From assembly GCF_900100705.1 (NCBI RefSeq), contig NZ_FNCH01000020.1, positions 1-64,000 on the forward strand: a stretch of 64,000 nucleotides of DNA, in the 5' to 3' direction. Source of the DNA: Pedobacter terrae (GTDB taxonomy: Bacteria > Bacteroidota > Bacteroidia > Sphingobacteriales > Sphingobacteriaceae). Each line of letters begins with the position of its first letter. The stretch's first letter is position 1. The translations under genes and the position numbers were made by a program. Below the pieces are notes generated by a model. The model saw only the letters and a program-made list of their open reading frames with translations. It made no database searches and was not told the DNA's origin. Positions 1 to 64,000 of the stretch are shown piece after piece.

Positions 1-59
1 AATTTATTATTTTCACAGCAGTAATATTGGTCAACACTAATTTAAGTGAATATTACCTT

Positions 60-104
60 GCTGCAAAACATTGTTTATCAAAGTTTTGCAGCTTTATTTT
101 TTTT
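60..104 (+). terminator. Intrinsic terminator of a gene left of the window
   Basis: A perfect 10-bp stem (60-69 with 83-92) with a 13-nt loop is followed directly by a T-rich tract to 104. This is the classic rho-independent form on the + strand. It presumably ends a rightward gene lying before the window. Confidence 0.7.
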
Positions 105-186
105 AACCTGCGGATGTTAGGAGCTATCGGATCAAGCTGAGCATGACGACATCGCCAAATTCAATGTTCTTGCTATTGCTGAATCT

Positions 187-237
187 GTTATTTCGAGACA
201 AGCTCTTCATCGGCTGAAAAAGCCTTCTCGCAATAAC
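187..237. repeat. Hairpin-forming intergenic repeat (family A-like)
   Basis: Nearly complementary 12-base arms at 187-198 and 226-237 (one slipped base) contain the cgaga/tctcg core. The core resembles the 'atttcga...tcgaaat' arms of the longer elements near 8.6 and 62.7 kb. It lies just downstream of the leftward gene that ends at 260. Confidence 0.45.
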
Positions 238-259
238 GATTCGAGAATAAAAAAAATTA

Positions 260-1105
260 CTATTCAGCGTCTTCGTCTGTTATTAATCTAATCGAATCAT
301 CAGAAAGTACAATTAAACGTTCTTTATACAATGAGCCAATCGTTTTTTTGAATGCGCTTTTACTGATCTGGAAGCGAAGGTAAATCTCTTCCGGAGAACT
401 TTTGTCGCCCAGTTCAATCACACCGCCATTTTTTTTAAGTTCTTTCAATATCATCTCTTTTGAATCGAGGATATGGCCATAACCACTAGGTTGCAGGGTT
501 AAATCAATTTTGCCCTCCACACGGATTTTTTTGATCCAGCCTTTACGCATCTCGCCCGGTTGGATATTATCGAAAACCTCATTATTGTAAAGTAAACCAA
601 TGTAGGTATTGTTGATGATGGCATTGTAACCAAGATCGGTTTCTTCGGTAATTAATAAACTCACTTCATCACCCTCTTCAAAATCGAAACCATCTTCTTC
701 AACAAAATCGTACAATTTAGATGAAGCCAAAAGACGGTCGTTATTTTCATCTAAATAAAGGTAAACTACATATTTGTAGCCCTTTTGCATGGGTCTTTTT
801 TGTTCGCGGGTAGGTACGTATACATCTTTATCGATGCCCAGATCCATAAAAACGCCGTCATCACCATCAGAAACCACTTTTAAGAAAGCAAAATCACCTA
901 CTTCGGCATATGCTTTTTGAGTAGTTCCGGTTAAGCGACCATCTTTTTGTACAAATACAAAAACATTAATGTTATCGCCAATTTCTACTCCGTTCGGAAC
1001 GTATTGGTAGGGCAGTATGACCAGTTTATCTCCGTCGGTTAAGTTTAATCCAGCTTCTGTTTTGCTTAAAATCCTTAACTCGTTGTATTTTCCTATTTCA
1101 ATCAT
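260..1105 (-). CDS. CvfB/YitL-like S1-domain RNA-binding protein
   Basis: The 281-aa soluble protein matches the CvfB/YitL family in length and layout: three consecutive S1/OB-like beta domains (roughly residues 1-60, 65-130 and 145-210) and a C-terminal winged-helix-like segment (about 220-281). Family members bind RNA and affect expression of virulence or stress genes in Firmicutes; the role in Bacteroidota is unclear. The motif GVFMDLGIDKD near residue 85 is the typical S1-like strand pair. The acidic C terminus ends in DEDAE. The gene stands alone and diverges from the ABC exporter. The ATG at 1105 is preceded by a perfect TAnnTTTG box on the minus strand, which supports this start. Confidence 0.8.
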   Translation of the reverse strand: MIEIGKYNELRILSKTEAGLNLTDGDKLVILPYQYVPNGVEIGDNINVFVFVQKDGRLTGTTQKAYAEVGDFAFLKVVSDGDDGVFMDLGIDKDVYVPTREQKRPMQKGYKYVVYLYLDENNDRLLASSKLYDFVEEDGFDFEEGDEVSLLITEETDLGYNAIINNTYIGLLYNNEVFDNIQPGEMRKGWIKKIRVEGKIDLTLQPSGYGHILDSKEMILKELKKNGGVIELGDKSSPEEIYLRFQISKSAFKKTIGSLYKERLIVLSDDSIRLITDEDAE

Positions 1106-1146
1106 TTGTTTTTGGGTTTAACCATTTTCTCCAATGGCTTTTATTG

Positions 1147-1154
1147 CAAAGGTA
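1147..1154 (-). promoter_or_regulatory. -7 promoter box of the CvfB-like gene
   Basis: Read on the minus strand this is TACCTTTG, a perfect match to the Bacteroidota TAnnTTTG -7 element, 41 bp before the ATG. No clear -33 TTTG was seen at the usual distance. Confidence 0.45.
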
Positions 1155-1261
1155 GCAATGTTAGTGGTAAATAGGTTTAAATTATAAGCAACCAGCTTAG
1201 TTAGTTTATAAATATCTCTCTTCTTTAATATCTTCTTACAAACGATATCAATTAATTCGGC

Positions 1262-1269
1262 TAAATTTG
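1262..1269 (+). promoter_or_regulatory. -7 promoter box of the ABC exporter operon
   Basis: TAAATTTG matches the TAnnTTTG consensus and lies 30 bp before the ATG at 1300. The -33 element is not obvious. Confidence 0.45.
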
Positions 1270-1299
1270 GAACCTACAAATTAAGGTATCTTCATTGAT

Positions 1300-3036
1300 A
1301 TGAAAAAAACCAAAGAAGCCAAAAAGCCAGGTATTTTCAGTTTACTTGGAAATTATAAGGGCTTAGTATTTATGCTGATCCTGTTTGCGTTGCTCAGTAA
1401 CGGCATCAACTTACTTTTACCCAAGATTATTGCCAGTGGTATCGATTCCTACACCAATAAAACTTTCAACCTTCAATCTATTCTGCTTCAGTTTTCGCTG
1501 GCCATAGTATTGGTTTTCATCTTTACCTATTTACAAAGCATTGTGCAAACCTATGCTTCTGAACGGGTGGCCAGAGATTTGAGGACAAAGTTATCTGATC
1601 AGATTTCGCGGCAGAGTCATGCTTATGTTATTCAGGCTAATCCCTCAAAACTGCTCACCAACCTTACTGCTGATGCCGATTCGATTAAAATGTTTGTTTC
1701 GCAGGCTATCGTTTCCATTTGCTCGTCTATTTTTTTAATTGTTGGGGCAAGTATTTTCCTGCTGATGATCAATTGGAAACTGGCACTTTGTGTAATTGCC
1801 ATCGTACCGATTATTGGCGGGGCATTTTTCTATGTGCTAAGCAAGGTTAGGGTGCTTTTTAAAAAGAGCAGGGAAGTAATCGATTGGCTTAATAAGGTCA
1901 TTAGCGAAAGTATTTTGGGCTCAGCTTTAATCCGCATCATTAATTCGCAGATGCTGGAATACAACAAGTTCTTAGATGCAAATGCCAAAGCCAGAGATTT
2001 GGGGATCTCCATACTGAGGATGTTTGCCGCCTTGATTCCGGTTATCGTTTTTACAGCCAATTTGTCCAGTTTATGCATTTTGGTACTCGGTGGTCATTTT
2101 GTAATCACCAATTCGATGACTTTGGGGGAGTTTACCGCTTTTAACAGTTACCTCACGCTCATCATATTTCCTATTTTGGTAATTGGTTTTATGAGTAATG
2201 TTATTGCACAGGCCACAGCATCTTACCAAAGGATAGAAAGCGTGCTCGATGCTGCGGAGATTAGCCATCCTGGAACGTTAAGCACTTCCTTAAAAGGCGA
2301 TGTGGAGGCAAAAGACATCAGTTTAAGTTTTGGCCAAAAACCAGTTTTGAAATCAATTTCTTTTTCTGCTAAGGCAGGCTCAAAAACGGCAATTATTGGT
2401 CCTACGGCTGCCGGTAAAACTCAGCTGCTTTATATTTTAACAGGTTTGATTGATGCTGATGCCGGATCTGTATTGTTTGATGGGGAAGACATTAAACAAT
2501 ATAAGCAAAAAGATTTCCATAAACAGGTTGGCTTTGTATTTCAGGACAGTATTATGTTTAACATGAGCATCAGGGAAAATATTGCTTTTAGTGATACGGT
2601 TACAGATGAATCGCTGGCTAAAGCAATTGCTACGGCTGAACTTAAGGACTTTGTGGAGGCTTTGCCAGATCAACTTAATACGATTGTTTCAGAACGGGGA
2701 AATAGCCTTTCTGGCGGGCAAAAACAAAGGATTATGCTGGCCCGGGCTTTAGCGGTGAATCCGAGGATTTTATTACTCGATGATTTTACGGCCCGTGTTG
2801 ATACCAATACAGAGCAAAGGATTTTAGAAAATATTCAACAAAATTATCCAGGTTTAACTTTACTTTCCATCACTCAAAAAATAGCTTCTGTTGAACATTA
2901 CGATAAAGTGATCTTGCTGATGCAAGGCGAAATTATTGCAGAAGGAACCCATCAGGAATTGTTAAAAAGCAGTCCTGAATATGTTCAGATTTACAATTCA
3001 CAACAGAGCACCAGTAATTATGAACTACAATCTTAA
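1300..3036 (+). CDS. ABC exporter half-transporter, degenerate ATPase-site subunit
   Basis: The 578-aa half-transporter has an N-terminal six-helix ABC exporter domain (about residues 15-310) and a nucleotide-binding domain (about 325-560). Walker A reads GPTAAGKT (about residue 367) and the signature LSGGQ (about 470) is intact. Walker B reads LLLDDF, so the catalytic Glu is Asp, and the H-loop His is Gln (SITQK). Those changes mark the non-hydrolytic subunit of a heterodimeric exporter, as in the TM287/288 and BmrCD type. The next gene overlaps its end by 17 bp and has the complementary defects, so the two very likely form one pump. Substrate is unknown. Confidence 0.85.
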   Translation: MKKTKEAKKPGIFSLLGNYKGLVFMLILFALLSNGINLLLPKIIASGIDSYTNKTFNLQSILLQFSLAIVLVFIFTYLQSIVQTYASERVARDLRTKLSDQISRQSHAYVIQANPSKLLTNLTADADSIKMFVSQAIVSICSSIFLIVGASIFLLMINWKLALCVIAIVPIIGGAFFYVLSKVRVLFKKSREVIDWLNKVISESILGSALIRIINSQMLEYNKFLDANAKARDLGISILRMFAALIPVIVFTANLSSLCILVLGGHFVITNSMTLGEFTAFNSYLTLIIFPILVIGFMSNVIAQATASYQRIESVLDAAEISHPGTLSTSLKGDVEAKDISLSFGQKPVLKSISFSAKAGSKTAIIGPTAAGKTQLLYILTGLIDADAGSVLFDGEDIKQYKQKDFHKQVGFVFQDSIMFNMSIRENIAFSDTVTDESLAKAIATAELKDFVEALPDQLNTIVSERGNSLSGGQKQRIMLARALAVNPRILLLDDFTARVDTNTEQRILENIQQNYPGLTLLSITQKIASVEHYDKVILLMQGEIIAEGTHQELLKSSPEYVQIYNSQQSTSNYELQS

Positions 3037-4780
3037 CCAGCTTAGCACCGGGCAGGAAAAGCAATCTACTTATAAAGCGCTGAAAAGCCTGCTAAAACTG
3101 ATTTCCGGAGAGCATAAAAACCTTTGGCTGGCACTGATCGCCATTTTGGTCAACTCAGGATTATTGCTTTTGGGTCCGTTACTGGTAGGCCATACGGTTG
3201 ATACCTATATCCGTACCAAACAATTTCATGGCGTACTTATTTTTGGCGGTATCCTGTTGGTGATGTACATGATTGCGATGGTTACAGGCTATACCCAAAC
3301 GCGGTTAATGGGCGGGGTAGGTCAGCGAATGTTATACACCTTACGCAATGCCATTTTTAATAAATTACAGGAATTGCCCGTTTCTTTTTTTAATCAGAAC
3401 AAAGCGGGAGACCTGATTTCGAGGGTAAATAACGATACAGACAAACTGAATCAGTTTTTTTCGCAATCCTTAATGCAGTTTATCGGTAGTATTGTAACCA
3501 TGATCGGTGCTGGTATTTTCCTGCTTTCCATAAACCTCGAATTGGGTGCCGCTACGCTTGCGCCTGCTGTGGTTATTGTACTTTTTACCGTGGCTTTATC
3601 GCCCTGGGTAAAAAGAAAAAACGCTAAAAATTTAAAAAGCGTTGGCGGAATGAGCGCCGAAATACAGGAAAGTCTGAACAACTTTAAGGTCATTATCGCC
3701 TTTAACCGCAGGGATTATTTTAGGAAACGGTTTAACGAAGCCAATACCAAAAATTATAAAACAGCTATCGGTGCAGGTTTAGCCAACAATATTTTTGTGC
3801 CTGTTTATGGACTATTATCCAGCATTGCGCAATTAATTACCCTGTTATTTGGTATTTATTTAATTTCTAAAGGCAATTTTACCTTGGGTTTATTGGTGAG
3901 TTATATTTCTTATACCACCAATTTTTATAACCCATTAAGGCAACTGGCCGCACTATGGACCAGTTTTCAGGTGGCTATGGCCAGCTGGGATAGGATTTCG
4001 CAGATTTTATCTTTGGAAAGCAATTTGAAACAAATATCATTAAATGAAACGGCGACTTCAAGTGCGCTGATGGAATTTAAAAACGTGCATTTTTCTTATG
4101 ATGATAGCAAGGAAATTCTGCATAACATTAACTTAAGGTTCGAAAAAGGTAAAACTTATGCTTTAATTGGCCCAACCGGTGGTGGAAAAACAACAACAGC
4201 TTCACTTATCTCCCGTTTATATGATCCTACCAAAGGAACTGTTTTATTAAACGGGAAGGATATCAGGTCGTTTTCTGCAGCAGAAAGAACACAAAAAATA
4301 GGATTTATCCTGCAAGAGCCTTTTTTGTTTACCGGAACCGTAAAGGAGAATATTTTATATGGCAACAGTCAGTATGCAACGGTTACAGACGCTGAACTGG
4401 AAAAAATAATTGAAGAAGCCAACCTGAATGCACTCCTGGCCATATTTGATGAAGGATTGAATACGCAGATTACTTCAGGGTCAGACAGTATCAGTTTAGG
4501 ACAGAAACAGTTGATTGCCTTTATGCGTGCGGTGCTTAGAAATCCTGAATTGTTGATTCTTGATGAAGCGACAGCGAACATTGATACCATTACCGAGCAA
4601 CTTTTGGGCACTATTTTAAATAAACTTTCGAAAGAAACAACCTTGGTCATTATTGCCCACCGTTTGAATACCATTGAAAATGCCGATGAAATTTATTTTG
4701 TAAACGAAGGGGAGGTGCAAAAGGCAGGAACGCTGAACGATGCATTAAATATGTTACTAAAAGGAAAGCGGGTAAGTTGA
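3020..4780 (+). CDS. ABC exporter half-transporter, catalytic ATPase-site subunit
   Basis: The partner half-transporter has six predicted membrane helices followed by an ATPase domain with Walker A GPTGGGKT (about residue 383), Walker B LILDEAT with the catalytic Glu, and the H-loop in AHRLNT. The signature is altered to ISLGQ where the first subunit has LSGGQ. A heterodimer would therefore have one complete ATP site (this Walker A/B with the other subunit's signature) and one degenerate site. I place the start at the ATG at 3020 (MNYNLNQ); an in-frame upstream start at 2981 would overlap the first gene by 56 bp and add a non-conserved-looking leader. The 17-bp overlap suggests translational coupling. 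Confidence 0.85.
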   Translation: MNYNLNQLSTGQEKQSTYKALKSLLKLISGEHKNLWLALIAILVNSGLLLLGPLLVGHTVDTYIRTKQFHGVLIFGGILLVMYMIAMVTGYTQTRLMGGVGQRMLYTLRNAIFNKLQELPVSFFNQNKAGDLISRVNNDTDKLNQFFSQSLMQFIGSIVTMIGAGIFLLSINLELGAATLAPAVVIVLFTVALSPWVKRKNAKNLKSVGGMSAEIQESLNNFKVIIAFNRRDYFRKRFNEANTKNYKTAIGAGLANNIFVPVYGLLSSIAQLITLLFGIYLISKGNFTLGLLVSYISYTTNFYNPLRQLAALWTSFQVAMASWDRISQILSLESNLKQISLNETATSSALMEFKNVHFSYDDSKEILHNINLRFEKGKTYALIGPTGGGKTTTASLISRLYDPTKGTVLLNGKDIRSFSAAERTQKIGFILQEPFLFTGTVKENILYGNSQYATVTDAELEKIIEEANLNALLAIFDEGLNTQITSGSDSISLGQKQLIAFMRAVLRNPELLILDEATANIDTITEQLLGTILNKLSKETTLVIIAHRLNTIENADEIYFVNEGEVQKAGTLNDALNMLLKGKRVS

Positions 4781-4801
4781 TATCTTTACTTTAGGTTGGT
4801 C

Positions 4802-4845
4802 GGGATTTGCAATCTCGAACTTATGAGTTATGGATTTGCAATCCA
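4802..4845. repeat. Twofold repeat of a ggatttgcaatc core
   Basis: The core ggatttgcaatc occurs at 4803-4814 and again at 4833-4844, and each copy can form a small ggatt/aatcc hairpin. It lies between two rightward genes, 20 bp past the exporter stop codon. It may be a short interspersed repeat; its function is unknown. Confidence 0.4.
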
Positions 4846-4923
4846 GGTAAAAAATTAGATATTCTGGAATGGATGGGAGTGCAAATGCCAACTAACGTTA
4901 ACTATCATTAATAACAAACACAA

Positions 4924-5814
4924 ATGAAAAAATACTTCTTCTCTCTGGTCTTTTTGGCTTTAAGCATCACCTCTTTTGCACAAAATGATGAACAAAACCT
5001 TTTTGTCCAGGATAGTTTAAAATTGATTTCTTCACAGTTTAAGTTTACAGAAGGTGCTTCGGTTGATAAAGCAGGAAACGTTTTTTTTACGGATCAACCT
5101 AACGATAAAATCTGGAAATACGATGTTAAGGGTAAACTGAGCCTGTATATGGACAAATCAGGAAGAGCAAATGGTACTTATTTTGATAAAAAGGGAAATT
5201 TAATTGTATGTGCAGATGAAAATAACCAAATCTGGTCGATTGATAAAAACAAGAAAATTAAAGTGCTCTTCAGTGATTTTGAGGGTAAAAAAGTAAATGG
5301 CCCTAACGATATTTGGTTGGATGCAAGAGGTGGGATATATTTTACCGATCCTTATTATCAACGTGATTACTGGACACGGAAATCGCCTGAAATTCAGGGT
5401 CAAAAAGTGTACTATTTACCTAAGGGGAAAAAAGAGGCAATTATTGTTGCAGATGATGTAATTAAACCTAATGGGATTGTAGGTACACCTGATGGTAAAT
5501 TTTTATATGTGGCCGATATGGAGGCAAATAAAACTTACCGTTATCGTATAGGTGCTGATGCCCAGCTAACTGATAAACAACTTATCCTTAACCAACATTC
5601 TGACGGGATGACTTTAGATAACAAAGGAAATATTTATGTAACCGGAAAAGGAGTGAATGTTTACAAGCCAACAGGCGAAAAAATTGCCCATATTGACGTA
5701 CCTGAACCGTGGTGTGGTAACATTTGTTTTGGCGGAAAAGATAAAAATCTGCTTTTCATTACGGCATCAAAATCATTGTATGTTATGCCAACTCATGCAA
5801 AAGGCGTTGAATAA
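4924..5814 (+). CDS. Secreted SMP-30/gluconolactonase-like beta-propeller protein
   Basis: The 296-aa protein starts with a signal peptide (MKKYFFSLVFLALSITSFAQ), so it is exported. The remainder is a six-bladed propeller of the SMP-30/gluconolactonase/LRE type: repeated 'DKxGNVFFTD' and 'DARGGIYFTDP' strands, a conserved NGPNDIW-like segment (VNGPNDIWLD) and IKPNGIVG in the middle, and DGMTLDNKGN late in the chain, positions where the family places its metal ligands. Family members hydrolyse sugar lactones. The true substrate cannot be read from the sequence, and no sugar pathway gene is adjacent. It appears to be monocistronic. Confidence 0.8.
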   Translation: MKKYFFSLVFLALSITSFAQNDEQNLFVQDSLKLISSQFKFTEGASVDKAGNVFFTDQPNDKIWKYDVKGKLSLYMDKSGRANGTYFDKKGNLIVCADENNQIWSIDKNKKIKVLFSDFEGKKVNGPNDIWLDARGGIYFTDPYYQRDYWTRKSPEIQGQKVYYLPKGKKEAIIVADDVIKPNGIVGTPDGKFLYVADMEANKTYRYRIGADAQLTDKQLILNQHSDGMTLDNKGNIYVTGKGVNVYKPTGEKIAHIDVPEPWCGNICFGGKDKNLLFITASKSLYVMPTHAKGVE

Positions 5815-6550
5815 TAGTTCTTTAAGCTATATGTAGAGCCTAAAAGGCAATGATGAATTGAGCCGAAAAAAAATCCTGTTCAGTTTATTCAATCCCCCAA
5901 AATATAAATCACATTAATTAGTTTTGAAATTCCTACTTATAGGGATAGACGACTATGAAAAAGCCCTCTCAGGATTGAAGGGCTTTTCTATTTTAAGTGC
6001 CCCATCCAAAAAAATCTGAGGTTACACTTCTGCATCTTGATGGTGTACTATGGTTACTACTAACCTGAGTTCGATTATTAATATTATCTGTAGGCAGTTT
6101 ATAACGGCTTTTTTTTTGATTAATCTGCCGTCACTCTGAATTCATTTTACAAGTAGAAATAGTATTTTCAATGGCCTTGTAGCTACTGCGCGGTCTGGGC
6201 TTTCCTGTTAAAAAGATGCTGAATAAGTTCAGCCTGACGCATCGGTTAGGATGGAGCATTTATAAAACAGTATTTTAATTTAATAATTATTGAGTTCAGG
6301 TTTATAATCAAATTTTTAATGCGTGTAGTTATTGTAACTGCTGTTCGGAATTGCAATTTAGATAGGTTTGCTTATGGGAAAGTGCATTAGGATTCCCGCC
6401 TGACGTATGGAGAAGTACTGTTAATGAATGAAAACCTTGGTGTTCCGGCATATGTTAATCATTATACAAATTGTATATGTCCTGTTACAATTAATCTTAT
6501 TTGGAATAATTTTTTAAATTAGCATATATTAAAAAAAACCTGATAAGCTT
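5815..6550. other. 736-bp intergenic region with repeats, a hairpin and a palindrome
   Basis: No convincing ORF was found. It holds a candidate small RNA with a terminator (5919-5989), half-elements of interspersed repeats at about 6210-6242 (gctgaa...ttcagcctgacg) and 6384-6405 (the complement of the gcgggaatcc...taatgc type), and a perfect 15-nt palindrome at 6463-6477 (tatacaa-a-ttgtata) about 75 bp before the next gene. The palindrome could be an operator. Confidence 0.5.
5933..5989 (+). ncRNA. Candidate small RNA ending in an intrinsic terminator
   Basis: A perfect TAnnTTTG promoter box (TAGTTTTG, 5919-5926) is followed about 33 bp later by a perfect 9-bp stem (5959-5967 with 5979-5987) that runs into a short T-rich end. 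The implied transcript of about 55-60 nt has no ORF. The hairpin could instead be a distant terminator of the SMP-30 gene, which ends 145 bp upstream. The -33 box is not clear. Confidence 0.3.
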
Positions 6551-6829
6551 ATGGAAAATCTAAAAGAAGAAACCAAAATCAAAGCTTTTCTTACCAGGAT
6601 AAAAGCAGAGTGGCCGGGAGTGGTAGAACGCTTTGAGTTTAAAACAGGCAGTGTAATTTATGTTCATTTAAAAGAAGGTATATCAAGCATGGATTTTCTT
6701 GGTAAACTTTCCAGACAGGTAGAACGTTTTGTCGATTTCAGTATGCCTATTATCTTATATCACATTGAAAGTGATGGCATGAATTTAAGGTCGCACCCGA
6801 TAAATTGGTACTCTTCCATCAAGCAGTAA
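6551..6829 (+). CDS. Hypothetical protein, 92 aa
   Basis: I do not recognise this protein. It is small and soluble with a basic N-terminal half, no signal peptide and no membrane helix, and its predicted alternation of short helices and strands (residues 1-20 helical, 25-45 strands, 47-62 helical) suggests a single compact domain. It stands alone, followed 172 bp later by the cold-shock gene. It starts at an ATG with no ribosome binding site, as is normal in this phylum. Codon use looks like that of its neighbours. A 15-nt palindrome about 75 bp upstream may be regulatory. Confidence 0.6.
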   Translation: MENLKEETKIKAFLTRIKAEWPGVVERFEFKTGSVIYVHLKEGISSMDFLGKLSRQVERFVDFSMPIILYHIESDGMNLRSHPINWYSSIKQ

Positions 6830-6940
6830 TTTTTTTTTGACGCGCGTAAATATTTTTTTAATACCTTAAACTGTAAATGGCAACCGTAATTTTTACAGTG
6901 GTAAATCTTTTTTTACATAATTAGCAATTTTGTTGCTCAG

Positions 6941-6948
6941 TAATTTTG
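6941..6948 (+). promoter_or_regulatory. -7 promoter box of the cold-shock gene
   Basis: TAATTTTG matches TAnnTTTG and gives a 5' untranslated leader of about 45 nt before the ATG at 7002. A leader of this kind is common for cold-shock genes. Confidence 0.4.
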
Positions 6949-7001
6949 GTTTTTGGGTTTTAATCCTATTTTTGATTTTTAATTTAAAAACATCCAGTAT
7001 A

Positions 7002-7190
7002 ATGAAAAACGGAACAGTAAAATTTTTTAACTCAGAAAAAGGCTTTGGTTTTATCAAAGAAGAAAACGGATCTGAGATTTTTGTGCATGCATCAGGCCTG
7101 ATTGACGAAATCAGAGAAAATGATACAGTTGAATACGAAGTTCAAGAAGGCAAAAAAGGCCTTAATGCAGTAAAAGTAAGAGTTGTTTAA
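7002..7190 (+). CDS. Cold-shock domain protein (CspA family)
   Basis: The 62-residue protein is a single cold-shock domain: N-terminal strand NGTVKFFNSEKGFGFI carries the RNP1 motif KGFGFI, and EIFVHAS is RNP2. Such proteins bind single-stranded RNA and DNA and act as RNA chaperones in the cytoplasm. I start it at the ATG at 7002, because the longer in-frame reading from 6930 adds a hydrophobic leader that has no counterpart in the family and would begin inside the promoter region. A strong terminator follows 21 bp after the stop codon. Confidence 0.93.
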   Translation: MKNGTVKFFNSEKGFGFIKEENGSEIFVHASGLIDEIRENDTVEYEVQEGKKGLNAVKVRVV

Positions 7191-7211
7191 TTCTTTCCCA
7201 AAAAGATTTAG

Positions 7212-7238
7212 AGCAGGATTTATTCCTGCTTTTTTTTT
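7212..7238 (+). terminator. Terminator of the cold-shock gene
   Basis: A perfect 7-bp stem (7212-7218 with 7224-7230) with a 5-nt loop is followed by a run of eight T. It is a clear intrinsic terminator. Confidence 0.85.
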
Positions 7239-7500
7239 GTAAAGATATTTTTTGATCGATCAATCTTAATTGAAGCTGATACTGAACAAAAAGGTTGAAA
7301 ATTTTCCTGCTCATTTCTAGTTAATTACCCTTCTGATTATTTTTATCCAAAAGCCATATTATTATATTACCAAAGGGATTTTTATTTTTGCCATATTGAT
7401 ATAGTCAGCCGGAAACAAACAAATTAAATTTTTGCAACTCTCTATTTTTTCAATTCAGGAACCTGTTGCCTGTAAGAAACCTCTTGATAAGGGTATTTTT

Positions 7501-8103
7501 ATGGCTGCTGCACAATTTGTAACTGCGCTTAACTTTGCTGATGAATTTGAGCTGTTAAGTCTATCGGCTGTTAACACTCAAGCAGGCACGGCTAAAAAAG
7601 GCGGACTCGTGTTTGTACGTAATGGAAAACTTAAAATGCATCCCGAAATTTATGATCATTTAGCGCTGATATCCATATCATCTATCTGTGCAGGGAGTGT
7701 TTATATCCATGGCCGGGATAAAATTGCTGCAGAAATTGTAAATCTTCCTTACAGCGATGGCATTTTAAACCTGGCAGGTGCAGAAGAGGATTATATGGCA
7801 TTTAAACGGTTATGCAGCCCGGTATCACGATTCTTTTTGCTTCATACTAAAAAAGTGCAATGGTCTGCGATCCTATCTGTATTCCGGTTTTTTATGATAG
7901 ATGGCATTTGGGATGTGGTTAATTTTGTTGCCCAAAGGCTCCAGCAAGCTGATGCTGATGTATTGTCTTGTGCACAACTTTTAGGAAGTATGCTAGAACA
8001 AGAATGGTATCCTGTTTTTTATCAGTCACTTCAAGATTTCCATGTCTCGCGTTATCCTTTAAGTAAAGTTGGCTTAACGTTAGAGTTGCCAGAGATGGCT
8101 TAA
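7501..8103 (+). CDS. Hypothetical protein, about 200 aa
   Basis: The frame is open from 7405. The first in-frame ATG is at 7501 and gives 200 residues; a TTG at 7432 would add 23 residues. I favour the ATG because TTG starts are rare here and a weak AAGGG lies 10 bp upstream. I do not recognise the family. No signal peptide or membrane helix is evident; the middle (about residues 50-110) is rich in short hydrophobic strands, with a Cys in SSICAGS, and the last third is helical. It ends one base before a convergent gene. Nothing in the neighbourhood suggests a function. Confidence 0.6.
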   Translation: MAAAQFVTALNFADEFELLSLSAVNTQAGTAKKGGLVFVRNGKLKMHPEIYDHLALISISSICAGSVYIHGRDKIAAEIVNLPYSDGILNLAGAEEDYMAFKRLCSPVSRFFLLHTKKVQWSAILSVFRFFMIDGIWDVVNFVAQRLQQADADVLSCAQLLGSMLEQEWYPVFYQSLQDFHVSRYPLSKVGLTLELPEMA

Positions 8104-8104
8104 A

Positions 8105-8446
8105 TTATTTTAGATAATTTTCCAGTAAAGCACTTATTTCCTCTCCAACAGGCCTATTGCCCATATTGTTGAGTTTCTGTTGCGAAGAATTGTGTTTTTC
8201 GATATAGGTTGCCTCTGTTTTATTAAATTTAAGATAACCCTGTTCAAAATATCGTTCTTCAATTTCCGTAGACGAATCCATTGATCTGAACCATAACTTA
8301 ATCAACGATCCCGTAATTTTATCATAGTAAAGCCAATGGTAGGTCGCCTCCGCATCAGCATTTTCTGGCAAGCCAAGACGCTGGATTTCCAGGATAGTAG
8401 TATCAGAATTTTGGAAAAAGTATAAAATCTTATATTTAGACGACAT
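8105..8446 (-). CDS. Hypothetical protein, 113 aa
   Basis: A small soluble protein with no recognised family. The first 60 residues read as alternating strands (KYKILYFFQ, AEATYHWLYYD, SLIKLWFRSM), suggesting a beta-rich domain; the C-terminal 35 residues are polar and probably helical. It ends one base away from the stop of the convergent unknown gene, so the two genes share no spacer for a terminator. It starts at an ATG at 8446. Codon use looks native. Confidence 0.6.
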   Translation of the reverse strand: MSSKYKILYFFQNSDTTILEIQRLGLPENADAEATYHWLYYDKITGSLIKLWFRSMDSSTEIEERYFEQGYLKFNKTEATYIEKHNSSQQKLNNMGNRPVGEEISALLENYLK

Positions 8447-8525
8447 GCCGCAAAAATAGAACTTAAATTTTGATCACAAAAAACATTTTTGTGGTTTAAG
8501 TTTAATATTTGTTGGTTTAAACGAA

Positions 8526-8738
8526 TTCGTCTTTCCCGTGCAGGCGGAATCTTAATGCAAAATAAAGCTCTTGCTAAAGTATTAGGATTCCAAACAAATT
8601 ACTACTCACAGATTCTAAAAATCAGTCGTCATTTCGACCGCAGTGCCAGCCCGTACAGGCGAGGAGAAATCTTTGAACAATGTTTATTAAATAGTTCAAA
8701 GATTTCTTCATTTCGATGCGCTTCAGTCGAAATGACGA
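8526..8738. repeat. Composite interspersed repeat with nested inverted arms
   Basis: Outer 13-bp perfect inverted arms lie at 8626-8638 and 8726-8738 (tcgtcatttcgac and its complement); inner 14-bp perfect arms lie at 8665-8678 and 8694-8707. A further element with the gcggaatc...taatgc motif precedes it (about 8526-8590). The block ends 7 bp before the moaC-moaB stop codon, so it sits in the 3' end of the molybdenum cofactor operon. Related arms recur at 62.6-62.75 kb. Confidence 0.75.
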
Positions 8739-8744
8739 TTTAAC

Positions 8745-9653
8745 TCAATGTTTCCCGCCTTTAATTACCTTAAATAAATGCAAAACCTGGGGGAATAGGG
8801 CATCCATACTTTCTTCTGCACCACTTTTGGAACCTGGGAACGTAAGTACCAATGTTTTTCCGATAAAACCAGCTATACCACGTGAAAGCATAGCATAGGG
8901 CATACGTTCTTGCCCATAACGCCTGGCCGTTTCCATAATGCCATCAATATTCCTGTCAATTAAAGGTGCAAGGGCTTCTGGAGTTACATCGCGTGGTGAA
9001 AGGCCGGTTCCCCCTGTAAAAATGATCAGATCGTAGCCACTGTTACTTAATTCACTTGCTTTATCTCTGATCATCTTAATTTCATCAGGAACGATTTCAT
9101 ACTTCCTTGTATGAATTTCCCATTGTTCCAATCGAGCAATAATGGCTTTGCCAGAAGTATCCTGGGCTTTATTTTCGAAAATAGAATCTGAACAGACCAA
9201 AACAGCTGCTTTTATTTCAGGAAATTTGGCATTTTTAAGGTCAGATTTTCCTCCTGATTTTTTTAACAACCTGATATTTTCTATCTCAACGCCTTTGTCA
9301 ATTGGTTTTAACATATCATACATGGTTAAAGCAGTAACCGATGCACCGTGCATGGCTTCAACTTCTACCCCTGTTTTGTAAATGGTATGTACTTCAACAT
9401 TTATGATGATGGATAAACCTACAATTTCATAAGTAATAGCGGTATATTCAATCGGAAGCGGATGACAATCGGGAATAACGTTACTCGTTTTTTTTACACC
9501 AAATAAACCCGCCGCACGGGCAAATTCAAATACATCGCCTTTAGGTATTTTGCGCTGTTCAACGGCATCAATGGTTTCCTGTTTCGATACCTTAACAGTA
9601 GCGCTTGCAACGGCAATCCTTAAGGTATTGGATTTTTTTGTGATGTTTACCAT
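8745..9653 (-). CDS. moaCB: Bifunctional cyclic pyranopterin monophosphate synthase / molybdopterin adenylyltransferase-like (MoaC-MoaB fusion)
   Basis: Residues 1-150 are MoaC, which works with MoaA to convert GTP-derived cyclohydro-GTP to cyclic pyranopterin monophosphate. MoaC marks include CHPLPI, the KTGVEVEAM stretch and TMYDMLKP. Residues about 155-302 are a MoaB/MogA domain with IIFTGGTGLSPRD and the downstream PGS loop, which in MogA adenylates molybdopterin before molybdate insertion. The usual separate proteins are each about 160-170 aa, so 302 aa fits a direct fusion. It is the last gene of the operon, starts 2 bp after moaE, and is followed by a repeat hairpin. Which of the MoaB or MogA activities the second domain has is not decidable by eye. 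Confidence 0.92.
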   Translation of the reverse strand: MVNITKKSNTLRIAVASATVKVSKQETIDAVEQRKIPKGDVFEFARAAGLFGVKKTSNVIPDCHPLPIEYTAITYEIVGLSIIINVEVHTIYKTGVEVEAMHGASVTALTMYDMLKPIDKGVEIENIRLLKKSGGKSDLKNAKFPEIKAAVLVCSDSIFENKAQDTSGKAIIARLEQWEIHTRKYEIVPDEIKMIRDKASELSNSGYDLIIFTGGTGLSPRDVTPEALAPLIDRNIDGIMETARRYGQERMPYAMLSRGIAGFIGKTLVLTFPGSKSGAEESMDALFPQVLHLFKVIKGGKH

Positions 9654-9655
9654 GT

Positions 9656-10099
9656 TTAACTATTTTCTTTCCACTGATGGCTTTCGTCTTCAAATATTTC
9701 TTTGCCCCATATTGGTAATTCTACTTTTAATCGGTCTACAACTTCACTGCAAGCAGCTATTGCTGGCTTTCGGTGCGCTGAAGAAGTAAAAACGAAGAGG
9801 CAGATTTCTCCCGCTTTAACTGTGCCTAAGCTATGGTAAATATGCATGCATTTGAGTGGGTATTTTTCAAAAATTTCTTCTCTGATCTGGTACATTTTTT
9901 CAAGGGCAAGTTCCTCATACGCAGTATATGCTATCGCACTAACAAATTTGCCGTTAATTTCATCTTTTCTTACCTGACCCATAAAAATACTATGGCCCCC
10001 AATAGCGGTTTTGCTGCTGTGTTTTGCAATGCTATCGGCTATAAAAGCAGGTGCTATGGGGCCGTTAACAAAGATGTTCTTTATATTTTTTTCGCTCAT
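9656..10099 (-). CDS. moaE: Molybdopterin synthase catalytic subunit MoaE
   Basis: This is the large subunit of molybdopterin synthase, which transfers sulfur from thiocarboxylated MoaD to cyclic pyranopterin monophosphate. Family marks are GGHSIFMGQVR near residue 35, the YEELALEKM helix, HSLGTVKAGE and the basic pocket SAHRKPAI, ending with LPIWGKE. I start it at the ATG at 10099 (MSEKNIKN), one base after the moeB stop; a longer in-frame reading from 10141 would run into moeB by 41 bp. At 147 aa it matches the family size. Confidence 0.92.
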   Translation of the reverse strand: MSEKNIKNIFVNGPIAPAFIADSIAKHSSKTAIGGHSIFMGQVRKDEINGKFVSAIAYTAYEELALEKMYQIREEIFEKYPLKCMHIYHSLGTVKAGEICLFVFTSSAHRKPAIAACSEVVDRLKVELPIWGKEIFEDESHQWKENS

Positions 10100-10100
10100 G

Positions 10101-11207
10101 TTAAGATTTAAGAAAATGATCTCTCCATTTAATGATACCACCTTTTAAACTGTAAATCTTTTTGGCATCACCATATTTTTCCTGCATGGCCTCTGCTGCA
10201 GCTACACTTCTAATGCCGTGCTGGCAAATTAGCACCACATGTTTTTGGTAAAATTCTTTACCCATAAAAGCGCCAAACTCCGACATAGGCACTTGCGTAA
10301 AGATTTGTTTATCTAATACCGGAACTTCATGTCTTTCGCGTACATCGATTAAAATTGTTGAATCTAACTGCTGAAGTTGCACTAGTTCGGTAGCATCAAT
10401 TTCAATATAACCTTGCGGTCCTTCGCTCGTGTCCTGATAATCCATATTTAAAAATTCATCAACAGTTTTAGGCAGTATGTAATCGTCTCCGTGACTGATG
10501 TTGATGGTATATTGTTCTTGTGTGAGTAAATTATAACTTAATATTTTATTGGTCAGAGGTTGTCCGATTTTAGCGATAAGTTTAATGGTTTCTGCAGCAG
10601 CCATGGTGCCTAAAACACCTGGTAATACACCAATAATACCATTTTCTGTACAATTTGGGATTTCACCTTTATGGGGCGGAATGGGAAAGATATCGCGGTA
10701 ATTGGTGCTGGGCGTTAAATGATCAGGTGTATTGAATATGGCTAACTGACCTTCGAAACCGGATACTGCAACAAATATGAGTGGTTTGTTCAGCAGTGCA
10801 CAGGCGTCATTAATCAGGTATCTGGATTCAAAATTATCTGTACCATCTAATATGTAATCATATCTGGATAAAATATCGAGGATATTATTTTTCTGTAAAC
10901 GGATAGGGTGACGAATGATCCCGATCTGGGGGTTCATGTCTTGTAGCCGCTTTGCCGCTACCTCTACTTTTAGCTTTCCAATATCGGCGGTGGTAAAAAG
11001 AATCTGTCTGTGTAGATTGGATAATGAAATGGTATCATCATCAACAATACCAATATGGCCGATGCCGGCGGCAGTTAAGTATTGCAATGCCGGACAGCCT
11101 AAGCCACCTACACCAATAACAAGAACTTTTGCCCTTAAAAGCTTTTGCTGTGCTTCCTCCCCAAATCCTTTAAGGATAATCTGTCTGTTGTATCGCTCTG
11201 CACTCAT
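10101..11207 (-). CDS. moeB: MoeB/HesA-type adenylyltransferase fused to a rhodanese domain
   Basis: Residues 1-245 are a ThiF/MoeB/HesA E1-like fold with the ATP loop GVGGLGCPALQ, DDDTISLSNLHRQ and LDGTDNFESRYLIND. It activates the C terminus of MoaD by adenylation. Residues about 265-368 are a rhodanese domain with the active-site loop CQHGIRS, which would supply the sulfur for MoaD thiocarboxylation. The first zinc CxxC of MoeB is replaced (STNYRDI) and the later CPxC pair is also missing, so the structural zinc site seems absent; Cys in PNCTENG remains. It lies 5 bp downstream of moaD. Confidence 0.9.
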   Translation of the reverse strand: MSAERYNRQIILKGFGEEAQQKLLRAKVLVIGVGGLGCPALQYLTAAGIGHIGIVDDDTISLSNLHRQILFTTADIGKLKVEVAAKRLQDMNPQIGIIRHPIRLQKNNILDILSRYDYILDGTDNFESRYLINDACALLNKPLIFVAVSGFEGQLAIFNTPDHLTPSTNYRDIFPIPPHKGEIPNCTENGIIGVLPGVLGTMAAAETIKLIAKIGQPLTNKILSYNLLTQEQYTINISHGDDYILPKTVDEFLNMDYQDTSEGPQGYIEIDATELVQLQQLDSTILIDVRERHEVPVLDKQIFTQVPMSEFGAFMGKEFYQKHVVLICQHGIRSVAAAEAMQEKYGDAKKIYSLKGGIIKWRDHFLKS

Positions 11208-11212
11208 ACTAC

Positions 11213-11446
11213 TTAACCGCCAGAAAATGGCGGCATTATGGCTATTGTGGCCTGGTTTTTAATTTCGGTATTCTGCTGTACAATGTTTTTGTTCAGGGCA
11301 AGTTTATATTTCATGCCTTTCAAGGTTGGAAACCGATCTTCGAGGTACCGTTTAAAGGCATCAGTATCTGCAATGCCATCGACTTCAATTTTTTGATGAT
11401 TGATGAATTCGGCGATTTGGCCAAAACTGATGATTTCGATTTCCAT
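11213..11446 (-). CDS. moaD: Molybdopterin synthase sulfur carrier subunit MoaD
   Basis: The 77-aa ubiquitin-like protein ends in PPFSGG. The terminal Gly-Gly is the site that MoeB adenylates and that carries the thiocarboxylate used by MoaE. Length and ending fit MoaD rather than ThiS given the neighbours. It opens the second block of the operon after a 182-bp gap, in which an imperfect dyad (11489-11509) may mark an internal promoter or regulatory site. The moeB gene follows after 5 bp. Confidence 0.9.
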   Translation of the reverse strand: MEIEIISFGQIAEFINHQKIEVDGIADTDAFKRYLEDRFPTLKGMKYKLALNKNIVQQNTEIKNQATIAIMPPFSGG

Positions 11447-11628
11447 GCTGCTAATTTACCTGTAAGATGCTATTTTATGTAATATGATTGGTTGAAAATT
11501 TTCAAACCATTTATATTAACGTATTTATAATTACTTTAATTGCTTAAAGTGATGGTTAAAGGCTTTATTACTCTTGTTCTGCGAGTTCGGATTAAACGTA
11601 AATTTATGCAATAGTCTGATCTTTGATG

Positions 11629-12369
11629 TTATGCGTGTGTGAATAGTAATTTGTACGCCGCTAATGCCAGCACACAGCCCAGTACGTTTTTTAAAACCGT
11701 TTGCGGAAATTTTAAGGCGCCAAAGTAAGCACCGCAAATGCCTCCAGCAAAAGCTACCCCAACATAAGCGAGCATATGGCTGTTAAATTCGAAACCTTTA
11801 ATGAGCTGACCGGCTAAACCAGCAACTGAGTTAACAAAAATAAAGGCTGCACTGATGGCTGCAGTCTGCTTTTGATCTGTCCACTTTAAAAGCAATAGGA
11901 TAGGGGAAAGGATAATTCCGCCACCGATACCAATCATGCCTGAAAGTAAGCCAATAATGCCTCCAATAGTAAGTGATAAAGGGATGCTAGAGGATTTGAA
12001 ATTTTTGGGATCGGTGTTTTTAAAAAAGAAAAAACGGATCACCGGGATGAGTAGCAGCAGGCCCAAAATCTTTTTATAAATGGAACTTTCGATTACCATC
12101 ATCCCCCCCACAAAGGAGAGCGGGATAGAAGCAAGCGCAAAAGGCCAAAAAGTTTTCCATTTAAAATGGCCGCCACGGTAAAACTGGATAAAGGAAGTGG
12201 AAGAAACAAACAGATTAAGTAATAACGCCGTAGGCTTCATAATAGTCGGCGAAACGGCAAAAATAGCCATCAGTGCAAGGTAACCACTTGCCCCGCCATG
12301 CCCAACCGAAGCGTATAAAAAAGCAACTATAAAAAGTAAACAATAAAACAGAATAAAGCTTTCTTGCAT
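11629..12369 (-). CDS. TauE/SafE-family membrane permease
   Basis: The 246-aa protein has about eight hydrophobic helices and the two internal repeat signatures of the TauE/SafE (DUF81) family: YASVGHGGASGYLAL near residue 20 and LSGMIGIGGGIILSPIL near residue 145. Family members move sulfite, sulfoacetate or other sulfur-containing anions across the inner membrane. It lies between moeA (3 bp upstream) and moaD, so it is a member of the cofactor operon. A link to sulfur supply for molybdopterin, or to sulfite from a nearby molybdoenzyme, is an inference. The substrate is unknown. Confidence 0.85.
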   Translation of the reverse strand: MQESFILFYCLLFIVAFLYASVGHGGASGYLALMAIFAVSPTIMKPTALLLNLFVSSTSFIQFYRGGHFKWKTFWPFALASIPLSFVGGMMVIESSIYKKILGLLLLIPVIRFFFFKNTDPKNFKSSSIPLSLTIGGIIGLLSGMIGIGGGIILSPILLLLKWTDQKQTAAISAAFIFVNSVAGLAGQLIKGFEFNSHMLAYVGVAFAGGICGAYFGALKFPQTVLKNVLGCVLALAAYKLLFTHA

Positions 12370-12372
12370 GGT

Positions 12373-13551
12373 TTAGCCAGGTAAAATTAATACGGTTTGG
12401 ATGTCGCCTTCTTTAAAGTGTTCTTTTGTTTCATCTAGGCAGATCAGGCAATTGGCTTGTGCAAAGGAACTCAACCGATAAGATTCCTGCGCATGGAGTG
12501 GCGTAACCAGTCCGTTTTCATATTTCCCTTTCAGGAAATGCGTTAATCCCAAAGGTTTAGAATAGGTATGTGTAAGCCTGGCCTGCATTTCAATTACACT
12601 ATTGCTTTGATGAGATAAAGCTTTGATAGCAGGTAATACATAGTTATAGTAGCAACTGAGCACGGATGATGGGTTACCCGGAAGTCCGAATATGAGTTTT
12701 CGATCTTTTGTGCCAAAAAACAAAGGTTTGCCAGGTTTCTGTTTTACCTTATGAAAAATCTGTTTGATGCTGCAATGTGAAGCTGCTTCAATTACGAAAT
12801 CATAATCGCCTACGCTTACGCCTCCTGTAAGCAGTACAACATCGCTGCTTTCTATTGCAGTTTGTAATGCTTTTTTAAGGATTTCGAGATCATCATCGGC
12901 TTCATAAACTGCAATCTGCTCAATTCCCTCCTGTTTTAAAGCTGCAGAAAGCGAATAGGAATTCGATTCATACACTTGTCCAAATTCGAGTACTTTGCCA
13001 GGTTGTTGCAGTTCTTTTCCTGTTACAATAATCGAAATCTTTGGCACAGGGTAAACACGAACTTCATTAATGCCAATCCCTGCAAGAAAGCCAATAGCAG
13101 CAGGACTCAGAAAATCTCCTTTTTCCATTGCCACTGCCCCGGCTTTAATCTCCGAACCCTTATCTCGTACATTTAAACCGGGTTTTAAATTTGGGTCCTG
13201 TAAAGTAATTTTTTCATCAATCCTTGTAATTTTTTCCTGCATCACCACAGTATCGGCACCTTCTGGTAAAGGAGCGCCTGTAAATATCCTGCTCGTTTCG
13301 CCATTTTGGATGGTAATATTAGTTGCCGTTCCGGCAGCCATTTCACCAATTAAGGAGAGCACCTTTTGGTGATCAGCAAATTTTAATGCATACCCATCCA
13401 TTGAGGATTGGTTAAATGCCGGGATATCATATTTTGCGTAAACATTGTCTGCAAGAATATGGCCTGATGCTTTTGCCAAGTCAACTGAAATGGGATTTAG
13501 GGTTACCAGATGTTGAGAAATGAGGTGTTTTGCTTCGTTAACGCTAATCAT
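12373..13551 (-). CDS. moeA: Molybdopterin molybdenumtransferase MoeA
   Basis: MoeA inserts molybdate into adenylated molybdopterin. The family hallmarks are visible: FNQSSMDGYAL near residue 50, IFTGAPLPEGADTVVMQE near 90, LTGGVSVGDYDFV near 240 and FGLPGNPSSVL near 285. The C-terminal domain IV is present. I start at the ATG at 13551 (MISVNEAKHLI), which is where MoeA proteins usually begin and lies 7 bp after the moaA stop; an ATG six codons earlier (13569) would overlap moaA. Length of 392 aa is normal. Confidence 0.92.
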   Translation of the reverse strand: MISVNEAKHLISQHLVTLNPISVDLAKASGHILADNVYAKYDIPAFNQSSMDGYALKFADHQKVLSLIGEMAAGTATNITIQNGETSRIFTGAPLPEGADTVVMQEKITRIDEKITLQDPNLKPGLNVRDKGSEIKAGAVAMEKGDFLSPAAIGFLAGIGINEVRVYPVPKISIIVTGKELQQPGKVLEFGQVYESNSYSLSAALKQEGIEQIAVYEADDDLEILKKALQTAIESSDVVLLTGGVSVGDYDFVIEAASHCSIKQIFHKVKQKPGKPLFFGTKDRKLIFGLPGNPSSVLSCYYNYVLPAIKALSHQSNSVIEMQARLTHTYSKPLGLTHFLKGKYENGLVTPLHAQESYRLSSFAQANCLICLDETKEHFKEGDIQTVLILPG

Positions 13552-13558
13552 GAAAATG

Positions 13559-14539
13559 TTATCCTCCAATGGTAATCATACTTCTGTTTTGAATGGTTGT
13601 CGCGTCAATTTTTTCGAAATCGGCTGCTAACTGTCCGCCCAATGCTTTCTTTTTGCTCCAAATAGCCGATTGAATTAGTGGGAGTACATCTTCGTTTTTC
13701 CGTAATGCAGTAAGCAGATCGGTTTCGCTATCCGAAAACAGGCAGTTTTTTAATTTCCCATCCGCAGTCAGGCGCATGCGGTTGCAGGTATCGCAAAAAG
13801 GGTTTGTCATGGTGCTGATAATGGCAAACGAACCCTCGTGGCCAGGAATCATGAAACTTTTGGCCGTATCATGTGCTTCTCCTTTAACAGGTAACACCGA
13901 AAAATCTTTTGCTATCACTGCCAGTATTTCATCTAATGAAAACATTTTATTGCTCCTCCATTTGTTGCCACTAAAAGGCATAAACTCAATAAATCTGATC
14001 TGAATAGGGTTATGTTTGGTCCAACTGATGAAATCGGTGATCTCATTATCATTAAGCCCTTTCATTACCACCATATTTACTTTTACCTTAATTTTATGCT
14101 GCAAAAGCAGTTCGATATTGCTGCGTACCTGATGGAAAACATCCCGTCGCGTAATCATAAAAAACTTCTCAGGTTGTAAGGTATCCAAACTGATGTTAAT
14201 GGTTTGAATGCCTGCTTCTTTTAATACAGGTAGCATTTCTGCAATGCGGGTTCCATTTGTAGTGATAACAAGCTCAACCGGAAGTTTACCCAGCGCCGCA
14301 ATAATTTGGGCTGCATCCTTTCTTACCAATGGTTCACCACCGGTAAGCCTGATTTTTTTTACGCCATTGGCAACAAAAATTTCTGCCAGTTTAATAATTT
14401 CATCGGTTTGCATGAGCCGGGAGGCAGGAGTAAAGTCGTATTCTTCTTCGGGCATGCAATAAAAACAACGAAAATTGCAGTTATCTGTAAGCGATATCCG
14501 CAGGTAATCGTGTATTCTTCCAAACGAATCTGCTATCAT
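13559..14539 (-). CDS. moaA: GTP 3',8-cyclase MoaA (radical SAM)
   Basis: The first cofactor enzyme uses radical SAM chemistry to cyclise GTP. The N-terminal cluster motif is CNFRCFYC (about residues 19-26), followed by LTGGEPLVRKD. The second cluster uses CDTCNRMRL and the later Cys in KNCLFSD. The chain ends in the conserved GG tail required for function. It overlaps the upstream MobA-like gene by 4 bp (ATGA), so translation is probably coupled. Length of 326 aa is typical. Confidence 0.95.
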   Translation of the reverse strand: MIADSFGRIHDYLRISLTDNCNFRCFYCMPEEEYDFTPASRLMQTDEIIKLAEIFVANGVKKIRLTGGEPLVRKDAAQIIAALGKLPVELVITTNGTRIAEMLPVLKEAGIQTINISLDTLQPEKFFMITRRDVFHQVRSNIELLLQHKIKVKVNMVVMKGLNDNEITDFISWTKHNPIQIRFIEFMPFSGNKWRSNKMFSLDEILAVIAKDFSVLPVKGEAHDTAKSFMIPGHEGSFAIISTMTNPFCDTCNRMRLTADGKLKNCLFSDSETDLLTALRKNEDVLPLIQSAIWSKKKALGGQLAADFEKIDATTIQNRSMITIGG

Positions 14540-15126
14540 TCCTGGCTAATTAAATTATTGTAATCCGTTTCTGTATCAATATCAATTCCTCCCCGCTCAA
14601 AAACCACTGTCTCCAGATCATGGGGATATTGCTTTAAAATATTTTTTGCACCTTCCGTTCCTTTTAGTGATAAAAGTGCTTTGAAGTAGTCTTTTTTGAA
14701 GAGAACAGGCGTTCCTATTGTTCCCTCATAGGCACTGGCAATGATATTTTTGCCTGTTTCTTTTTGCTTTTCAATTAAGTGATTAAAGTTACGCTTTTTT
14801 ATAAAAATCTGGTCGGCCACAGTGATAATAATACTTTCTATTTCGCTATTGAGTTTGATCATGTTTGAAATTCCGGCCACAATACTTGATGCCATTCCAT
14901 TTTCCCAGTTTTCATTTATGACGATGTTGACCTGATTATGCTTGTGCAAGGCAGCTATTTCCTGGGCATGTGCACCTAAAACAACAATAACCGGGTTGTA
15001 ATTTGTTTTTAGCGCTTCATTTATTACCGTCTGCAAGAGCGTTTTTCCTTTATAATCCAAAAGCTGTTTTGGTCTGCCTAAACGTGACGAACTGCCCGCT
15101 GCCAATATGATGATACCCGTTTTCAA
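14536..15126 (-). CDS. MobA/MocA-like molybdopterin nucleotidyltransferase
   Basis: The 196-aa protein begins with the nucleotide-binding loop LAAGSSSRLGRPKQLL, the hallmark of the MobA-like NTP transferase fold, with a later VADQIFI metal-binding segment and a TPVLF motif. Full-length MobA makes the guanine dinucleotide and MocA the cytosine dinucleotide form of the cofactor. Its position right after XdhC suggests the MocA-like role, since XdhC proteins serve xanthine dehydrogenase-family enzymes. That assignment is inferred from context. It starts 13 bp after the xdhC stop and overlaps moaA by 4 bp. Confidence 0.85.
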   Translation of the reverse strand: MKTGIIILAAGSSSRLGRPKQLLDYKGKTLLQTVINEALKTNYNPVIVVLGAHAQEIAALHKHNQVNIVINENWENGMASSIVAGISNMIKLNSEIESIIITVADQIFIKKRNFNHLIEKQKETGKNIIASAYEGTIGTPVLFKKDYFKALLSLKGTEGAKNILKQYPHDLETVVFERGGIDIDTETDYNNLISQE

Positions 15127-15139
15127 TGTTAATTATATT

Positions 15140-16243
15140 TTATTCATAATCGTGGATCGGTTTTTTCTTCTCTTTTAAGAAAATTGCCGAAGCGCCTGTA
15201 AAAACAGATTTAATCTCCGCGAGGATAGAAATGGCAATTTCTTCCGCAGTTTCTGCACCAATATCCAGCCCTACCGGTCCATGTACCCGTGTTTCGTTTA
15301 TAGTCGTGGCTAAATCCAGTTCTTCTAGCATTCTGAGCAGCTTTTTTTTAGGTCCTAATGTACCTATATAGGGTGTATTTGTGCCTAAAAGATATTTAAG
15401 CAGTTCGAGATCATAATTGTAATTATGGGTCATTAATACAAAAGCGGTTTGCTCATCTATCTGAATTTGAGCTAATACATTCTCCGGTTTGCTGACTAAA
15501 ACGCTGGTTGCGTTTGCAAAACGTTGCGGTGTGGCATGTGTAGGCCTTCCATCTATTACAGTTACTTCCCAACCCAACAGGTAAGCCATTTCGGCCAGGG
15601 GCTGTGCGTCGTTACCTGCACCGGCTATTATTAATGAAATGGGAGGTTTTATAAATTCCAAAAAGGCATCAATTTGTTGATTCTCTTGATTATAAATCTT
15701 AAAAGCCGAAGTTTTATTTTCAAAAACTTTTTGAACATCTTTCATTACTTCATCGCTGATTAATTTTGGAATTTTAGAAAGTACAGATTTATTTTTAAAA
15801 AGCATCCCAGTACCTAATTGTTGCCTGTTTGTTAACGAAAAAAGTGTTACCAATGCAGCAGTTTCTCTTTTGCTTTTCAAAGCGGTTAAAATAGCAATTG
15901 GATTTAACTCATCAGTTGCTATAATGGGTTCGAAAAGAATATGTACTATACCATTACAGCCTAGTTGCACGCCAAATTTAGCATCATCTTCGTCGGTGGT
16001 ATCGTAAGTAATCAGTTTATTTTCTTGCTGTACTATTGCAGAAAGCGCTTTGCGCAAGGCATCACCTTCCAAGCAACCTCCACTAATGGCACCTGTCAAC
16101 TGACCATCTTCAGTAACCAGCATCCTGGCACCAGGCCTGCGGTAAGAAGAACCATCTACTTTAACTACCGTTGCAAGAGCTGTGCTTTTTCCCTCTTTAG
16201 TCGCCTTTTGGTACGCTTTTATAATATCAGTAATTTCTTTCAT
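15140..16243 (-). CDS. xdhC: XdhC/CoxI-family molybdoenzyme maturation factor
   Basis: The N-terminal XdhC/CoxI domain carries SSYRRPGARM and GAISGGCLEGD (residues about 35-70). The C-terminal Rossmann domain starts LIIAGAGNDAQPL near residue 210 and includes DGRPTHATPQRF and LGPKKKLLRML. XdhC proteins bind and sulfurate the cofactor and insert it into xanthine dehydrogenase-type enzymes. I start it at the ATG at 16243 (MKEITDI); an ATG nine codons upstream would add MCHLLHHPL, which does not look conserved. It is the first gene of the operon. No such dehydrogenase lies in the window. Confidence 0.88.
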   Translation of the reverse strand: MKEITDIIKAYQKATKEGKSTALATVVKVDGSSYRRPGARMLVTEDGQLTGAISGGCLEGDALRKALSAIVQQENKLITYDTTDEDDAKFGVQLGCNGIVHILFEPIIATDELNPIAILTALKSKRETAALVTLFSLTNRQQLGTGMLFKNKSVLSKIPKLISDEVMKDVQKVFENKTSAFKIYNQENQQIDAFLEFIKPPISLIIAGAGNDAQPLAEMAYLLGWEVTVIDGRPTHATPQRFANATSVLVSKPENVLAQIQIDEQTAFVLMTHNYNYDLELLKYLLGTNTPYIGTLGPKKKLLRMLEELDLATTINETRVHGPVGLDIGAETAEEIAISILAEIKSVFTGASAIFLKEKKKPIHDYE

Positions 16244-16464
16244 TAGGGGGTGATGCAGTAGATGACACAAATTAATGATAATCTATTGCAAATGTTTAAA
16301 GGTAAAAAGGAAAGATATATACTTTAAAGTAATGTTATTGGCAAAAAGTTTGGATTTTTTGGTTTTTTTTGGTGCGTTCAGCTGTTGCCATCTAACTGAT
16401 AAAGTAGATTCCAATGTGGAATTGCAGTAAATCCCCTGGTAAAAGGTAGCAACTCCAATGCTTA

Positions 16465-16509
16465 TTCTCACTGAGAACGGGGTTAAGTGTCAGATAGTAT
16501 ATCTGACAC
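16465..16509. promoter_or_regulatory. Two adjacent perfect inverted repeats
   Basis: Arms 16465-16470/16472-16477 form ttctca-c-tgagaa, and arms 16487-16496/16500-16509 form a 10-bp perfect inverted repeat around gta. They lie between a leftward small gene (ends 16548) and xdhC (starts 16243). No T-run follows on either strand, so an operator or RNA hairpin is more likely than a terminator. Confidence 0.45.
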
Positions 16510-16547
16510 CACTAGAATATAATATCCGTAATTATTGAATCTTAAAC

Positions 16548-16778
16548 TTAAAAAGGCGCTGAATGAAAAATTTCGAGATTGATACAGTGCAAACCAATGC
16601 TGTTAAAAAGTTCGGTGATTTCTTTTGTCCAATCTTTTGGCGAATCTACCCGAAGGATTTTATCGCTATCCCACAAATCGATATTCCATTTAATTTCTTT
16701 GAAACGGCTGTTCAGCAGTGGTCTGATTACGTTTAACTCGTTATCGGTTGATACATTTGTTTTGAAAACGGCTATCAT
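16548..16778 (-). CDS. Small hypothetical protein, ferredoxin-like fold predicted
   Basis: The 76-aa protein has the alternation strand-helix-strand-strand-helix-strand (IAVFKTN, ELNVIRPLLN, IKWNIDLWD, ILRVDS, WTKEITELFNSI, CINLEIF) expected for a ferredoxin-like fold such as heavy-metal-associated domains. It lacks the CxxC metal motif, so metal binding is doubtful. It stands alone between the cofactor operon and the divergent sigma factor gene. The family is not recognised by name. Confidence 0.6.
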   Translation of the reverse strand: MIAVFKTNVSTDNELNVIRPLLNSRFKEIKWNIDLWDSDKILRVDSPKDWTKEITELFNSIGLHCINLEIFHSAPF

Positions 16779-16974
16779 ATAGAAAGTTTTTAGGTTGTTA
16801 TCAGCTGTAGACGTTTAAGATTAGCAATTACTTTAAATCAGGATGATTTTTTTTAATTTTTGTTGAGCTCACTTAGTTGCAGGGGCGTTTCAAAAAAAAT
16901 GAATTAATTTGTAAGGATATTTCATCTCTTACGACTAATAATTAAGGCGTATATTTATACAAGACAAAATTAAC

Positions 16975-17574
16975 ATGCAAAACGAAGCGGATATGGAATA
17001 TACAGCTAAGCGCATTCATTCAGACCCGCTAAGCTGGGTAGAAAAATATGCTGATTATCTGTATGGCTTTGCCATGTCGAGAATAAGGGATGAAGACGTA
17101 GCCAAAGATTTAGTTCAGGATACCTTTTTGGCAGGTTTGCAGCAATTAGACAGTTTTGAGGGCAATAGTAAAGAGAAAACATGGCTAACCGCTATCCTTA
17201 GGAACAAAATTGCCGATTTTTATCGGAAACGATCTGCTATCAGTTTAAGGGATTTAAAGGTAATTGGCGCTGAAGGTGAGCTGAAGGATTTTTTTGATGC
17301 TGAATCGGGGCATTGGACCGAAAAAGACTATCCAAGAGCATTTGGTTTGGAAGAGTATAACCCCTTAATAGTGAAAGAACTGGGTAACATATTAGACGGG
17401 TGTTTGGCCAAACTTCCCGGATTATGGTGTTCTGTATTTTCGATGAAACACATGGATGATCTGGCATCAGAGCAAATTTGTGCCGAATTAAAGCTCACCC
17501 CTGCTAATTTCTGGGTGATTATGCACCGAACAAAACTTAACCTGAGGGCTTGTCTTCAAAAAAACTGGAACTGA
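16975..17574 (+). CDS. ECF (sigma-70 family) RNA polymerase sigma factor
   Basis: The 199-aa protein has sigma region 2 (about residues 20-85: DEDVAKDLVQDTFLAGLQ, then KTWLTAILRNKIADFYRK) and region 4 (about 130-190: LPGLWCSVFSMKHMD followed by a helix-turn-helix ending in VIMHRTKLNLRACL). The linker between regions is longer than in minimal ECF factors. It is followed after 1 bp by a small zinc-finger protein and after a further 57 bp by a secreted peroxiredoxin-like protein, so the three probably form an operon answering envelope or oxidative stress. The start is the first in-frame ATG. Confidence 0.88.
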   Translation: MQNEADMEYTAKRIHSDPLSWVEKYADYLYGFAMSRIRDEDVAKDLVQDTFLAGLQQLDSFEGNSKEKTWLTAILRNKIADFYRKRSAISLRDLKVIGAEGELKDFFDAESGHWTEKDYPRAFGLEEYNPLIVKELGNILDGCLAKLPGLWCSVFSMKHMDDLASEQICAELKLTPANFWVIMHRTKLNLRACLQKNWN

Positions 17575-17575
17575 T

Positions 17576-17842
17576 ATGAAAGGGGCGCTAAGAAATATAA
17601 TCTATAACTGTAAACAAGCTACTTTTTTGATCGAAAAAAGAATTGCCGGAAAAATTACCGCTGCTGAAACGCTGCAATTGCATATTCACCTGGCAGGCTG
17701 TTCGGTATGCAAAATTTATCAGCAACAAAGTATATTAATTAATAAGGTGTTTACAGGAATTGAAAACACTGATTTTAAACTGGATGAAGCTTTTAAGAAA
17801 ACATTGATTGTGAAAATTAAAAAAGAAATCAATAAAAATTGA
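17576..17842 (+). CDS. Small zinc-finger (anti-sigma-like) protein
   Basis: The 88-aa protein has the pattern C-(x)n-HIHLAGCSVC, close to the zf-HC2 zinc site HxxxCxxC of ECF anti-sigma factors. It has no obvious membrane helix, so if it is an anti-sigma factor it is a soluble, domain-only form. It begins 1 bp after the sigma-factor stop, and this arrangement is the usual one for a sigma/anti-sigma pair. The rest of the chain is helical and basic. Function is inferred from motif and position. Confidence 0.75.
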   Translation: MKGALRNIIYNCKQATFLIEKRIAGKITAAETLQLHIHLAGCSVCKIYQQQSILINKVFTGIENTDFKLDEAFKKTLIVKIKKEINKN

Positions 17843-17899
17843 TTTCCGCTGTAAGGTTAACGCTTTTGATTCGACTAAGCATAAAAATATAAAGACAAA

Positions 17900-18481
17900 A
17901 TGAAAAGAATTATCTTATTTACAGCGCTGGCTGTTGTATTATCGTTGCAAACAAAAGCGCAGCAGGGTTTAAAAGAGGGGGATAAAGCACCGATGTTTAG
18001 TGGGATGGATCAAAACGGCAAAACAGTGAGTTTGAAAAGTGCACTTAAAGGGCACCGCTCGGTGGTACTGTTTTTTTACCGCGGTCAATGGTGCCCTTAT
18101 TGTAACAAACACATTAAAGAACTTCAAGATTCGCTAAGCTTATTAACCGGGAAAGACGCTTATGTTATCGGGGTTACACCCGAAACAAAAGAGAACATTG
18201 ATAAAACCATTAAAAAAACGAATGCCGGTTTCTCAATTCTTCAGGATCAAGACGATGAGATTATGAAAGCCTACCATGTTAACTTTGTGATGGACGAAGC
18301 AACCTTTACCAAATACAAGGGCTACGGGATAAATTTAGAAGAAAACAATGGTAATACCCGGCATACCTTACCTGTTCCCGCAACCTACATTATTGATCGT
18401 TCTGGCAAAATTAAATATGTGCATTTCGATCCCAATTATCAAAAAAGAGCCTCTGTAAAACTTTTGCTTTCCAAACTTTAG
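17900..18481 (+). CDS. Exported peroxiredoxin-like (AhpC/TSA-redoxin) protein
   Basis: A signal peptide (MKRIILFTALAVVLSLQTKAQ) precedes a thioredoxin-fold domain. The active-site region reads FYRGQWCPYCNKHIKEL, combining the peroxiredoxin-like context (FxRGxWCP) with a CPYC pair. The protein probably reduces peroxides or oxidised thiols in the periplasm. At 193 aa it is the size of alkyl hydroperoxide reductase-like peroxiredoxins. It is the third gene after the ECF sigma factor and zinc-finger gene, which suggests it is the effector of that regulon. A hairpin terminator follows 23 bp after the stop. Confidence 0.82.
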   Translation: MKRIILFTALAVVLSLQTKAQQGLKEGDKAPMFSGMDQNGKTVSLKSALKGHRSVVLFFYRGQWCPYCNKHIKELQDSLSLLTGKDAYVIGVTPETKENIDKTIKKTNAGFSILQDQDDEIMKAYHVNFVMDEATFTKYKGYGINLEENNGNTRHTLPVPATYIIDRSGKIKYVHFDPNYQKRASVKLLLSKL

Positions 18482-18503
18482 CGCTGTTTAATATAATAGT
18501 ATT

Positions 18504-18545
18504 AAAACACCCCGCACTATTTTTCGTGGTACGGGTGTTTTTACT
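18504..18545 (+). terminator. Terminator after the peroxiredoxin gene
   Basis: A 9-bp perfect stem (18504-18512 with 18533-18541) is followed by further T residues. The stem's A-rich 5' side could let it act in both directions, serving the convergent Gfo/Idh gene too. Confidence 0.65.
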
Positions 18546-18629
18546 GCAAATCTTCGCTTCGACAAAAGAAAAAAGGCTGAGTGCTATGTAAAACCGAGAG
18601 GGATGGCGATAACTTAATGTACCTGTTGT

Positions 18630-19604
18630 TTACTTTCGTGTAAACTCATCCATTAATTTCATCGTAATTAACGCATCTTCACCGCTGCATGGGTTTTGCC
18701 CTTTATTTAAAAAGTAATCAACTACTTTTTCGATCATAGGTTGTTGTACATGTTGTAAAGGCTCAAATGTATATTCGTCAGTTGTTTGGTTGGTTGTGAC
18801 CGTAATTTTATTGCCAAACATTGGGAAATTAATGTGTCCTTTTGAACCATATATGATGCAAAGATCTGCCTCATCTTGGGGTGCTACAGAGAAACACCAG
18901 TTACCGCTGAAAACCACCCCATTTTCGAAAAGGATATTTCCTACAACCAGATCATCTACTTTAGTATTTTCTTGTTGCCTGGTTGCAATGCCAATGGCAT
19001 TTTTTACGGCGCCGAAATAGTAAGTCATTAAGTCTAGTTGATGCGGCGCCAGATCATGAAATAGACCACCACCAGAAATGGCAGGGTTAATTCGCCAATT
19101 ACTGGCAGTTTTTGCAATAAGTGAAGGGTTGGGCTGCTGGAGCATTTTTAAGCTGACTAAACGGATATCGCCAATAATATTTGTAGCCAATAGTTCTTTA
19201 ACTTTTAAGAACATGGGTTGCGCCCGCCGGTAATGGGCTACACATAGCTTCACATTTAATTTATTGGCTACATCAGTCATGCGTTGAGCAGCTTCAGCAT
19301 CTAACGTCATTGGTTTTTCTACATATACCGGCTTTCCGGCTTTTAAGGCCTCAATGGTGTAAGCTTCATGCTGTAAGGGTGGGGTAGCAATGTAAATGGC
19401 GTTCACTTCCGGGTCGTTAATCAATTGAGTGGCATCATCAAACCATTTGGGCACTTGATGCCGTTTGGCATAATCAGCAGCCATGGTACCATCGCGACGC
19501 ATAACTGCAACAAGTCTGGAATGATTCACTTTATGAAAAGCAGGTCCGCTTTTTACTTCGGTCACATCTCCACAGCCAATAATGCCCCATCTGATTTCTT
19601 TCAT
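18630..19604 (-). CDS. Gfo/Idh/MocA-family NAD(P)-dependent oxidoreductase
   Basis: The 324-aa protein has an N-terminal Rossmann fold starting RWGIIGCGDVTEVKSGPAF, the family's EKP motif (VYVEKPMTLD near residue 95) and the C-terminal substrate domain with GGGLFHDLAPHQLD, where the His and Asp are typical catalytic residues. Such enzymes oxidise or reduce sugars, inositols or related polyols. No pathway genes flank it, so the substrate is open. The start at 19604 gives a conventional N terminus (MKEIRWGIIG). Confidence 0.88.
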   Translation of the reverse strand: MKEIRWGIIGCGDVTEVKSGPAFHKVNHSRLVAVMRRDGTMAADYAKRHQVPKWFDDATQLINDPEVNAIYIATPPLQHEAYTIEALKAGKPVYVEKPMTLDAEAAQRMTDVANKLNVKLCVAHYRRAQPMFLKVKELLATNIIGDIRLVSLKMLQQPNPSLIAKTASNWRINPAISGGGLFHDLAPHQLDLMTYYFGAVKNAIGIATRQQENTKVDDLVVGNILFENGVVFSGNWCFSVAPQDEADLCIIYGSKGHINFPMFGNKITVTTNQTTDEYTFEPLQHVQQPMIEKVVDYFLNKGQNPCSGEDALITMKLMDEFTRK

Positions 19605-19671
19605 GATATACTTGATTTACAAGGTTGAATTTAGAAAATATTGTTTGTACTACTCGATGGATAAAGCATTT

Positions 19672-19750
19672 TATAAAAAAAGGGATTCACTTTGAGGGTG
19701 ATCCCTAATCAACTAACCAAACAAATCTATTCCGGAAACCACGCCGGAAT
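19672..19750 (-). ncRNA. Candidate small RNA with intrinsic terminator, upstream of the Gfo/Idh gene
   Basis: On the minus strand, a stem (19697-19705 with 19681-19690, one bulged base) is followed by seven T, a clear intrinsic terminator 70-100 bp upstream of the leftward Gfo/Idh gene. Upstream on the same strand there is an attccgg/ccggaat stem (19744-19750 with 19729-19735) and a near-consensus TATAATTTG box at about 19751-19759. A transcript of about 75 nt would form two hairpins. No ORF fits. It could alternatively be an attenuator leader of the oxidoreductase gene. Confidence 0.35.
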
Positions 19751-19864
19751 CAAATTATAAACGGAAAAATCAAGGGATTGTTTTAAAGGATGTATCTATT
19801 TTTTTAAAAGAAAAATAAAGGCAATTTTCCAGAAATTTGCCTCTTCTTTTTTTAGCTTTGTATT

Positions 19865-20062
19865 ATGCAAAATCTTTCCCAAAAGCTTCAGATTGATCTC
19901 ATAGAACTTAAGGCAAAATACGCCTTTATTATGGATGAACTTGAAGTAACATTTGCTGATGCTTACCTACTGAAATTAAAGGCTAAACATCGTTTGGCCG
20001 AGCAAATGATGATAGAAATGGAAAGGATACTAAGTAATGGGGCCGGGGCAGACGAGCAATGA
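19865..20062 (+). CDS. Small hypothetical helical protein, 65 aa
   Basis: The first 55 residues are almost entirely predicted helix with heptad-like spacing of Leu, Ile and Met (LIELKAKYAFIMDELEV), followed by a short Gly-rich acidic tail. It could be a small coiled-coil or helical hairpin protein. No family is recognised. An A/T-rich hairpin (19819-19824/19837-19842) with a T-run lies just upstream of the ATG and may affect its expression. It is isolated between a leftward and a leftward gene, which makes it a modest-confidence call. Confidence 0.5.
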   Translation: MQNLSQKLQIDLIELKAKYAFIMDELEVTFADAYLLKLKAKHRLAEQMMIEMERILSNGAGADEQ

Positions 20063-20153
20063 TCCATGATGGAAATCGGAACTTTTCTTTTTTTGCCGGA
20101 TTTAAATCTCAGTTGCGCTAGCAAGTAAAAATTGATGTAAAAGAATAATTTAA

Positions 20154-21107
20154 CTATCTTTTTATTAAAGCAGGCGGAATGTTAAACGTGGGTTTTTTAT
20201 CGGCATCTTTAAAGTCTACTTCCATAAAATAGCGCTTTTGTTTAATGATGTAATGGTCTATAAACCATAGAATATCGGGCAAATTTTCGACCATTGGTGA
20301 GCCAGCTATTTCATGGCCCATATCTTGCACATATTGAAAATAATATGGATAGCTGTTTGTTTTGAAAGTGTGCGCAAGGTACTTCGAGCCAAAAAAGCCT
20401 CTGTTAAACAATCTCACCTTGTTGTAGGGTACAAGTTTATCGGCTGTGCCGTGAAAAAACATCGTAGGAGCTGGAGGTATGGTATATTTTGGTGCCCCAT
20501 GATAACTTAATATCGCTCCGGCAAACGAGATTACCCCTTTGTACTGGAAATCTCTAGGCAATTTGGCGGATAATGCCGAGGCATTCCGCTTGTTATAGTC
20601 TGCATGTAGTGCTGTAATAGCGCCCGCGCTTGATCCCGATAAGATGATCATGGCCGTATCGATACCGAGTTCTTTTGCATTTTTGATCAGATAAGCTGTT
20701 GCATCGAAAACATCTGCTGTAGCAGTATCAATTGCAGCTTTTAAGTTTGAAGTGTTAAATGGGCTGGGAAATTTCTTTCCCTTAAGGCCTAATCGATAAT
20801 CAACTGAAACTACTTTATAGTGATGTGCGATTAAGGTGTTAAAGTACTGATCAAATAATTTGCTATCTCTGCGCCCCATTACAAAACCGCCACCGAAAAT
20901 AAAAAGTACTGTTGGCTTAGTTTCTGTTATCGTTCCGCTATAATAAATGTCCAGTTTCAGTGTGCCAGAGTCGGTTTTGGAAAACACTTTAGTGTCTACG
21001 TGATATTTTTTATCCTGGAGTACAATTTGCCCTGTTGAAGCTAAAGAGCTGAATAAAAGCACCAGGAAAAGTGTGCTTAGTAGATATAATCTGTAATCAG
21101 GCGTCAT
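20154..21107 (-). CDS. Exported alpha/beta-hydrolase (carboxylesterase-like)
   Basis: An N-terminal hydrophobic segment (about residues 5-25) acts as a signal peptide or anchor. The oxyanion loop reads FIFGGGFVMGRR and the nucleophile elbow ILSGSSAGA (GxSxG, with Ser near residue 157). A later FHGTADKLVP gives the Asp and DMGHEI the His of the catalytic triad. This places it among the hormone-sensitive-lipase/BD-FAE-like esterases, acting outside the cytoplasm on an ester not identified here. It is monocistronic. Confidence 0.82.
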   Translation of the reverse strand: MTPDYRLYLLSTLFLVLLFSSLASTGQIVLQDKKYHVDTKVFSKTDSGTLKLDIYYSGTITETKPTVLFIFGGGFVMGRRDSKLFDQYFNTLIAHHYKVVSVDYRLGLKGKKFPSPFNTSNLKAAIDTATADVFDATAYLIKNAKELGIDTAMIILSGSSAGAITALHADYNKRNASALSAKLPRDFQYKGVISFAGAILSYHGAPKYTIPPAPTMFFHGTADKLVPYNKVRLFNRGFFGSKYLAHTFKTNSYPYYFQYVQDMGHEIAGSPMVENLPDILWFIDHYIIKQKRYFMEVDFKDADKKPTFNIPPALIKR

Positions 21108-21586
21108 ATTTTTTAAGGAAAGAGTGCATATCAGCTATCTGATCGGCTTTAATTTTTATGCTAATTTATTGCATTTTCAGCTCAAGTGCAATTAGATCTA
21201 AACTTTATATAGTCAATTGTAATTACTATATAGCCATGTTAGATGAGCTATTAAAAATCATGAATCCATCTTTTTTAGAACGGCTAAAATTAAAAATAAG
21301 TGCCAACAGCAATGTTGATATCGCAGTAAAGATATAATATTGGCGTTTAGTCAGTTTTTTGCGGTACGCATGAGTTATTATTTATACAAAACTATTAGTT
21401 ATACATGATCTGGAAGTGAAGCGAATATCATATTAAATCAGCTAAGGTGATTTAAATAGCCAGTTTTCAGTAGAGTAGAAGCTGAATTCAAAAAATACAA
21501 CATTATATTTCTTAATAAGTTAATATGAAATTGCAGATAATTTAAAACGCTTTGTGTTGCTTTGCGGCTATAGAACTAAATTAATT
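21108..21586. other. 479-bp intergenic region, no supported gene
   Basis: The region is strongly AT-rich. It holds only short frames, the longest plausible being 33 codons (21236-21337, +) with no other support. No clear terminator, operator or repeat of the families seen elsewhere was found. Confidence 0.5.
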
Positions 21587-21817
21587 ATGCAAAACAATCA
21601 GATAAAAGTTAGTCCAGATTTACAGCAGTTTATTGATAAGTTTGAACCTAGCAAGTTTAAGCTGCTGCAGGGTGGGATCGAAATCAGGGGAATAAACGAT
21701 ATTCATAGAAATATTGCTCAGGCCAAAGAAATTATAGCAAGGTTAAAACTTCGCTTAATTGTTTCGCATAATGCTGAAATGCTTAGTTATCGTGGTTTTG
21801 AAGTAAATAACTTCTAG
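21587..21817 (+). CDS. Small hypothetical protein, 76 aa
   Basis: I start at the ATG at 21587 (MQNNQIKV) rather than an in-frame upstream start at 21554 that adds a Cys/Tyr-containing leader. The protein is soluble, with strand-like segments (FKLLQGGIEIRG) and a helix (IHRNIAQAKEIIARLKLRL). No family is recognised. It is convergent with the sensor kinase gene that ends 72 bp downstream. The function is unknown. Confidence 0.55.
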   Translation: MQNNQIKVSPDLQQFIDKFEPSKFKLLQGGIEIRGINDIHRNIAQAKEIIARLKLRLIVSHNAEMLSYRGFEVNNF

Positions 21818-21888
21818 CAAAAAATAGAATGTAGAAAAAGACGTTTAGTCTTTAATAAACAATGATATCTATTTAACGACACTTTAAA

Positions 21889-22971
21889 TCATTTATAAAA
21901 TGATTGTGCTTCTGTTAGGTTGATTGTAATTAACACTTCAAAATAGTTGCCTTTCGGGCCCGAAATGATTTTTGCCTTTTCTTCGTAGGTATGCAATAAC
22001 CTATGCCGTATGTTTTCAAGACCTGTGTGGAAACCAGTATCATTCAGGCCTGTGTTAATCAGGTTATTTGTTAGAATGCTAAATATCCCATCCTGCAGTT
22101 TTACTATAATCTTTCCGGGGTCTTCCCGTTGGCTAAGGTTACCATGTTTAACCATATTTTCGGTTAGGCTAAGTAAGAGTAGTGGAATTACTTCCGTCGA
22201 TTCTGTTTTCTGATCATAAATAAAATCTATAAATAAGTCAGGCTGCTTTATTCTGCAAAGCTGAAGAAGGTTTTCCACCTGACGGATCTCTGCTTCAAGC
22301 GGCATAACCTCTGGTCCATGTTCACATTCCAATGCGTAACGCATCAGTTTTGAAAGATACCGTACTGCTTCTGCAGCGCGGGGTTCACTTTTATGTGTGC
22401 TGTTGTAAATATAAGTTAATGTATTAAACAAAAAATGTGGATTTATTTGTGCCTTTAGATAGGCATTTTTAGCATTAGCCAATTCAAGTGTTATTTGTTT
22501 TTTCTTCAACACTTCTTCAATTGCTTTTTTTTCCAGTTCGGTCGTTCGGTTTTTTTGATGTATATAACTTTTAATAAAATAATAAGCTGTTGAGAATAGC
22601 AGAAAGTAAATGCCTCTCCATATCGTTAAGGAAATTTGCTTCCAGTCTGCAACTGTCATTTTACCGATAGAAAGAGTTAACACTTTCGAAAGATAACGGT
22701 CGGCAAGGTATGACGCTAATGTATATAAGCAAATTTCCAGCACAGACAGTATGATTATACTAAAATAAGCGGCTTTTCGTGTTTTCAAGCCCCGTTTCAA
22801 TACAAGTTCTGCATGTACGTAAAAGAAGGTGATAATAATAATGTAATGAATACCATAGTTTATTACTGGGCTATTTATTTTAAGAATCAGGGAGACTAAT
22901 AAATATTCATAAAGAATGAAAGTAGCCCATGAGATAATATGCCAGCGATAATTTGTAAGCCAGTTCTTCAT
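21889..22971 (-). CDS. LytS-type sensor histidine kinase
   Basis: About four membrane helices occupy residues 10-150. The His_kinase domain has the LytS/YehU-type phosphorylation motif AQINPHFLFNTL (His near residue 184), and the GHKL ATPase follows with the N-box SLTENMVKHGN and a late GLENIRHRL segment. Such kinases phosphorylate LytTR response regulators; the likely partner is the gene at 23209-23955. Unusually, the two are not adjacent: a 237-bp gap carrying an opposite-strand small ORF separates them. The 93 bp between this start and that ORF's start would be a divergent promoter. Confidence 0.88.
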   Translation of the reverse strand: MKNWLTNYRWHIISWATFILYEYLLVSLILKINSPVINYGIHYIIIITFFYVHAELVLKRGLKTRKAAYFSIIILSVLEICLYTLASYLADRYLSKVLTLSIGKMTVADWKQISLTIWRGIYFLLFSTAYYFIKSYIHQKNRTTELEKKAIEEVLKKKQITLELANAKNAYLKAQINPHFLFNTLTYIYNSTHKSEPRAAEAVRYLSKLMRYALECEHGPEVMPLEAEIRQVENLLQLCRIKQPDLFIDFIYDQKTESTEVIPLLLLSLTENMVKHGNLSQREDPGKIIVKLQDGIFSILTNNLINTGLNDTGFHTGLENIRHRLLHTYEEKAKIISGPKGNYFEVLITINLTEAQSFYK

Positions 22972-23064
22972 TTTTTCTTTGGTTAAAATTCAGTTTCGCA
23001 ACAGTCAACAATTGCTTTGCGTAATGTACTCTTTTGATGGTTTTTAGGCGGCTAATTTTCTTTT

Positions 23065-23220
23065 ATGAAAAGAATAACAGACTTAAAATCAACCCGGAAA
23101 ACTGCATTTGTTTTCCGCTCGGAGAAAGCGGCTCATGTTCGCTCCCAAAAAACTGATCCAACAACCAGTACGGTAACAGTAATTACCACACTTACCGGTG
23201 TACAGAGATCAACCCCTTAA
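23065..23220 (+). CDS. Candidate small Thr-rich peptide within the LytS/LytTR pair
   Basis: An ATG-initiated 51-codon ORF on the strand opposite to the kinase and regulator genes. The first half is basic (MKRITDLKSTRKTAF, RSEKAAHVRSQK); the second half is Thr/Ser/Val-rich (DPTTSTVTVITTLTGV) and ends QRSTP. There is no Cys, signal peptide or membrane helix. It overlaps the end of the LytTR gene by 12 bp tail to tail. The two-part leader/tail layout resembles a modified or secreted peptide precursor, but no modification enzyme is nearby. Existence as a gene is an inference from composition and position. Confidence 0.4.
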   Translation: MKRITDLKSTRKTAFVFRSEKAAHVRSQKTDPTTSTVTVITTLTGVQRSTP

Positions 23221-23955
23221 ACGTTTTGATACCAGCGTTTGGTTTTCAATGTAATTCATAAATGCCTCTTTGTATTGTGGGGTCATGAGCACTTCGTACT
23301 TTCCAAGGTCAATTTTGTGCCCATTGATCTCCTGTACATAGGAGGTGTTTATGATGTATGATTTGTGAACACGATAGAAGTGTTCATTTTCCTGAAGTTT
23401 TTCTTCCATTTCCTTAATGGTCATGTACACCGAATAATCATTTGTTGGTGTATAAATGTGTACATGGTTGTTTGATCCCTGGAGATAAATAATATCCTTT
23501 TTAAGTATTTTGGTCAATTTACCCCGTTCACCATTTGTGCGCAAGAAAAATGCACCTCCATCTTCGTTTACAATTTGCTGTGCATCATAACACTCCGAAA
23601 TTACTTCATTAACCACTATTGTAAAATCTCCAATGTCAAATGGTTTTAACAGGTAATGTTTTGCCCTTACCTTAAAAGCATCCAATGCGAATTCCGGATA
23701 GGAGGTGGTAAAAATTATATTATGCGATTTGTGTTTAATGTTGTCAGCAAGTCGTAGTCCAGACATTGCTGGCATATCAATATCCAAAAAAATCAATTGT
23801 TTATTTCGCTCTGCACTGATTTCACTTAGTGCTTCTATCGGTTTAGTGAAGACACGGTGGACCTTTAACCTTGGCATTTCCTCAATATGGTCTTTCAAAA
23901 TGTCGATTGCCGTAGGATCATCATCAATGATGATGCATGAGATAGGATTTTTCAT
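23209..23955 (-). CDS. LytTR-family response regulator
   Basis: Residues 1-120 form a receiver domain with the acidic pocket IIDDDPTA, the phospho-acceptor in FLDIDMPAMSG (Asp near residue 58) and a late KPFD Lys. Residues about 140-245 are a LytTR DNA-binding domain (KDIIYLQGSNNHVHIY, FYRVHKSYIIN). These proteins typically control neighbouring transport or envelope genes. Here the divergent neighbour is the TonB receptor (24243) and the likely kinase is the LytS-type gene at 21889-22971. Confidence 0.9.
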   Translation of the reverse strand: MKNPISCIIIDDDPTAIDILKDHIEEMPRLKVHRVFTKPIEALSEISAERNKQLIFLDIDMPAMSGLRLADNIKHKSHNIIFTTSYPEFALDAFKVRAKHYLLKPFDIGDFTIVVNEVISECYDAQQIVNEDGGAFFLRTNGERGKLTKILKKDIIYLQGSNNHVHIYTPTNDYSVYMTIKEMEEKLQENEHFYRVHKSYIINTSYVQEINGHKIDLGKYEVLMTPQYKEAFMNYIENQTLVSKRLRG

Positions 23956-24242
23956 GAAGATCGATTTAAATTAGATAAAGGCAATTTAACAAATTATCCT
24001 TAATTGGCGAGTAAAAAAGCGTAATACTATGGTAGGAGTGCAGACGTAAAAGCGCTTATTTTTTCGATTCCATTTTAGCATAAAAAGAAAAAATAATGGG
24101 TGAGGTCTGAAAAGACGCATGATTTATTGGTATAGACTATGTCTTTTTTAAAGTACAAAAAAACTTTATTCGGCTGTTGTTTTTGACGCACAAAATGCGC
24201 TTCTTTGCGTCCTAATTTTAAAGCAGTCTAAATAAGGATAAA

Positions 24243-26639
24243 ATGATTATAAATTTATTTTCTACTCATAATGTTAAAACTAAGCTGAAGGTAATCACCT
24301 TGCTTTTCATGCTTCAATTCACTTCGAGTTTGGTTATGGCCCAAAGCAGCAAGCCTGAAAAAGGAAGCATTACCGGCAAAATTACGATAACAGACGGGAG
24401 CAGCGCTCAGGGCGTAACCGTGAAACTTAAAGAAATTAAAAAGGGAACCGTAAGCGATGCAGATGGGAAATTTGAGCTGCGAAACCTTTCATTTGGTCAG
24501 TATACTGTACAGATGATCAGGGTAGGTTTTGATGGTTCTACACAAACGGTTGAAATCACTCCCGAAAATCCTGTAGCCCAACTCGAACTAAAACTGGATT
24601 ATACTTCCCAAAAACTGGAGGAGGTCATTATCAGCAGCGGCGGAAACCGGTTTGCGAAAAAAGAAAGTGAAGATGTTTCTAAAATGCAGCTTAACAACAT
24701 GGAAAACCCGCAGGTATATAGTGTTGTAAGTAAAGAGCTGATGAAAGAGCAATTAATAACCGATTATAACAGTGCTTTTAAAAATGTACCAGGGGCAGGT
24801 ATTGCCGAGGTCCGTAACCAGGGTAGAACAAGTAACATTTCAAGAGGTTTTAGCACTCCTCAATTGGTCAGAAATGGGGTTGGAAGTTTTACTTACACCA
24901 CCATTGATCCGGCTAATCTGGAGCGTATTGAAGTAATTAAAGGTCCTGCGGCAACGTTATTTGGCAGTACAATATCATCTTTTGGTGGTTTGTTTAACCG
25001 TGTAACAAAAAAACCTTTCGATACCTTTAAGGGAGAAATATCTTATTCGGCTGCAAGTTACGACCTTAACCGTTTAACAGCCGATGTGAATACACCATTG
25101 AATGAAGAAAAAACAGCACTATTAAGAATTAACACCGCTTTACACAGTGAAAGAAGTTTCCAGGATGCAGGCTTTTATAAAAACTATTTAATAGCACCAA
25201 GTTTTTCTTATGCGGTAAATGATAGGCTTACCCTGGCTTTAGATGTAGAATTGAGCGGTTCGAAAGCCACTTCACCTACACGTTTGGTAATAGCACCAAC
25301 ATTGGTAAACTTAAAAGCCAGAAGTATAACCGACTTGCAGATGCCCTACAAACTCTCTTTTGCCAATAATACGGTTAACTACACCAGTCAACAGTATAAC
25401 ATTTTTGCACAGGCTAAATACAAAATATCCGAACAATGGAAATCGCAAACGATTTTATCACGTACCCGTTCCTCTTCTGAAGGTTATACCGTGGCGCTCA
25501 ACTTATTAACAGACTCTACTTTAAGGCAAGCGGTTACCAATCAGGATTATCCTTATTACGGAACCGATATTCAACAAAATTTTAATGGCGATTTTAAAAT
25601 TGGCCGTTTACGTAACCGGGTAGTATTAGGCGTAGATTTTTACAGCCTGCGTGCTACACGTAATGATGCTACGGTAAATATGCCTGCTTTAAATTTTAAA
25701 AGACCTGGTACCGCCTATAATAACTTTAATTCAACCAGGATAGCACCATTATTCACAACGGCAACCTATAATAATCAGGTTTCGAATGAGGAAACCACTT
25801 ATAGTGCTTATGTTTCTGATGTGTTGAACCTAACGGATAAATTGCTGGTTATGGCCGGGGTAAGGGTAGACCGTTATTTTAATGGAGGAACTTATGATTT
25901 TGCTAACGACATTACCAAAGGAAAGTATAATCAAACCGCTTTTTCGCCAAGGTTCGGTGCGGTTTATCAAATCGTGAAAGACAAAGTTTCGATATTTGGT
26001 AATTACATGAACGGGTTTAGCAACAACGGCGGTTCTGATTTTGAAGGAAATACCTTTAAGCCGAGTTATGCCAACCAGTTTGAGGGTGGTGCCAAGTTTG
26101 ATCTTGATAAAATCAGTGCCACTTTTAGCTATTACGACATTAAGGTAACCAATACATTATATGATGATGTTGCACACGCTAACTTTTCATTACAGGATGG
26201 TACCCAGTTAAGTAAAGGGTTTGAGGCTGAAATTATTGCCAATCCAGTGCCCGGATTAAACATTGTTGCTGGTTACACTTATAATGATAGTAAATATACC
26301 AAAGCCAATGCCAGTGTTGAAGGTTTAAGACCAGCCACTGCCGGAGCACCAAAAATGGCTAATATATGGATCAGTTATCGTTTAATTGATGGTCCTGCTC
26401 AAGGCTTAGGATTGGGTTTTGGCGGGATTTATGGTAGTGCTTATAACCAGGTAAATACGGCTACATTTAAATTCAGTATTCCGTCTTACACCGTTCTTGA
26501 TGCAGCTGTATTTTACGACAAACCCAAATATAGGATCGGTTTAAAGATAGATAATCTAACTAACGAAAAATACTGGTCGTTCAGGTATGCCGCTCAAAGT
26601 CCGGCTAAAGTTACCGGTAATTTTACTTTCAAGTTTTAA
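24243..26639 (+). CDS. TonB-dependent siderophore-type outer-membrane receptor
   Basis: The 798-aa protein has a signal peptide ending about residue 34 (SSLVMAQ), a carboxypeptidase-regulatory-like Ig domain (about 40-120: GSITGKIT, KGTVSDADGKFELRNL), a plug domain (about 145-265, with NVPGAGIAEV and IEVIKGPAATLFGS) and a 22-strand barrel ending in a terminal Phe (NFTFKF). The domain order and plug are those of ferric-siderophore receptors. It sits divergent from the LytTR regulator across 287 bp. A strong terminator follows. No siderophore gene is nearby, so the ligand is unknown. Confidence 0.9.
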   Translation: MIINLFSTHNVKTKLKVITLLFMLQFTSSLVMAQSSKPEKGSITGKITITDGSSAQGVTVKLKEIKKGTVSDADGKFELRNLSFGQYTVQMIRVGFDGSTQTVEITPENPVAQLELKLDYTSQKLEEVIISSGGNRFAKKESEDVSKMQLNNMENPQVYSVVSKELMKEQLITDYNSAFKNVPGAGIAEVRNQGRTSNISRGFSTPQLVRNGVGSFTYTTIDPANLERIEVIKGPAATLFGSTISSFGGLFNRVTKKPFDTFKGEISYSAASYDLNRLTADVNTPLNEEKTALLRINTALHSERSFQDAGFYKNYLIAPSFSYAVNDRLTLALDVELSGSKATSPTRLVIAPTLVNLKARSITDLQMPYKLSFANNTVNYTSQQYNIFAQAKYKISEQWKSQTILSRTRSSSEGYTVALNLLTDSTLRQAVTNQDYPYYGTDIQQNFNGDFKIGRLRNRVVLGVDFYSLRATRNDATVNMPALNFKRPGTAYNNFNSTRIAPLFTTATYNNQVSNEETTYSAYVSDVLNLTDKLLVMAGVRVDRYFNGGTYDFANDITKGKYNQTAFSPRFGAVYQIVKDKVSIFGNYMNGFSNNGGSDFEGNTFKPSYANQFEGGAKFDLDKISATFSYYDIKVTNTLYDDVAHANFSLQDGTQLSKGFEAEIIANPVPGLNIVAGYTYNDSKYTKANASVEGLRPATAGAPKMANIWISYRLIDGPAQGLGLGFGGIYGSAYNQVNTATFKFSIPSYTVLDAAVFYDKPKYRIGLKIDNLTNEKYWSFRYAAQSPAKVTGNFTFKF

Positions 26640-26662
26640 GAGGAAATTTCTAAATAGTATTT

Positions 26663-26697
26663 AAAGGCTGTTACCATTTTGGTATCAGCCTTTTTGT
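26663..26697 (+). terminator. Terminator of the TonB receptor gene
   Basis: A 13-bp stem with one mismatch (26663-26675 with 26681-26693) has a 5-nt loop and is followed by a T-rich tract. Confidence 0.85.
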
Positions 26698-26844
26698 TTT
26701 AATACAGGGATCTTTAAACGTTGTTATAATTGATAGACGCTAACAGAATGGTCGTCATTGCTTCGCCGGATAAAAAGATTTTCTGGTATTGACGATCTTG
26801 AAATGAGTAACTAGCCAGATGATCAGTTGTTAAGTAAATCTCTC

Positions 26845-29800
26845 TTATCGAGCCTGTATTTTTTCATCATTAACTCCTCCATAAACTTTTTTCCGGTACG
26901 ACCAATAAAATACGATCGGATAAACAAAAAGATTAAATAAAGTATTCGTAATCAACCCACCAATAACGACGATAGCCAACGGTTTTGATGCTTCTGAACC
27001 GATTCCTGTAGAGAGTGCCGCGGGCATCAGACCAATAGCCGCCATTAATGCCGTCATTAATACCGGCCTAAACCTGCTGGCAATTCCATCACGCATGGCA
27101 TCGGTAAAAGTCCAGTTTGGGTGGTATTTCAGCTCAGTGATATTGGTTTTGAATCGGGTAATGAGAATTACACCATTCTGTACACAGATGCCAAACAATG
27201 CGATAAAACCAATCCCTGCCGAGATATTGAAGTTTACACCCGCAGCCAGGAGGGCTAGGATGCCACCAATCATGGCAAAAGGAACATTGTTTAATACCAA
27301 TAATGCATCTTTGATATTTCCAAAAAGTACAAAAAGGATAAAAAATATGAACAGCAAACTTACCGGAACGGCCTGCGATAACCTCGCAATAGCCCTTTGT
27401 TGGTTTTCAAAATCACCAGCCCACTCCAGCTGATAACCTTGTGGCAATTTGATTTTTGCATTTACCTTTTGCTGTGCTTCGGCAATTACACTTCCCATAT
27501 CTCTGCCGCGGATAGAGAATTTAATCGCCCCGTAACGTTTATGTTTATCACGGTAAATCATACTTGGCCCTGTAATTTTGCTAATGCCCGAGATTTCACC
27601 CAATTGAACATTTGAACCGGATAGGGTAGGTACGCGTAATTTACCGATTGAACTTTCATCATTCCTAAAATCTTCGGGATAACGGATAATCAGATCAAAT
27701 TTGCGCTCGCCTTCATAAATTTGCGTAGCAGCTTTTCCGCCAATAGCCATTTCAATAACGGCATTCGCATCTGCTGTGCTTACCCCATATAAGGCCATTT
27801 TTTTCTGATCAAGATTAATCTGCAGTTCGGGCTGACCAAGATTTCTTAAAATTCCTAAATCTTCAATACCATCAACCGTTTTTAAAATGCTTTCTATCTT
27901 TTCTTCTTCCTGTTCAATGTATTCAAAGTTTTCGCCAAATAATTTCACTACAATCGACCCCTTTACACCCGAAACCGCTTCTTCCACGTTGTCGGAAATG
28001 GGTTGCGAAAAGTTGAGGCTGATGCCCGGAAAGCTCTTTAATTTCTCCTGCATGCGTTCAATCAGTTGTTCTTTGCTCTGCCTGCGTTTCCACTCTTTCC
28101 GCGGATAAATATCCACATGGAATTCCATATTATAAAAACCAGTGGCATCTGTTCCGTCATTCGGTCGGCCAGTTTGCGACATCACCTGTTTTACTTCCTC
28201 AAAACTTAAAAAAATCTTTCTCATCTCGTTCGAAAGTTTTTTGGTTTCGTCCAGCGAAATACTCAAAGGCCCGGTAGCGCGGACATAAATGGAACCCTCA
28301 TCCAAACTGGGTAGAAATTCGGTACCTAAAAATTTGAAGCTGAAAGCACCTAAAAGGAGTACTATAATCGAGATGGTAAAAACAAGTTTCTTTTTTTTGA
28401 AACATATATCATAAAATTTAAGGGTTGCTTTGGTAATCCACGCTAAAAAGATATTGTGTTTCTCTTTTACATTTTTTTTCAAGAGTACACTGGCCATGGC
28501 AGGTACCAGGGTAAAGGTTAAAATTAGCGCACCTAATAAGGCAAAACTTAATGTCCAGGCTAATGGAGAGAACATTTTGCCCTCTACTTTTTCGAAAGTA
28601 AAAATGGGGAGCAAACCAGTAATAATAATCAGTTTGGCAAATAAAATACCTTTTCCGTTTTCAAGACAAGCTTTTTTGATGAAGCCGAGCTTGCTCATCT
28701 TATTAAACTTTTCCATGCCCAGTTTCCTGGCCTTTGCATCCAATACGACGAAGATCCCTTCAACCATTACTACTGCACCATCAATAATAATCCCGAAGTC
28801 GATAGCGCCCATGGAAAGCAGGTTGGCAGGCATGCCCTTTAATTTGAGACAGATAAAGGCAAAAAGTAAGGCCAATGGGATAATCATCGAAACGATTAAA
28901 GTAGTGCGCCAATCGGCCATGAAAAGAAATACAATCAGCGTAACAAATAAAATCCCTTCGAGCATATTGCCCATTACGGTATGTACGGAGTAATTAACCA
29001 GGTCTTCACGGTCGTAAAAAGATTTGATCTTAACATCACCGGGCAAAATGGTGTTGTTTATGGTATTGATCTTTTCTTTTAATCTCGCTATTACCTCACT
29101 GGGATTACCACCTTTTCTCATTACGATAATACCCTCTACCACATCAGGATCCCTGTCGCGGCCAACCTGCCCCAACCTGGGTAAGGCCGATTCGGCTACA
29201 TCGGCAATGGTTTTGACGTAAATTGGGGTGCCATTGATGTTGTCAACAACCACGTTTCTGATTTCGTCGATATTGTTGAGCACACCGATACCACGTACCA
29301 CATAAGCCTGACCGCTCTGCACAATTACATCACCACCCACATTGATATTGCTTTTAGATACCGCTTCGAAAAGTTCGGTTGCACTTACACCATATTGGAT
29401 TGCTTTTTGCGGATCTACCGTGATCTGGTAGGTTTTAACCTCGCCACCAAAACTAACTACATCGGCAATGCCTGAAACGGATAAGAGTTCGCGTTGTACA
29501 ACCCAATCCTGCAAGGTTTTTAATTCTCGGACCGATTTTGTATCACTTGTTAAGGTATAGCGGAAAATTTCTCCGGTTGGTCCATAAGGAGGTTGAACTT
29601 CAGGCTGGATGCCTTCGGGCAGATCGGCTTCTTCAAGATGGTTATTTACCTGAACCCGTGCCTCGGCATAATCTACATCATCTTCGAAACTTACCTTTAC
29701 GATGGATAAGCCAAATAGCGAGGAAGACCGGATGCTGGTTCTCTTTTCGGTAGGGTTCATGGCAATTTCCAAAGGTCTGCTCACAAATTTTTCCACTTCT

Positions 29801-29985
29801 TCCGCACTACGGCCCGGCCATTGGGTAATAATGGTAATATTGGTATTGGTTACATCGGGAAAGGCATCAATCGTAGTATGCTTGAAGCTTAAATAGCCTG
29901 CCAGGATTAAAATAAAAGTGGCAAAAAAGATGAAATATTTATTCTTCAGTGCAAAGCCGATAATGCTTTTTATGAATTTATTCAT
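26845..29985 (-). CDS. CzcA/CusA-family heavy-metal efflux RND pump
   Basis: The 1046-aa inner-membrane RND pump has about 12 helices and two large periplasmic loops (about 35-335 and 560-860). The helix-4 motif reads DFGIIIDGAVVMVE, the form seen in CzcA-type pumps that export Zn, Co, Cd or Ni. The NAMPFA/FA loop signature and the family's duplicated fold are present. It is the last gene of a leftward operon with the adaptor and outer-membrane channel. Cation specificity cannot be fixed by eye, but the DFG...D motif argues against the monovalent Cu/Ag branch. Confidence 0.92.
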   Translation of the reverse strand: MNKFIKSIIGFALKNKYFIFFATFILILAGYLSFKHTTIDAFPDVTNTNITIITQWPGRSAEEVEKFVSRPLEIAMNPTEKRTSIRSSSLFGLSIVKVSFEDDVDYAEARVQVNNHLEEADLPEGIQPEVQPPYGPTGEIFRYTLTSDTKSVRELKTLQDWVVQRELLSVSGIADVVSFGGEVKTYQITVDPQKAIQYGVSATELFEAVSKSNINVGGDVIVQSGQAYVVRGIGVLNNIDEIRNVVVDNINGTPIYVKTIADVAESALPRLGQVGRDRDPDVVEGIIVMRKGGNPSEVIARLKEKINTINNTILPGDVKIKSFYDREDLVNYSVHTVMGNMLEGILFVTLIVFLFMADWRTTLIVSMIIPLALLFAFICLKLKGMPANLLSMGAIDFGIIIDGAVVMVEGIFVVLDAKARKLGMEKFNKMSKLGFIKKACLENGKGILFAKLIIITGLLPIFTFEKVEGKMFSPLAWTLSFALLGALILTFTLVPAMASVLLKKNVKEKHNIFLAWITKATLKFYDICFKKKKLVFTISIIVLLLGAFSFKFLGTEFLPSLDEGSIYVRATGPLSISLDETKKLSNEMRKIFLSFEEVKQVMSQTGRPNDGTDATGFYNMEFHVDIYPRKEWKRRQSKEQLIERMQEKLKSFPGISLNFSQPISDNVEEAVSGVKGSIVVKLFGENFEYIEQEEEKIESILKTVDGIEDLGILRNLGQPELQINLDQKKMALYGVSTADANAVIEMAIGGKAATQIYEGERKFDLIIRYPEDFRNDESSIGKLRVPTLSGSNVQLGEISGISKITGPSMIYRDKHKRYGAIKFSIRGRDMGSVIAEAQQKVNAKIKLPQGYQLEWAGDFENQQRAIARLSQAVPVSLLFIFFILFVLFGNIKDALLVLNNVPFAMIGGILALLAAGVNFNISAGIGFIALFGICVQNGVILITRFKTNITELKYHPNWTFTDAMRDGIASRFRPVLMTALMAAIGLMPAALSTGIGSEASKPLAIVVIGGLITNTLFNLFVYPIVFYWSYRKKVYGGVNDEKIQAR

Positions 29986-30011
29986 TTTTAAAATCTAGGT
30001 AATGGAAAAAA

Positions 30012-31100
30012 TTATTGTGTTTTTAGGCTTTCGAACAAGAAAACCTGTTTGGAGGCAATGATGCGGTCGCCGGCCTGTACACCTTTGCTGATGTAAGTTT
30101 TATCAGCGGTTTTACGTCCAATTTCGATCTCTCGGACCTTCACCTTATGATCCGGCCCCAGAACGAGTACATAATTTTTATTTTCATCGAAAATTACCGT
30201 TCTTGAGTTTAAAACCGGAAGATCAACTGCCGAATTTGCAGAAACCTTTACTGTTCCGAGCATGCCTGGTTTAAGCAAAAAGCCCGGATTTGCGATCACT
30301 ACCCTCGCATTCATGACTTTGCTTTCCTGATCAACCTGGTTATATAATTTCTCTATTTTTCCTTTAAAAACTTTATTTGGATAGGATAGGGTAGATAAAC
30401 TCACCTCATCACCTGCCTTAATGCGTGAAATATCGGATTCGTAAACGTTAATCATGGCCCAAACGTTAGACAGATCGGCAATGGTAAAAAGACTTTTGTC
30501 GTTATCGCCGCGCAGCTGCATGTTCTGCGTAACATTTTTTTCGATCACAAAACCGCTAATAGGCGATTTAATTGCGTATAATCCTGTACTGCTTCCACCA
30601 TTGAGTTTTAATACAGAACTGGCCCTTTTCGCCTCGGCTTTTTTGATCTGATAGTCATTTTTGGCTTCTTCGAGTTCTTTCGCCGATGATAAACCACTCT
30701 GGAAAAGTTGTTCGGCCTGTTTTACAGCTCTTTCTGCATTTTTAAGTTCAGCATTGGCCGCTATAACTTCTTTATCAAAACCTGCCATTTCAGAACTGGT
30801 TAGCGTAGCCAGTGTTTGTCCAGCCGAAACCTGATCGCCCAACCTTACCCCAACCCGGTTTACCGTTCCACTTACCATGGGGAAAAGTTCTGATCTGCGT
30901 TCTTCATTTGCAGCAATTTTGGCCGAAAAAATAAGTTCGGTTTTGCCATTCGCTTGCTGTACAGTATCAATTATTAAGCGGCTGATCAAAGAATCGGTAA
31001 TGGCAAATTTATGATTTGGTGTTGCCGTTTTGTGTTCGCTACAAGCCAAGAATAAGCTGGTTGCGGCAATGAGTACAGTGTTTTTATAAAGATTTTGCAT
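30012..31100 (-). CDS. RND efflux periplasmic adaptor (CzcB-like)
   Basis: The 362-aa protein starts with a lipoprotein-type signal (ATSLFLACS, Cys at about residue 20). The adaptor layout follows: a barrel-sandwich/lipoyl strand pair (GTVNRVGVRLGDQVSAGQ), a helical hairpin (about 110-150), the second lipoyl half (YAIKSPISGFV), a beta-barrel and a membrane-proximal domain. It bridges the inner-membrane pump and the TolC-like channel. Spacing is 26 bp to the pump and 7 bp from the channel gene, so all three are one operon. Confidence 0.9.
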   Translation of the reverse strand: MQNLYKNTVLIAATSLFLACSEHKTATPNHKFAITDSLISRLIIDTVQQANGKTELIFSAKIAANEERRSELFPMVSGTVNRVGVRLGDQVSAGQTLATLTSSEMAGFDKEVIAANAELKNAERAVKQAEQLFQSGLSSAKELEEAKNDYQIKKAEAKRASSVLKLNGGSSTGLYAIKSPISGFVIEKNVTQNMQLRGDNDKSLFTIADLSNVWAMINVYESDISRIKAGDEVSLSTLSYPNKVFKGKIEKLYNQVDQESKVMNARVVIANPGFLLKPGMLGTVKVSANSAVDLPVLNSRTVIFDENKNYVLVLGPDHKVKVREIEIGRKTADKTYISKGVQAGDRIIASKQVFLFESLKTQ

Positions 31101-31107
31101 ATGAATT

Positions 31108-32376
31108 TTAAAAAATATTAGAACCGGTTACATAATTGAGTTCAGCGCGTGTGCTCATTCTTTCTGATTGGAGTTTGTTGAGCTGAAGCGTACTTTCTTT
31201 ATAGGCATCATAGAGGTCCAAAAATTCGATCAGACTGATGTTCCTTGCCTTAAAATTTTTGATCAGGCCAGAAACAAGTGTATTAAAATCGGTACTGAAG
31301 GCCGGATCAATCTCTGCATACAATTTTTCGTTGCGTAAAGCAGTCTTGTAGCTGTTAAATACCTCGTTCTCCAGTAAAGCTTCCAGTTTTTTAATATTTA
31401 CATCTGCCGCAGTTATGCCAATCTGGGCTTTTTTAATTTCTCCCTGATTCCTGGAGAAAAGGGGAATGGGAATTTTAATGCCTAAACCGGTATATTTTTC
31501 TGGATAATTGCCTTTGAGGTCGTAACTCAGTCCAATTTCTATATCAGGAATGGCCATAGCTTTTTGCAGCTTTAAATTACGTTCGTTATAAAGCAGGTTG
31601 GTTTTGGCGAGTTTGAGGTCAGCGCGGTTGGCCCTGGCCGAATCAAGTAATGCCTGGTAGGGAATTTTATCTACAGCGGGGGAGGTGAGGACTGATTTAT
31701 CTAAAACCAGAGTGATTGCAGCGGAAGCGTTGACTCCGCAGAGCAGCTTCAAGTCTTTATAGTAATCTTCCAGATCATTCAGTAATTCAGCGTGTTCTGC
31801 CTTAAGGTTGATCAATAATGATTTAATCCTGATTACATCCTTCGCAGCCACATTGCCCATTTGTAACTGTAGGTCATAAGCCTTCATCAACTGCTCTGTA
31901 GAACTGATTTGTTCCTGATATACATTAACCGATTGCGCAGCATAATAGGTTTTGTAAAAGGTACTAACAAGTTCAAATTTCAGCGTTCTAATCAGGTCGA
32001 AATATTCGTATTCGGCCATTTTAACTCCAGTTTGGGCCAGCTTAATATTCTTATTTCGTTTGCCGGCAAGTTTGAACAGCTGCGAAATGGATCCGGCATA
32101 TTGACCATGTGCATAAGAGGTTTGCAGGAATTTCTTTGTTTCCTGGTTGTAAAAAAGGTTTTCGTACTCTAGCGTAGGATTTTCGAAAAGCTTAGCCGTG
32201 ATGATTTCTGCTTTTGCCTGATCAATTTCATAATTACTGGCTAACAAATCGAAATTATTCCTTAAAAAGAGGCTTTCGGCCTGGCTTAAGTTTAAACTTA
32301 ATGTATCGCGCTGTGCGAAAGTTGCACCGGCTGATAATACCCAAAAAAGAATGAGCCACGAAAATATCCTTATCAT
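31108..32376 (-). CDS. TolC-family outer-membrane channel of the metal efflux system (CzcC-like)
   Basis: The 422-aa protein has a signal peptide (ending SAGATFAQ) and the duplicated long-helix outer-membrane efflux protein domains, visible as LSLNLSQAESLFLRNN at the start and repeated helical blocks with SYAHG and GLGIKIPIPLFSRNQGE. TolC-family trimers form the exit channel for RND pumps. It is the first gene of the leftward operon. A perfect TAnnTTTG box lies only 6 bp upstream of the ATG, so the transcript may be almost leaderless. Confidence 0.9.
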   Translation of the reverse strand: MIRIFSWLILFWVLSAGATFAQRDTLSLNLSQAESLFLRNNFDLLASNYEIDQAKAEIITAKLFENPTLEYENLFYNQETKKFLQTSYAHGQYAGSISQLFKLAGKRNKNIKLAQTGVKMAEYEYFDLIRTLKFELVSTFYKTYYAAQSVNVYQEQISSTEQLMKAYDLQLQMGNVAAKDVIRIKSLLINLKAEHAELLNDLEDYYKDLKLLCGVNASAAITLVLDKSVLTSPAVDKIPYQALLDSARANRADLKLAKTNLLYNERNLKLQKAMAIPDIEIGLSYDLKGNYPEKYTGLGIKIPIPLFSRNQGEIKKAQIGITAADVNIKKLEALLENEVFNSYKTALRNEKLYAEIDPAFSTDFNTLVSGLIKNFKARNISLIEFLDLYDAYKESTLQLNKLQSERMSTRAELNYVTGSNIF

Positions 32377-32381
32377 GTAAG

Positions 32382-32389
32382 CAAAACTA
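32382..32389 (-). promoter_or_regulatory. -7 promoter box of the metal efflux operon
   Basis: Read on the minus strand this is TAGTTTTG (TAnnTTTG), ending 5 bp before the ATG at 32376. It would start transcription at or beside the start codon. Confidence 0.4.
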
Positions 32390-32518
32390 TCCTTACCAGA
32401 TTAAAAAGGGATTAAATTGAACTTAAAAGCGGATTAAAGTTGTTGGGCATGCCTGCGCCCGTTTCCAAACGAGTGCATAAATAGCTACACGATTTTATCG
32501 TTGTAAACGATAAATTAT

Positions 32519-33883
32519 TCAACGCTCGTTAGAAATAAGCGTTAGCGAAACCGTGAAAGTGCAACCACCGTGTTCTGAATTTTTAATTGTGATTTCGCCT
32601 TTAAGTAAATCGATAATTTTTTTGGACATATAAAGCCCCATGCCTTCGCCATGATGCCCTTGTTCTTTTGCACGGGTATAAAAAGGCTTGAAGATATCTG
32701 CCTGATCATCTATTGCAATGCCAGATCCATGATCGGTGATATGAATGAGCAAATGGTTTTTAATGGTTTCTACAAGAATATTTACGTCTTGATTATTAGA
32801 AAATTTAAAAGCATTGGATATGATATTATCCAGGGCAATCTGTAATAAAATAGCATTGGCCAATATTTCAGGTTTTGGATCAATGGAATTTTGATAAGTA
32901 ATTTTAAGTTTAAGGTTTTTCTGTAATTTCCATTCAGTTTGGATTTTAGAAAGCAAATCATCAAGTTTGATCGGAACAAGCTTCGAATTAATCAGGTCGA
33001 GGTCCATTTTTGCCAGGGTCACTAAACCAGTAATGGTGTGTTCCATTTTTTCGGCATCCTCAAGCATTGAAGCGATTACTTTCTGATAGGCAGCCTGATC
33101 TCTCTCTTTTGAGAGGGCAAGCTCGGCGGTCATCATCATTCGCGTAACAGGGGTACGAAGTTCGTGCGAAGCATTGGCTACAAAGGTTTTTTGCAGCATA
33201 AAAGCCTGTTCAAGTTCTTCCATCAAATGGTTAAAACTTTGGGCGATGAGGTTAATTTCGTCTTTATTCTTATTTTCTTCTACCCTAAATTCCATGTTTC
33301 GGGCGCCGGCCTGTTTTACTTCGAGCATAAATTTTTGCAACGGTTTTAGCATTTTCTGTGCAACCCACCTGCTCAACAATAATACGACGAGCGAAATAAG
33401 GAAGAAGATAAAAATCATGATCTTCAACAGTTTGTTAAGCCTGTTGTGCGAACCCTGATCATCAGCCGAAGCGAGGATGACGAAGTCGCCCTGGTTATCT
33501 TTATAATAAATACCGACAACCTGTCGCTGTCCGTCCGTATACTTTAAACGACCTTTTCTGCGTACCTGGTCAATGGTGGCAGGGGTCCAGTATTGAGCAG
33601 TATCACCTATAAAAGTCGCCCTATTCTTTTGGTCGTAAACACGAATTACTTCGCTGTTTAACTTTTGAAGGTATTTATGACGCACCGTATTTAATGCATC
33701 TCTACTGATTTCGTCGGCTTCGAGATAAAGCTTAGCGGTAACCATCGTTCGGTCTGTCAGGCGTTCGAAGAAATCGGCCTCCAAAAATTTCATAAAGGTG
33801 AAATATACCGTGCAGAGCACTGCGAAGAGCATAGAAGTGCTGATCAACGTAAAATACAGTGCTATGCGGTCCTTTATCTTCAT
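32519..33883 (-). CDS. Sensor histidine kinase (EnvZ/OmpR type)
   Basis: The 454-aa kinase has two membrane helices (about residues 10-32 and 150-172) around a periplasmic sensor, a HAMP region, the phospho-acceptor SHELRTPVTR (His near residue 240) and an ATPase with the N-box DNIISNAFKFS and DHGSGI and GEGMGLYMSK loops. It lies immediately after its response regulator, whose stop codon abuts its ATG, and both precede the czc-like operon. It probably senses periplasmic metal and controls that pump. Confidence 0.9.
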   Translation of the reverse strand: MKIKDRIALYFTLISTSMLFAVLCTVYFTFMKFLEADFFERLTDRTMVTAKLYLEADEISRDALNTVRHKYLQKLNSEVIRVYDQKNRATFIGDTAQYWTPATIDQVRRKGRLKYTDGQRQVVGIYYKDNQGDFVILASADDQGSHNRLNKLLKIMIFIFFLISLVVLLLSRWVAQKMLKPLQKFMLEVKQAGARNMEFRVEENKNKDEINLIAQSFNHLMEELEQAFMLQKTFVANASHELRTPVTRMMMTAELALSKERDQAAYQKVIASMLEDAEKMEHTITGLVTLAKMDLDLINSKLVPIKLDDLLSKIQTEWKLQKNLKLKITYQNSIDPKPEILANAILLQIALDNIISNAFKFSNNQDVNILVETIKNHLLIHITDHGSGIAIDDQADIFKPFYTRAKEQGHHGEGMGLYMSKKIIDLLKGEITIKNSEHGGCTFTVSLTLISNER

Positions 33884-34561
33884 TTATTTCAGAATATAGC
33901 CCATATTGATTTTGGTGTGGATAAGTTTTCGGTCGAAACCCTTTTCAATTTTTTTTCGCAGAAAATTGATATACACATCAATTACATTGGTGCCGGTTTC
34001 GAAACTGATATCCCAGGCTTGCTCTGCTATAAATTGTCGCGAGAGCAAACGGTTGGGGTTGCGCATAAATAGCTCGAGCAAGATAAATTCTTTGGCGCTT
34101 AATTCGATCGGTTTATTTGCACGGCTTGCCTCTTTGCTATAGGTGTCAAGAATAAGGTCTTCGAAATATAGTTTATGGTCAGTTGGCATTTCAATAGGTG
34201 GCTGCCTGCGCAAAAGTGCTGAAACCCTGGCCAAAAGCTCCTTTAGGTGGAAGGGTTTTACAAGATAATCATCTGCACCGGCTTCTAAACCAGTAACTTT
34301 ATCATCAATGGTACCCATAGCCGTAAGCATCAGGATTGGCGTGTGTAATGTGTTTTTTCTAAGGTGTTTACAAAGCTGAATGCCATTGAGGCCGGGCATC
34401 ATCACGTCGATAACCAATAGGTTAAAACTTTCACTTAAAAAAAGATCCAGGGCATCAATACCGTTAGATACGGTGAGTACCTGATAATCGTTTTCTTCTA
34501 GTGCCGACTTTAAAAGTTCGGCAATTTTAGGGTCGTCTTCAGCTATTCCAATCTTTAGCAT
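33884..34561 (-). CDS. OmpR-family response regulator
   Basis: The 225-aa regulator has a receiver domain (EDDPK acidic pocket, VIDVMMPGLNG with the phospho-acceptor Asp near 52, and KPF) and a C-terminal winged-helix DNA-binding domain (about 128-222, with LSAKEFILLELFMRNPNRLLSR). It is the first gene of the two-component pair and ends directly against the kinase. Its likely regulon is the adjacent metal efflux operon. A perfect -7 box is only 4 bp from its ATG. Confidence 0.9.
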   Translation of the reverse strand: MLKIGIAEDDPKIAELLKSALEENDYQVLTVSNGIDALDLFLSESFNLLVIDVMMPGLNGIQLCKHLRKNTLHTPILMLTAMGTIDDKVTGLEAGADDYLVKPFHLKELLARVSALLRRQPPIEMPTDHKLYFEDLILDTYSKEASRANKPIELSAKEFILLELFMRNPNRLLSRQFIAEQAWDISFETGTNVIDVYINFLRKKIEKGFDRKLIHTKINMGYILK

Positions 34562-34565
34562 TCAA

Positions 34566-34573
34566 CAAAAGTA
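34566..34573 (-). promoter_or_regulatory. -7 promoter box of the OmpR-type regulator
   Basis: TACTTTTG on the minus strand matches TAnnTTTG and ends 4 bp before the ATG at 34561. Confidence 0.4.
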
Positions 34574-34747
34574 ACCATCTCATCTTAAAATTGGGTTAAA
34601 ACACGGGTTTTTCCGTTACCGAGGGAAATGGAGACTATTATGTACGTTCATACCGAATAAAGAAGGTTGCCAGGAGTTAAGTAATATTACATTCTATCGC
34701 TCGGTGTCTTAATAACCGAAACCGACTTTTTTATTCACCATCCTTAT

Positions 34748-34755
34748 TATATTTG
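34748..34755 (+). promoter_or_regulatory. -7 promoter box of the AlkA-like gene
   Basis: TATATTTG matches TAnnTTTG and ends 4 bp before the ATG at 34760, which again implies a nearly leaderless transcript. Confidence 0.35.
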
Positions 34756-34759
34756 AATC

Positions 34760-35389
34760 ATGTTTGAAAGATTTGATCAGACCAATTATCATCAACTTTG
34801 TGATTTATTGTGTAGCCGTCATCCGGATTTACAATTGATTTTGGATCGATACGGTTATCCACCCTTTTGGTCGAGGCCAAATACTTTCGAATCATTGGTA
34901 CATGTTATTTTAGAGCAGCAGGTTTCTTTGGCTTCGGCATTGGCCACATTGAATAAATTGAAAGAAAAAATAAAGGAGGTTACACCTGTAAGGTTATTAT
35001 CACTCACCGATCAGGAATTGAGAGATTGTTATTTCAGTCGGCAAAAAACGGCTTATGTACGCCATTTGGCCGAAAATATAGTTAGGGGAACATTGTCTTT
35101 AAACGAAATGGAGAAAATGGACGATTCAGCTATTAGAAACCAGCTTAAAAGTATCAAAGGGATTGGCGATTGGACGGTTGATATTTACCTGATTTTTATG
35201 CTGCACCATCAGGATATCTTCCCGATAGGGGACTTGGCCGCGGTAAACTCCTTGAAGAAAATAAAAGGTTTGGCAAAGGGAGTAAGTAAAGAAGTAATGT
35301 TTGCGGTGGCCGGTCAGTTTAAACCTTACCGCACTATTGCCACGATGCTGTTGTGGCATGCGTATTTAGAAGAAAGAAAAAGGAAATAG
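34760..35389 (+). CDS. AlkA-like DNA-3-methyladenine glycosylase (HhH-GPD)
   Basis: The 209-aa protein is an HhH-GPD DNA glycosylase: the helix-hairpin-helix LKSIKGIGDWTVDIYLI (about residues 128-145) precedes the catalytic Asp in FPIGDLAA. It lacks the N-terminal beta domain of E. coli AlkA and the C-terminal iron-sulfur loop of Nth/MutY, giving the compact glycosylase form. It should excise alkylated bases from DNA. It stands alone and is convergent with the SDR gene across a repeat block. Confidence 0.85.
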   Translation: MFERFDQTNYHQLCDLLCSRHPDLQLILDRYGYPPFWSRPNTFESLVHVILEQQVSLASALATLNKLKEKIKEVTPVRLLSLTDQELRDCYFSRQKTAYVRHLAENIVRGTLSLNEMEKMDDSAIRNQLKSIKGIGDWTVDIYLIFMLHHQDIFPIGDLAAVNSLKKIKGLAKGVSKEVMFAVAGQFKPYRTIATMLLWHAYLEERKRK

Positions 35390-35429
35390 GCAAAAGACCA
35401 TGGTGTGATTTCTGTATGTATTTAAATTT

Positions 35430-35597
35430 CGGTCTGTGAAGACGCAGACCGAGGGGTTGAGGAAATAGATTAGTGAAACGTGCTACGTCATTCCCAACTT
35501 GATCCGATGGCTATCGAATGGGAACCTTAATGCCATACCGTGCCTTTGGATTAGCTTCGATGAGCACTTCATGGTTCCCGTCTGCGCTGGAATGACG
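35430..35597. repeat. Two interspersed repeat hairpins (families D and C)
   Basis: A short hairpin (cggtctg at 35430-35436 with cagaccg at 35445-35451, loop containing gaagac) precedes a longer element with arms cgtcattcc/ggaatgacg at 35486-35494 and 35589-35597 and an internal cccaacttgatccgatgg stretch. The block lies between convergent genes, so it may double as a bidirectional terminator. Related copies are at 36.49-36.59 and 57.28 kb. Confidence 0.75.
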
Positions 35598-35624
35598 CGT
35601 CTTGTTGAATTGAACGTAAATATT

Positions 35625-36407
35625 TTACAACAGCGCCCTATCCAGGTGTACATAACCGCCATCTACATGAATCAGTTGGCCCGTGGTATGACTAGATTTA
35701 TCTGATAATAAGAATACGGCGGTATTGGCAATTTCTTCCACAGTCGTCATTCGGTTTTCGAACGGAATTTTATCGGTGATATTTTTAAGTTTTGCATCAC
35801 GATCTTCAAAAGAGTTTATCCATTTCTCGTATAACGGAGTCCAGGCTTCGGCAACAATAATGGCATTTACACGGATGCTAAACGGTAATAGTTCTACCGC
35901 CCACTCACGTGTTAAAGCGTTTCTGGCGCCGTTTGATGCTGCATAACCAGATGTTCCGCCTTGCCCGGTTTCTGCAGTTTTGCTCCCAATATTTAAAATT
36001 GAACCTTTGCTTTGCTTTAGCGAAGGAAGGGTATATTTGGCCAAAAGATAATAATGCACCACGTTTTTATGTAGCGATTCCATAAAACTCTCGTAGGTTC
36101 CACTCTCCAAACCTACACCATCATTAACGCCTGCATTGTTTACTAAGCCATCAATTCTACCATACTTGGTCAAGATGGCATCAATAATGTTTTTACAGTG
36201 ATCGGGTAGGGTAAGCTCAGCGGTGAAATAATCAGCTTTTAAACCTAAATCTGTTATTTCCTGAAGCATTTTTACGTTATCAGTTTCGCTACGGCCAATA
36301 ATGATCGGGAAAGCATTTTCAATAGCCAGGGCTTTAACAATTGCCCCGCCGATGCCTTTTGCTCCACCACTTACCAGGATTATTTTGCCGTTTAAATTTA
36401 AATTCAT
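35625..36407 (-). CDS. SDR-family oxidoreductase, sugar-catabolic cluster
   Basis: The 260-aa classical SDR carries the cofactor loop SGGAKGIGGAI and NNAGVND. The active-site region has the Ser in NIGSKTAE and the Tyr in GYAASN, but the catalytic Lys of YxxxK is Asn here (YAASN). The C-terminal part has IVAEAWTPLYE. It follows the dehydratase and transporter genes in the same direction, so it is probably the sugar or acid dehydrogenase of that pathway. An L-fucose or related dehydrogenase role is inferred from the cluster. A repeat element separates it from the dehydratase gene. Confidence 0.82.
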   Translation of the reverse strand: MNLNLNGKIILVSGGAKGIGGAIVKALAIENAFPIIIGRSETDNVKMLQEITDLGLKADYFTAELTLPDHCKNIIDAILTKYGRIDGLVNNAGVNDGVGLESGTYESFMESLHKNVVHYYLLAKYTLPSLKQSKGSILNIGSKTAETGQGGTSGYAASNGARNALTREWAVELLPFSIRVNAIIVAEAWTPLYEKWINSFEDRDAKLKNITDKIPFENRMTTVEEIANTAVFLLSDKSSHTTGQLIHVDGGYVHLDRALL

Positions 36408-36491
36408 ATTTGGTTATGTTTTTATTTTGTTTTTTACCACATAGGACGCAGAGTTTTTCACAGAGAACACGAAGTATAATTTGGAGAGTTG

Positions 36492-36590
36492 CGTCATCCC
36501 AACTTGATTGGGAATGTTAATGCCAGTACCGGTGTTTTAAGATTAGCTTCGCTGAGCACTTCGTGGTTCACGCTTGGGCGAGAATGACGA
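36492..36590. repeat. Interspersed repeat element (family C)
   Basis: This copy starts gcgtcatcccaacttgattg and ends gagaatgacg, the same arrangement as 35486-35597 but with a different centre. It lies in the 243-bp gap between the dehydratase stop and the SDR start. Confidence 0.7.
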
Positions 36591-36650
36591 CTTATCTCTT
36601 GAAACTTTTCTATGCACCTCTTCCATTTTACCTCGTCCATCACCCATCCT

Positions 36651-38288
36651 TTATAAGCTAACCCCTCTTTTCCATGGGATAAAATCATCCTGGTTAAGCT
36701 GTACGGCTTTTGGTATTTCTTCACCACTGGCCACTTTAATACAGTATTCCAATATATCTTCGCCCATTTCGTTAATGGTTTTTTCGCCACTGATTACTGG
36801 CCCGGTATCGATATCAATAATATCACTCATGCGTTTGGCCAGAACAGAATTGGTGGCTACTTTAATGGTCGGACAAACTGGGTTTCCCGTCGGGGTACCC
36901 AAGCCGGTGGTGAATAAAATTAACGTTGCGCCGGCAGCGGCCTTACCTGTAGTGGCTTCTACATCATTTCCGGGTGTACATACTAAACTTAATCCAGGTT
37001 TGGTTGCAGGTTCGGTATAATCTAAAACATCTACAATAGGCGAGGAGCCAGCTTTACGCGCAGCACCTGCTGATTTGATGGCATCCGTAATTAAACCATC
37101 TTTGATATTTCCTGGCGAAGGATTCATATAAAATCCAGATCCAACTTTATGCGCCAGATCATCATACTCCGTCATTAAGCGGATAAACTTTTCAGCTGTT
37201 AATTGGTCAACAGACCTATCGATCATTTCCTGTTCTACGCCACAAAGTTCGGGGAACTCTGCCAATAAAACCTTCGCCCCTAATGCGACCAATAGATCTG
37301 CGCAGTAACCAACTGCTGGATTGGCTGAAATGCCACTAAAACCATCGCTGCCACCACATTTCACCCCTACACACAACTTGCTGAGCGCCGCCGCCGCGCG
37401 TTCTTGTTTATTAATAAACATCAATCCTTCAAAAGTATTGCGGATTGCATTTTGGATCAATTGCTCTTCGCTTTGCGCTTTTTGCTGCTCAAAAATTAAA
37501 AGTGGTTTGTCAAAATCTGAATCCAGTGCAAAAAGGTCGCGTTTAAAATCTGCTACCTGCAAATGCTGACAGCCTAAACTTAAAACCGTTACGCCGGCTA
37601 CATTTGGGTGATGGGCATAAGCTGCTAATAACTTGCTTAAGGTGTCTGAATCCTGTCGTGTTCCGCCACACCCACCATTATGCGTCAGGAATTTAATTCC
37701 ATCTACATTGTTAAAAGTACGGTTGGCCTGATTTACTTTAGGTTCAAAACTAATGTTATTAATGTCTTCTCCCTGTTCAAAAGCCTGAACCAATTTATGG
37801 GTATAAGACTTATATTTATCATCTACGGCATAACCCAATTCACTATAGAGCGATTCTTTAATAATATCGAGATTTCTGTTTTCGCAAAATACTGTAGGGA
37901 TAAACAACCAGTAGTTTGCTGTACCTACTGTGCCATTTTTACGGTGATACCCCTTAAAACTGCGGTTGGCATATTTACTCACATCAGGGGCGACCCACTT
38001 ATAATTAACACTACGATAAGCAAATGGCTCTGCGGCATGTTTGGTATTCTCTATAGTCATCCTCATGCCCGCTTTTACATCAAACTGCACTTTTCCAACC
38101 AAAATACCATACATCAGAACTTCATCGCCAGCTTTCATATCCTGCATAAAGAATTTATGCTTGGCTGGAATTTCATCAGCGGTAACGTAAGTATTGCCTT
38201 CGTGTAGTATTGGGGTGCTTGCTGGTAAATCTTGTAATGCAACTAAAACGTTATCAGCATTGTTAATCTTGATGACTAATTTTTTCAT
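36651..38288 (-). CDS. UxaA-family altronate dehydratase-like protein
   Basis: The protein has an N-terminal SAF domain (about residues 1-95) and the long UxaA catalytic domain with HNGGCGGTRQDSD near residue 190, VLSLGCQ near 230, KCGGSDGFSGI near 320 and a late CTPGNDVEATTGK. UxaA enzymes dehydrate sugar acids to 2-keto-3-deoxy acids in an iron-dependent way. With a FucP-type transporter and an SDR next to it, it probably dehydrates an aldonate made from the imported sugar. I use the ATG at 38288; the in-frame start six bases upstream is a TTG. The gene begins 7 bp after the transporter stop. Confidence 0.85.
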   Translation of the reverse strand: MKKLVIKINNADNVLVALQDLPASTPILHEGNTYVTADEIPAKHKFFMQDMKAGDEVLMYGILVGKVQFDVKAGMRMTIENTKHAAEPFAYRSVNYKWVAPDVSKYANRSFKGYHRKNGTVGTANYWLFIPTVFCENRNLDIIKESLYSELGYAVDDKYKSYTHKLVQAFEQGEDINNISFEPKVNQANRTFNNVDGIKFLTHNGGCGGTRQDSDTLSKLLAAYAHHPNVAGVTVLSLGCQHLQVADFKRDLFALDSDFDKPLLIFEQQKAQSEEQLIQNAIRNTFEGLMFINKQERAAAALSKLCVGVKCGGSDGFSGISANPAVGYCADLLVALGAKVLLAEFPELCGVEQEMIDRSVDQLTAEKFIRLMTEYDDLAHKVGSGFYMNPSPGNIKDGLITDAIKSAGAARKAGSSPIVDVLDYTEPATKPGLSLVCTPGNDVEATTGKAAAGATLILFTTGLGTPTGNPVCPTIKVATNSVLAKRMSDIIDIDTGPVISGEKTINEMGEDILEYCIKVASGEEIPKAVQLNQDDFIPWKRGVSL

Positions 38289-38295
38289 TATCAAT

Positions 38296-39606
38296 TTATA
38301 CTTCTAAACTTATTTCTTTTTCGATATGATTGGGTTTCCATCCTTTCCAGCCAAAGTAGAAAACCACTAAGAAGCATAAAAAAGGTACCAGGTATCCATA
38401 TTGGATGTTATGGGTAGCGTCTGATATCAAACCTAAAACCGGAGGTAAAAATGCACCTCCCACAATAGACATTACAATTAATGAAGAACCCAGTTTTGTA
38501 TCTTTGCCCAAGCCTGCTATGCCTAGCGAGAATATGGTCGGAAACATAATCGACATAAAAAAGGCAACACCTATTAAAGCGTAAACAGTAATCATTCCGC
38601 TTCCAAAAATGGATAAAAGGGTAAGCACAGCACTGATTAAGGCATACAACATCAAGAGTTTATGCGGCGCTACAAATTTCATAAACACGGTGCCAACAAA
38701 CCTGCCAATCATAAAAGCCAAGCCTGCTGCACCAGCGTACCATTTAGCTTCATCCTGACTTATACTTGCTGATGAGGTTACGAAACTGATAAACAAACTT
38801 AATACGCAAACCTGGGCACCTACATAAAAAAACTGACCAATAATTGCCCAACGCAAATGGCTATGGCCTAATACATGGCGAAAACTACTTTTTTCCTGAA
38901 CATGTTCTTCTTCCTTAATATCTGGAAGCTTGGTGAAAATGAATAAAATAGCCACCACAATAATTAGGATGCCTAAAATTAAATATGGTGCTTTAACCGT
39001 CGACGCTTCTTCGAGCATATAAGCCTGTTTTTCTAAAGGCAGCATTTTCGCCAATTGGGCATCGGTATATTTTACTTCGGTAAAAATAAATTTACCTCCA
39101 AGTACAGGAGCTACAAAAGCCGCAAAACCGTTAAAAGATTGGGAGAAATTTAAGCGCTGTGTAGCGGTTTCTGGTGGCCCGAGCACAGTAACATAAGGGT
39201 TTGCAGCTGTTTCCAGAAAGGTTAAGCCACATGCAATAATAAAAAGTGCACCTAAGAAAAATATATATTGTGCGGTATTGGCCGCCGGTATAAATAATAA
39301 ACAGCCAATGGCGAATAAAACCAATCCCAAAATAATACCGCTTTTATAACCGTATTTGCGCATGATGTAGCCTGCGGGTAATGCCAATAAAAAATAGGCG
39401 ATAAAAACAGATGAATCGACCAGGGTTGATTCGAAAACATTCAGCTGGAATGCTTTACGTAAATGTGGAATCAATATCGGATCGAGATTATGGACAAATC
39501 CCCAAAAGAAAAACAGACTGGTCACTAGAATTAAGGGAAATAAATATCCCTTTCCATTTTTTGGCTGGTCGGAGACTTTAAAGTTTGTGGGTGTAATTTG
39601 GCTCAT
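38296..39606 (-). CDS. FucP-type sugar:H+ symporter (MFS)
   Basis: The 436-aa protein has 12 predicted helices and belongs to the FucP branch of the major facilitator superfamily: FFFWGFVHNLDPILIPHLRKAF at the first helix contains the conserved N/D pair, and GLTFLETAANPYV is the FucP-type signature. The branch imports L-fucose and related sugars with a proton. It is the first gene of a leftward group and diverges from the AraC regulator across 269 bp. Substrate L-fucose is likely but not proven. Confidence 0.88.
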   Translation of the reverse strand: MSQITPTNFKVSDQPKNGKGYLFPLILVTSLFFFWGFVHNLDPILIPHLRKAFQLNVFESTLVDSSVFIAYFLLALPAGYIMRKYGYKSGIILGLVLFAIGCLLFIPAANTAQYIFFLGALFIIACGLTFLETAANPYVTVLGPPETATQRLNFSQSFNGFAAFVAPVLGGKFIFTEVKYTDAQLAKMLPLEKQAYMLEEASTVKAPYLILGILIIVVAILFIFTKLPDIKEEEHVQEKSSFRHVLGHSHLRWAIIGQFFYVGAQVCVLSLFISFVTSSASISQDEAKWYAGAAGLAFMIGRFVGTVFMKFVAPHKLLMLYALISAVLTLLSIFGSGMITVYALIGVAFFMSIMFPTIFSLGIAGLGKDTKLGSSLIVMSIVGGAFLPPVLGLISDATHNIQYGYLVPFLCFLVVFYFGWKGWKPNHIEKEISLEV

Positions 39607-39840
39607 GTTTATTTGGTTATAAATGGTTTAAGCAGGTGTTGCTAAAATAAAAATAGTTAAACTTCTGGAAACCTTAAGCATCAACTTTCAATCGCGCTAG
39701 ACAAGAATAAATAATCCAGCTTTTATCAGCTATTTCTGGTGAGTTGCGGCTTTACAAATTAAACCGTTCAGCGGTAATAAAAATTTAACTTTATCATCTA
39801 ATTATTAAATGATATTAGCTTGATTTTTTACATTGTAAAT

Positions 39841-39848
39841 TAATTTTG
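39841..39848 (+). promoter_or_regulatory. -7 promoter box of the AraC regulator
   Basis: TAATTTTG (TAnnTTTG) lies 27 bp before the ATG at 39876, with a weak CTTG at 39819-39822 in the -33 region (18-bp spacing). Confidence 0.5.
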
Positions 39849-39875
39849 CATATTAGATTGATTTTTTAAGATTTT

Positions 39876-40745
39876 ATGAAACCGCATTTACTCAATGTAT
39901 CTACTAATTCTGTAGATTCTTTTAGCGCCCGAAGAGATGTTATGCCGGATGTAAATAACCGTTGGCATTACCATTCTGCGTTAGAATTGATCTATATTAA
40001 AAAAGGCAGAGGCACGCAGTTTATTGGCGATAGTATCAAAAATTTTAAGGAGGGTGATGTAGTTTTGCTGGGGAGCAATCTGCCGCATTACTGGCGTTTT
40101 GACCCGGAATTTTTTGATGGAAAAATCTGTGAGCCGGTTGATGTTTATGTGATTCATTTTAAAGAAGATTTCTTGGGAAGGGATTTTATGGAGCTTCCCG
40201 AAAATCAGGAACTTAAAAAAGTTTTGCTCCAGTCCACACAGGGAATTCAGCTGCATGGATTTTCAAAAGAAAAAATTGCTGGCTTAATGCCTCAGATGAT
40301 TACCGCAAAGGGCACAATAAGGATTATCAAGATACTCGAAGTATTAACAGAGATAGCCAATTGCGAAGAACGAAGCACATTGGTTTCGCTAGGTTTTAAA
40401 CCAAACTTCTTGGAGAACGAAAAAGACCGGATCCAATCTATTTATAATTATACCATAAGCAATTATAAAAATAAGATTGAACTTAAGGAAATTGCTGCAG
40501 TAGCTAAAATTAGCCCCAATTCTTTCTGTAAATTCTTTAAAACCAAAAGTAGGAAAACCTATACGCAGTTTCTGAATGAGATTAGAGTAGGGCAGGCCTG
40601 CAAATTATTGATCGAAAACAACCTAACCGTAAAAGAAATCTGTTATGATTGTGGGTTTTACAATTTTACCAGTTTTCATAAATATTTTAGGGAAATAACG
40701 GGTAAAACACCGTTGAAATATCAGCAGGCTTTTTCTAAGCAATAA
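39876..40745 (+). CDS. AraC-family transcriptional regulator of the sugar cluster
   Basis: The 289-aa protein has an N-terminal cupin-like ligand domain (about residues 10-130, with RWHYHSALELIYIKKGRG) and a C-terminal pair of helix-turn-helix motifs (about 190-285, KEIAAVAKISPNSFCKFFK and VKEICYDCGFYNFTSFHKYF). It is divergent from the FucP-type transporter, the usual arrangement for a local sugar activator. It therefore probably responds to the imported sugar. Confidence 0.88.
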   Translation: MKPHLLNVSTNSVDSFSARRDVMPDVNNRWHYHSALELIYIKKGRGTQFIGDSIKNFKEGDVVLLGSNLPHYWRFDPEFFDGKICEPVDVYVIHFKEDFLGRDFMELPENQELKKVLLQSTQGIQLHGFSKEKIAGLMPQMITAKGTIRIIKILEVLTEIANCEERSTLVSLGFKPNFLENEKDRIQSIYNYTISNYKNKIELKEIAAVAKISPNSFCKFFKTKSRKTYTQFLNEIRVGQACKLLIENNLTVKEICYDCGFYNFTSFHKYFREITGKTPLKYQQAFSKQ

Positions 40746-40898
40746 TATCTGTTAATGAATTCAATTTTAAAAATTAACAACCTTTTTGAAAATATTTGCA
40801 ATGCTATTAACGTTAAATACATTATACTGTTTAGTGCATCTTTAAATAACGTTCTTGCGTTTGATTGATCTCAATAGCAAGGTATGTTGAAACTTATT

Positions 40899-40930
40899 TT
40901 GATATTTATGCGTTTATAGCTTAAATTTGT
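40899..40930 (+). promoter_or_regulatory. Full promoter (-33 and -7) of the small membrane gene
   Basis: TTTG at 40899-40902 and TAAATTTG at 40923-40930 are separated by 20 bp, the best match to the Bacteroidota -33/-7 pattern in the window. Transcription would start near 40936, giving a leader of about 14 nt. Confidence 0.6.
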
Positions 40931-40949
40931 ACCCTAACCAAATTATTTT

Positions 40950-41162
40950 ATGAGCGATATCTCTAATCCGAAACCAAAAGAGAAAGGTGAATGGATAGAC
41001 AATGACCATAATAGCCTTAATGATCCTTATAAGAATAGTCCTAAACCCAAATTTGAAGGATGGCCGATTTTATGGATCCTCATTGCTATATTTTTAATTG
41101 CTGCAGTTTTATGGTATACAGGAGCTGCTCCCTATTTAATTAAATGGCTGGCAAATAAATAA
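40950..41162 (+). CDS. Small single-pass membrane protein, 70 aa
   Basis: The N-terminal 35 residues are polar and Pro/Lys/Asp-rich (NPKPKEKGEW, DNDHNSLNDPY). One hydrophobic helix (about residues 41-60, WPILWILIAIFLIAAVLWYTG) follows, and the last residues are short and basic. This is a cytoplasmic tail with a C-terminal anchor. No family is recognised. The promoter upstream is a good match to consensus, which supports real expression. Confidence 0.65.
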   Translation: MSDISNPKPKEKGEWIDNDHNSLNDPYKNSPKPKFEGWPILWILIAIFLIAAVLWYTGAAPYLIKWLANK

Positions 41163-41271
41163 GATAATTTTATAAACGTTGAATACAGATTTGGCGTAGG
41201 TATTTCATTCTCGAAAAAGCTATCTTTTAACTTGAAGGGAGACGTTAATTTGGATGACGGAAATAAATTAA

Positions 41272-41382
41272 TCAAAATTTTTCATCATCGCTGGGAATCT
41301 GTTCAGCGGAGAAATGACAGTACAGCATTAATCCAAAGGAGATAATATAAAATGCCGCTGTAACTAAAAGGAATGTGCTCAT
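41272..41382 (-). CDS. Candidate 36-aa single-pass membrane peptide
   Basis: The ORF begins ATG at 41382 and has a hydrophobic segment (FLLVTAAFYIISFGLMLY, about residues 4-21) followed by a polar, acidic tail (SAEQIPSDDEKF). That is a plausible membrane micropeptide. It is in the 387-bp gap between two other genes and has no other support. AT-rich DNA produces such frames by chance, so I rate it low. Confidence 0.35.
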   Translation of the reverse strand: MSTFLLVTAAFYIISFGLMLYCHFSAEQIPSDDEKF

Positions 41383-41549
41383 AATGTTTGTTATTTGGTT
41401 AGTGTAATTATAACGTTAAGTTATCCTTAAAATGCTATGATCGTGCATTAATTTTATATAAATTATTAACATTTTCGATTTCTTATGTTGAAAACTATTT
41501 TTTTAGTTTTTTGCTTTTATGTTCGTGCTTTGTTTTTTTAATCGTTTGT

Positions 41550-42509
41550 TTATTTTGGCTGGAATTTATCACGGTATTGCGTCGGTGTCATACCTACAGA
41601 TTTTCTAAATACTTTTCTGAATGCTTTTGGATCATTGTAGCCCGAGTTGTAAATAACCTCTGTCATTTGTTGCGCAGTTTGTTCCAGTAATTTTTTTGCA
41701 GCTTCGATACGGGTTTGCTGAAGATATTCAATAGGGGTCATGCCAATCACCTGCTTAAAGCGGCGTACAATATTTCGTCTGCTGGAAGGAATATCTTTAA
41801 TCATTTCTTCAATAGTGGCTATATCCTGATAATTATTTTCGATTTTTTCCTGCGCGGAAGCAACTATATCGTCATTATGATGACGGACAGGCTGGAAAGT
41901 GCTAAAATAAGATTGGGTTATGCGGTCCATATCAATTGCGAAAATTTTGGCCACCTTAATAGCCAGATCTTTTCCGCAATGAAGCTGTAAAAGATGCAGC
42001 AATAAATGAAAAGTAGAGGTGGCGCCACCGCTTGTAAATAATCTGCCGTCTTGTGTTACCGTTTTATCAGGCTTTAAATGAACCAAAGGAAAAGCTGTAG
42101 AAAAAGCAGAACAGGCATCAACGTGTGTGGTAGCAGTTTTGCCATTCAGTAGTCCGGACGCGGCCAGTAAGAAAGCACCGGTACAAAAGGTAGCAATTTC
42201 CGCTCCGCCGGCATATTGTTTGTTTAGCCATGGAATGTACCCATTGTTGGCGTTGATGCAATCTTTTATATCGGGGCTGGCAAAAGATGGAACCAAAATT
42301 AACCCCAACTGTCCCGTGCTTTCCAGATGTACGCGTGGATGTGTACTGAAACTATAATGGGTATCGCCCAGGGTAATTAAACTAATATTGAATGGGACTT
42401 CAAGTTCATCTTTTTTATAAAAACCATTCACAGTATCAAATACATCTAAAATAGCTGCTATGCTTAATAATCTGAAGTTTTGGGGCATTAAAACACCTAC
42501 TTGCATCAT
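41550..42509 (-). CDS. GlxA-like transcriptional regulator (DJ-1/PfpI + AraC)
   Basis: The 319-aa protein has an N-terminal class I amidotransferase-like (DJ-1/PfpI) domain (about residues 1-190, with FCTGAFLLAASGLLNGKTATTH) and a C-terminal AraC double helix-turn-helix (about 215-315, DIATIEEMIKDIPSSRRNIVRRFK and TEVIYNSGYNDPKAFRKVF). The putative elbow Cys is in FCTGA. It is divergent from the DinB gene at 42632 and may regulate that small gene run. Confidence 0.88.
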   Translation of the reverse strand: MMQVGVLMPQNFRLLSIAAILDVFDTVNGFYKKDELEVPFNISLITLGDTHYSFSTHPRVHLESTGQLGLILVPSFASPDIKDCINANNGYIPWLNKQYAGGAEIATFCTGAFLLAASGLLNGKTATTHVDACSAFSTAFPLVHLKPDKTVTQDGRLFTSGGATSTFHLLLHLLQLHCGKDLAIKVAKIFAIDMDRITQSYFSTFQPVRHHNDDIVASAQEKIENNYQDIATIEEMIKDIPSSRRNIVRRFKQVIGMTPIEYLQQTRIEAAKKLLEQTAQQMTEVIYNSGYNDPKAFRKVFRKSVGMTPTQYRDKFQPK

Positions 42510-42631
42510 TTGGTTAAAATTTAGGTATCGTAAATATATAAAATTTGTCTTAAATGCCCCTCAAGATTGACTTCTACGGCAATGATGTTCATTTGAATTA
42601 ACCATTAACTTTATTTCAAGTTAATTACCTG

Positions 42632-43138
42632 ATGAATAATGATATGAAAATTACGCCAACAAGTAGCAGGATGTATGGTTTTATGGTGCTCTACGAAATG
42701 CACACAGATTTTTTATTGAGGGCTTTAGCTGGCATAGACCAAAAAGATGCCCAAAAAAGATTAGAAACTAAAGCGAATCATATTGCATGGATTACAGGTA
42801 GCGTGATACACAGCCGGTACTTTTTGGCTAAATCATTCAGCATTAGCCTGCCTTCTGTAACTGATGAGCTTTTTGAAAATAACAAAGGAATTATGGATGA
42901 TGCCAATTATCCGCCGTTAGTAGATCTTATTAAAGACTGGCAAGAGATTACCCCTCTTTTACAGGAAGTTTTAACAACAGCTACAGATGAAAAACTGGAA
43001 GAAAAATTTGTTATGCCTGAAATGGAAATCACATTGTTCGACATGATTGGTTTTAGCAGCTATCGCGAAGCCAATTGTATCGGACAGATTGCCCTTTGGC
43101 GAAGATTATTGGGCTACCCTGGAATGAATTATATGTAA
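42632..43138 (+). CDS. DinB-family protein
   Basis: The 168-aa protein is a four-helix DinB/YfiT-like bundle: MYGFMVLYEMHTDFLLRAL gives helix 1, NHIAWITGSVIHSRYFLAK helix 2 with the metal-binding His, and IGQIALWRRLLGYP the last helix. DinB proteins bind a divalent metal through three His and many act in thiol-dependent or damage-induced reactions; the function here is unknown. A second DinB-like gene follows after 3 bp. Confidence 0.8.
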   Translation: MNNDMKITPTSSRMYGFMVLYEMHTDFLLRALAGIDQKDAQKRLETKANHIAWITGSVIHSRYFLAKSFSISLPSVTDELFENNKGIMDDANYPPLVDLIKDWQEITPLLQEVLTTATDEKLEEKFVMPEMEITLFDMIGFSSYREANCIGQIALWRRLLGYPGMNYM

Positions 43139-43141
43139 CTT

Positions 43142-43648
43142 ATGGAAAAGGTAATGAAAGAAGCCGAAAAAATATTATCGGCATTAGAAAACACGCTATC
43201 AAAATTTGATACCACATGGATTAATACTGTTCCATTTGAAGGAAGCTGGACCGCCGGTCAATTGGCAGAACACGTGATTTTAGCAAATTCGGGCTTTTTG
43301 CAGGTTATAAATGGTCCGATAACTGAAACAGATAGACCAGCAGATATGATGGTAGCACAAATTAAAAATGATTTGTTAAATTTTAACATCAAGTTCCGTT
43401 CTCCTGATGAGATTTACCCTCAAGTTGCGGTGTATAAACAGCAAGAATTATTGGCGCGCTTAAAAGAAATCAGAAATGGAATTTCAATTGCAGCAAGCAG
43501 TCTGGATTTGACCAAAACCTGTAGCGTATTCAAATTGCCTGTTTATGGCTTTCTGACCAGATTGGAGGCCATTTATTTTGCGATTTACCATACACAGCGA
43601 CATGAGCATCAATTAGAAAAGATGTATAGGGCGTTGGACACAAATTGA
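43142..43648 (+). CDS. DinB-family protein, second copy
   Basis: The 168-aa protein is a DinB_2-type four-helix bundle with the family's SWTAGQLAEHVILAN helix (metal His) and a late YHTQRHEHQLEKM helix carrying a His pair. It is only weakly similar to the preceding DinB gene, so it is a distinct family member, not a fresh duplication. The gap is 3 bp from the previous stop, so the two are probably coexpressed. Confidence 0.8.
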   Translation: MEKVMKEAEKILSALENTLSKFDTTWINTVPFEGSWTAGQLAEHVILANSGFLQVINGPITETDRPADMMVAQIKNDLLNFNIKFRSPDEIYPQVAVYKQQELLARLKEIRNGISIAASSLDLTKTCSVFKLPVYGFLTRLEAIYFAIYHTQRHEHQLEKMYRALDTN

Positions 43649-43667
43649 TTTTTTTTTAACTAAATTT

Positions 43668-44081
43668 ATGAGAAACAACAGGTTGGAGCTATTAAATCCA
43701 TACATCGGCAAATGGAAAACAGAAGGTTTAACAAAATCAGGAGACGTAATTACCGGAACTGACACCTATCAGTGGGTTGATGGAGGCTTTTTTTTAAAAC
43801 GTCAGGTTGATGTGATGTTCGGAAATAAAACGATCCAATCATTAGAAATTACACATTATGATGATATGGAAGATGTTTTTAGATCGCAATCTTTCGATAA
43901 TGCGGGCTGCATTTCAATATCTACCCTTAAAATTTATGATGATATCATTTTAATATTTGCTGATGCCGAAAGATTTAAGGGAAATTTTAAAACCCATACG
44001 ATTGAAGGCACATGGGAGCAATTTGATGGTAAAAACTGGGTGCAGTGGATGGATGTAACGTTGACGAAGATTTCCATGTAA
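43668..44081 (+). CDS. DUF1579-like hypothetical protein
   Basis: The 137-aa soluble protein begins LLNPYIGKWKTEG and contains TYQWVDGGFFLKRQVD and IEGTWEQFDGKNW. The N-terminal 'IGxWxxEG' and later 'GxFxxRxxD' segments are those of DUF1579-type beta-barrel proteins. It has no signal peptide. It follows the DinB pair by 19 bp and precedes a repeat and a VOC gene, so it may be in the same transcript. Function is unknown. Confidence 0.7.
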   Translation: MRNNRLELLNPYIGKWKTEGLTKSGDVITGTDTYQWVDGGFFLKRQVDVMFGNKTIQSLEITHYDDMEDVFRSQSFDNAGCISISTLKIYDDIILIFADAERFKGNFKTHTIEGTWEQFDGKNWVQWMDVTLTKISM

Positions 44082-44144
44082 CGTCTGGCTGAACTTGTTT
44101 CATCATCTTAACTAAATGGATCCTGGAAAAAGTTCAGGATGACG
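44082..44144. repeat. Interspersed repeat element (family B)
   Basis: Imperfect inverted arms (44082-44102 with 44121-44144) carry the ggctgaacttgttt...ttcaggatgacg pattern. It lies directly after the stop codon of the DUF1579-like gene. Confidence 0.6.
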
Positions 44145-44214
44145 AGCGTTCGTCACAATAACATAATAGCAAAACAAATCATAACAAACCCTAAAAGGAT
44201 TAAAACAACAAAAA

Positions 44215-44631
44215 ATGGCAACACTTAACACGTATTTAAATTTTAACGGAAACACCGAAGAAGCATTCAACTTTTACAAGTCAGTTTTTGGCGGCGAATT
44301 TTTGGTATTGCAACGTTATAAAGATTCACCAGGTTGCGAAGGCATGCCTTTGAGCGATCAGGAAAAGTTGATGCACATTGCTTTACCCATAGGCGGTAAT
44401 ATTTTAATGGGTACCGATATAACCAATCCGATGCCACCAGCAACATTTGGTACCGGCATTTCACTTTCAATCGATGCCACCAGCGAAGACGAAGCCAAAC
44501 GTTTATTTAATAGTCTATCAGCAGGAGGTACTGTAACTATGGCGCTAGAAAAAACTTTTTGGAATGCGCTTTTTGGTATGGCTACAGATAAATTCGGCAT
44601 TCAATGGATGGTGAACTATGATTATAAGTAG
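44215..44631 (+). CDS. VOC-family (PhnB-like glyoxalase fold) protein
   Basis: The 138-aa protein has the PhnB/VOC start (YLNFNGNTEEAFNFYKSVFGGEF) and the second half IGGNILMGTD followed by a terminal WMVNYD. The fold is of the glyoxalase-bleomycin resistance type. In Bacteroidota such genes often accompany DinB and DUF1579-like genes, as here. The substrate is unknown. Confidence 0.82.
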   Translation: MATLNTYLNFNGNTEEAFNFYKSVFGGEFLVLQRYKDSPGCEGMPLSDQEKLMHIALPIGGNILMGTDITNPMPPATFGTGISLSIDATSEDEAKRLFNSLSAGGTVTMALEKTFWNALFGMATDKFGIQWMVNYDYK

Positions 44632-44999
44632 GAGGGGGAGTCTGGAGTCCGTAGTCGTGGGTCTTTAGTCCAGGATTAGCAATATAACAATGATCAAATA
44701 CCATGATTGATCTACCAATGAACTATCAACAATAAATAAATAGACCATTAAGAAGTTAATGGTGTTAAGGCTTTATTAATTGTTATAACTTATTTGGCTA
44801 TCAATCTATAAGCAAAAGAGGCAGTTTAAAATTCCGCATCTATTATTAATTAGTTCAATGTTCAATCACCAATAAACTAATGACTAATGAACTAATGACT
44901 AATAAACTAATGACCAATGAACTAATGACCAATGGACTAATGACCAATTGAACAAATAAATTTTACTATTTTTAAATATAAAACCAAAAATTAAACCAT
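44632..44999. other. 368-bp intergenic region with inverted and tandem repeats
   Basis: It contains an 8-bp perfect inverted repeat (44744-44751 with 44756-44763, loop gaag) and the 15-bp tandem array at 44866-44950. No gene is supported. An opposite-strand reading through the array encodes repeated WSLVH units, which reflects the array itself. Confidence 0.6.
44866..44950. repeat. Tandem repeat, about 5.7 copies of a 15-bp unit
   Basis: The units are variants of tgaccaatgaactaa at 44866-44880, 44881-44895, 44896-44910, 44911-44925, 44926-44940 and a partial copy to about 44950. They lie about 50 bp upstream of the DoxX gene, so copy number may affect its expression. Confidence 0.85.
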
Positions 45000-45377
45000 A
45001 TGAAAATTGCAGTAATTGTTGTACGCGTACTTCTGGCCGCCATGTATCTTTTTGCTTCTGTAAGCTTTTTTCTCCACTTAATGCCGAAAGCACCAGAAAT
45101 GACAGCGGCTCAAACCACATTTATGTCGGGCGTAATGGCATCTGTTTATTTAATGCCCTTAATTAAAGCCACCGAGTTAGTTGGTGGAATACTCTTGCTT
45201 ATTAACCGTACTGCGCCATTGGCTGCATTGATCATTTTTCCGGTCACACTAAACATTTTCCTGTATCATGCATTTTTAGGTCCTAAAGATTTACCCCTGG
45301 TTGGTGCAATGCTTATATTTAATTTATTTCTTTTTTATGCCTATCGCGCCAAGTATCTGCCCATCGTTTCAAAGTAA
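45000..45377 (+). CDS. DoxX-family membrane protein
   Basis: The 125-aa protein has four hydrophobic helices (about residues 3-22, 50-68, 72-90 and 98-116) with the DoxX-like pattern VRVLLAAMYLFASVSFF and LVGGILLLINR. DoxX-type proteins are small inner-membrane proteins of unclear redox or transport function. It lies alone downstream of a tandem repeat array. Confidence 0.8.
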   Translation: MKIAVIVVRVLLAAMYLFASVSFFLHLMPKAPEMTAAQTTFMSGVMASVYLMPLIKATELVGGILLLINRTAPLAALIIFPVTLNIFLYHAFLGPKDLPLVGAMLIFNLFLFYAYRAKYLPIVSK

Positions 45378-45477
45378 TTTTAAAGTTTTTTAAAATTCTC
45401 ATACTTTTTCTCTTTATTTAGTGTTTCGATATAAGGTGTAATGATTATCTTTAAAAACTAACTAGAAATAAAAAAAT

Positions 45478-45909
45478 ATGAGAAAATTCCCATTTTTAAT
45501 GCTGCTCTTTGTAGCCATATCGTTTTCTGCTTTTGCGCAGAACAAAGATGCAATTGTAGGCAAATGGCTTAATCCATCGGGCGAAGGACAAATAGAAATC
45601 TATAAAAAAGGTGATAAATTCTATGGTAAACTGGCCTGGATAAAAGAGCCAAACATAAACGGCAAGCCAAAACTGGATGTTAAAAATCCTGACGAAAGTT
45701 TGCAAAAGCGTCCTTTGTTAAATCTGGAAATATTAAAGAATTTTGTTTATGATGACGGCAAATGGACTGATGGAACTATTTATGATCCTAAAAGCGGTAA
45801 AACGTATAGCTGTAATATGAGCTTAAAAGGTGCTGATGTGTTAAATATCCGCGGATATATAGGTATTTCACTTTTAGGCCGATCTGAAACTTTTAGACGG
45901 GTAAAATAA
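45478..45909 (+). CDS. DUF2147-family exported protein
   Basis: The 143-aa protein has a signal peptide (ending SFSAFAQ) and the DUF2147 features: the GKWLNPSGEGQIEIY strand pair, the Lys/Asp-rich middle, KWTDGTIYDPKSGKTYSC and the C-terminal RGYIGISLLGRSETFRRVK. The family is a small secreted beta-barrel of unknown function, widespread in Bacteroidota. The next gene follows after 7 bp and is probably coexpressed. Confidence 0.85.
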   Translation: MRKFPFLMLLFVAISFSAFAQNKDAIVGKWLNPSGEGQIEIYKKGDKFYGKLAWIKEPNINGKPKLDVKNPDESLQKRPLLNLEILKNFVYDDGKWTDGTIYDPKSGKTYSCNMSLKGADVLNIRGYIGISLLGRSETFRRVK

Positions 45910-45916
45910 TTTATAA

Positions 45917-46936
45917 ATGAAGAAAATTTTATGGTGCCTTTTATGGGCACCTTTTTTTTGCGCGGCGCAGTCGTATTCTATAAAACCGCTGAATGAGCAT
46001 GCTAAAACCAGCTTACGCGGACTAAGTGTGGTATCCGATCAGGTTACCTGGGTAAGCGGGAGTAATGGGGCAGTTGGTAAAACTACAGATGGCGGTATCA
46101 CCTGGAAATGGGTAAACCCGAAAGGTTACGAAAAAATCGATTTCAGGGATATTGAAGCCTTTGATGATAAACAGGCCATTGTTGTAGGTATTGCCTCGCC
46201 AGCTTATATCCTAAAAACCATTGATGGAGGAGAAACCTGGACAGAAAATTATAAAAATGTAGATTCAGCAATATTTTTGGATGGTTTAGGTTTTTGGGAT
46301 AAAAATAAAGGAATCATTTTTGGCGATCCCATAAATGATAAAATGCAATTGCTTAAAACGGTTGATGCAGGCAAAAGCTGGCAGGATATTTCGAAAAGTC
46401 TGAAAATCAACCTGACGAAAGGAGAAGCTGGTTTTGCAGCCAGTGGAACAACTATCAAAACATTACCTGGAGGTAAAACCTGGATTGCAACGGGGGGTAT
46501 GGTTTCTAACGTTTACTTTTCTCCGGATTATGGACAAAGCTGGCAGGTATTCAAATGTCCGATTTTACAGGGCGAGGGAAGTACAGGCCCTTTCTCTATT
46601 GATTTTTTTAATGAAAAAACGGGTATAGTTGTTGGCGGTAATTATTTAAAGGATAAAGATAATTCGAATAATGTGCTTTTAACAAACGATGGGAGCAAAA
46701 CCTGGCTAAAGCCTGCCGGACCTGTTTTAGGGTTTCGATCGGCTGTGGCTTATATTAATGCTAAAACTTTAATTGCTACAGGTACTTCAGGCACTGATAT
46801 TTCTACCGATGGCGGTCAGCACTGGAAACAGATTTCAGATAAGAGTTTTAATGCTGTTCAAAAGGCTAAAAAAGGCAAAGCAGTTTTGTTAGCTGGCAAT
46901 AATGGCGTAATCTATCAGTTAGATGCCGCCAATTAA
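45917..46936 (+). CDS. Exported YCF48/BNR-repeat beta-propeller protein
   Basis: The 339-aa protein starts with a signal peptide (MKKILWCLLWAPFFCAAQ). It is built of repeats with the Asp-box/YCF48 pattern TTDGGITWKW, TIDGGETWTE, TVDAGKSWQD and STDGGQHWKQ spread over the chain. These form a propeller like the plant HCF136/YCF48 photosystem assembly factor and bacterial sialidase-type BNR proteins. The role here is unknown; it is exported. It follows the DUF2147 gene after 7 bp. Confidence 0.82.
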   Translation: MKKILWCLLWAPFFCAAQSYSIKPLNEHAKTSLRGLSVVSDQVTWVSGSNGAVGKTTDGGITWKWVNPKGYEKIDFRDIEAFDDKQAIVVGIASPAYILKTIDGGETWTENYKNVDSAIFLDGLGFWDKNKGIIFGDPINDKMQLLKTVDAGKSWQDISKSLKINLTKGEAGFAASGTTIKTLPGGKTWIATGGMVSNVYFSPDYGQSWQVFKCPILQGEGSTGPFSIDFFNEKTGIVVGGNYLKDKDNSNNVLLTNDGSKTWLKPAGPVLGFRSAVAYINAKTLIATGTSGTDISTDGGQHWKQISDKSFNAVQKAKKGKAVLLAGNNGVIYQLDAAN

Positions 46937-47075
46937 TATTAGGCTTCGAATATGTAACAATTTTAATAACTGCCATTCTAACATTAAAACAATAATTTAA
47001 ATAGCAGAAATGATAAAATTTTGTTTCTTTGCTGTTAACTAAAACTTTAATTTTAAACATACACACAATCGCTCG

Positions 47076-47891
47076 ATGGATTTTTTGCACACAATTTTAG
47101 GGGATGATATACAAGCTGGATTATTAATTATTTTGAATTTAATTGTAATCGAGAGTTTATTATCGGTTGATAATGCTGCTGTTTTGGCAACCATGGTAAT
47201 GGATCTGCCTAAATCGCAGAGAGAAAAAGCACTAAAATATGGCATTATCGGTGCTTATGTTTTCAGGGGTATCTGTTTATTCCTGGCAGCGTGGTTAGTT
47301 AAAATCTGGTGGTTAAAACCACTTGGCGGTTTATACTTATTATATCTTGCTTTCGATTATTTTAGAAAAAAGAACAATAAAAAGAATGAGGAAGAAGAGG
47401 AAGTAGATAAAAGCAAAAGCTGGATCTATAAATCTACTGTTGGCCTGGTGGGTACTTTTTGGGCTACTGTTGCCCTGGTAGAAGTGATGGACTTAGCTTT
47501 CTCTATTGATAACGTTTTTGCTGCGGTAGCCTTTACCGATCACATCTGGTTAATTTATATTGGTGTTTTTATCGGGATTCTGGCCATGCGTTTTGTGGCA
47601 CAGGCTTTTGTGAAACTAATGGAGAAATTTACCTTTTTAGAAACCGTAGCCTTTATCGTAATCGGTGTTTTAGGTATTAAACTTACTTCGTCATTATTTA
47701 CGCATTTTTATCCCGAATCGCCAATTTCTCATGCCATTGAAGGGGAACAAACAGATCTTTTTGTGTCTATTTTTACCGTAGCCATTTTCATTATACCCGT
47801 AATAACCTCTGTTTTGTTCAACTATCCCAAAAAGCACAAGAGTGATATTGTTATCTCGGAAGAAGCTGAAAAAGTATTGGATAAGTCGTAA
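47076..47891 (+). CDS. TerC-family membrane protein
   Basis: The 271-aa protein has about seven helices with the two TerC signatures IESLLSVDNAAVLA (near residue 27) and DLAFSIDNVFAAVA (near residue 142), each carrying an SxDN acidic site. TerC proteins are linked to tellurite resistance and to Mn/Ca homeostasis. A charged cytoplasmic loop (KKNNKKNEEEEEVDK) lies in the middle. It begins the ter-type gene run; the HAD gene follows after 104 bp. Confidence 0.9.
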   Translation: MDFLHTILGDDIQAGLLIILNLIVIESLLSVDNAAVLATMVMDLPKSQREKALKYGIIGAYVFRGICLFLAAWLVKIWWLKPLGGLYLLYLAFDYFRKKNNKKNEEEEEVDKSKSWIYKSTVGLVGTFWATVALVEVMDLAFSIDNVFAAVAFTDHIWLIYIGVFIGILAMRFVAQAFVKLMEKFTFLETVAFIVIGVLGIKLTSSLFTHFYPESPISHAIEGEQTDLFVSIFTVAIFIIPVITSVLFNYPKKHKSDIVISEEAEKVLDKS

Positions 47892-47995
47892 ATTTTACGG
47901 CTTGTCTGTCATAAATCTTACAATCAACCGCTTCTAATTATACAATCAAATGTGTAATATTAGAATTTATTAAACAGATTACGAAACAGGGTGCA

Positions 47996-48700
47996 ATGGC
48001 TTTTTACAAACACTACTCATTCGATCTTTGGTTAACGTTGATTAAGTCTAATCCAACTTATAAGCAGGAACGGGTACAGTATTTTTTCAGAAATTTTAAT
48101 AGCAAGCATAAAAGCATTGATGAAATTGCCATCACTTTCCGCCAGGTAGATTTGATGGTAAACGCCATTAATGAAAAAGCCGGTAAAAATGTGGATGCTG
48201 ATGAAATGTATTTAATGATCATCAGCATGATCAATGATTACGATTTCAACTTTAGTGAGGTAGACCTTGAAGTACTCGATCAGGATATGGAACAGATCGT
48301 ATTTAACCATATGCCACAACTTTACTGTACCGATTGTTTAACTGTATTGGACAAAATTAAAGATTCGGGCAAAAGCTCTACCAATATACTGAGTAACACC
48401 GGTTTTATTAAAGGTAAAACCTTAAAAAAGGTCATCGAACATTTAGGTATCGGTCAGTTTATAGATTTTCAGCTTTATTCTGATGAAGTGCGCATGTCGA
48501 AACCCAATGCTGGCTTCTTTCAGTTGATGTTAGATCGTATTGACAGAACAAAACATCCTGGATTATTGTTATCAGACGTGATCCATGTTGGAGATAATCC
48601 CCATGCCGATATCCGCGGTGCAGAAGCACTGGGGATTAATAGTATGCTGATCAATTCCAACAAATTATCTATCTTAAACCTACTCTATGATACCGTATAA
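47996..48700 (+). CDS. HAD-family hydrolase of the ter cluster
   Basis: The 234-aa protein is a haloacid dehalogenase-fold hydrolase. Motif I reads FDLWLTL, with Asp and Thr in place and the usual second Asp replaced by Trp. Motif II is LSNTG, motif III MSKPNAGFF and motif IV VGDNPHAD. The Trp suggests a dehalogenase-like or specialised phosphatase. A HAD enzyme next to a PRTase is known from ter gene neighbourhoods. Its stop overlaps the PRTase start by 14 bp. Confidence 0.85.
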   Translation: MAFYKHYSFDLWLTLIKSNPTYKQERVQYFFRNFNSKHKSIDEIAITFRQVDLMVNAINEKAGKNVDADEMYLMIISMINDYDFNFSEVDLEVLDQDMEQIVFNHMPQLYCTDCLTVLDKIKDSGKSSTNILSNTGFIKGKTLKKVIEHLGIGQFIDFQLYSDEVRMSKPNAGFFQLMLDRIDRTKHPGLLLSDVIHVGDNPHADIRGAEALGINSMLINSNKLSILNLLYDTV

Positions 48701-49523
48701 TTTCTCTCTTCACAAAATAGACAATACCGTCGATTTTGGCTTTAGTGCCGATGATTACAGTCGTTTTAAGTTTGGTGATGATCTGGTAGCCAGAGCTTTT
48801 GGAAAAGACCTCGCCGATGGTTTTATCAGGTATTACCTGGCCGATAATTTAATTGCCGGTCAGATTGTGGTGATTTCCAGCCCTTACAGTTTTATCCCTA
48901 CGGCAACTTTTGCCATGAAAAACTATTTCGTTTGCCAGCTTAACCGTTGGCTGGTCGAAAATGGTGGTTTAGTTGTACAGGAAACGAAAGTACACAGAAC
49001 CATTACCTACAAAGAAGATTATGGCGAGTTAAGTGCTGAAGAAAGACTGTCGCTCATTGGTAACGATTCATTCCATATTGATAAAGATTTTCTAACGGGT
49101 AAAACGCTGTTATTTCTGGATGATATCAGGATTACCGGAAGCCATGAGCGGATGATTTTAAAAATGGCAAAAGAGTATGGCTTAAAAAATGAAATGCATA
49201 TGCTTTATTTTGCCGAACTGGTGAATAAAAACATTCATCCCAATGTAGAGAACTTCCTGAATTACCATCAGATCAAATCAATTTTTGATCTGGAAGATAT
49301 TATTGATAGCGGCAATTTCAGGTTTAATACCCGCATTGTAAAATACATTTTAAATACGAATTCGAGCAGTTTTACCATCTTTTTAGAACGCCGGAGCGCC
49401 GATTTTATCAATCAGCTTTACGACCTGTCGTTAGGGAATAATTACCATACAATAGAAGCGTACGCTAAAAATTTACATCTTATAAAAGACTATATCAAAA
49501 ACAACAATTATAAATTAATTTAA
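48687..49523 (+). CDS. Phosphoribosyltransferase-like protein of the ter cluster
   Basis: The 278-aa protein contains the PRTase PRPP-binding motif LLFLDDIRITGSHE (about residues 152-166) with the DD pair and TGS loop. The flanking region (about 60-200) fits a type I PRTase fold, and the C-terminal 60 residues are a separate helical part (IEAYAKNLHLIKDYI). It shares a 14-bp overlap with the HAD gene, and terD follows after 2 bp, so it is tightly embedded in the operon. The nucleobase or acceptor is unknown. Confidence 0.82.
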   Translation: MIPYNFSLHKIDNTVDFGFSADDYSRFKFGDDLVARAFGKDLADGFIRYYLADNLIAGQIVVISSPYSFIPTATFAMKNYFVCQLNRWLVENGGLVVQETKVHRTITYKEDYGELSAEERLSLIGNDSFHIDKDFLTGKTLLFLDDIRITGSHERMILKMAKEYGLKNEMHMLYFAELVNKNIHPNVENFLNYHQIKSIFDLEDIIDSGNFRFNTRIVKYILNTNSSSFTIFLERRSADFINQLYDLSLGNNYHTIEAYAKNLHLIKDYIKNNNYKLI

Positions 49524-49525
49524 AT

Positions 49526-50080
49526 ATGGCTATTAATTTGCAGAAGGGGCAGCGTGAAAATATCGATGCGCCTAAATTTACAATAGGTTTAGGTTGGGAT
49601 ACCAACAGCTCTTCAACAGGTTCAGCATTCGATTTAGATGCTTCAATTTTTATATTAAACGACCAGAAAAAACTGATTTCTGACGAAAATTTTGTATTCT
49701 ACAATAACCTGGTTTCACCAGATGGTGCTGTAGAGCATACCGGTGATAATTTAACAGGTGATGGTGACGGCGATGATGAGCAGATTAAAATTGATTTAAC
49801 TAAGGCTGATGCCAAAGTAAGTGAGATCTGTGTGGTGGTAACCATTCATGATGCAGAAAGCAGAAGACAGAATTTTGGTCAGGTTAGAAATTCTTTCATC
49901 CGTATTTTCGATGCGGTAACCAATGAAGTAATTTTAAAATATGAATTAGAAGAAGATTTCTCTATTGAAACAGCTGTGGAATTCGGAAGGATTTACAAAC
50001 GTGAAGGCAAATGGAAGTTTGAAGCTGTTGGCGTAGGTATGAAGGGCGGTTTACAGGATTATTTAAACAAATATCAATAA
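49526..50080 (+). CDS. TerD-family protein, first copy
   Basis: The 184-aa protein begins MAINLQKGQR and has the TerD calcium-binding pattern, with FDLDASIF near residue 37, the Asp-rich GDNLTGDGDGDDEQ near residue 72 and SFIRIFDAVTN. TerD-type proteins bind calcium and are thought to take part in signalling or assembly with membrane partners in tellurite and stress responses. It is 2 bp after the PRTase gene and 4 bp before the second copy. Confidence 0.92.
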   Translation: MAINLQKGQRENIDAPKFTIGLGWDTNSSSTGSAFDLDASIFILNDQKKLISDENFVFYNNLVSPDGAVEHTGDNLTGDGDGDDEQIKIDLTKADAKVSEICVVVTIHDAESRRQNFGQVRNSFIRIFDAVTNEVILKYELEEDFSIETAVEFGRIYKREGKWKFEAVGVGMKGGLQDYLNKYQ

Positions 50081-50084
50081 TATT

Positions 50085-50699
50085 ATGGCAATCAATCTTC
50101 AAAAAGGACAGCGCATCAGTCTGGAAAAAAGCAATGGCAGCAAACTTCAGAATGTTTGTGTAGGTATTAACTGGGGCGCTATTGAAAAGAAAGGCCTTTT
50201 CGGTTTCGGATCATCAAAAGAAGCGGTAGATTTAGACGGAAGCTGTGCATTATACAACGAAAACAAACAGCTTTTAGAGGTAGTGTACTTTGGTAACCTT
50301 AAATCTAAAAACGGTTCGGTAAAACACAGCGGCGATGATTTAACTGGCGATATGGGTGGCGATGATGGTTTAGATAACGAGATCATCACACTTGATTTTT
50401 CACAGTTGGATGCCAATGTAAATTATGTTGCCTTTGTATTAAACAGCTTTAGAGGTCATGATTTTGGTACGATTCCTTTTGCTTCCATTCGTATTTATGA
50501 AGGCACAACAAAACGTGTAAACGAGGTTTTTGCTAAATTCGACATTGCCAACGGAGCTAATTTTGCAGGTCACGTATCAATGGTAATGGGTGTTTTTTAT
50601 AAGAAAAACGGCGAATGGAAATTTAATGCCATTGGCGAACCAACTAAAGATAGAAAATTGGAAGATACCGTTAAAACCGTGACTCAAAACTATTTATAA
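50085..50699 (+). CDS. TerD-family protein, second copy
   Basis: The 204-aa paralogue also begins MAINLQKGQR and has VDLDGSCALY, the acidic loop GDDLTGDMGGDDG and RIYEGTTKRVNEVFA. It lacks some of the first copy's acidic residues and has extra insertions (KKGLFGFGSSK). The two copies share an identical start but otherwise differ widely, so they are old paralogues. It is followed by telA after 28 bp. Confidence 0.92.
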   Translation: MAINLQKGQRISLEKSNGSKLQNVCVGINWGAIEKKGLFGFGSSKEAVDLDGSCALYNENKQLLEVVYFGNLKSKNGSVKHSGDDLTGDMGGDDGLDNEIITLDFSQLDANVNYVAFVLNSFRGHDFGTIPFASIRIYEGTTKRVNEVFAKFDIANGANFAGHVSMVMGVFYKKNGEWKFNAIGEPTKDRKLEDTVKTVTQNYL

Positions 50700-50727
50700 G
50701 CCGTAAAAGCTGGTCATAAATCAAACT

Positions 50728-51825
50728 ATGGAAACCAACCCAAACGTTACTCAGGACCTTACTCCGGTTAAACTGGATAAGGACGGAAATGTTGACCTCG
50801 AAAAAATAACAGCCGAGGAAACAACCAAATATAAGGAAATTGGAAAATCGCTAGAACCATCGGATGTAAATTCGATTCTGAATTATGGAAGCGATGCCCA
50901 AAACTCCATGGAGAAATACAGTAATGATTTTTTATCATCTGTACGTACCTACAACAGTGGCGAAGTTGGTGGTTTAATTAACGAGCTGCTAACCGAACTA
51001 AATTATATCGATGTATCTGAATTGGAACAGAGCGGCTTTAAGAGTTTTATCTCGAGGATTCCATTCTTGAAAAATTTAGTGGTTGATGTGAAGAAGCTTT
51101 TCCAGAAATATGATGTGGTGGTTAATAATATTGATAAAATTACCAACAAAATAAAAGCTGGAAGATTAAACTCAATCAAAGATAACAGCTCGCTGCAAAC
51201 CATGTTCGATAGCAACGTTGGGTATATCCACCAGATGGAAGAACTGATTATTGCCGGACAGTTAAAGTATAACGAACTGAGTATCAAACTGGCCGAAATG
51301 GAAGGTCGCCCGGCCGATTACCAGGATTATGAAATTGCCGATTTAAGGGATTTTATTAGTCGATTGGATAAAAGACTGGCCGATATGAAGATTGTACGTT
51401 TTATTATGTTGCAATCTTTAGCACAGATCCGTGTGGTGCAGAACAACAATACTTCCATTGCAGAAAAAGCACAGTCGATAGTTTCTACCACCATTCCGGT
51501 ATGGAAAAACCAATTGACTATTGCGGTTGCTTTACAAAGGCAAAAGGCCAATGTAGAGATGCAGAAGAAAATTTCGGATACCACCAATACTATTTTGCAG
51601 AAAAACGCAGAGATGCTAAAACAAAACAGTATTGATGTAGCCAAAGAGAATGAAAAAACAGTAGTATCTTTGGAAACCTTGAAACGAACCACTTCATCGC
51701 TGATTGAAACCCTTAACGAAGTGAAACAGATCCATGAAGTAGGTGCACAGAGTAGAAGAGTGTTAGATGGCGAACTTAAAACTTTGGAAGCAGAGTTAAA
51801 AAAGAACGTAACGAGGGTGAATTAA
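50728..51825 (+). CDS. TelA/KlaA-type toxic anion resistance protein
   Basis: The 365-aa, helix-rich, soluble protein belongs to the TelA family, first defined by plasmid tellurite resistance. Characteristic parts include the ISRIPFLKNLVVDVKKLFQKY region, SNVGYIHQMEELIIAG (about residues 150-170) and VQNNNTSIAEKAQSIVSTTIPVWKNQL (about 235-260). The last third is long coiled coil. It follows the TerD pair and precedes a gene I cannot assign. Confidence 0.88.
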   Translation: METNPNVTQDLTPVKLDKDGNVDLEKITAEETTKYKEIGKSLEPSDVNSILNYGSDAQNSMEKYSNDFLSSVRTYNSGEVGGLINELLTELNYIDVSELEQSGFKSFISRIPFLKNLVVDVKKLFQKYDVVVNNIDKITNKIKAGRLNSIKDNSSLQTMFDSNVGYIHQMEELIIAGQLKYNELSIKLAEMEGRPADYQDYEIADLRDFISRLDKRLADMKIVRFIMLQSLAQIRVVQNNNTSIAEKAQSIVSTTIPVWKNQLTIAVALQRQKANVEMQKKISDTTNTILQKNAEMLKQNSIDVAKENEKTVVSLETLKRTTSSLIETLNEVKQIHEVGAQSRRVLDGELKTLEAELKKNVTRVN

Positions 51826-51832
51826 TTAAAAT

Positions 51833-52795
51833 ATGGATGAATACCGTTTAAATATTCTCAAAAAATCAAGCGCAGAGATCAACCGTTTACAGTTGCTCTC
51901 TGTGTTTTTTGATGATGAGGTGATTTACAAAATTTACCTGCGGAGCCAGGTTATTCATCAACTTTTTGCCAATAATGAAGAACTGGAAATAGAAAAATTA
52001 GATCTTTTTCATCTTCAATTTACCGATAGTGTAATCGAACTGCTCAGAAAGATTAAAAAGAGCAATGAGAAAAATGTATCCCTTATCTATGATGAAATTG
52101 ATCTGAATGAAGAATTGATTGATCGAATGGCAGGGTCGCTCGTTGATCAGAAAAGTTTTCAGCAGGATAAGCAAAAACAGTCGCTTAAAATTAACTTATC
52201 GCTTCGGAAGCTTTTCAGCGTACTGTCTGATCTGAGTTCAGATTTTCCCTTTTCAAAAAACATCAACGTTTTTAGTTCCAAATATGCTAACGGTTTTTAT
52301 TATGATCTCACTACGGATCAATTTTCGAAACTGATTGATCTTCAGGATAAACAAGTATACACGAATGTTTATGCCACCATTGAGAAAAAATTAATGGGCA
52401 AACTTTGTAAGAACGATTTCCGGACCGAGTTTTATATTGGTTTAAAAGCTGGAGAACTGGTGATTGAAGTTTATAAATTTTTAGATGAAGATTATTACTA
52501 CCTGTTCTTTCCAAGCAGAAACCTATTCCTGTTTTGCGATCTCACTATTTTAAAAGACCTGGACATGACAAATAACCTTTCAGAACGGGAGCGGATTGTA
52601 CAGGAACTGCAGTATAAAAACGATAAATTAAAAAGTAACGCTGCTGTTTTAAAAACTGCCATTCCGAATGAAGTTGCCCAATTATTGGAAGATAGTTATG
52701 GTAAAATATCGGATATCAATTTCCTGAATCACCTCAATAATTTTGATGTTCAGTCGAATATTTTAAAGACGATGTTGAAGACGGATCTGTTTTAA
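51833..52795 (+). CDS. Unassigned terminal protein of the ter operon
   Basis: The 320-aa protein begins 7 bp after telA. It has no signal peptide and no membrane helix. The first 130 residues are helical and charged. The middle (about 150-240) looks like alternating strands, with LSSDFPFSKNINVFSS, ANGFYYDLTTDQFSK and FLDEDYYYLFFPSRNLF. The last 70 residues are helical with a KNDKLKSNAAVLKTAI segment and end HLNNFDVQSNILKT. I recognise no family. Position at the operon's end and native codon use suggest a dedicated partner of TelA or TerD, an inference only. Confidence 0.75.
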   Translation: MDEYRLNILKKSSAEINRLQLLSVFFDDEVIYKIYLRSQVIHQLFANNEELEIEKLDLFHLQFTDSVIELLRKIKKSNEKNVSLIYDEIDLNEELIDRMAGSLVDQKSFQQDKQKQSLKINLSLRKLFSVLSDLSSDFPFSKNINVFSSKYANGFYYDLTTDQFSKLIDLQDKQVYTNVYATIEKKLMGKLCKNDFRTEFYIGLKAGELVIEVYKFLDEDYYYLFFPSRNLFLFCDLTILKDLDMTNNLSERERIVQELQYKNDKLKSNAAVLKTAIPNEVAQLLEDSYGKISDINFLNHLNNFDVQSNILKTMLKTDLF

Positions 52796-52826
52796 GGTTT
52801 TGGTTGATTTCGTTAAACCGACACGA

Positions 52827-52892
52827 TCGTCATGCTGAATTTATTTCAGCATCTTTACCACAATAGACCCTGAAATAAATTCAGGGTGACGA
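52827..52892. repeat. Interspersed repeat hairpin (family B)
   Basis: Arms 52827-52849 and 52870-52892 match in 21 of 23 bases (tcgtcatgctgaatttatt and its complement). The element lies between the ter operon and the convergent hydrolase gene, so it may work as a bidirectional terminator. A close copy is at 62849-62923. Confidence 0.8.
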
Positions 52893-52934
52893 CTTTAGGT
52901 TTTAAACTTGAATTTTTCTTGTAACGATGAGATC

Positions 52935-53796
52935 CTATCGTGTCAATACCGCCAATTTATGTTTAAACAAGTCAATGGTCCTGTTCCAGGCCAGTTTTGC
53001 TGCGGCTTCGTTATATCTGGTTGGGGAAGTATTGTTGTTAAATGCATGATTTACGCCATCATAGATGTAAATTTTGTAATTAATTTTATTGTCTTTTAAA
53101 GCCTGCTCGTAAGCTGGAATTCCGGCATTAATCCTTTCATCTAAACCAGCGTAGTGAAGCATTAAACTCGCTTTAATTTTAGGCATCGGCAGCATTTGCC
53201 TGCGCCCCGTAATAAGCTACTGCGGCTTGCAGTTTAGGATCATTAACCGCTAATTTATTCGCCATTCCACCGCCCCAGCAAAAGCCAACACAGCCTACTT
53301 TGCCGTTGCCATCTTTTCTCTTTCGTAAATAATCAAGTCCCCTTAAATAGTTCTGCAGGTTTTTTTCAGGATCTAATTTACCAATCAGCTCGCGTGCTTG
53401 ATCTTCATCAGCTGGCGTTCCTCCAAGCGGTGAAAGGGCATCAACACCCACAGCCAGAAAACCTTCGGCGGCAATACGTTTGGTTACATCAATAATATGT
53501 GGATTTAAGCCTCTGTTTTCATGGATAACCAATATACAGCCCAAATTCTTTTTACCTTTCGGCTTAGCTAAAACTGCTTTCATTTCACTTTCAACACCTG
53601 TGTAGGTGATATTCTCCACTTCGATATCATCACGGTTAAAATCTGCAGCAGCGGCATAATTATTCTCCAGCATAGGCAGGATAGTCATGGCTAATGCTGT
53701 GCTGCCAGCCATAATGGCCAGCTTTTTCATAAAATCTTTTCGGCTTAGCTCACTGTGGGTATACTCATCGTACAGGTTAATTATTTTCTGGTCCAT
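52935..53796 (-). pseudogene. Dienelactone-hydrolase-family protein broken by a frameshift
   Basis: Two overlapping minus-strand frames together make one protein. The first (53796-53179) has a Tat-like N terminus, the CILVIHENRGLN loop and the nucleophile GFCWGG; the second (53195-52935) carries [11 protein letters not shown] (catalytic Asp) and DGVNHAF (catalytic His). They join across a one-base shift at about 53179-53195, after GAQANAAD. The Cys and the Asp/His of the triad are thus on different frames, so the product is dead unless recoded. A sequencing error or phase variation is possible. I start at the ATG at 53796; an ATG nine codons upstream is also open. Confidence 0.85.
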
Positions 53797-53859
53797 CTTA
53801 TTAATTTTTGAATTGCTATACAAGATAAAAAAGCATGTTGAGATTTAAGACCGCATTGC

Positions 53860-54864
53860 CTAAAAGTTACAATACATGTCTTCCCATTTTTTGATCAACG
53901 CCACACGGTGTTTCGTATATCGGGGGGTTAAAAAAACATTTGACCAATCGTCGTAATTGTCGTAAAAGAATTTTAAAAAGAAAATATGAAAGGTAATACC
54001 CAGATAAGGAATGGCTTTTAATTCATCCGCAGTTAATGGCCTAACTTTTTGGTAGGCATTTAAAAAAGTATCGAAATCCTTTTCTGCCTGTTCTTTGGAA
54101 ATTAGGTTATTCAGCTGATGGAAGAAATAGTGGTTAAGGAACGACATTAAGTCGTTAATTAGGTAACCTTTTCCTGCAAAATCGAAATCAAAAAAGGTTA
54201 TTTTCCCCTGTTCATCAAAGTGGAAATTTTTAGGAAAGAAATCATAGTGGCAATAGCCATAACTGAATGTTGAAGTATCGAATTCCTTAAACTTTTCAAC
54301 TACTTTTTCTGAAATGCGCTTTAAATATTCATATTCTTCTTTCATTTCTGAAAAATGAACCTCTAGGTCTTTTAAGGGCTCAAATAAAGTAGTTTCGAAA
54401 TTGAATACCGGCCTTGGGTTGTTCAGGTTTATTGATGAAGTACTTTGGTGCAATTTAGCCATATCATGTCCCAACTGAACGAGGTGCCGGTCCTCGAGGT
54501 CTAAAACTACTTTCCCCTCTGCAAAAGAAAATAGGATTCCATTTCTTAAACCCTCAATAGCATTAAACTGTTGAATCTGTTTTCCTTCGACATCCCTGAT
54601 TGGATAAGAAACTGAATTTCCATTTGCGCTTAAAATGTTTAGCAATTCCACTTCAGCTTCAATTTCGTTGCGCTTACGGTGCGCATCGCGGTAAATTTTG
54701 AAGATATATTTCCGGCTCAGATTTTCCAGAATATAGGTGTCACTTACATTTCTGATGAGTAACCGGCAGGTCGTAGACCGATCTAACTGATAAGTGTCAA
54801 TTAAATAATCTTTTAAAGCGGCGGCAGATAACGTGGAATATTGTGCGGGGAATAAATGCTGCAT
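53860..54864 (-). CDS. APH-like phosphotransferase (aminoglycoside/choline kinase fold)
   Basis: The 334-aa protein has the kinase-like fold of the APH family, with LSRKYIFKIYRD for the N-terminal Lys strand, the Brenner motif YCHYDFFPKNFHFDE (about residues 208-222) and the metal-binding ITFFDFDFAG. It is likely a small-molecule kinase (for example homoserine, choline or fructosamine type). Antibiotic resistance cannot be inferred. It is monocistronic. Confidence 0.82.
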   Translation of the reverse strand: MQHLFPAQYSTLSAAALKDYLIDTYQLDRSTTCRLLIRNVSDTYILENLSRKYIFKIYRDAHRKRNEIEAEVELLNILSANGNSVSYPIRDVEGKQIQQFNAIEGLRNGILFSFAEGKVVLDLEDRHLVQLGHDMAKLHQSTSSINLNNPRPVFNFETTLFEPLKDLEVHFSEMKEEYEYLKRISEKVVEKFKEFDTSTFSYGYCHYDFFPKNFHFDEQGKITFFDFDFAGKGYLINDLMSFLNHYFFHQLNNLISKEQAEKDFDTFLNAYQKVRPLTADELKAIPYLGITFHIFFLKFFYDNYDDWSNVFLTPRYTKHRVALIKKWEDMYCNF

Positions 54865-54951
54865 GGAAATATAGGTTTAGGGGCGCTAAATATAAATTTT
54901 TTAGCCGGGATCTTATCCTTACTCTTGAAATACGAATGAAATGGGCACTTT

Positions 54952-55677
54952 TTAATCCGCTATATCAAGCAACTGTTTAATGGTGCCCTTGTAACTTTTA
55001 CCGATAGGAACCTCCTGACCATTTTTAAGCACAATGGTGTTGCCCTCTAAATAGTCTACATATTTTTTGTTAAGCATAAAAGATTTATGGATTCGGATGA
55101 AATCTGTTGACAACTGGTCTTCAAAACTGGCCAACGTTCTAGGTGTTAGTAGAAAATCACTGTTTTTCCAAACTTTTACATAGTTACCGAGACTTTCCAG
55201 ATATTGTATTTCGTCTATTTTGATCAGAATGTGCTTTTTGTCAACCTTGATGGCGATTTGTCTATTGTTTTTTTGCGCTGTTTTTTCAATTTCGAAAGAT
55301 TTAATCGTTTGCTTATTAAGGTTGTGCAATTCAAGTGCACGGTTAACGGCTTTTAAAAAACGGTCGAACCTGAAGGGTTTTAAAAGATAATCGCAAACGG
55401 CCAGGTCAAAACCCGCTAAAGCATATTCTTCGTACGCAGAGGTTATAATCACAAGAGGTTTATGCACTAAAGTCCTTAAAAAATCCAGACCATTTAGTTT
55501 TGGCATCCGGATATCCAGGAAAATGAGATCTACTGGTTGTTTACTTAAAAAATCTGATGCTGCTGTAGCGCGGTAACAGTTTCCAACGATGTTAATAAAA
55601 GGAATATCTTTTGCATATTCAGTAATTATACCATGTGCAAGCGGTTCATCATCTATTATCAAACAACGTAAGCTCAT
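54952..55677 (-). CDS. LytTR-family response regulator, second system
   Basis: The 241-aa protein has a receiver domain (IIDDEPLA, phospho-acceptor in FLDIRMPKLNG near residue 55, KPF) and a LytTR domain (about 135-235, KIDEIQYLESLGNYVKVW and FIRIHKSFMLN). The kinase gene's last four bases overlap its start (ATGA), so they are coexpressed. The divergent ABC/peptidase operon is the likely target. Confidence 0.9.
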   Translation of the reverse strand: MSLRCLIIDDEPLAHGIITEYAKDIPFINIVGNCYRATAASDFLSKQPVDLIFLDIRMPKLNGLDFLRTLVHKPLVIITSAYEEYALAGFDLAVCDYLLKPFRFDRFLKAVNRALELHNLNKQTIKSFEIEKTAQKNNRQIAIKVDKKHILIKIDEIQYLESLGNYVKVWKNSDFLLTPRTLASFEDQLSTDFIRIHKSFMLNKKYVDYLEGNTIVLKNGQEVPIGKSYKGTIKQLLDIAD

Positions 55678-57164
55678 GTTAGCTGGAGTTTAAGTTCTGC
55701 TTTAAAGATATGATCAATTGAAGTGATATGCAATGTATAGCGGTTAGGATAAAGTAATTCGAGTCTCTTTCTTAAATTACCAATCCCAATCCCCTTATGA
55801 TCAGTATTTTCGTTAGGATCAAAGGAATTTTCGCAAGAGAAAAAGAGAACGGTTTGGTTAGCGGTTAGCATTAGTTTCAAAGAAGCTTCGTCTTCAGCAG
55901 GTTCAATACCATGTTTAAATGCATTCTCTACAAATACAATCAGCAGAAGAGGAACGATCTCAATCTGATCATCGGTAACCTCCTTATTAAATTCAAAATG
56001 TAAGTTTTTTTGCAAACGGATTTGTTGCAATTGAATGTAATCATTAATGTAATCAATTTCCTGCGAAAGCTTAACTGATTTTTCCTGCCCTTTATAAATG
56101 GTATAGCGCATCAGTTCTGATAATTGTAAAATACTGTCGGGCGTTTTAGCTGATTTTTGCAAACTTAAAGCATAAAGGTTGTTCAACGTATTAAAGAAAA
56201 AATGAGGATTAAGTTGTTGTTTTAATAAGTCAAGTTCATGTTGCGATTTTTCCTTCTCTAAAGAAAGGATTTTGTTGTTCTGTTTGCCCCATTGCAGTGC
56301 CAAAACTACCGGTAAACTGATGAGCATAATAGCAAAGGCGCCTAATGCATTTTCAAGTTCGAATGGATTGGTTTCGAAAATGTTCCGACCGAAAACCGTA
56401 TTAATGGGTAGTGAAATTAATAATTGAGCCAATAGGGGATACAGCAAGGCAAGGGTTGTAGAAAGTGCTAACAGATAAATAAGCAGTCCTTTTTCTTTGA
56501 GGATTTTAGATACCAGTAAACGGCTATTGATCAGAAAAAGCAGGTATCCACAGAGGTACATGATTAGAAATTGCAAAAAGAAGCCTAAAAATGTTCCAAC
56601 ATTAAACCAAAGCGCTTTTAAGCTGAATTCAAAACCTACTAAACGGAAACCATTTCGTTGGTAAATGGGGTTGTCTAAACTTGAAACGGCCATTATGGAA
56701 ATGGTTGCAGCAAGTAGAATAATGGTGATGAGTACTGCATGTTCCAGGCCAATTTTTTTGATCCATTTAATATGCTTCACTTTTTTCTGGTAATAATGAT
56801 TGGCAATTAATATCATTTCGAGGGAAGTTGCTGCCAAAGCTGTTGAAATAAAAACAGTATGGCTAAGCTTCGCAATTTGCAGGTAAAATGCTAGATCGGT
56901 AAAAAGCGGAAGCAGGATAAAGAAGCAAATGCACCAGTAGGCAACGTATCGATTTCGGGTTAAGATGTTTTTTAGTGTGGCTTTAAGAAAAGAAAAAACA
57001 AGTACAGGGAGCAAACAAAAACCCAAAGCCAAAATACAGCTGGCATAGTTAAGCCAAATATTGCTGGTTAAATGGTAAGTATTAAATATGGCTATCCATA
57101 ATAACAGGCCAATATTTAGGGAAAAATCCTGGTATTTATAATTAAAGTTCTTGGTATTAAGCAT
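55674..57164 (-). CDS. LytS-type sensor histidine kinase, second system
   Basis: The 496-aa protein has about eight to nine membrane helices in its first 300 residues and a His_kinase/GHKL module. The phosphorylation motif is QQLNPHFFFNTLNNLY (His near residue 325), and the N-box is VFVENAFKHGI. The late GIGIGNLRKRLELLYP is the G-box. The multi-helix sensor suggests it detects a membrane or envelope signal. It is divergent from the ABC/aminopeptidase operon across 493 bp. Confidence 0.9.
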   Translation of the reverse strand: MLNTKNFNYKYQDFSLNIGLLLWIAIFNTYHLTSNIWLNYASCILALGFCLLPVLVFSFLKATLKNILTRNRYVAYWCICFFILLPLFTDLAFYLQIAKLSHTVFISTALAATSLEMILIANHYYQKKVKHIKWIKKIGLEHAVLITIILLAATISIMAVSSLDNPIYQRNGFRLVGFEFSLKALWFNVGTFLGFFLQFLIMYLCGYLLFLINSRLLVSKILKEKGLLIYLLALSTTLALLYPLLAQLLISLPINTVFGRNIFETNPFELENALGAFAIMLISLPVVLALQWGKQNNKILSLEKEKSQHELDLLKQQLNPHFFFNTLNNLYALSLQKSAKTPDSILQLSELMRYTIYKGQEKSVKLSQEIDYINDYIQLQQIRLQKNLHFEFNKEVTDDQIEIVPLLLIVFVENAFKHGIEPAEDEASLKLMLTANQTVLFFSCENSFDPNENTDHKGIGIGNLRKRLELLYPNRYTLHITSIDHIFKAELKLQLT

Positions 57165-57657
57165 TTTGTTAACTTATAATAGGAGTAAAATTGTCAATCC
57201 TGAGGATAATTTATGATATAAAAATCAATATGATTGCCAGATAAAATTTAATTAGGTAATATCCATCAAGAAATCGTCATTCCCAACTTGATCCGATGGC
57301 TATCGAATGACGACCGAACTAGTGGATTCTGTTAATGGTAGCTTGTCGAAGGATCTTTGTTAAAAGCGTTAAAAATGTGTTTTGATGCCTTGTCAAACTA
57401 ATTTCTAAAGTTATTAAAGTTTAAAGCCATGCTGAAATTTAGATGATGAAAGGCCTGTTTTTCATGATGAAAGGAATTCCTGTTCTCGTTTCGTGGAGAC
57501 ACGAACCGTGTCAATGGATGATGAAAGACCTGTTTTTCATGATGAAAGAAAATTACTAGTAAATACTTCCCTTCGTCATCAGTTCTGCTTCCTTTGTCAC
57601 TTAAATTTAATAAACTGGTTTCATCAGTCTAATTTGCGGTCATCTTAATTATTTAAT
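57165..57657. promoter_or_regulatory. Divergent intergenic region with repeats and likely operators
   Basis: The 493-bp region holds a short family C element (57275-57313), a 32-bp direct repeat pair (57442-57473 and 57517-57548, 31 of 32 bases identical, 75-bp period), and between them a hairpin of the gtggagac family (57490-57495 with 57500-57505). Each direct repeat contains a tttcat/atgaaa inverted motif. Close to the ATG at 57658 there is a near-consensus TAATTTG box (57630-57636). It probably controls the kinase on one side and the ABC/peptidase operon on the other. Confidence 0.55.
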
Positions 57658-58557
57658 ATGGTACGACTTAAAATACAGCAACTTACAAAATCTTATCAAA
57701 ATGGGGTAAAGGCTCTTGATGATGTTACGCTAAATATTGCAAATGGTATGTTTGGCTTGTTGGGCCCTAATGGAGCTGGTAAATCCTCACTTATGCGTAC
57801 GCTTGCCACTTTACAACTGCCAGATGCCGGTCTGGTTCATTTTGATGGAAATGATGTGTTGCAGAATCCTCAGGAGATGCGTAACAGATTGGGGTATCTG
57901 CCACAGGATTTTGGGGTGTATCCTAATATTTCAGCTATAGATTTATTAAATCATCTTGCGATTTTAAAAGGACTTCAAAATAAGAGTGAACGAAGGGAAC
58001 AGGTGACTTCATTGCTGCAACAGACTAATTTATTTGAAATCAGGAAGAGAGCTGTCAGTACTTTTTCCGGGGGCATGCGGCAGCGTTTCGGAATTGCCCA
58101 GGCTTTATTGGGTAACCCGCAGTTAATCATTGTTGATGAGCCCACCGCAGGACTTGATCCACAAGAAAGGAATAGGTTCCACGATCTGTTGAGCGAAATC
58201 GGCACCAATAGGGTGGTGATCCTGTCCACGCATATTGTGGAGGATGTGAATGACCTTTGTGCTAAAATGGCAGTGATGGCTAATGGGAAATTGATTCTAC
58301 AAGGCAAACCTTCGGAACTAATCGAAAAATTAGATGGAAAAATCTGGCGAAAGGCAATCGGCAAAGTAGATCTGGCTCAATATTCATCCGTTTTTAATGT
58401 CATTTCTACTAAAGTTATTTCGGGTAAGTTGCATGTATTTGTACTGGCAGATCAATTACCCACGGCAGGTTTTGAATCTGTTTACCCAGGTTTGGAAGAG
58501 GTTTACTTTTCTTCATTATCTGATGCAGTCATTTTAAACATGGAGGCAAAGAGATGA
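57658..58557 (+). CDS. ABC transporter ATP-binding protein
   Basis: The 299-aa ATPase has Walker A LGPNGAGKSSLM (about residues 36-47), the signature STFSGGMRQR near residue 140, Walker B LIIVDEPTAGLDPQER and the H-loop LSTHIVEDV. It is a drug/peptide-exporter type (CcmA-like) with a C-terminal accessory extension. It shares a 4-bp overlap with the next gene, an unusual fusion of permease and peptidase, so it powers that protein. A LytTR two-component pair lies divergent upstream. Confidence 0.92.
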   Translation: MVRLKIQQLTKSYQNGVKALDDVTLNIANGMFGLLGPNGAGKSSLMRTLATLQLPDAGLVHFDGNDVLQNPQEMRNRLGYLPQDFGVYPNISAIDLLNHLAILKGLQNKSERREQVTSLLQQTNLFEIRKRAVSTFSGGMRQRFGIAQALLGNPQLIIVDEPTAGLDPQERNRFHDLLSEIGTNRVVILSTHIVEDVNDLCAKMAVMANGKLILQGKPSELIEKLDGKIWRKAIGKVDLAQYSSVFNVISTKVISGKLHVFVLADQLPTAGFESVYPGLEEVYFSSLSDAVILNMEAKR

Positions 58558-61500
58558 TAACAGATTTACTAAAATTTGAGCTGAAGTATCATTTCAGGCA
58601 GGTATCATTTAAAGCTGCGGCACTTTTATTTTTTATGCTCGGCTATTTTTGTGAAGTAAAGGGTAGCTTTGGCTCAGCAGAGGTGCATAAAAATTCGCCT
58701 TATGTCATCACTAATATCATAGCCCTGCTCTCGCTCTTTTCCATTTTTTCAGCTACATTATTTAGTGCGAATGTGGTGCTTCGGGATAATATGTATAAAA
58801 TGGAAGCAGTTGTTTTTACTACATCAATTACAAAACTGCCCTATTTTAGCGTAAGATTGCTAGGCTTGATCACCACAGTTTTTAGCTTATTAATGCTGGT
58901 AGCGCTGGGGATTTATGCAGGTTCTTTTTTTATTGATGAAGATCGCCTGGGGGGCTTTCACATGACTTACTATTTACAACCGCTTGTAGTTTTTGCCTTG
59001 CCGAATGTACTATTTTCAGCAGGACTCTTATTTTGTACTGCCATATTAACCAAAAGTGTAAGGGCAATTTATGTAGTTGGCGTGTTGATTTACATTTTAT
59101 ACCTGCTGGCTTCTATTTTTGGGAACTCTCCTTTACTGGCTTCGTCGACAATGAAAGCAGGCAGTGCTGATCTTTTGCCAATACTTTTAGATCCTTTTGC
59201 TTTGGCTTCGTTTTTTGGCGAAACCAGAACATGGACTAACCTACAGCGTAATCACCAGTTATTTCCTTTTGAAGGTGCATTTTTACTCAATAGAATACTG
59301 TGGACTTGTGTTATAAGTTTGCTAACTGTGATGAGTTATCGCCTATTCCATTTTAGGCTAACACAGCAGCAACAATTAAAGATTAAAGCCGGGAAAACAG
59401 CCTATACGCCCTTGGTTTCCTATCGTGCTTTAATGGTTTTAGCAAGTGGTATCTCTTATTATTTCAGGGCTTTTAAAGCTCAGTTAAAATTAGAAATGAT
59501 CTTCCTGTTTAAAAATATACCCATTATGGTCATGCTGTTGCTGTGGGTAGTTTTGTTTGGCATAGAGTTAAAAGATAGACTATTTAGCGGCATTTATGGC
59601 ATTCATAGTTATCCGGCAACAGGCATTATTATCGAAGAAATGCGCTCGATGAAATTCGCGCTGATTCTCATTATTTTTTATGCTTCAGAAAGTATTTGCA
59701 GGGAAAAATCGGTCAATATTCATTCACTCATTTACAGTAGCCCTGTTCCCGATTCGGCATTATGGATGGCAAAAATCCTGAGCCTTTTTGGACTTGTCTT
59801 TGTTCTCGTAACCTTAAATATTGGAATCGGTATTGTTTTGCAACTTACCCATGGATATTTTCAACTCGAATTGCCCGTATATTTATCTTTATACTATTAT
59901 AGCGCATTTCCTTTGTTACTCTTTGTAGTGCTTATTGTTTTTATTCAAACTTTAAGTACAAACAAATATTTAGGCATGTTACTAAACATGATCATGATCT
60001 TCCTCATTACTTATGCCGAACGCTTTGGCCTGGAACATTATCTTTTTCGCTTTGCTACTGTTCCAGATCTCCAACATTCCTATTTTAATGGTTTTGGATA
60101 TTATAACAATGCATTTAACTGGTACATGCTTTATTGGTTGGCCTTTACAATAGTTATTGCTGTGTTAACCATTGGATTATGGCAGCGTTTAGTTGAAATA
60201 AACATTAAAGCGAGATTAAGATCCATTGGTTTGGCTTTGAAGCAATATAAATGGATTATAGCACCGGCATTATTGATTTGGATTTCCTGTGCGGCATTTA
60301 TTTTCCATCAAACGAATAGCATTGGGAGATATAAAAATAAAAAAGCCCGATTAAACTGGCAGCTGGCTTACGAGCAGAAATACAAATCATTATCTAACCT
60401 CCCTCAGCCTGTTATTAAAGCCGTAAAAACCAGTGTGGATTTATATCCAGGAGAAGGAAAATACACCGTTAAGGGGACGTATTTGCTTAAAAATGAAACA
60501 AATGAGCCAATTGACAAAGTATGGATTTCTGTTGATTCCGCTGTTCACTCATGTTCCGTAAACATTGTCGGAATTAAAAGAAATGAAAGGGATGAGGCTT
60601 TTAACCAACAGTTTTTGATATTAAAGACGCCCTTACAGCCCGATCAGGAAATCGTAATGAATTTTTCGATGGAGGTCATCAGGAATGGATTTACAACTTT
60701 CGATACGGAGAATTCGGTTGTCGACAATGGTACCTATATCGAACTGGAGAAATTTATCCCGCAGTTGGGTTACTGTTATCACTTTGAAAGTGATGATAAA
60801 CAGGAACGGAAAAAAGCAGGTCTGCCTGAAATTACCACGATGCCACCATTTGACAATAAATACCATCTGGTCGACTATGAAACGACTATTTCTACCGCTT
60901 TCGATCAGCGGGTGGTTACTATCGGCGACTTACAGAAGAGTTGGCGATCCAATAACCGGCAATACTTTGAATACAAAACTGCTGCTCCGGTTAATTTCAT
61001 GTTTGCACTGAGCTGTGCAAGATATGCTTTGAAAAAAGAAAAGTATAAGGGGATTGATTTAAGTATTTATTATCAACCAGGGCAAGCGTATAACTTGAAA
61101 AGTATGTTTAAAGCGCTTAGAGATGCTTTAGATTACGGCAACTCAAATTTTACGAAATATCCTTTTAAACAATTAACCATTGCAGAAATACCACAATATA
61201 AAGGTGCTGCTACAGCTTATCCGGGCGTAATTTTTAGTGCTGAAAATATTAATTTTCTGGGCAATTATAGTCAGAACGGCGCTATTAATCAAAGTTACGC
61301 CATTACCGCACATGAAACTTCGCATCAATGGTGGGCAAACATATTGGCTCCTGCAGATAGTGCAGGTTATGCTATGCTCACCGAATCATTGGCTAAATAC
61401 ACCGAAAATGTATTGATTGAAAAGACTTTTGGCAAAATGTATCTGAGAAAATATCTCGCTTATGATAATGACCTTTACTTTCTGAACCGGAATAATGATC

Positions 61501-62096
61501 AGGAAGAATTGCCTCTGGCTAAAACTTTAGATCAGCCTTATGTACATTACCAAAAGGGTGGATTGATAATGTATGCTTTAAAAGAGACGATGGGGGAAAA
61601 GCGGATTAATGGTGCACTGCGTCAACTGATATTGGAACATCAATATCCCATGCCTAAAGCAACAGCTGCCGATCTGGTAAATATACTTTTAAAGCAGGCG
61701 CTGCCTAAAGATAAAAAGTTTATTGGCGATTGTTTTAATGAGGTAGTGACTTACGATCTTGGTGTAGAACTAATTAATTGTAAACCGTTAAAAAACGGAA
61801 AATTTCAGGTTGATCTGTTGGTAGATGCAGAAAGATTAAGTAAAGGTAGTAGGCAGTTGCCAGATCTTGAGGTGGATCTCGCTTGTTTTGATCAATTGGA
61901 GATAGACTGGAAGGCCGACACCAAACCTCTATATATGCAAAAGTTTTATATTAATCAGCATAAAACCAAACTGTCAATCATTGTTGACCATAAACCAAAA
62001 ACAGTAGGAATTGATCCGTACGGATATTTATTGGATGTTGATAGAAGCGATAACATTTTAGTTGTTAAATACGATGATAAAGTAATGATACATTGA
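58554..62096 (+). CDS. ABC permease fused to an M1-type aminopeptidase
   Basis: Residues 1-590 hold two sets of about six helices (ABC-2-type permease pattern). After a linker, residues about 640-1130 form an M1-family metallopeptidase domain with the zinc motif HETSHQWW (about 919-926) and the third ligand in MLTESLAKY (about 942). The usual GAMEN exopeptidase motif is replaced by a FSAEN-like segment (about 895-899), so substrate recognition may differ. The peptidase half would lie outside the membrane, so the protein may export or process peptides or respond to them. It overlaps the ATPase gene by 4 bp. Confidence 0.88.
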   Translation: MITDLLKFELKYHFRQVSFKAAALLFFMLGYFCEVKGSFGSAEVHKNSPYVITNIIALLSLFSIFSATLFSANVVLRDNMYKMEAVVFTTSITKLPYFSVRLLGLITTVFSLLMLVALGIYAGSFFIDEDRLGGFHMTYYLQPLVVFALPNVLFSAGLLFCTAILTKSVRAIYVVGVLIYILYLLASIFGNSPLLASSTMKAGSADLLPILLDPFALASFFGETRTWTNLQRNHQLFPFEGAFLLNRILWTCVISLLTVMSYRLFHFRLTQQQQLKIKAGKTAYTPLVSYRALMVLASGISYYFRAFKAQLKLEMIFLFKNIPIMVMLLLWVVLFGIELKDRLFSGIYGIHSYPATGIIIEEMRSMKFALILIIFYASESICREKSVNIHSLIYSSPVPDSALWMAKILSLFGLVFVLVTLNIGIGIVLQLTHGYFQLELPVYLSLYYYSAFPLLLFVVLIVFIQTLSTNKYLGMLLNMIMIFLITYAERFGLEHYLFRFATVPDLQHSYFNGFGYYNNAFNWYMLYWLAFTIVIAVLTIGLWQRLVEINIKARLRSIGLALKQYKWIIAPALLIWISCAAFIFHQTNSIGRYKNKKARLNWQLAYEQKYKSLSNLPQPVIKAVKTSVDLYPGEGKYTVKGTYLLKNETNEPIDKVWISVDSAVHSCSVNIVGIKRNERDEAFNQQFLILKTPLQPDQEIVMNFSMEVIRNGFTTFDTENSVVDNGTYIELEKFIPQLGYCYHFESDDKQERKKAGLPEITTMPPFDNKYHLVDYETTISTAFDQRVVTIGDLQKSWRSNNRQYFEYKTAAPVNFMFALSCARYALKKEKYKGIDLSIYYQPGQAYNLKSMFKALRDALDYGNSNFTKYPFKQLTIAEIPQYKGAATAYPGVIFSAENINFLGNYSQNGAINQSYAITAHETSHQWWANILAPADSAGYAMLTESLAKYTENVLIEKTFGKMYLRKYLAYDNDLYFLNRNNDQEELPLAKTLDQPYVHYQKGGLIMYALKETMGEKRINGALRQLILEHQYPMPKATAADLVNILLKQALPKDKKFIGDCFNEVVTYDLGVELINCKPLKNGKFQVDLLVDAERLSKGSRQLPDLEVDLACFDQLEIDWKADTKPLYMQKFYINQHKTKLSIIVDHKPKTVGIDPYGYLLDVDRSDNILVVKYDDKVMIH

Positions 62097-62248
62097 AGTT
62101 CCATATCTTCAAACTTTATCCAAATAATTTCGTCATTTCGAGCGTAGCCGAGAAATCTATGAATTAGATTTTCTGTTCTGTATTCAACGATAATAAAAAC
62201 TGAAGAATTTTTCAGTGAAATAATGATTTTATCTGTAAATTCATAAAC

Positions 62249-62554
62249 ATGGAATTTGGAGGATGGATCTACATCATGACCAATTATGAAAGAACAACTT
62301 TATATATTGGTGTAACTTCTGATCTAAGAAGCCGTATTTATAATCATCAAAATAAAATTTACCCAGATTCCTTTACTGCTAGGTATAATTTGATCTATTG
62401 TGTTTATTATGAGTGTTTTATATCGATATAAGAGGCTATCAATCGGGAGAAACAGTTAAAAAAGTGGAATAGATTAAAAAAAGAAACGCTAATTAATAAT
62501 TTTAATAAGGATTGGAACGATTTAACTGAAGTTATAAATAACTGGGATGAATGA
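62249..62554 (+). pseudogene. GIY-YIG nuclease-like gene with an in-frame nonsense codon
   Basis: The first 60 codons match the GIY-YIG-type (YhbQ/UPF0213-like) proteins: MEFGGWIYIMTN, TLYIGVTSDLRSRI, then YYECFISI. A TAA at 62429-62431 interrupts, and the same frame continues as EAINREKQLKKW and FNKDWNDL up to a TGA at 62552-62554, exactly the C-terminal part expected of these ~100-aa proteins. Replacing the stop by a single base (for example GAA) would restore the gene. It is therefore a pseudogene or a sequencing error. It may have come in with the neighbouring repeats. Confidence 0.75.
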
Positions 62555-62576
62555 TGGTGACAAGTGATGTAATTTT

Positions 62577-63011
62577 GTCTTGATAGATCTCTCCATTTCG
62601 CCATGCTTCAGTCGAGATGACGCCGCATATTTATGATTTCGAGCGAAGCGCAGCGCAGTCGAAAAATCTGACTTGATAGATTTCTCCCCGCCTGTACGGG
62701 CAGGCATTCCGCTACCGGCGAAGAACCGGTTAGCTTCAGTCGAAATGACGACCTTGCCATTCTGATTGTAGTGTTTAGCTACAACATGCGATTATTTTTT
62801 TTGGGTCTTAGCGAGACGCCAAGACTAATTGCAAATTATTCAGAGCTACGTCCTGCTGAATTTGTTTCAGCATCTTTAATAAGATTGTTATCCATAAGAC
62901 CCTGAAACAAGTTCAGGGTGACGATGTCTGGTAGATTCACCATTCTAGTTGTAGCTTCTCACTACGACATGCGATTATTTTTATTGGGTCTTAGCGTGAC
63001 GCTAAGACCAG
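62577..63011. repeat. Dense block of interspersed repeats
   Basis: Inside this block are family A sequences (about 62577-62752, ending cagtcgaaatgacgacc), a family B hairpin (62849-62870 with 62902-62923) and two copies of a roughly 60-bp module (about 62767-62827 and 62949-63011). The second copy ends in a 10-bp perfect inverted repeat around tga (ggtcttagcg/cgctaagacc); the first carries the same hairpin with one mismatch. The block lies between the nuclease remnant and the convergent AraC gene. A family A half-element also occurs at about 62131-62163. Confidence 0.8.
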
Positions 63012-63041
63012 ATTTCGAAGTGATAATTTAAGAATGATTAC

Positions 63042-63983
63042 TCAGTTTGCCCTAAAACCTTTCGGTGTACACTGCATCTGGCGTTTGAAAAATATATGGA
63101 AATTGGCCGGGTACTCAAAACCTAAACAGTAAGCAATTTGTGCAATATTCCACTCAGTATGTTTAAGTAAGGCCACTGCCTCTGTAGCTATTCTTCTCGA
63201 AATGTGCTCGGAAGTGGTTTTGCCTGTTACTTCTTTTACCGCATGGTTTAAGTGATTTACATGCACCAGCAGGCGCAAAGCAAAGTCGTGCGCTGTTTTT
63301 AACTCTAAAATATGTTCTGTAGAGCCAATGGGGAACTGCCTTTCCAGTAATTCGAGAAACAATGATGTTAAACGTACCGATGCGTTATTCTGTTTAAAAA
63401 CAATATCCTGAGGTTTAACCTTTAATGCTTCATGAACAATAAGTTGCACATAGTTTCTTAAAAGATCGTATTTGTGGATGTAATCGCCATCCATTTCTTT
63501 CATCATTTTACTGAAAATGTCCTTTAAAGTTACTTCCTGTTCTTCATCAATATGGATTACCGGACTATCGTTTATGCGCCACAATAAAGAATCGCGTAAG
63601 GTTTCATTACGGTTGTGGATAAAATTTTCGGTAAATAAACAAAAAAAACCAGCAGGTTTTGGCGAGGTACTTTCCCATGAATAGGGAATATTCGGATTCG
63701 TAAACAGTAATGCCCTTTCTTTTATTTCGATCTGTGCATCAGGATAATGCAAAATTCCATTACCAATAATCAACGAAATTTTGTAAAAATCTCTCCGGCT
63801 AAAAGCAGAGGGTACATTAGTACAAACGTTGCCCCGGTTAAAAACATTAAAATGCCCGATATCATGAATCATTCCCAGGCTTGGCGTAGGAATTTCAGGC
63901 CTGGTGATTTTTAATTTATTATAAAAATCTTCTAATGTTTCCTTTTTTTGTAGGGTAGAAAGCTCTTGGTTTTTTGACAACAT
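63042..63983 (-). CDS. AraC-family transcriptional regulator
   Basis: The 313-aa protein has an N-terminal sensor domain with a cupin-like pattern (FSRRDFYKISLIIGNG, IKERALLFTNPN) and a C-terminal AraC helix-turn-helix pair (about residues 215-310, LRLLVHVNHLNHAVKEVTGKT and IAQIAYCLGFEYPANFHIFFK). It ends just before the repeat block. The start at 63983 is the first ATG. No adjacent target gene is visible in the window. Confidence 0.85.
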   Translation of the reverse strand: MLSKNQELSTLQKKETLEDFYNKLKITRPEIPTPSLGMIHDIGHFNVFNRGNVCTNVPSAFSRRDFYKISLIIGNGILHYPDAQIEIKERALLFTNPNIPYSWESTSPKPAGFFCLFTENFIHNRNETLRDSLLWRINDSPVIHIDEEQEVTLKDIFSKMMKEMDGDYIHKYDLLRNYVQLIVHEALKVKPQDIVFKQNNASVRLTSLFLELLERQFPIGSTEHILELKTAHDFALRLLVHVNHLNHAVKEVTGKTTSEHISRRIATEAVALLKHTEWNIAQIAYCLGFEYPANFHIFFKRQMQCTPKGFRAN

Positions 63984-64000
63984 ATTTTAAGTGCTTTATA

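What the first reader, a model, noticed from the sequence alone, without database searches (positions are those of the whole stretch)
47076..52795. Ter-type stress operon with HAD and PRTase enzymes plus an unassigned end gene
TerC, two TerD paralogues and TelA are the known core of tellurite/stress systems. The tightly linked HAD and PRTase genes (14-bp overlap, then 2 bp to terD) look like a small biosynthetic unit making a nucleotide-like product. This kind of ter-linked biosynthetic gene set has been noted before in comparative surveys. The final gene is unrecognised, so the system's output is open.
Basis: partly seen in the sequence, partly recalled or inferred. Interest (0 to 1): 0.6.

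Follow-up and report, generated by a model that had tools for sequence, protein, structure and literature searches.

The report
Bacteroidota Ter operon with undescribed TelA partner
This is a seven-gene bacterial stress operon of a known kind (a Ter system) whose unrecognised last gene is a conserved companion of the TelA gene, and whose two enzyme genes form a linked pair also carried by many large phages.

Summary
New here, as far as my searches go: (1) endG is an unnamed family next to telA in all 62 relatives read; in 395 sampled genomes of the phylum it occurs in the same 15 as PRTase_3 (TerD: 21). Two MAG loci keep terD-terD-telA-endG without any PRTase found in the assembly, so endG belongs with TelA rather than with the enzymes. 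(2) HAD and PRTase sit together, also in phages (154 records each); of 12 such phage records that I chose, 11 also carry TerD and TelA. (3) The HAD is not a textbook phosphatase: all 73 distinct copies have Trp in place of the second catalytic Asp; the other catalytic residues are kept (one Ser-to-Cys). Best reading: HAD-PRTase makes or modifies a ribose-phosphate signal, TerD senses it, TelA with endG forms the coiled-coil output. Product and output are inferred, not shown.

The parts
47076..47891 (+). terC, YkoY-type integral membrane protein; accessory: its place varies (before HAD, after endG, or no close copy in the stretch read)
   Evidence: Pfam TerC 2.3e-56; TIGR03716 above cut-off; variable position
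47996..48700 (+). HAD-superfamily protein, REG-2-like, with motif I D-x-W-x-T (second Asp replaced by Trp)
   Evidence: Pfam HAD_2 2.8e-09; best NCBIfam match DREG-2, below its cut-off; W in 73 of 73 distinct relatives
48687..49523 (+). PRTase_3 (ComF-like phosphoribosyltransferase) with an intact DDxxITG PRPP loop
   Evidence: PF15610 4.2e-103; D145, D146, T150, G151 in 79 of 79 distinct relatives
49526..50080 (+). terD paralogue 1
   Evidence: PF02342 7.7e-72
50085..50699 (+). terD paralogue 2
   Evidence: PF02342 3.7e-38
50728..51825 (+). telA
   Evidence: PF05816 1.3e-95
51833..52795 (+). endG: 320-aa helical protein with an alpha/beta insert (about residues 134-247) and a conserved C-terminal NIL(K/R)xML motif; unnamed family, next to telA in every relative read
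   Evidence: no family above cut-off; 62 of 62 loci beside telA; AlphaFold2 pLDDT 84.3, pTM 0.53

Best explanation
The operon is a Bacteroidota form of the Ter stress/conflict system. The HAD and PRTase_3 genes are a dedicated enzyme pair that uses PRPP to make or modify a ribose-phosphate small molecule. The two TerD proteins sense it (or a metal-linked state). TelA, together with endG, forms a coiled-coil assembly that carries the output. TerC is an optional membrane component. Shown: gene content, order, linkage, PRTase active-site residues intact by sequence, the missing second Asp in the HAD, and endG's tie to telA. Inferred: the metabolite, its sensing by TerD, a physical TelA-endG complex, and the physiological output (phage or xenobiotic resistance).
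For: endG is adjacent to telA in 62 of 62 loci; all five of HAD, PRTase, terD, telA and endG are present in 59 of 62, one of the three misses (L031) being a contig edge. In a 395-genome phylum sample, endG (15 hits after dropping one fragment) and PRTase_3 (15 over cut-off) fall in the same 15 genomes, all of which hold TerD; 6 further genomes hold TerD without either. The set is patchy inside genera g1, g3 and g8 and present or absent as a block (G080 and G138; G099, G214 and G261; G025, G057 and G068 lack all three; same calls). Two loci keep terD-terD-telA-endG-terC (L041 with one more terD) without HAD-PRTase, and no PRTase rang in their assemblies while 4 of 4 control genomes rang. Pairwise distances of endG correlate highest with TelA (r 0.976), then PRTase (0.965) and HAD (0.949). 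HAD-PRTase: 154 phage records each; the genes overlap by 1-32 bp in the window and in 15 of 15 annotated phage and plasmid relatives; 11 of 12 phage records examined also hold TerD and TelA. The component scheme is in PMC7824862 section 22 (passage read).
Against: No biochemical evidence. The HAD lacks the second Asp, which argues against a simple phosphomonoesterase. HAD-PRTase also occurs without Ter genes on the record: Rhizobium phage RHph_I1_18 and two rhizobial plasmids have neither TerD nor TelA. A Hymenobacter (Bacteroidota) plasmid has the pair with TerD but no TelA and no endG, so the PRTase_3-endG link is not absolute in the phylum. endG has no phage, plasmid or virus-contig relative found, so it cannot be a general Ter part. 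The distance correlations are inflated by shared species history, the TelA-over-PRTase margin is small, and L041/L042 are MAG-type assemblies.
Confidence: 0.6

Rival explanations
1. The HAD-PRTase pair is a general nucleotide, NAD or RNA-end salvage cassette that merely travels with ter genes in some lineages.
For: It stands without Ter genes on two rhizobial plasmids and in phage RHph_I1_18; phage neighbours are annotated as macrodomain, ADP-ribosylation protein, RNA ligase, NMN adenylyltransferase/NUDIX and ribonucleotide reductases.
Against: Within the 395 sampled genomes PRTase_3 over the cut-off was never found without TerD and endG (15 of 15); 11 of 12 phage records from about four clades also carry TerD and TelA. 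The phage neighbour genes differ from clade to clade.
Confidence: 0.2
2. endG is a third enzyme or subunit of the biosynthetic unit rather than a TelA partner.
For: Same 15 genomes as PRTase_3 in the phylum sample; distances correlate with PRTase almost as well as with TelA (0.965 against 0.976).
Against: L041 and L042 keep endG with telA and no PRTase; endG sits after telA, not with the enzymes; the model is mostly long helices with no confident fold match.
Confidence: 0.12
3. The HAD is catalytically dead and acts as a regulatory partner or chaperone of the PRTase.
For: Second motif-I Asp replaced by Trp in 73 of 73 distinct copies; adjacent or overlapping genes.
Against: Nucleophile Asp, motif II Ser (72 S, 1 C), motif III Lys and the motif IV Asp pair (second one 72 of 72 readable) are kept. 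From recall, haloacid dehalogenases and phosphonatases also lack the second Asp and are active.
Confidence: 0.2
4. An ordinary metal or tellurite resistance operon with TerC as the main actor.
For: TerC, TerD and TelA are named for tellurite resistance.
Against: terC is the least fixed member; Pfam, NCBIfam and PADLOC show no metal-reducing enzyme among the seven genes.
Confidence: 0.1

Closest known systems
Ter system as summarised in PMC7824862 section 22 (after Anantharaman, Iyer and Aravind 2012, which I could not read)
   Same: PRTase plus HAD, TerD, TerC and TelA are all present
   Different: endG is not named in the passages read; no vWA (TerF/TerY) gene among the seven; the HAD lacks the second catalytic Asp
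ter genes of large phages (e.g. JohannJBalmer/Bas62, phAPEC8, CcrColossus, XaC1)
   Same: HAD-PRTase_3 pair with TerD and TelA on the record; the same D-x-W-x-T motif in the phage copies aligned
   Different: the pair lies apart from TelA (about 4 kb in Bas62, tens to over 100 kb in jumbo phages); no endG found; PRTase identity to the window about 31-35%
Other TerD loci of the phylum (e.g. G312, G284)
   Same: TerD paralogues
   Different: no PRTase_3 and no endG in the genome; neighbours read by eye as vWA-like

Membership tests
Ter system (scheme of PMC7824862) | nucleobase-type PRTase and HAD genes | tested here: met
   families and linkage; the substrate of the PRTase is not known
Ter system (scheme of PMC7824862) | TerB or TerD | tested here: met
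   two TerD
Ter system (scheme of PMC7824862) | TerC membrane component | tested here: met
   position variable among relatives
Ter system (scheme of PMC7824862) | TelA and/or TerF vWA protein | tested here: met
   TelA 1.3e-95; no vWA domain among the seven proteins
Ter system (scheme of PMC7824862) | signal metabolite and phage or xenobiotic resistance | not testable with these tools
   needs bench work
Full ATP-grasp Ter biosynthetic module (recalled) | ATPgrasp_Ter (PF15632) gene | tested here: not met
   own genome: one hit, 27.2 bits against a cut-off of 29.1, in a 954-aa frame on another contig; the model is unspecific (rings in 13 of 14 control genomes)
Classical HAD phosphomonoesterase | DxDx(T/V) motif I | tested here: not met
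   D-x-W-x-T in 73 of 73
Type I phosphoribosyltransferase | PRPP loop with paired acids and TG | tested here: met
   D145, D146, T150, G151 in 79 of 79
yybP-ykoY-controlled TerC genes (recalled) | Mn riboswitch upstream of terC | tested here: not met
   no Rfam family at gathering score in the window
FlgN (PF05130), considered for endG | match above the curated cut-off | tested here: not met
   9 of 24 members match at E<=0.1, best 2.3e-4; the window protein scores 15.8 bits against a cut-off of 30.5

The most novel reading that the evidence does not exclude
HAD-PRTase_3 is a dedicated second-messenger synthase shared by bacteria and large phages for Ter-mediated conflict. The Trp-bearing HAD does something other than phosphomonoester hydrolysis (anhydride or C-X cleavage, or phosphotransfer), giving a signal not yet described. 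endG is the Bacteroidota receptor-effector that couples the signal to TelA.
Probability: 0.18. Interest if true: 0.8.

Novelty: new variant of a known kind. Interest (0 to 1): 0.48.

Why it matters
Ter systems are widespread in bacteria, plasmids and phages, yet to my knowledge neither the signal nor the output is established. A compact gene block with one TelA companion gene and one tightly paired enzyme couple is a small, testable version. The conserved Trp in the HAD gives a concrete biochemical question, and the naturally PRTase-less loci separate sensing and output from synthesis.

Tried and rejected
FlgN for endG: weak, below the cut-off, probably shared coiled-coil character. PHROG 28381 for endG: E 0.0036 over 34 residues, no stretch passing on its own. 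SMC-hinge, F-BAR and de novo bundle matches for the endG model: Z up to 12.3, within the range the tool warns of for helical bundles; Foldseek had no hit below E 0.2. The endG alpha/beta insert folded alone (pLDDT 82.6, pTM 0.75) had no Foldseek hit below E 0.8; this does not show a new fold. endG in phages, plasmids and virus contigs: no relative (the one phage row at E 2 is in an integrase); nothing credible in the virus loci or near phage telA (best E 0.027 in a 77-aa frame). Solved structures by sequence: none for endG (best E 0.58) or for the PRTase up to E 0.1; the HAD matches only general HAD hydrolases.

Dropped before counting: G126 (37 residues, one stop, E 0.0012); G070, G180 and G109 (below the family cut-off); L031 as a true absence (contig edge); 3 of 104 HAD frames without the motif region, whose frames start at the locus edge; L050 (PRTase frame cut near the locus edge; the other 108 of 109 loci had an adjacent HAD on the same strand, many of these loci overlapping each other). 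In one search one copy has a gap at D205. The 12 phage records tested for TerD and TelA were chosen by me to span clades, out of 154; they are not a random sample and several are close relatives. The first A3 search for L041/L042 lacked a positive control and was repeated with controls. The HAD was not searched for in those two assemblies beyond the loci read.

Considered and left: a promoter search for the operon. Matches to TANNTTTG (a recalled Bacteroidota promoter element) in the window are at chance level (81 found, 92 expected).

Full report
What is there. Window 47076-52795 holds seven + strand genes: terC, HAD, PRTase_3, terD1, terD2, telA and a 320-aa gene called endG here. Families are clear for the first six and absent for endG (PHROGs). 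No Rfam element at gathering score and no tRNA is in the window.

endG is a conserved TelA companion. A scan of the genome collection gave 48 relatives, named as Pedobacter, Arcticibacter, Mucilaginibacter and other Sphingobacteriaceae/Sphingobacteriales; all 48 lie next to telA, and 45 have HAD, PRTase, terD, telA and endG together. A profile over 395 genomes of the phylum hit 16, of which one (G126) is a short fragment with a stop and was dropped; the 15 left span seven genus and four family labels, the window's own included. PRTase_3 over its cut-off occurs in the same 15 genomes; three more hits were below the cut-off. The naive chance of identical sets of 15 in 395 is about 2e-27, which ignores relatedness; the block pattern inside genera g1, g3 and g8, where relatives lack endG, PRTase_3 and TerD together, is the better argument. 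TerD occurs in 21; the 6 TerD-only genomes are G312, G184, G213, G275, G283 and G284. In 14 far loci read (28-54% endG identity) all five genes are present; in one (L113) the terD genes precede HAD-PRTase.

Natural split. L041 (a lichen Sphingobacteriaceae assembly) and L042 (a Mucilaginibacter MAG) keep terD-terD-telA-endG-terC, L041 with one more terD, with no HAD-PRTase at the locus. No PRTase rang in either assembly, while four of four control genomes rang. So endG goes with TelA. Both assemblies may be incomplete, but the loci themselves are contiguous.

endG's shape. AlphaFold2 gives long helices with an alpha/beta insert at about 134-247 (pLDDT 84.3, pTM 0.53); the insert alone gives pLDDT 82.6 and pTM 0.75. 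No confident structural relative was found, which is not proof of a new fold. The C-terminal NIL(K/R)xML stretch is nearly fixed over the family (N309 nearly invariant; I310, L311, M314 and L315 invariant in 24 sequences) and could be a docking tail (inference).

The enzyme pair. HAD sits directly upstream of the PRTase, with a 1-32 bp overlap in the window and in 15 of 15 annotated phage and plasmid relatives; several far Bacteroidota loci have a short gap instead, such as 2 bp in L114 and L116 and about 20 bp in L113. In phages the PRTase query finds 154 records and a phage HAD query finds 154, with nearly the same organism breakdown; 60 records of each were listed, so identity of the two full sets was not checked. 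Seventeen plasmid records have the PRTase. Four virus contigs have the pair, three of them with TerD beside it. Among 12 phage records examined, 11 carry both TerD and TelA on the record and RHph_I1_18 carries neither; two rhizobial plasmids carry neither; the Hymenobacter plasmid has TerD only; two virus fragments have TerD but no TelA in the fragment. The 12 fall into about four clades (Stephanstirmvirinae and like, Dolichocephalovirinae, Kleczkowskaviridae, XaC1; taxonomy lines). So the link to Ter holds across several phage clades even where the genes are apart, with rhizobial exceptions. PMC7824862 calls the Caulobacter phage Ter operons abbreviated; in the two Caulobacter records examined (CcrColossus, CcrPW) the enzyme pair is present some 24-25 kb from TelA.

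The HAD motif. Over 73 distinct copies, including phage and plasmid ones at about 23-29% identity to the window, Asp10, Thr14, Asn134, Lys169, Gly199 and Asp200 are fixed, motif II Ser is 72 S and 1 C, and Asp205 is kept in all 72 readable copies; position 12, the second motif-I Asp of HAD phosphatases, is Trp in all 73. From general HAD knowledge (recalled), the second Asp is the general acid/base for phosphomonoester hydrolysis and is missing in haloacid dehalogenases, phosphonatases and P-type ATPases. So this HAD probably acts on a bond with a good leaving group, or is regulatory. The PRTase keeps its PRPP loop in 79 of 79 distinct copies.

Known and new. PMC7824862 (passages read) states the Ter parts, with PRTase and HAD as the signal-making pair, TerB/TerD as possible sensors and TelA as sub-membrane. 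It names a relatively complete Ter system in Acinetobacter phage ME3 and abbreviated ones in Caulobacter phages. PMC5512222 (passages read) repeats the nucleotide proposal for two Ter PRTases. PMC9503650 (passages read) covers NAD/ADPr systems and HADs in phages; no Ter mention appeared in the passages seen. The 2012 source paper was not held. I found no description of endG or of the Trp-bearing HAD in the listings of searches; none of these was aimed at the HAD motif, and subscription papers are mostly not covered, so this is a weak absence.

Verdict. A real and intact instance of a known kind of system, with an undescribed TelA-linked subunit and an unusual, tightly paired HAD. Function remains inferred.

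Noticed in passing
window 52828-52892: A REP-like inverted repeat (seen by eye) follows endG; its 27-bp arm has 77 copies (44 forward, 33 reverse, up to 3 mismatches) in the genome against 0 for the reversed control.
   Followed up: partly
L128 (own genome, contig C49, 130000-147000): A second TerD locus with two terD genes beside a 547-aa protein that looks tubulin-like by eye, a 1302-aa and a 426-aa protein; a similar-looking locus lies in another genome, L130.
   Followed up: no
L127 6560-7108 (own genome, contig C22): A lone terD gene, 76% identical to terD1, with no other window ter gene matching in the 13 kb read.
   Followed up: no
L039 8001-8961 (Pedobacter agri): The endG match is split into two pieces one base apart, suggesting a frameshift or sequencing error in that copy.
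   Followed up: no
L140 6776-7510 and L144 5834-6406: Phage HAD-PRTase pairs have neighbours annotated as macrodomain (Bas62) or NMN adenylyltransferase/NUDIX (RHph_Y65), hinting at ADP-ribose/NAD chemistry.
   Followed up: no
MG065656.1 and MG065650.1 (phages collection): Two of the five Campylobacter phage records with HAD-PRTase; the HAD of MG065656.1 is 96% identical to that of an E. coli phage, so its host label may be wrong.
   Followed up: no
window 54952-57164: A LytTR-type response regulator and a sensor kinase (by eye) lie downstream on the other strand.
   Followed up: no
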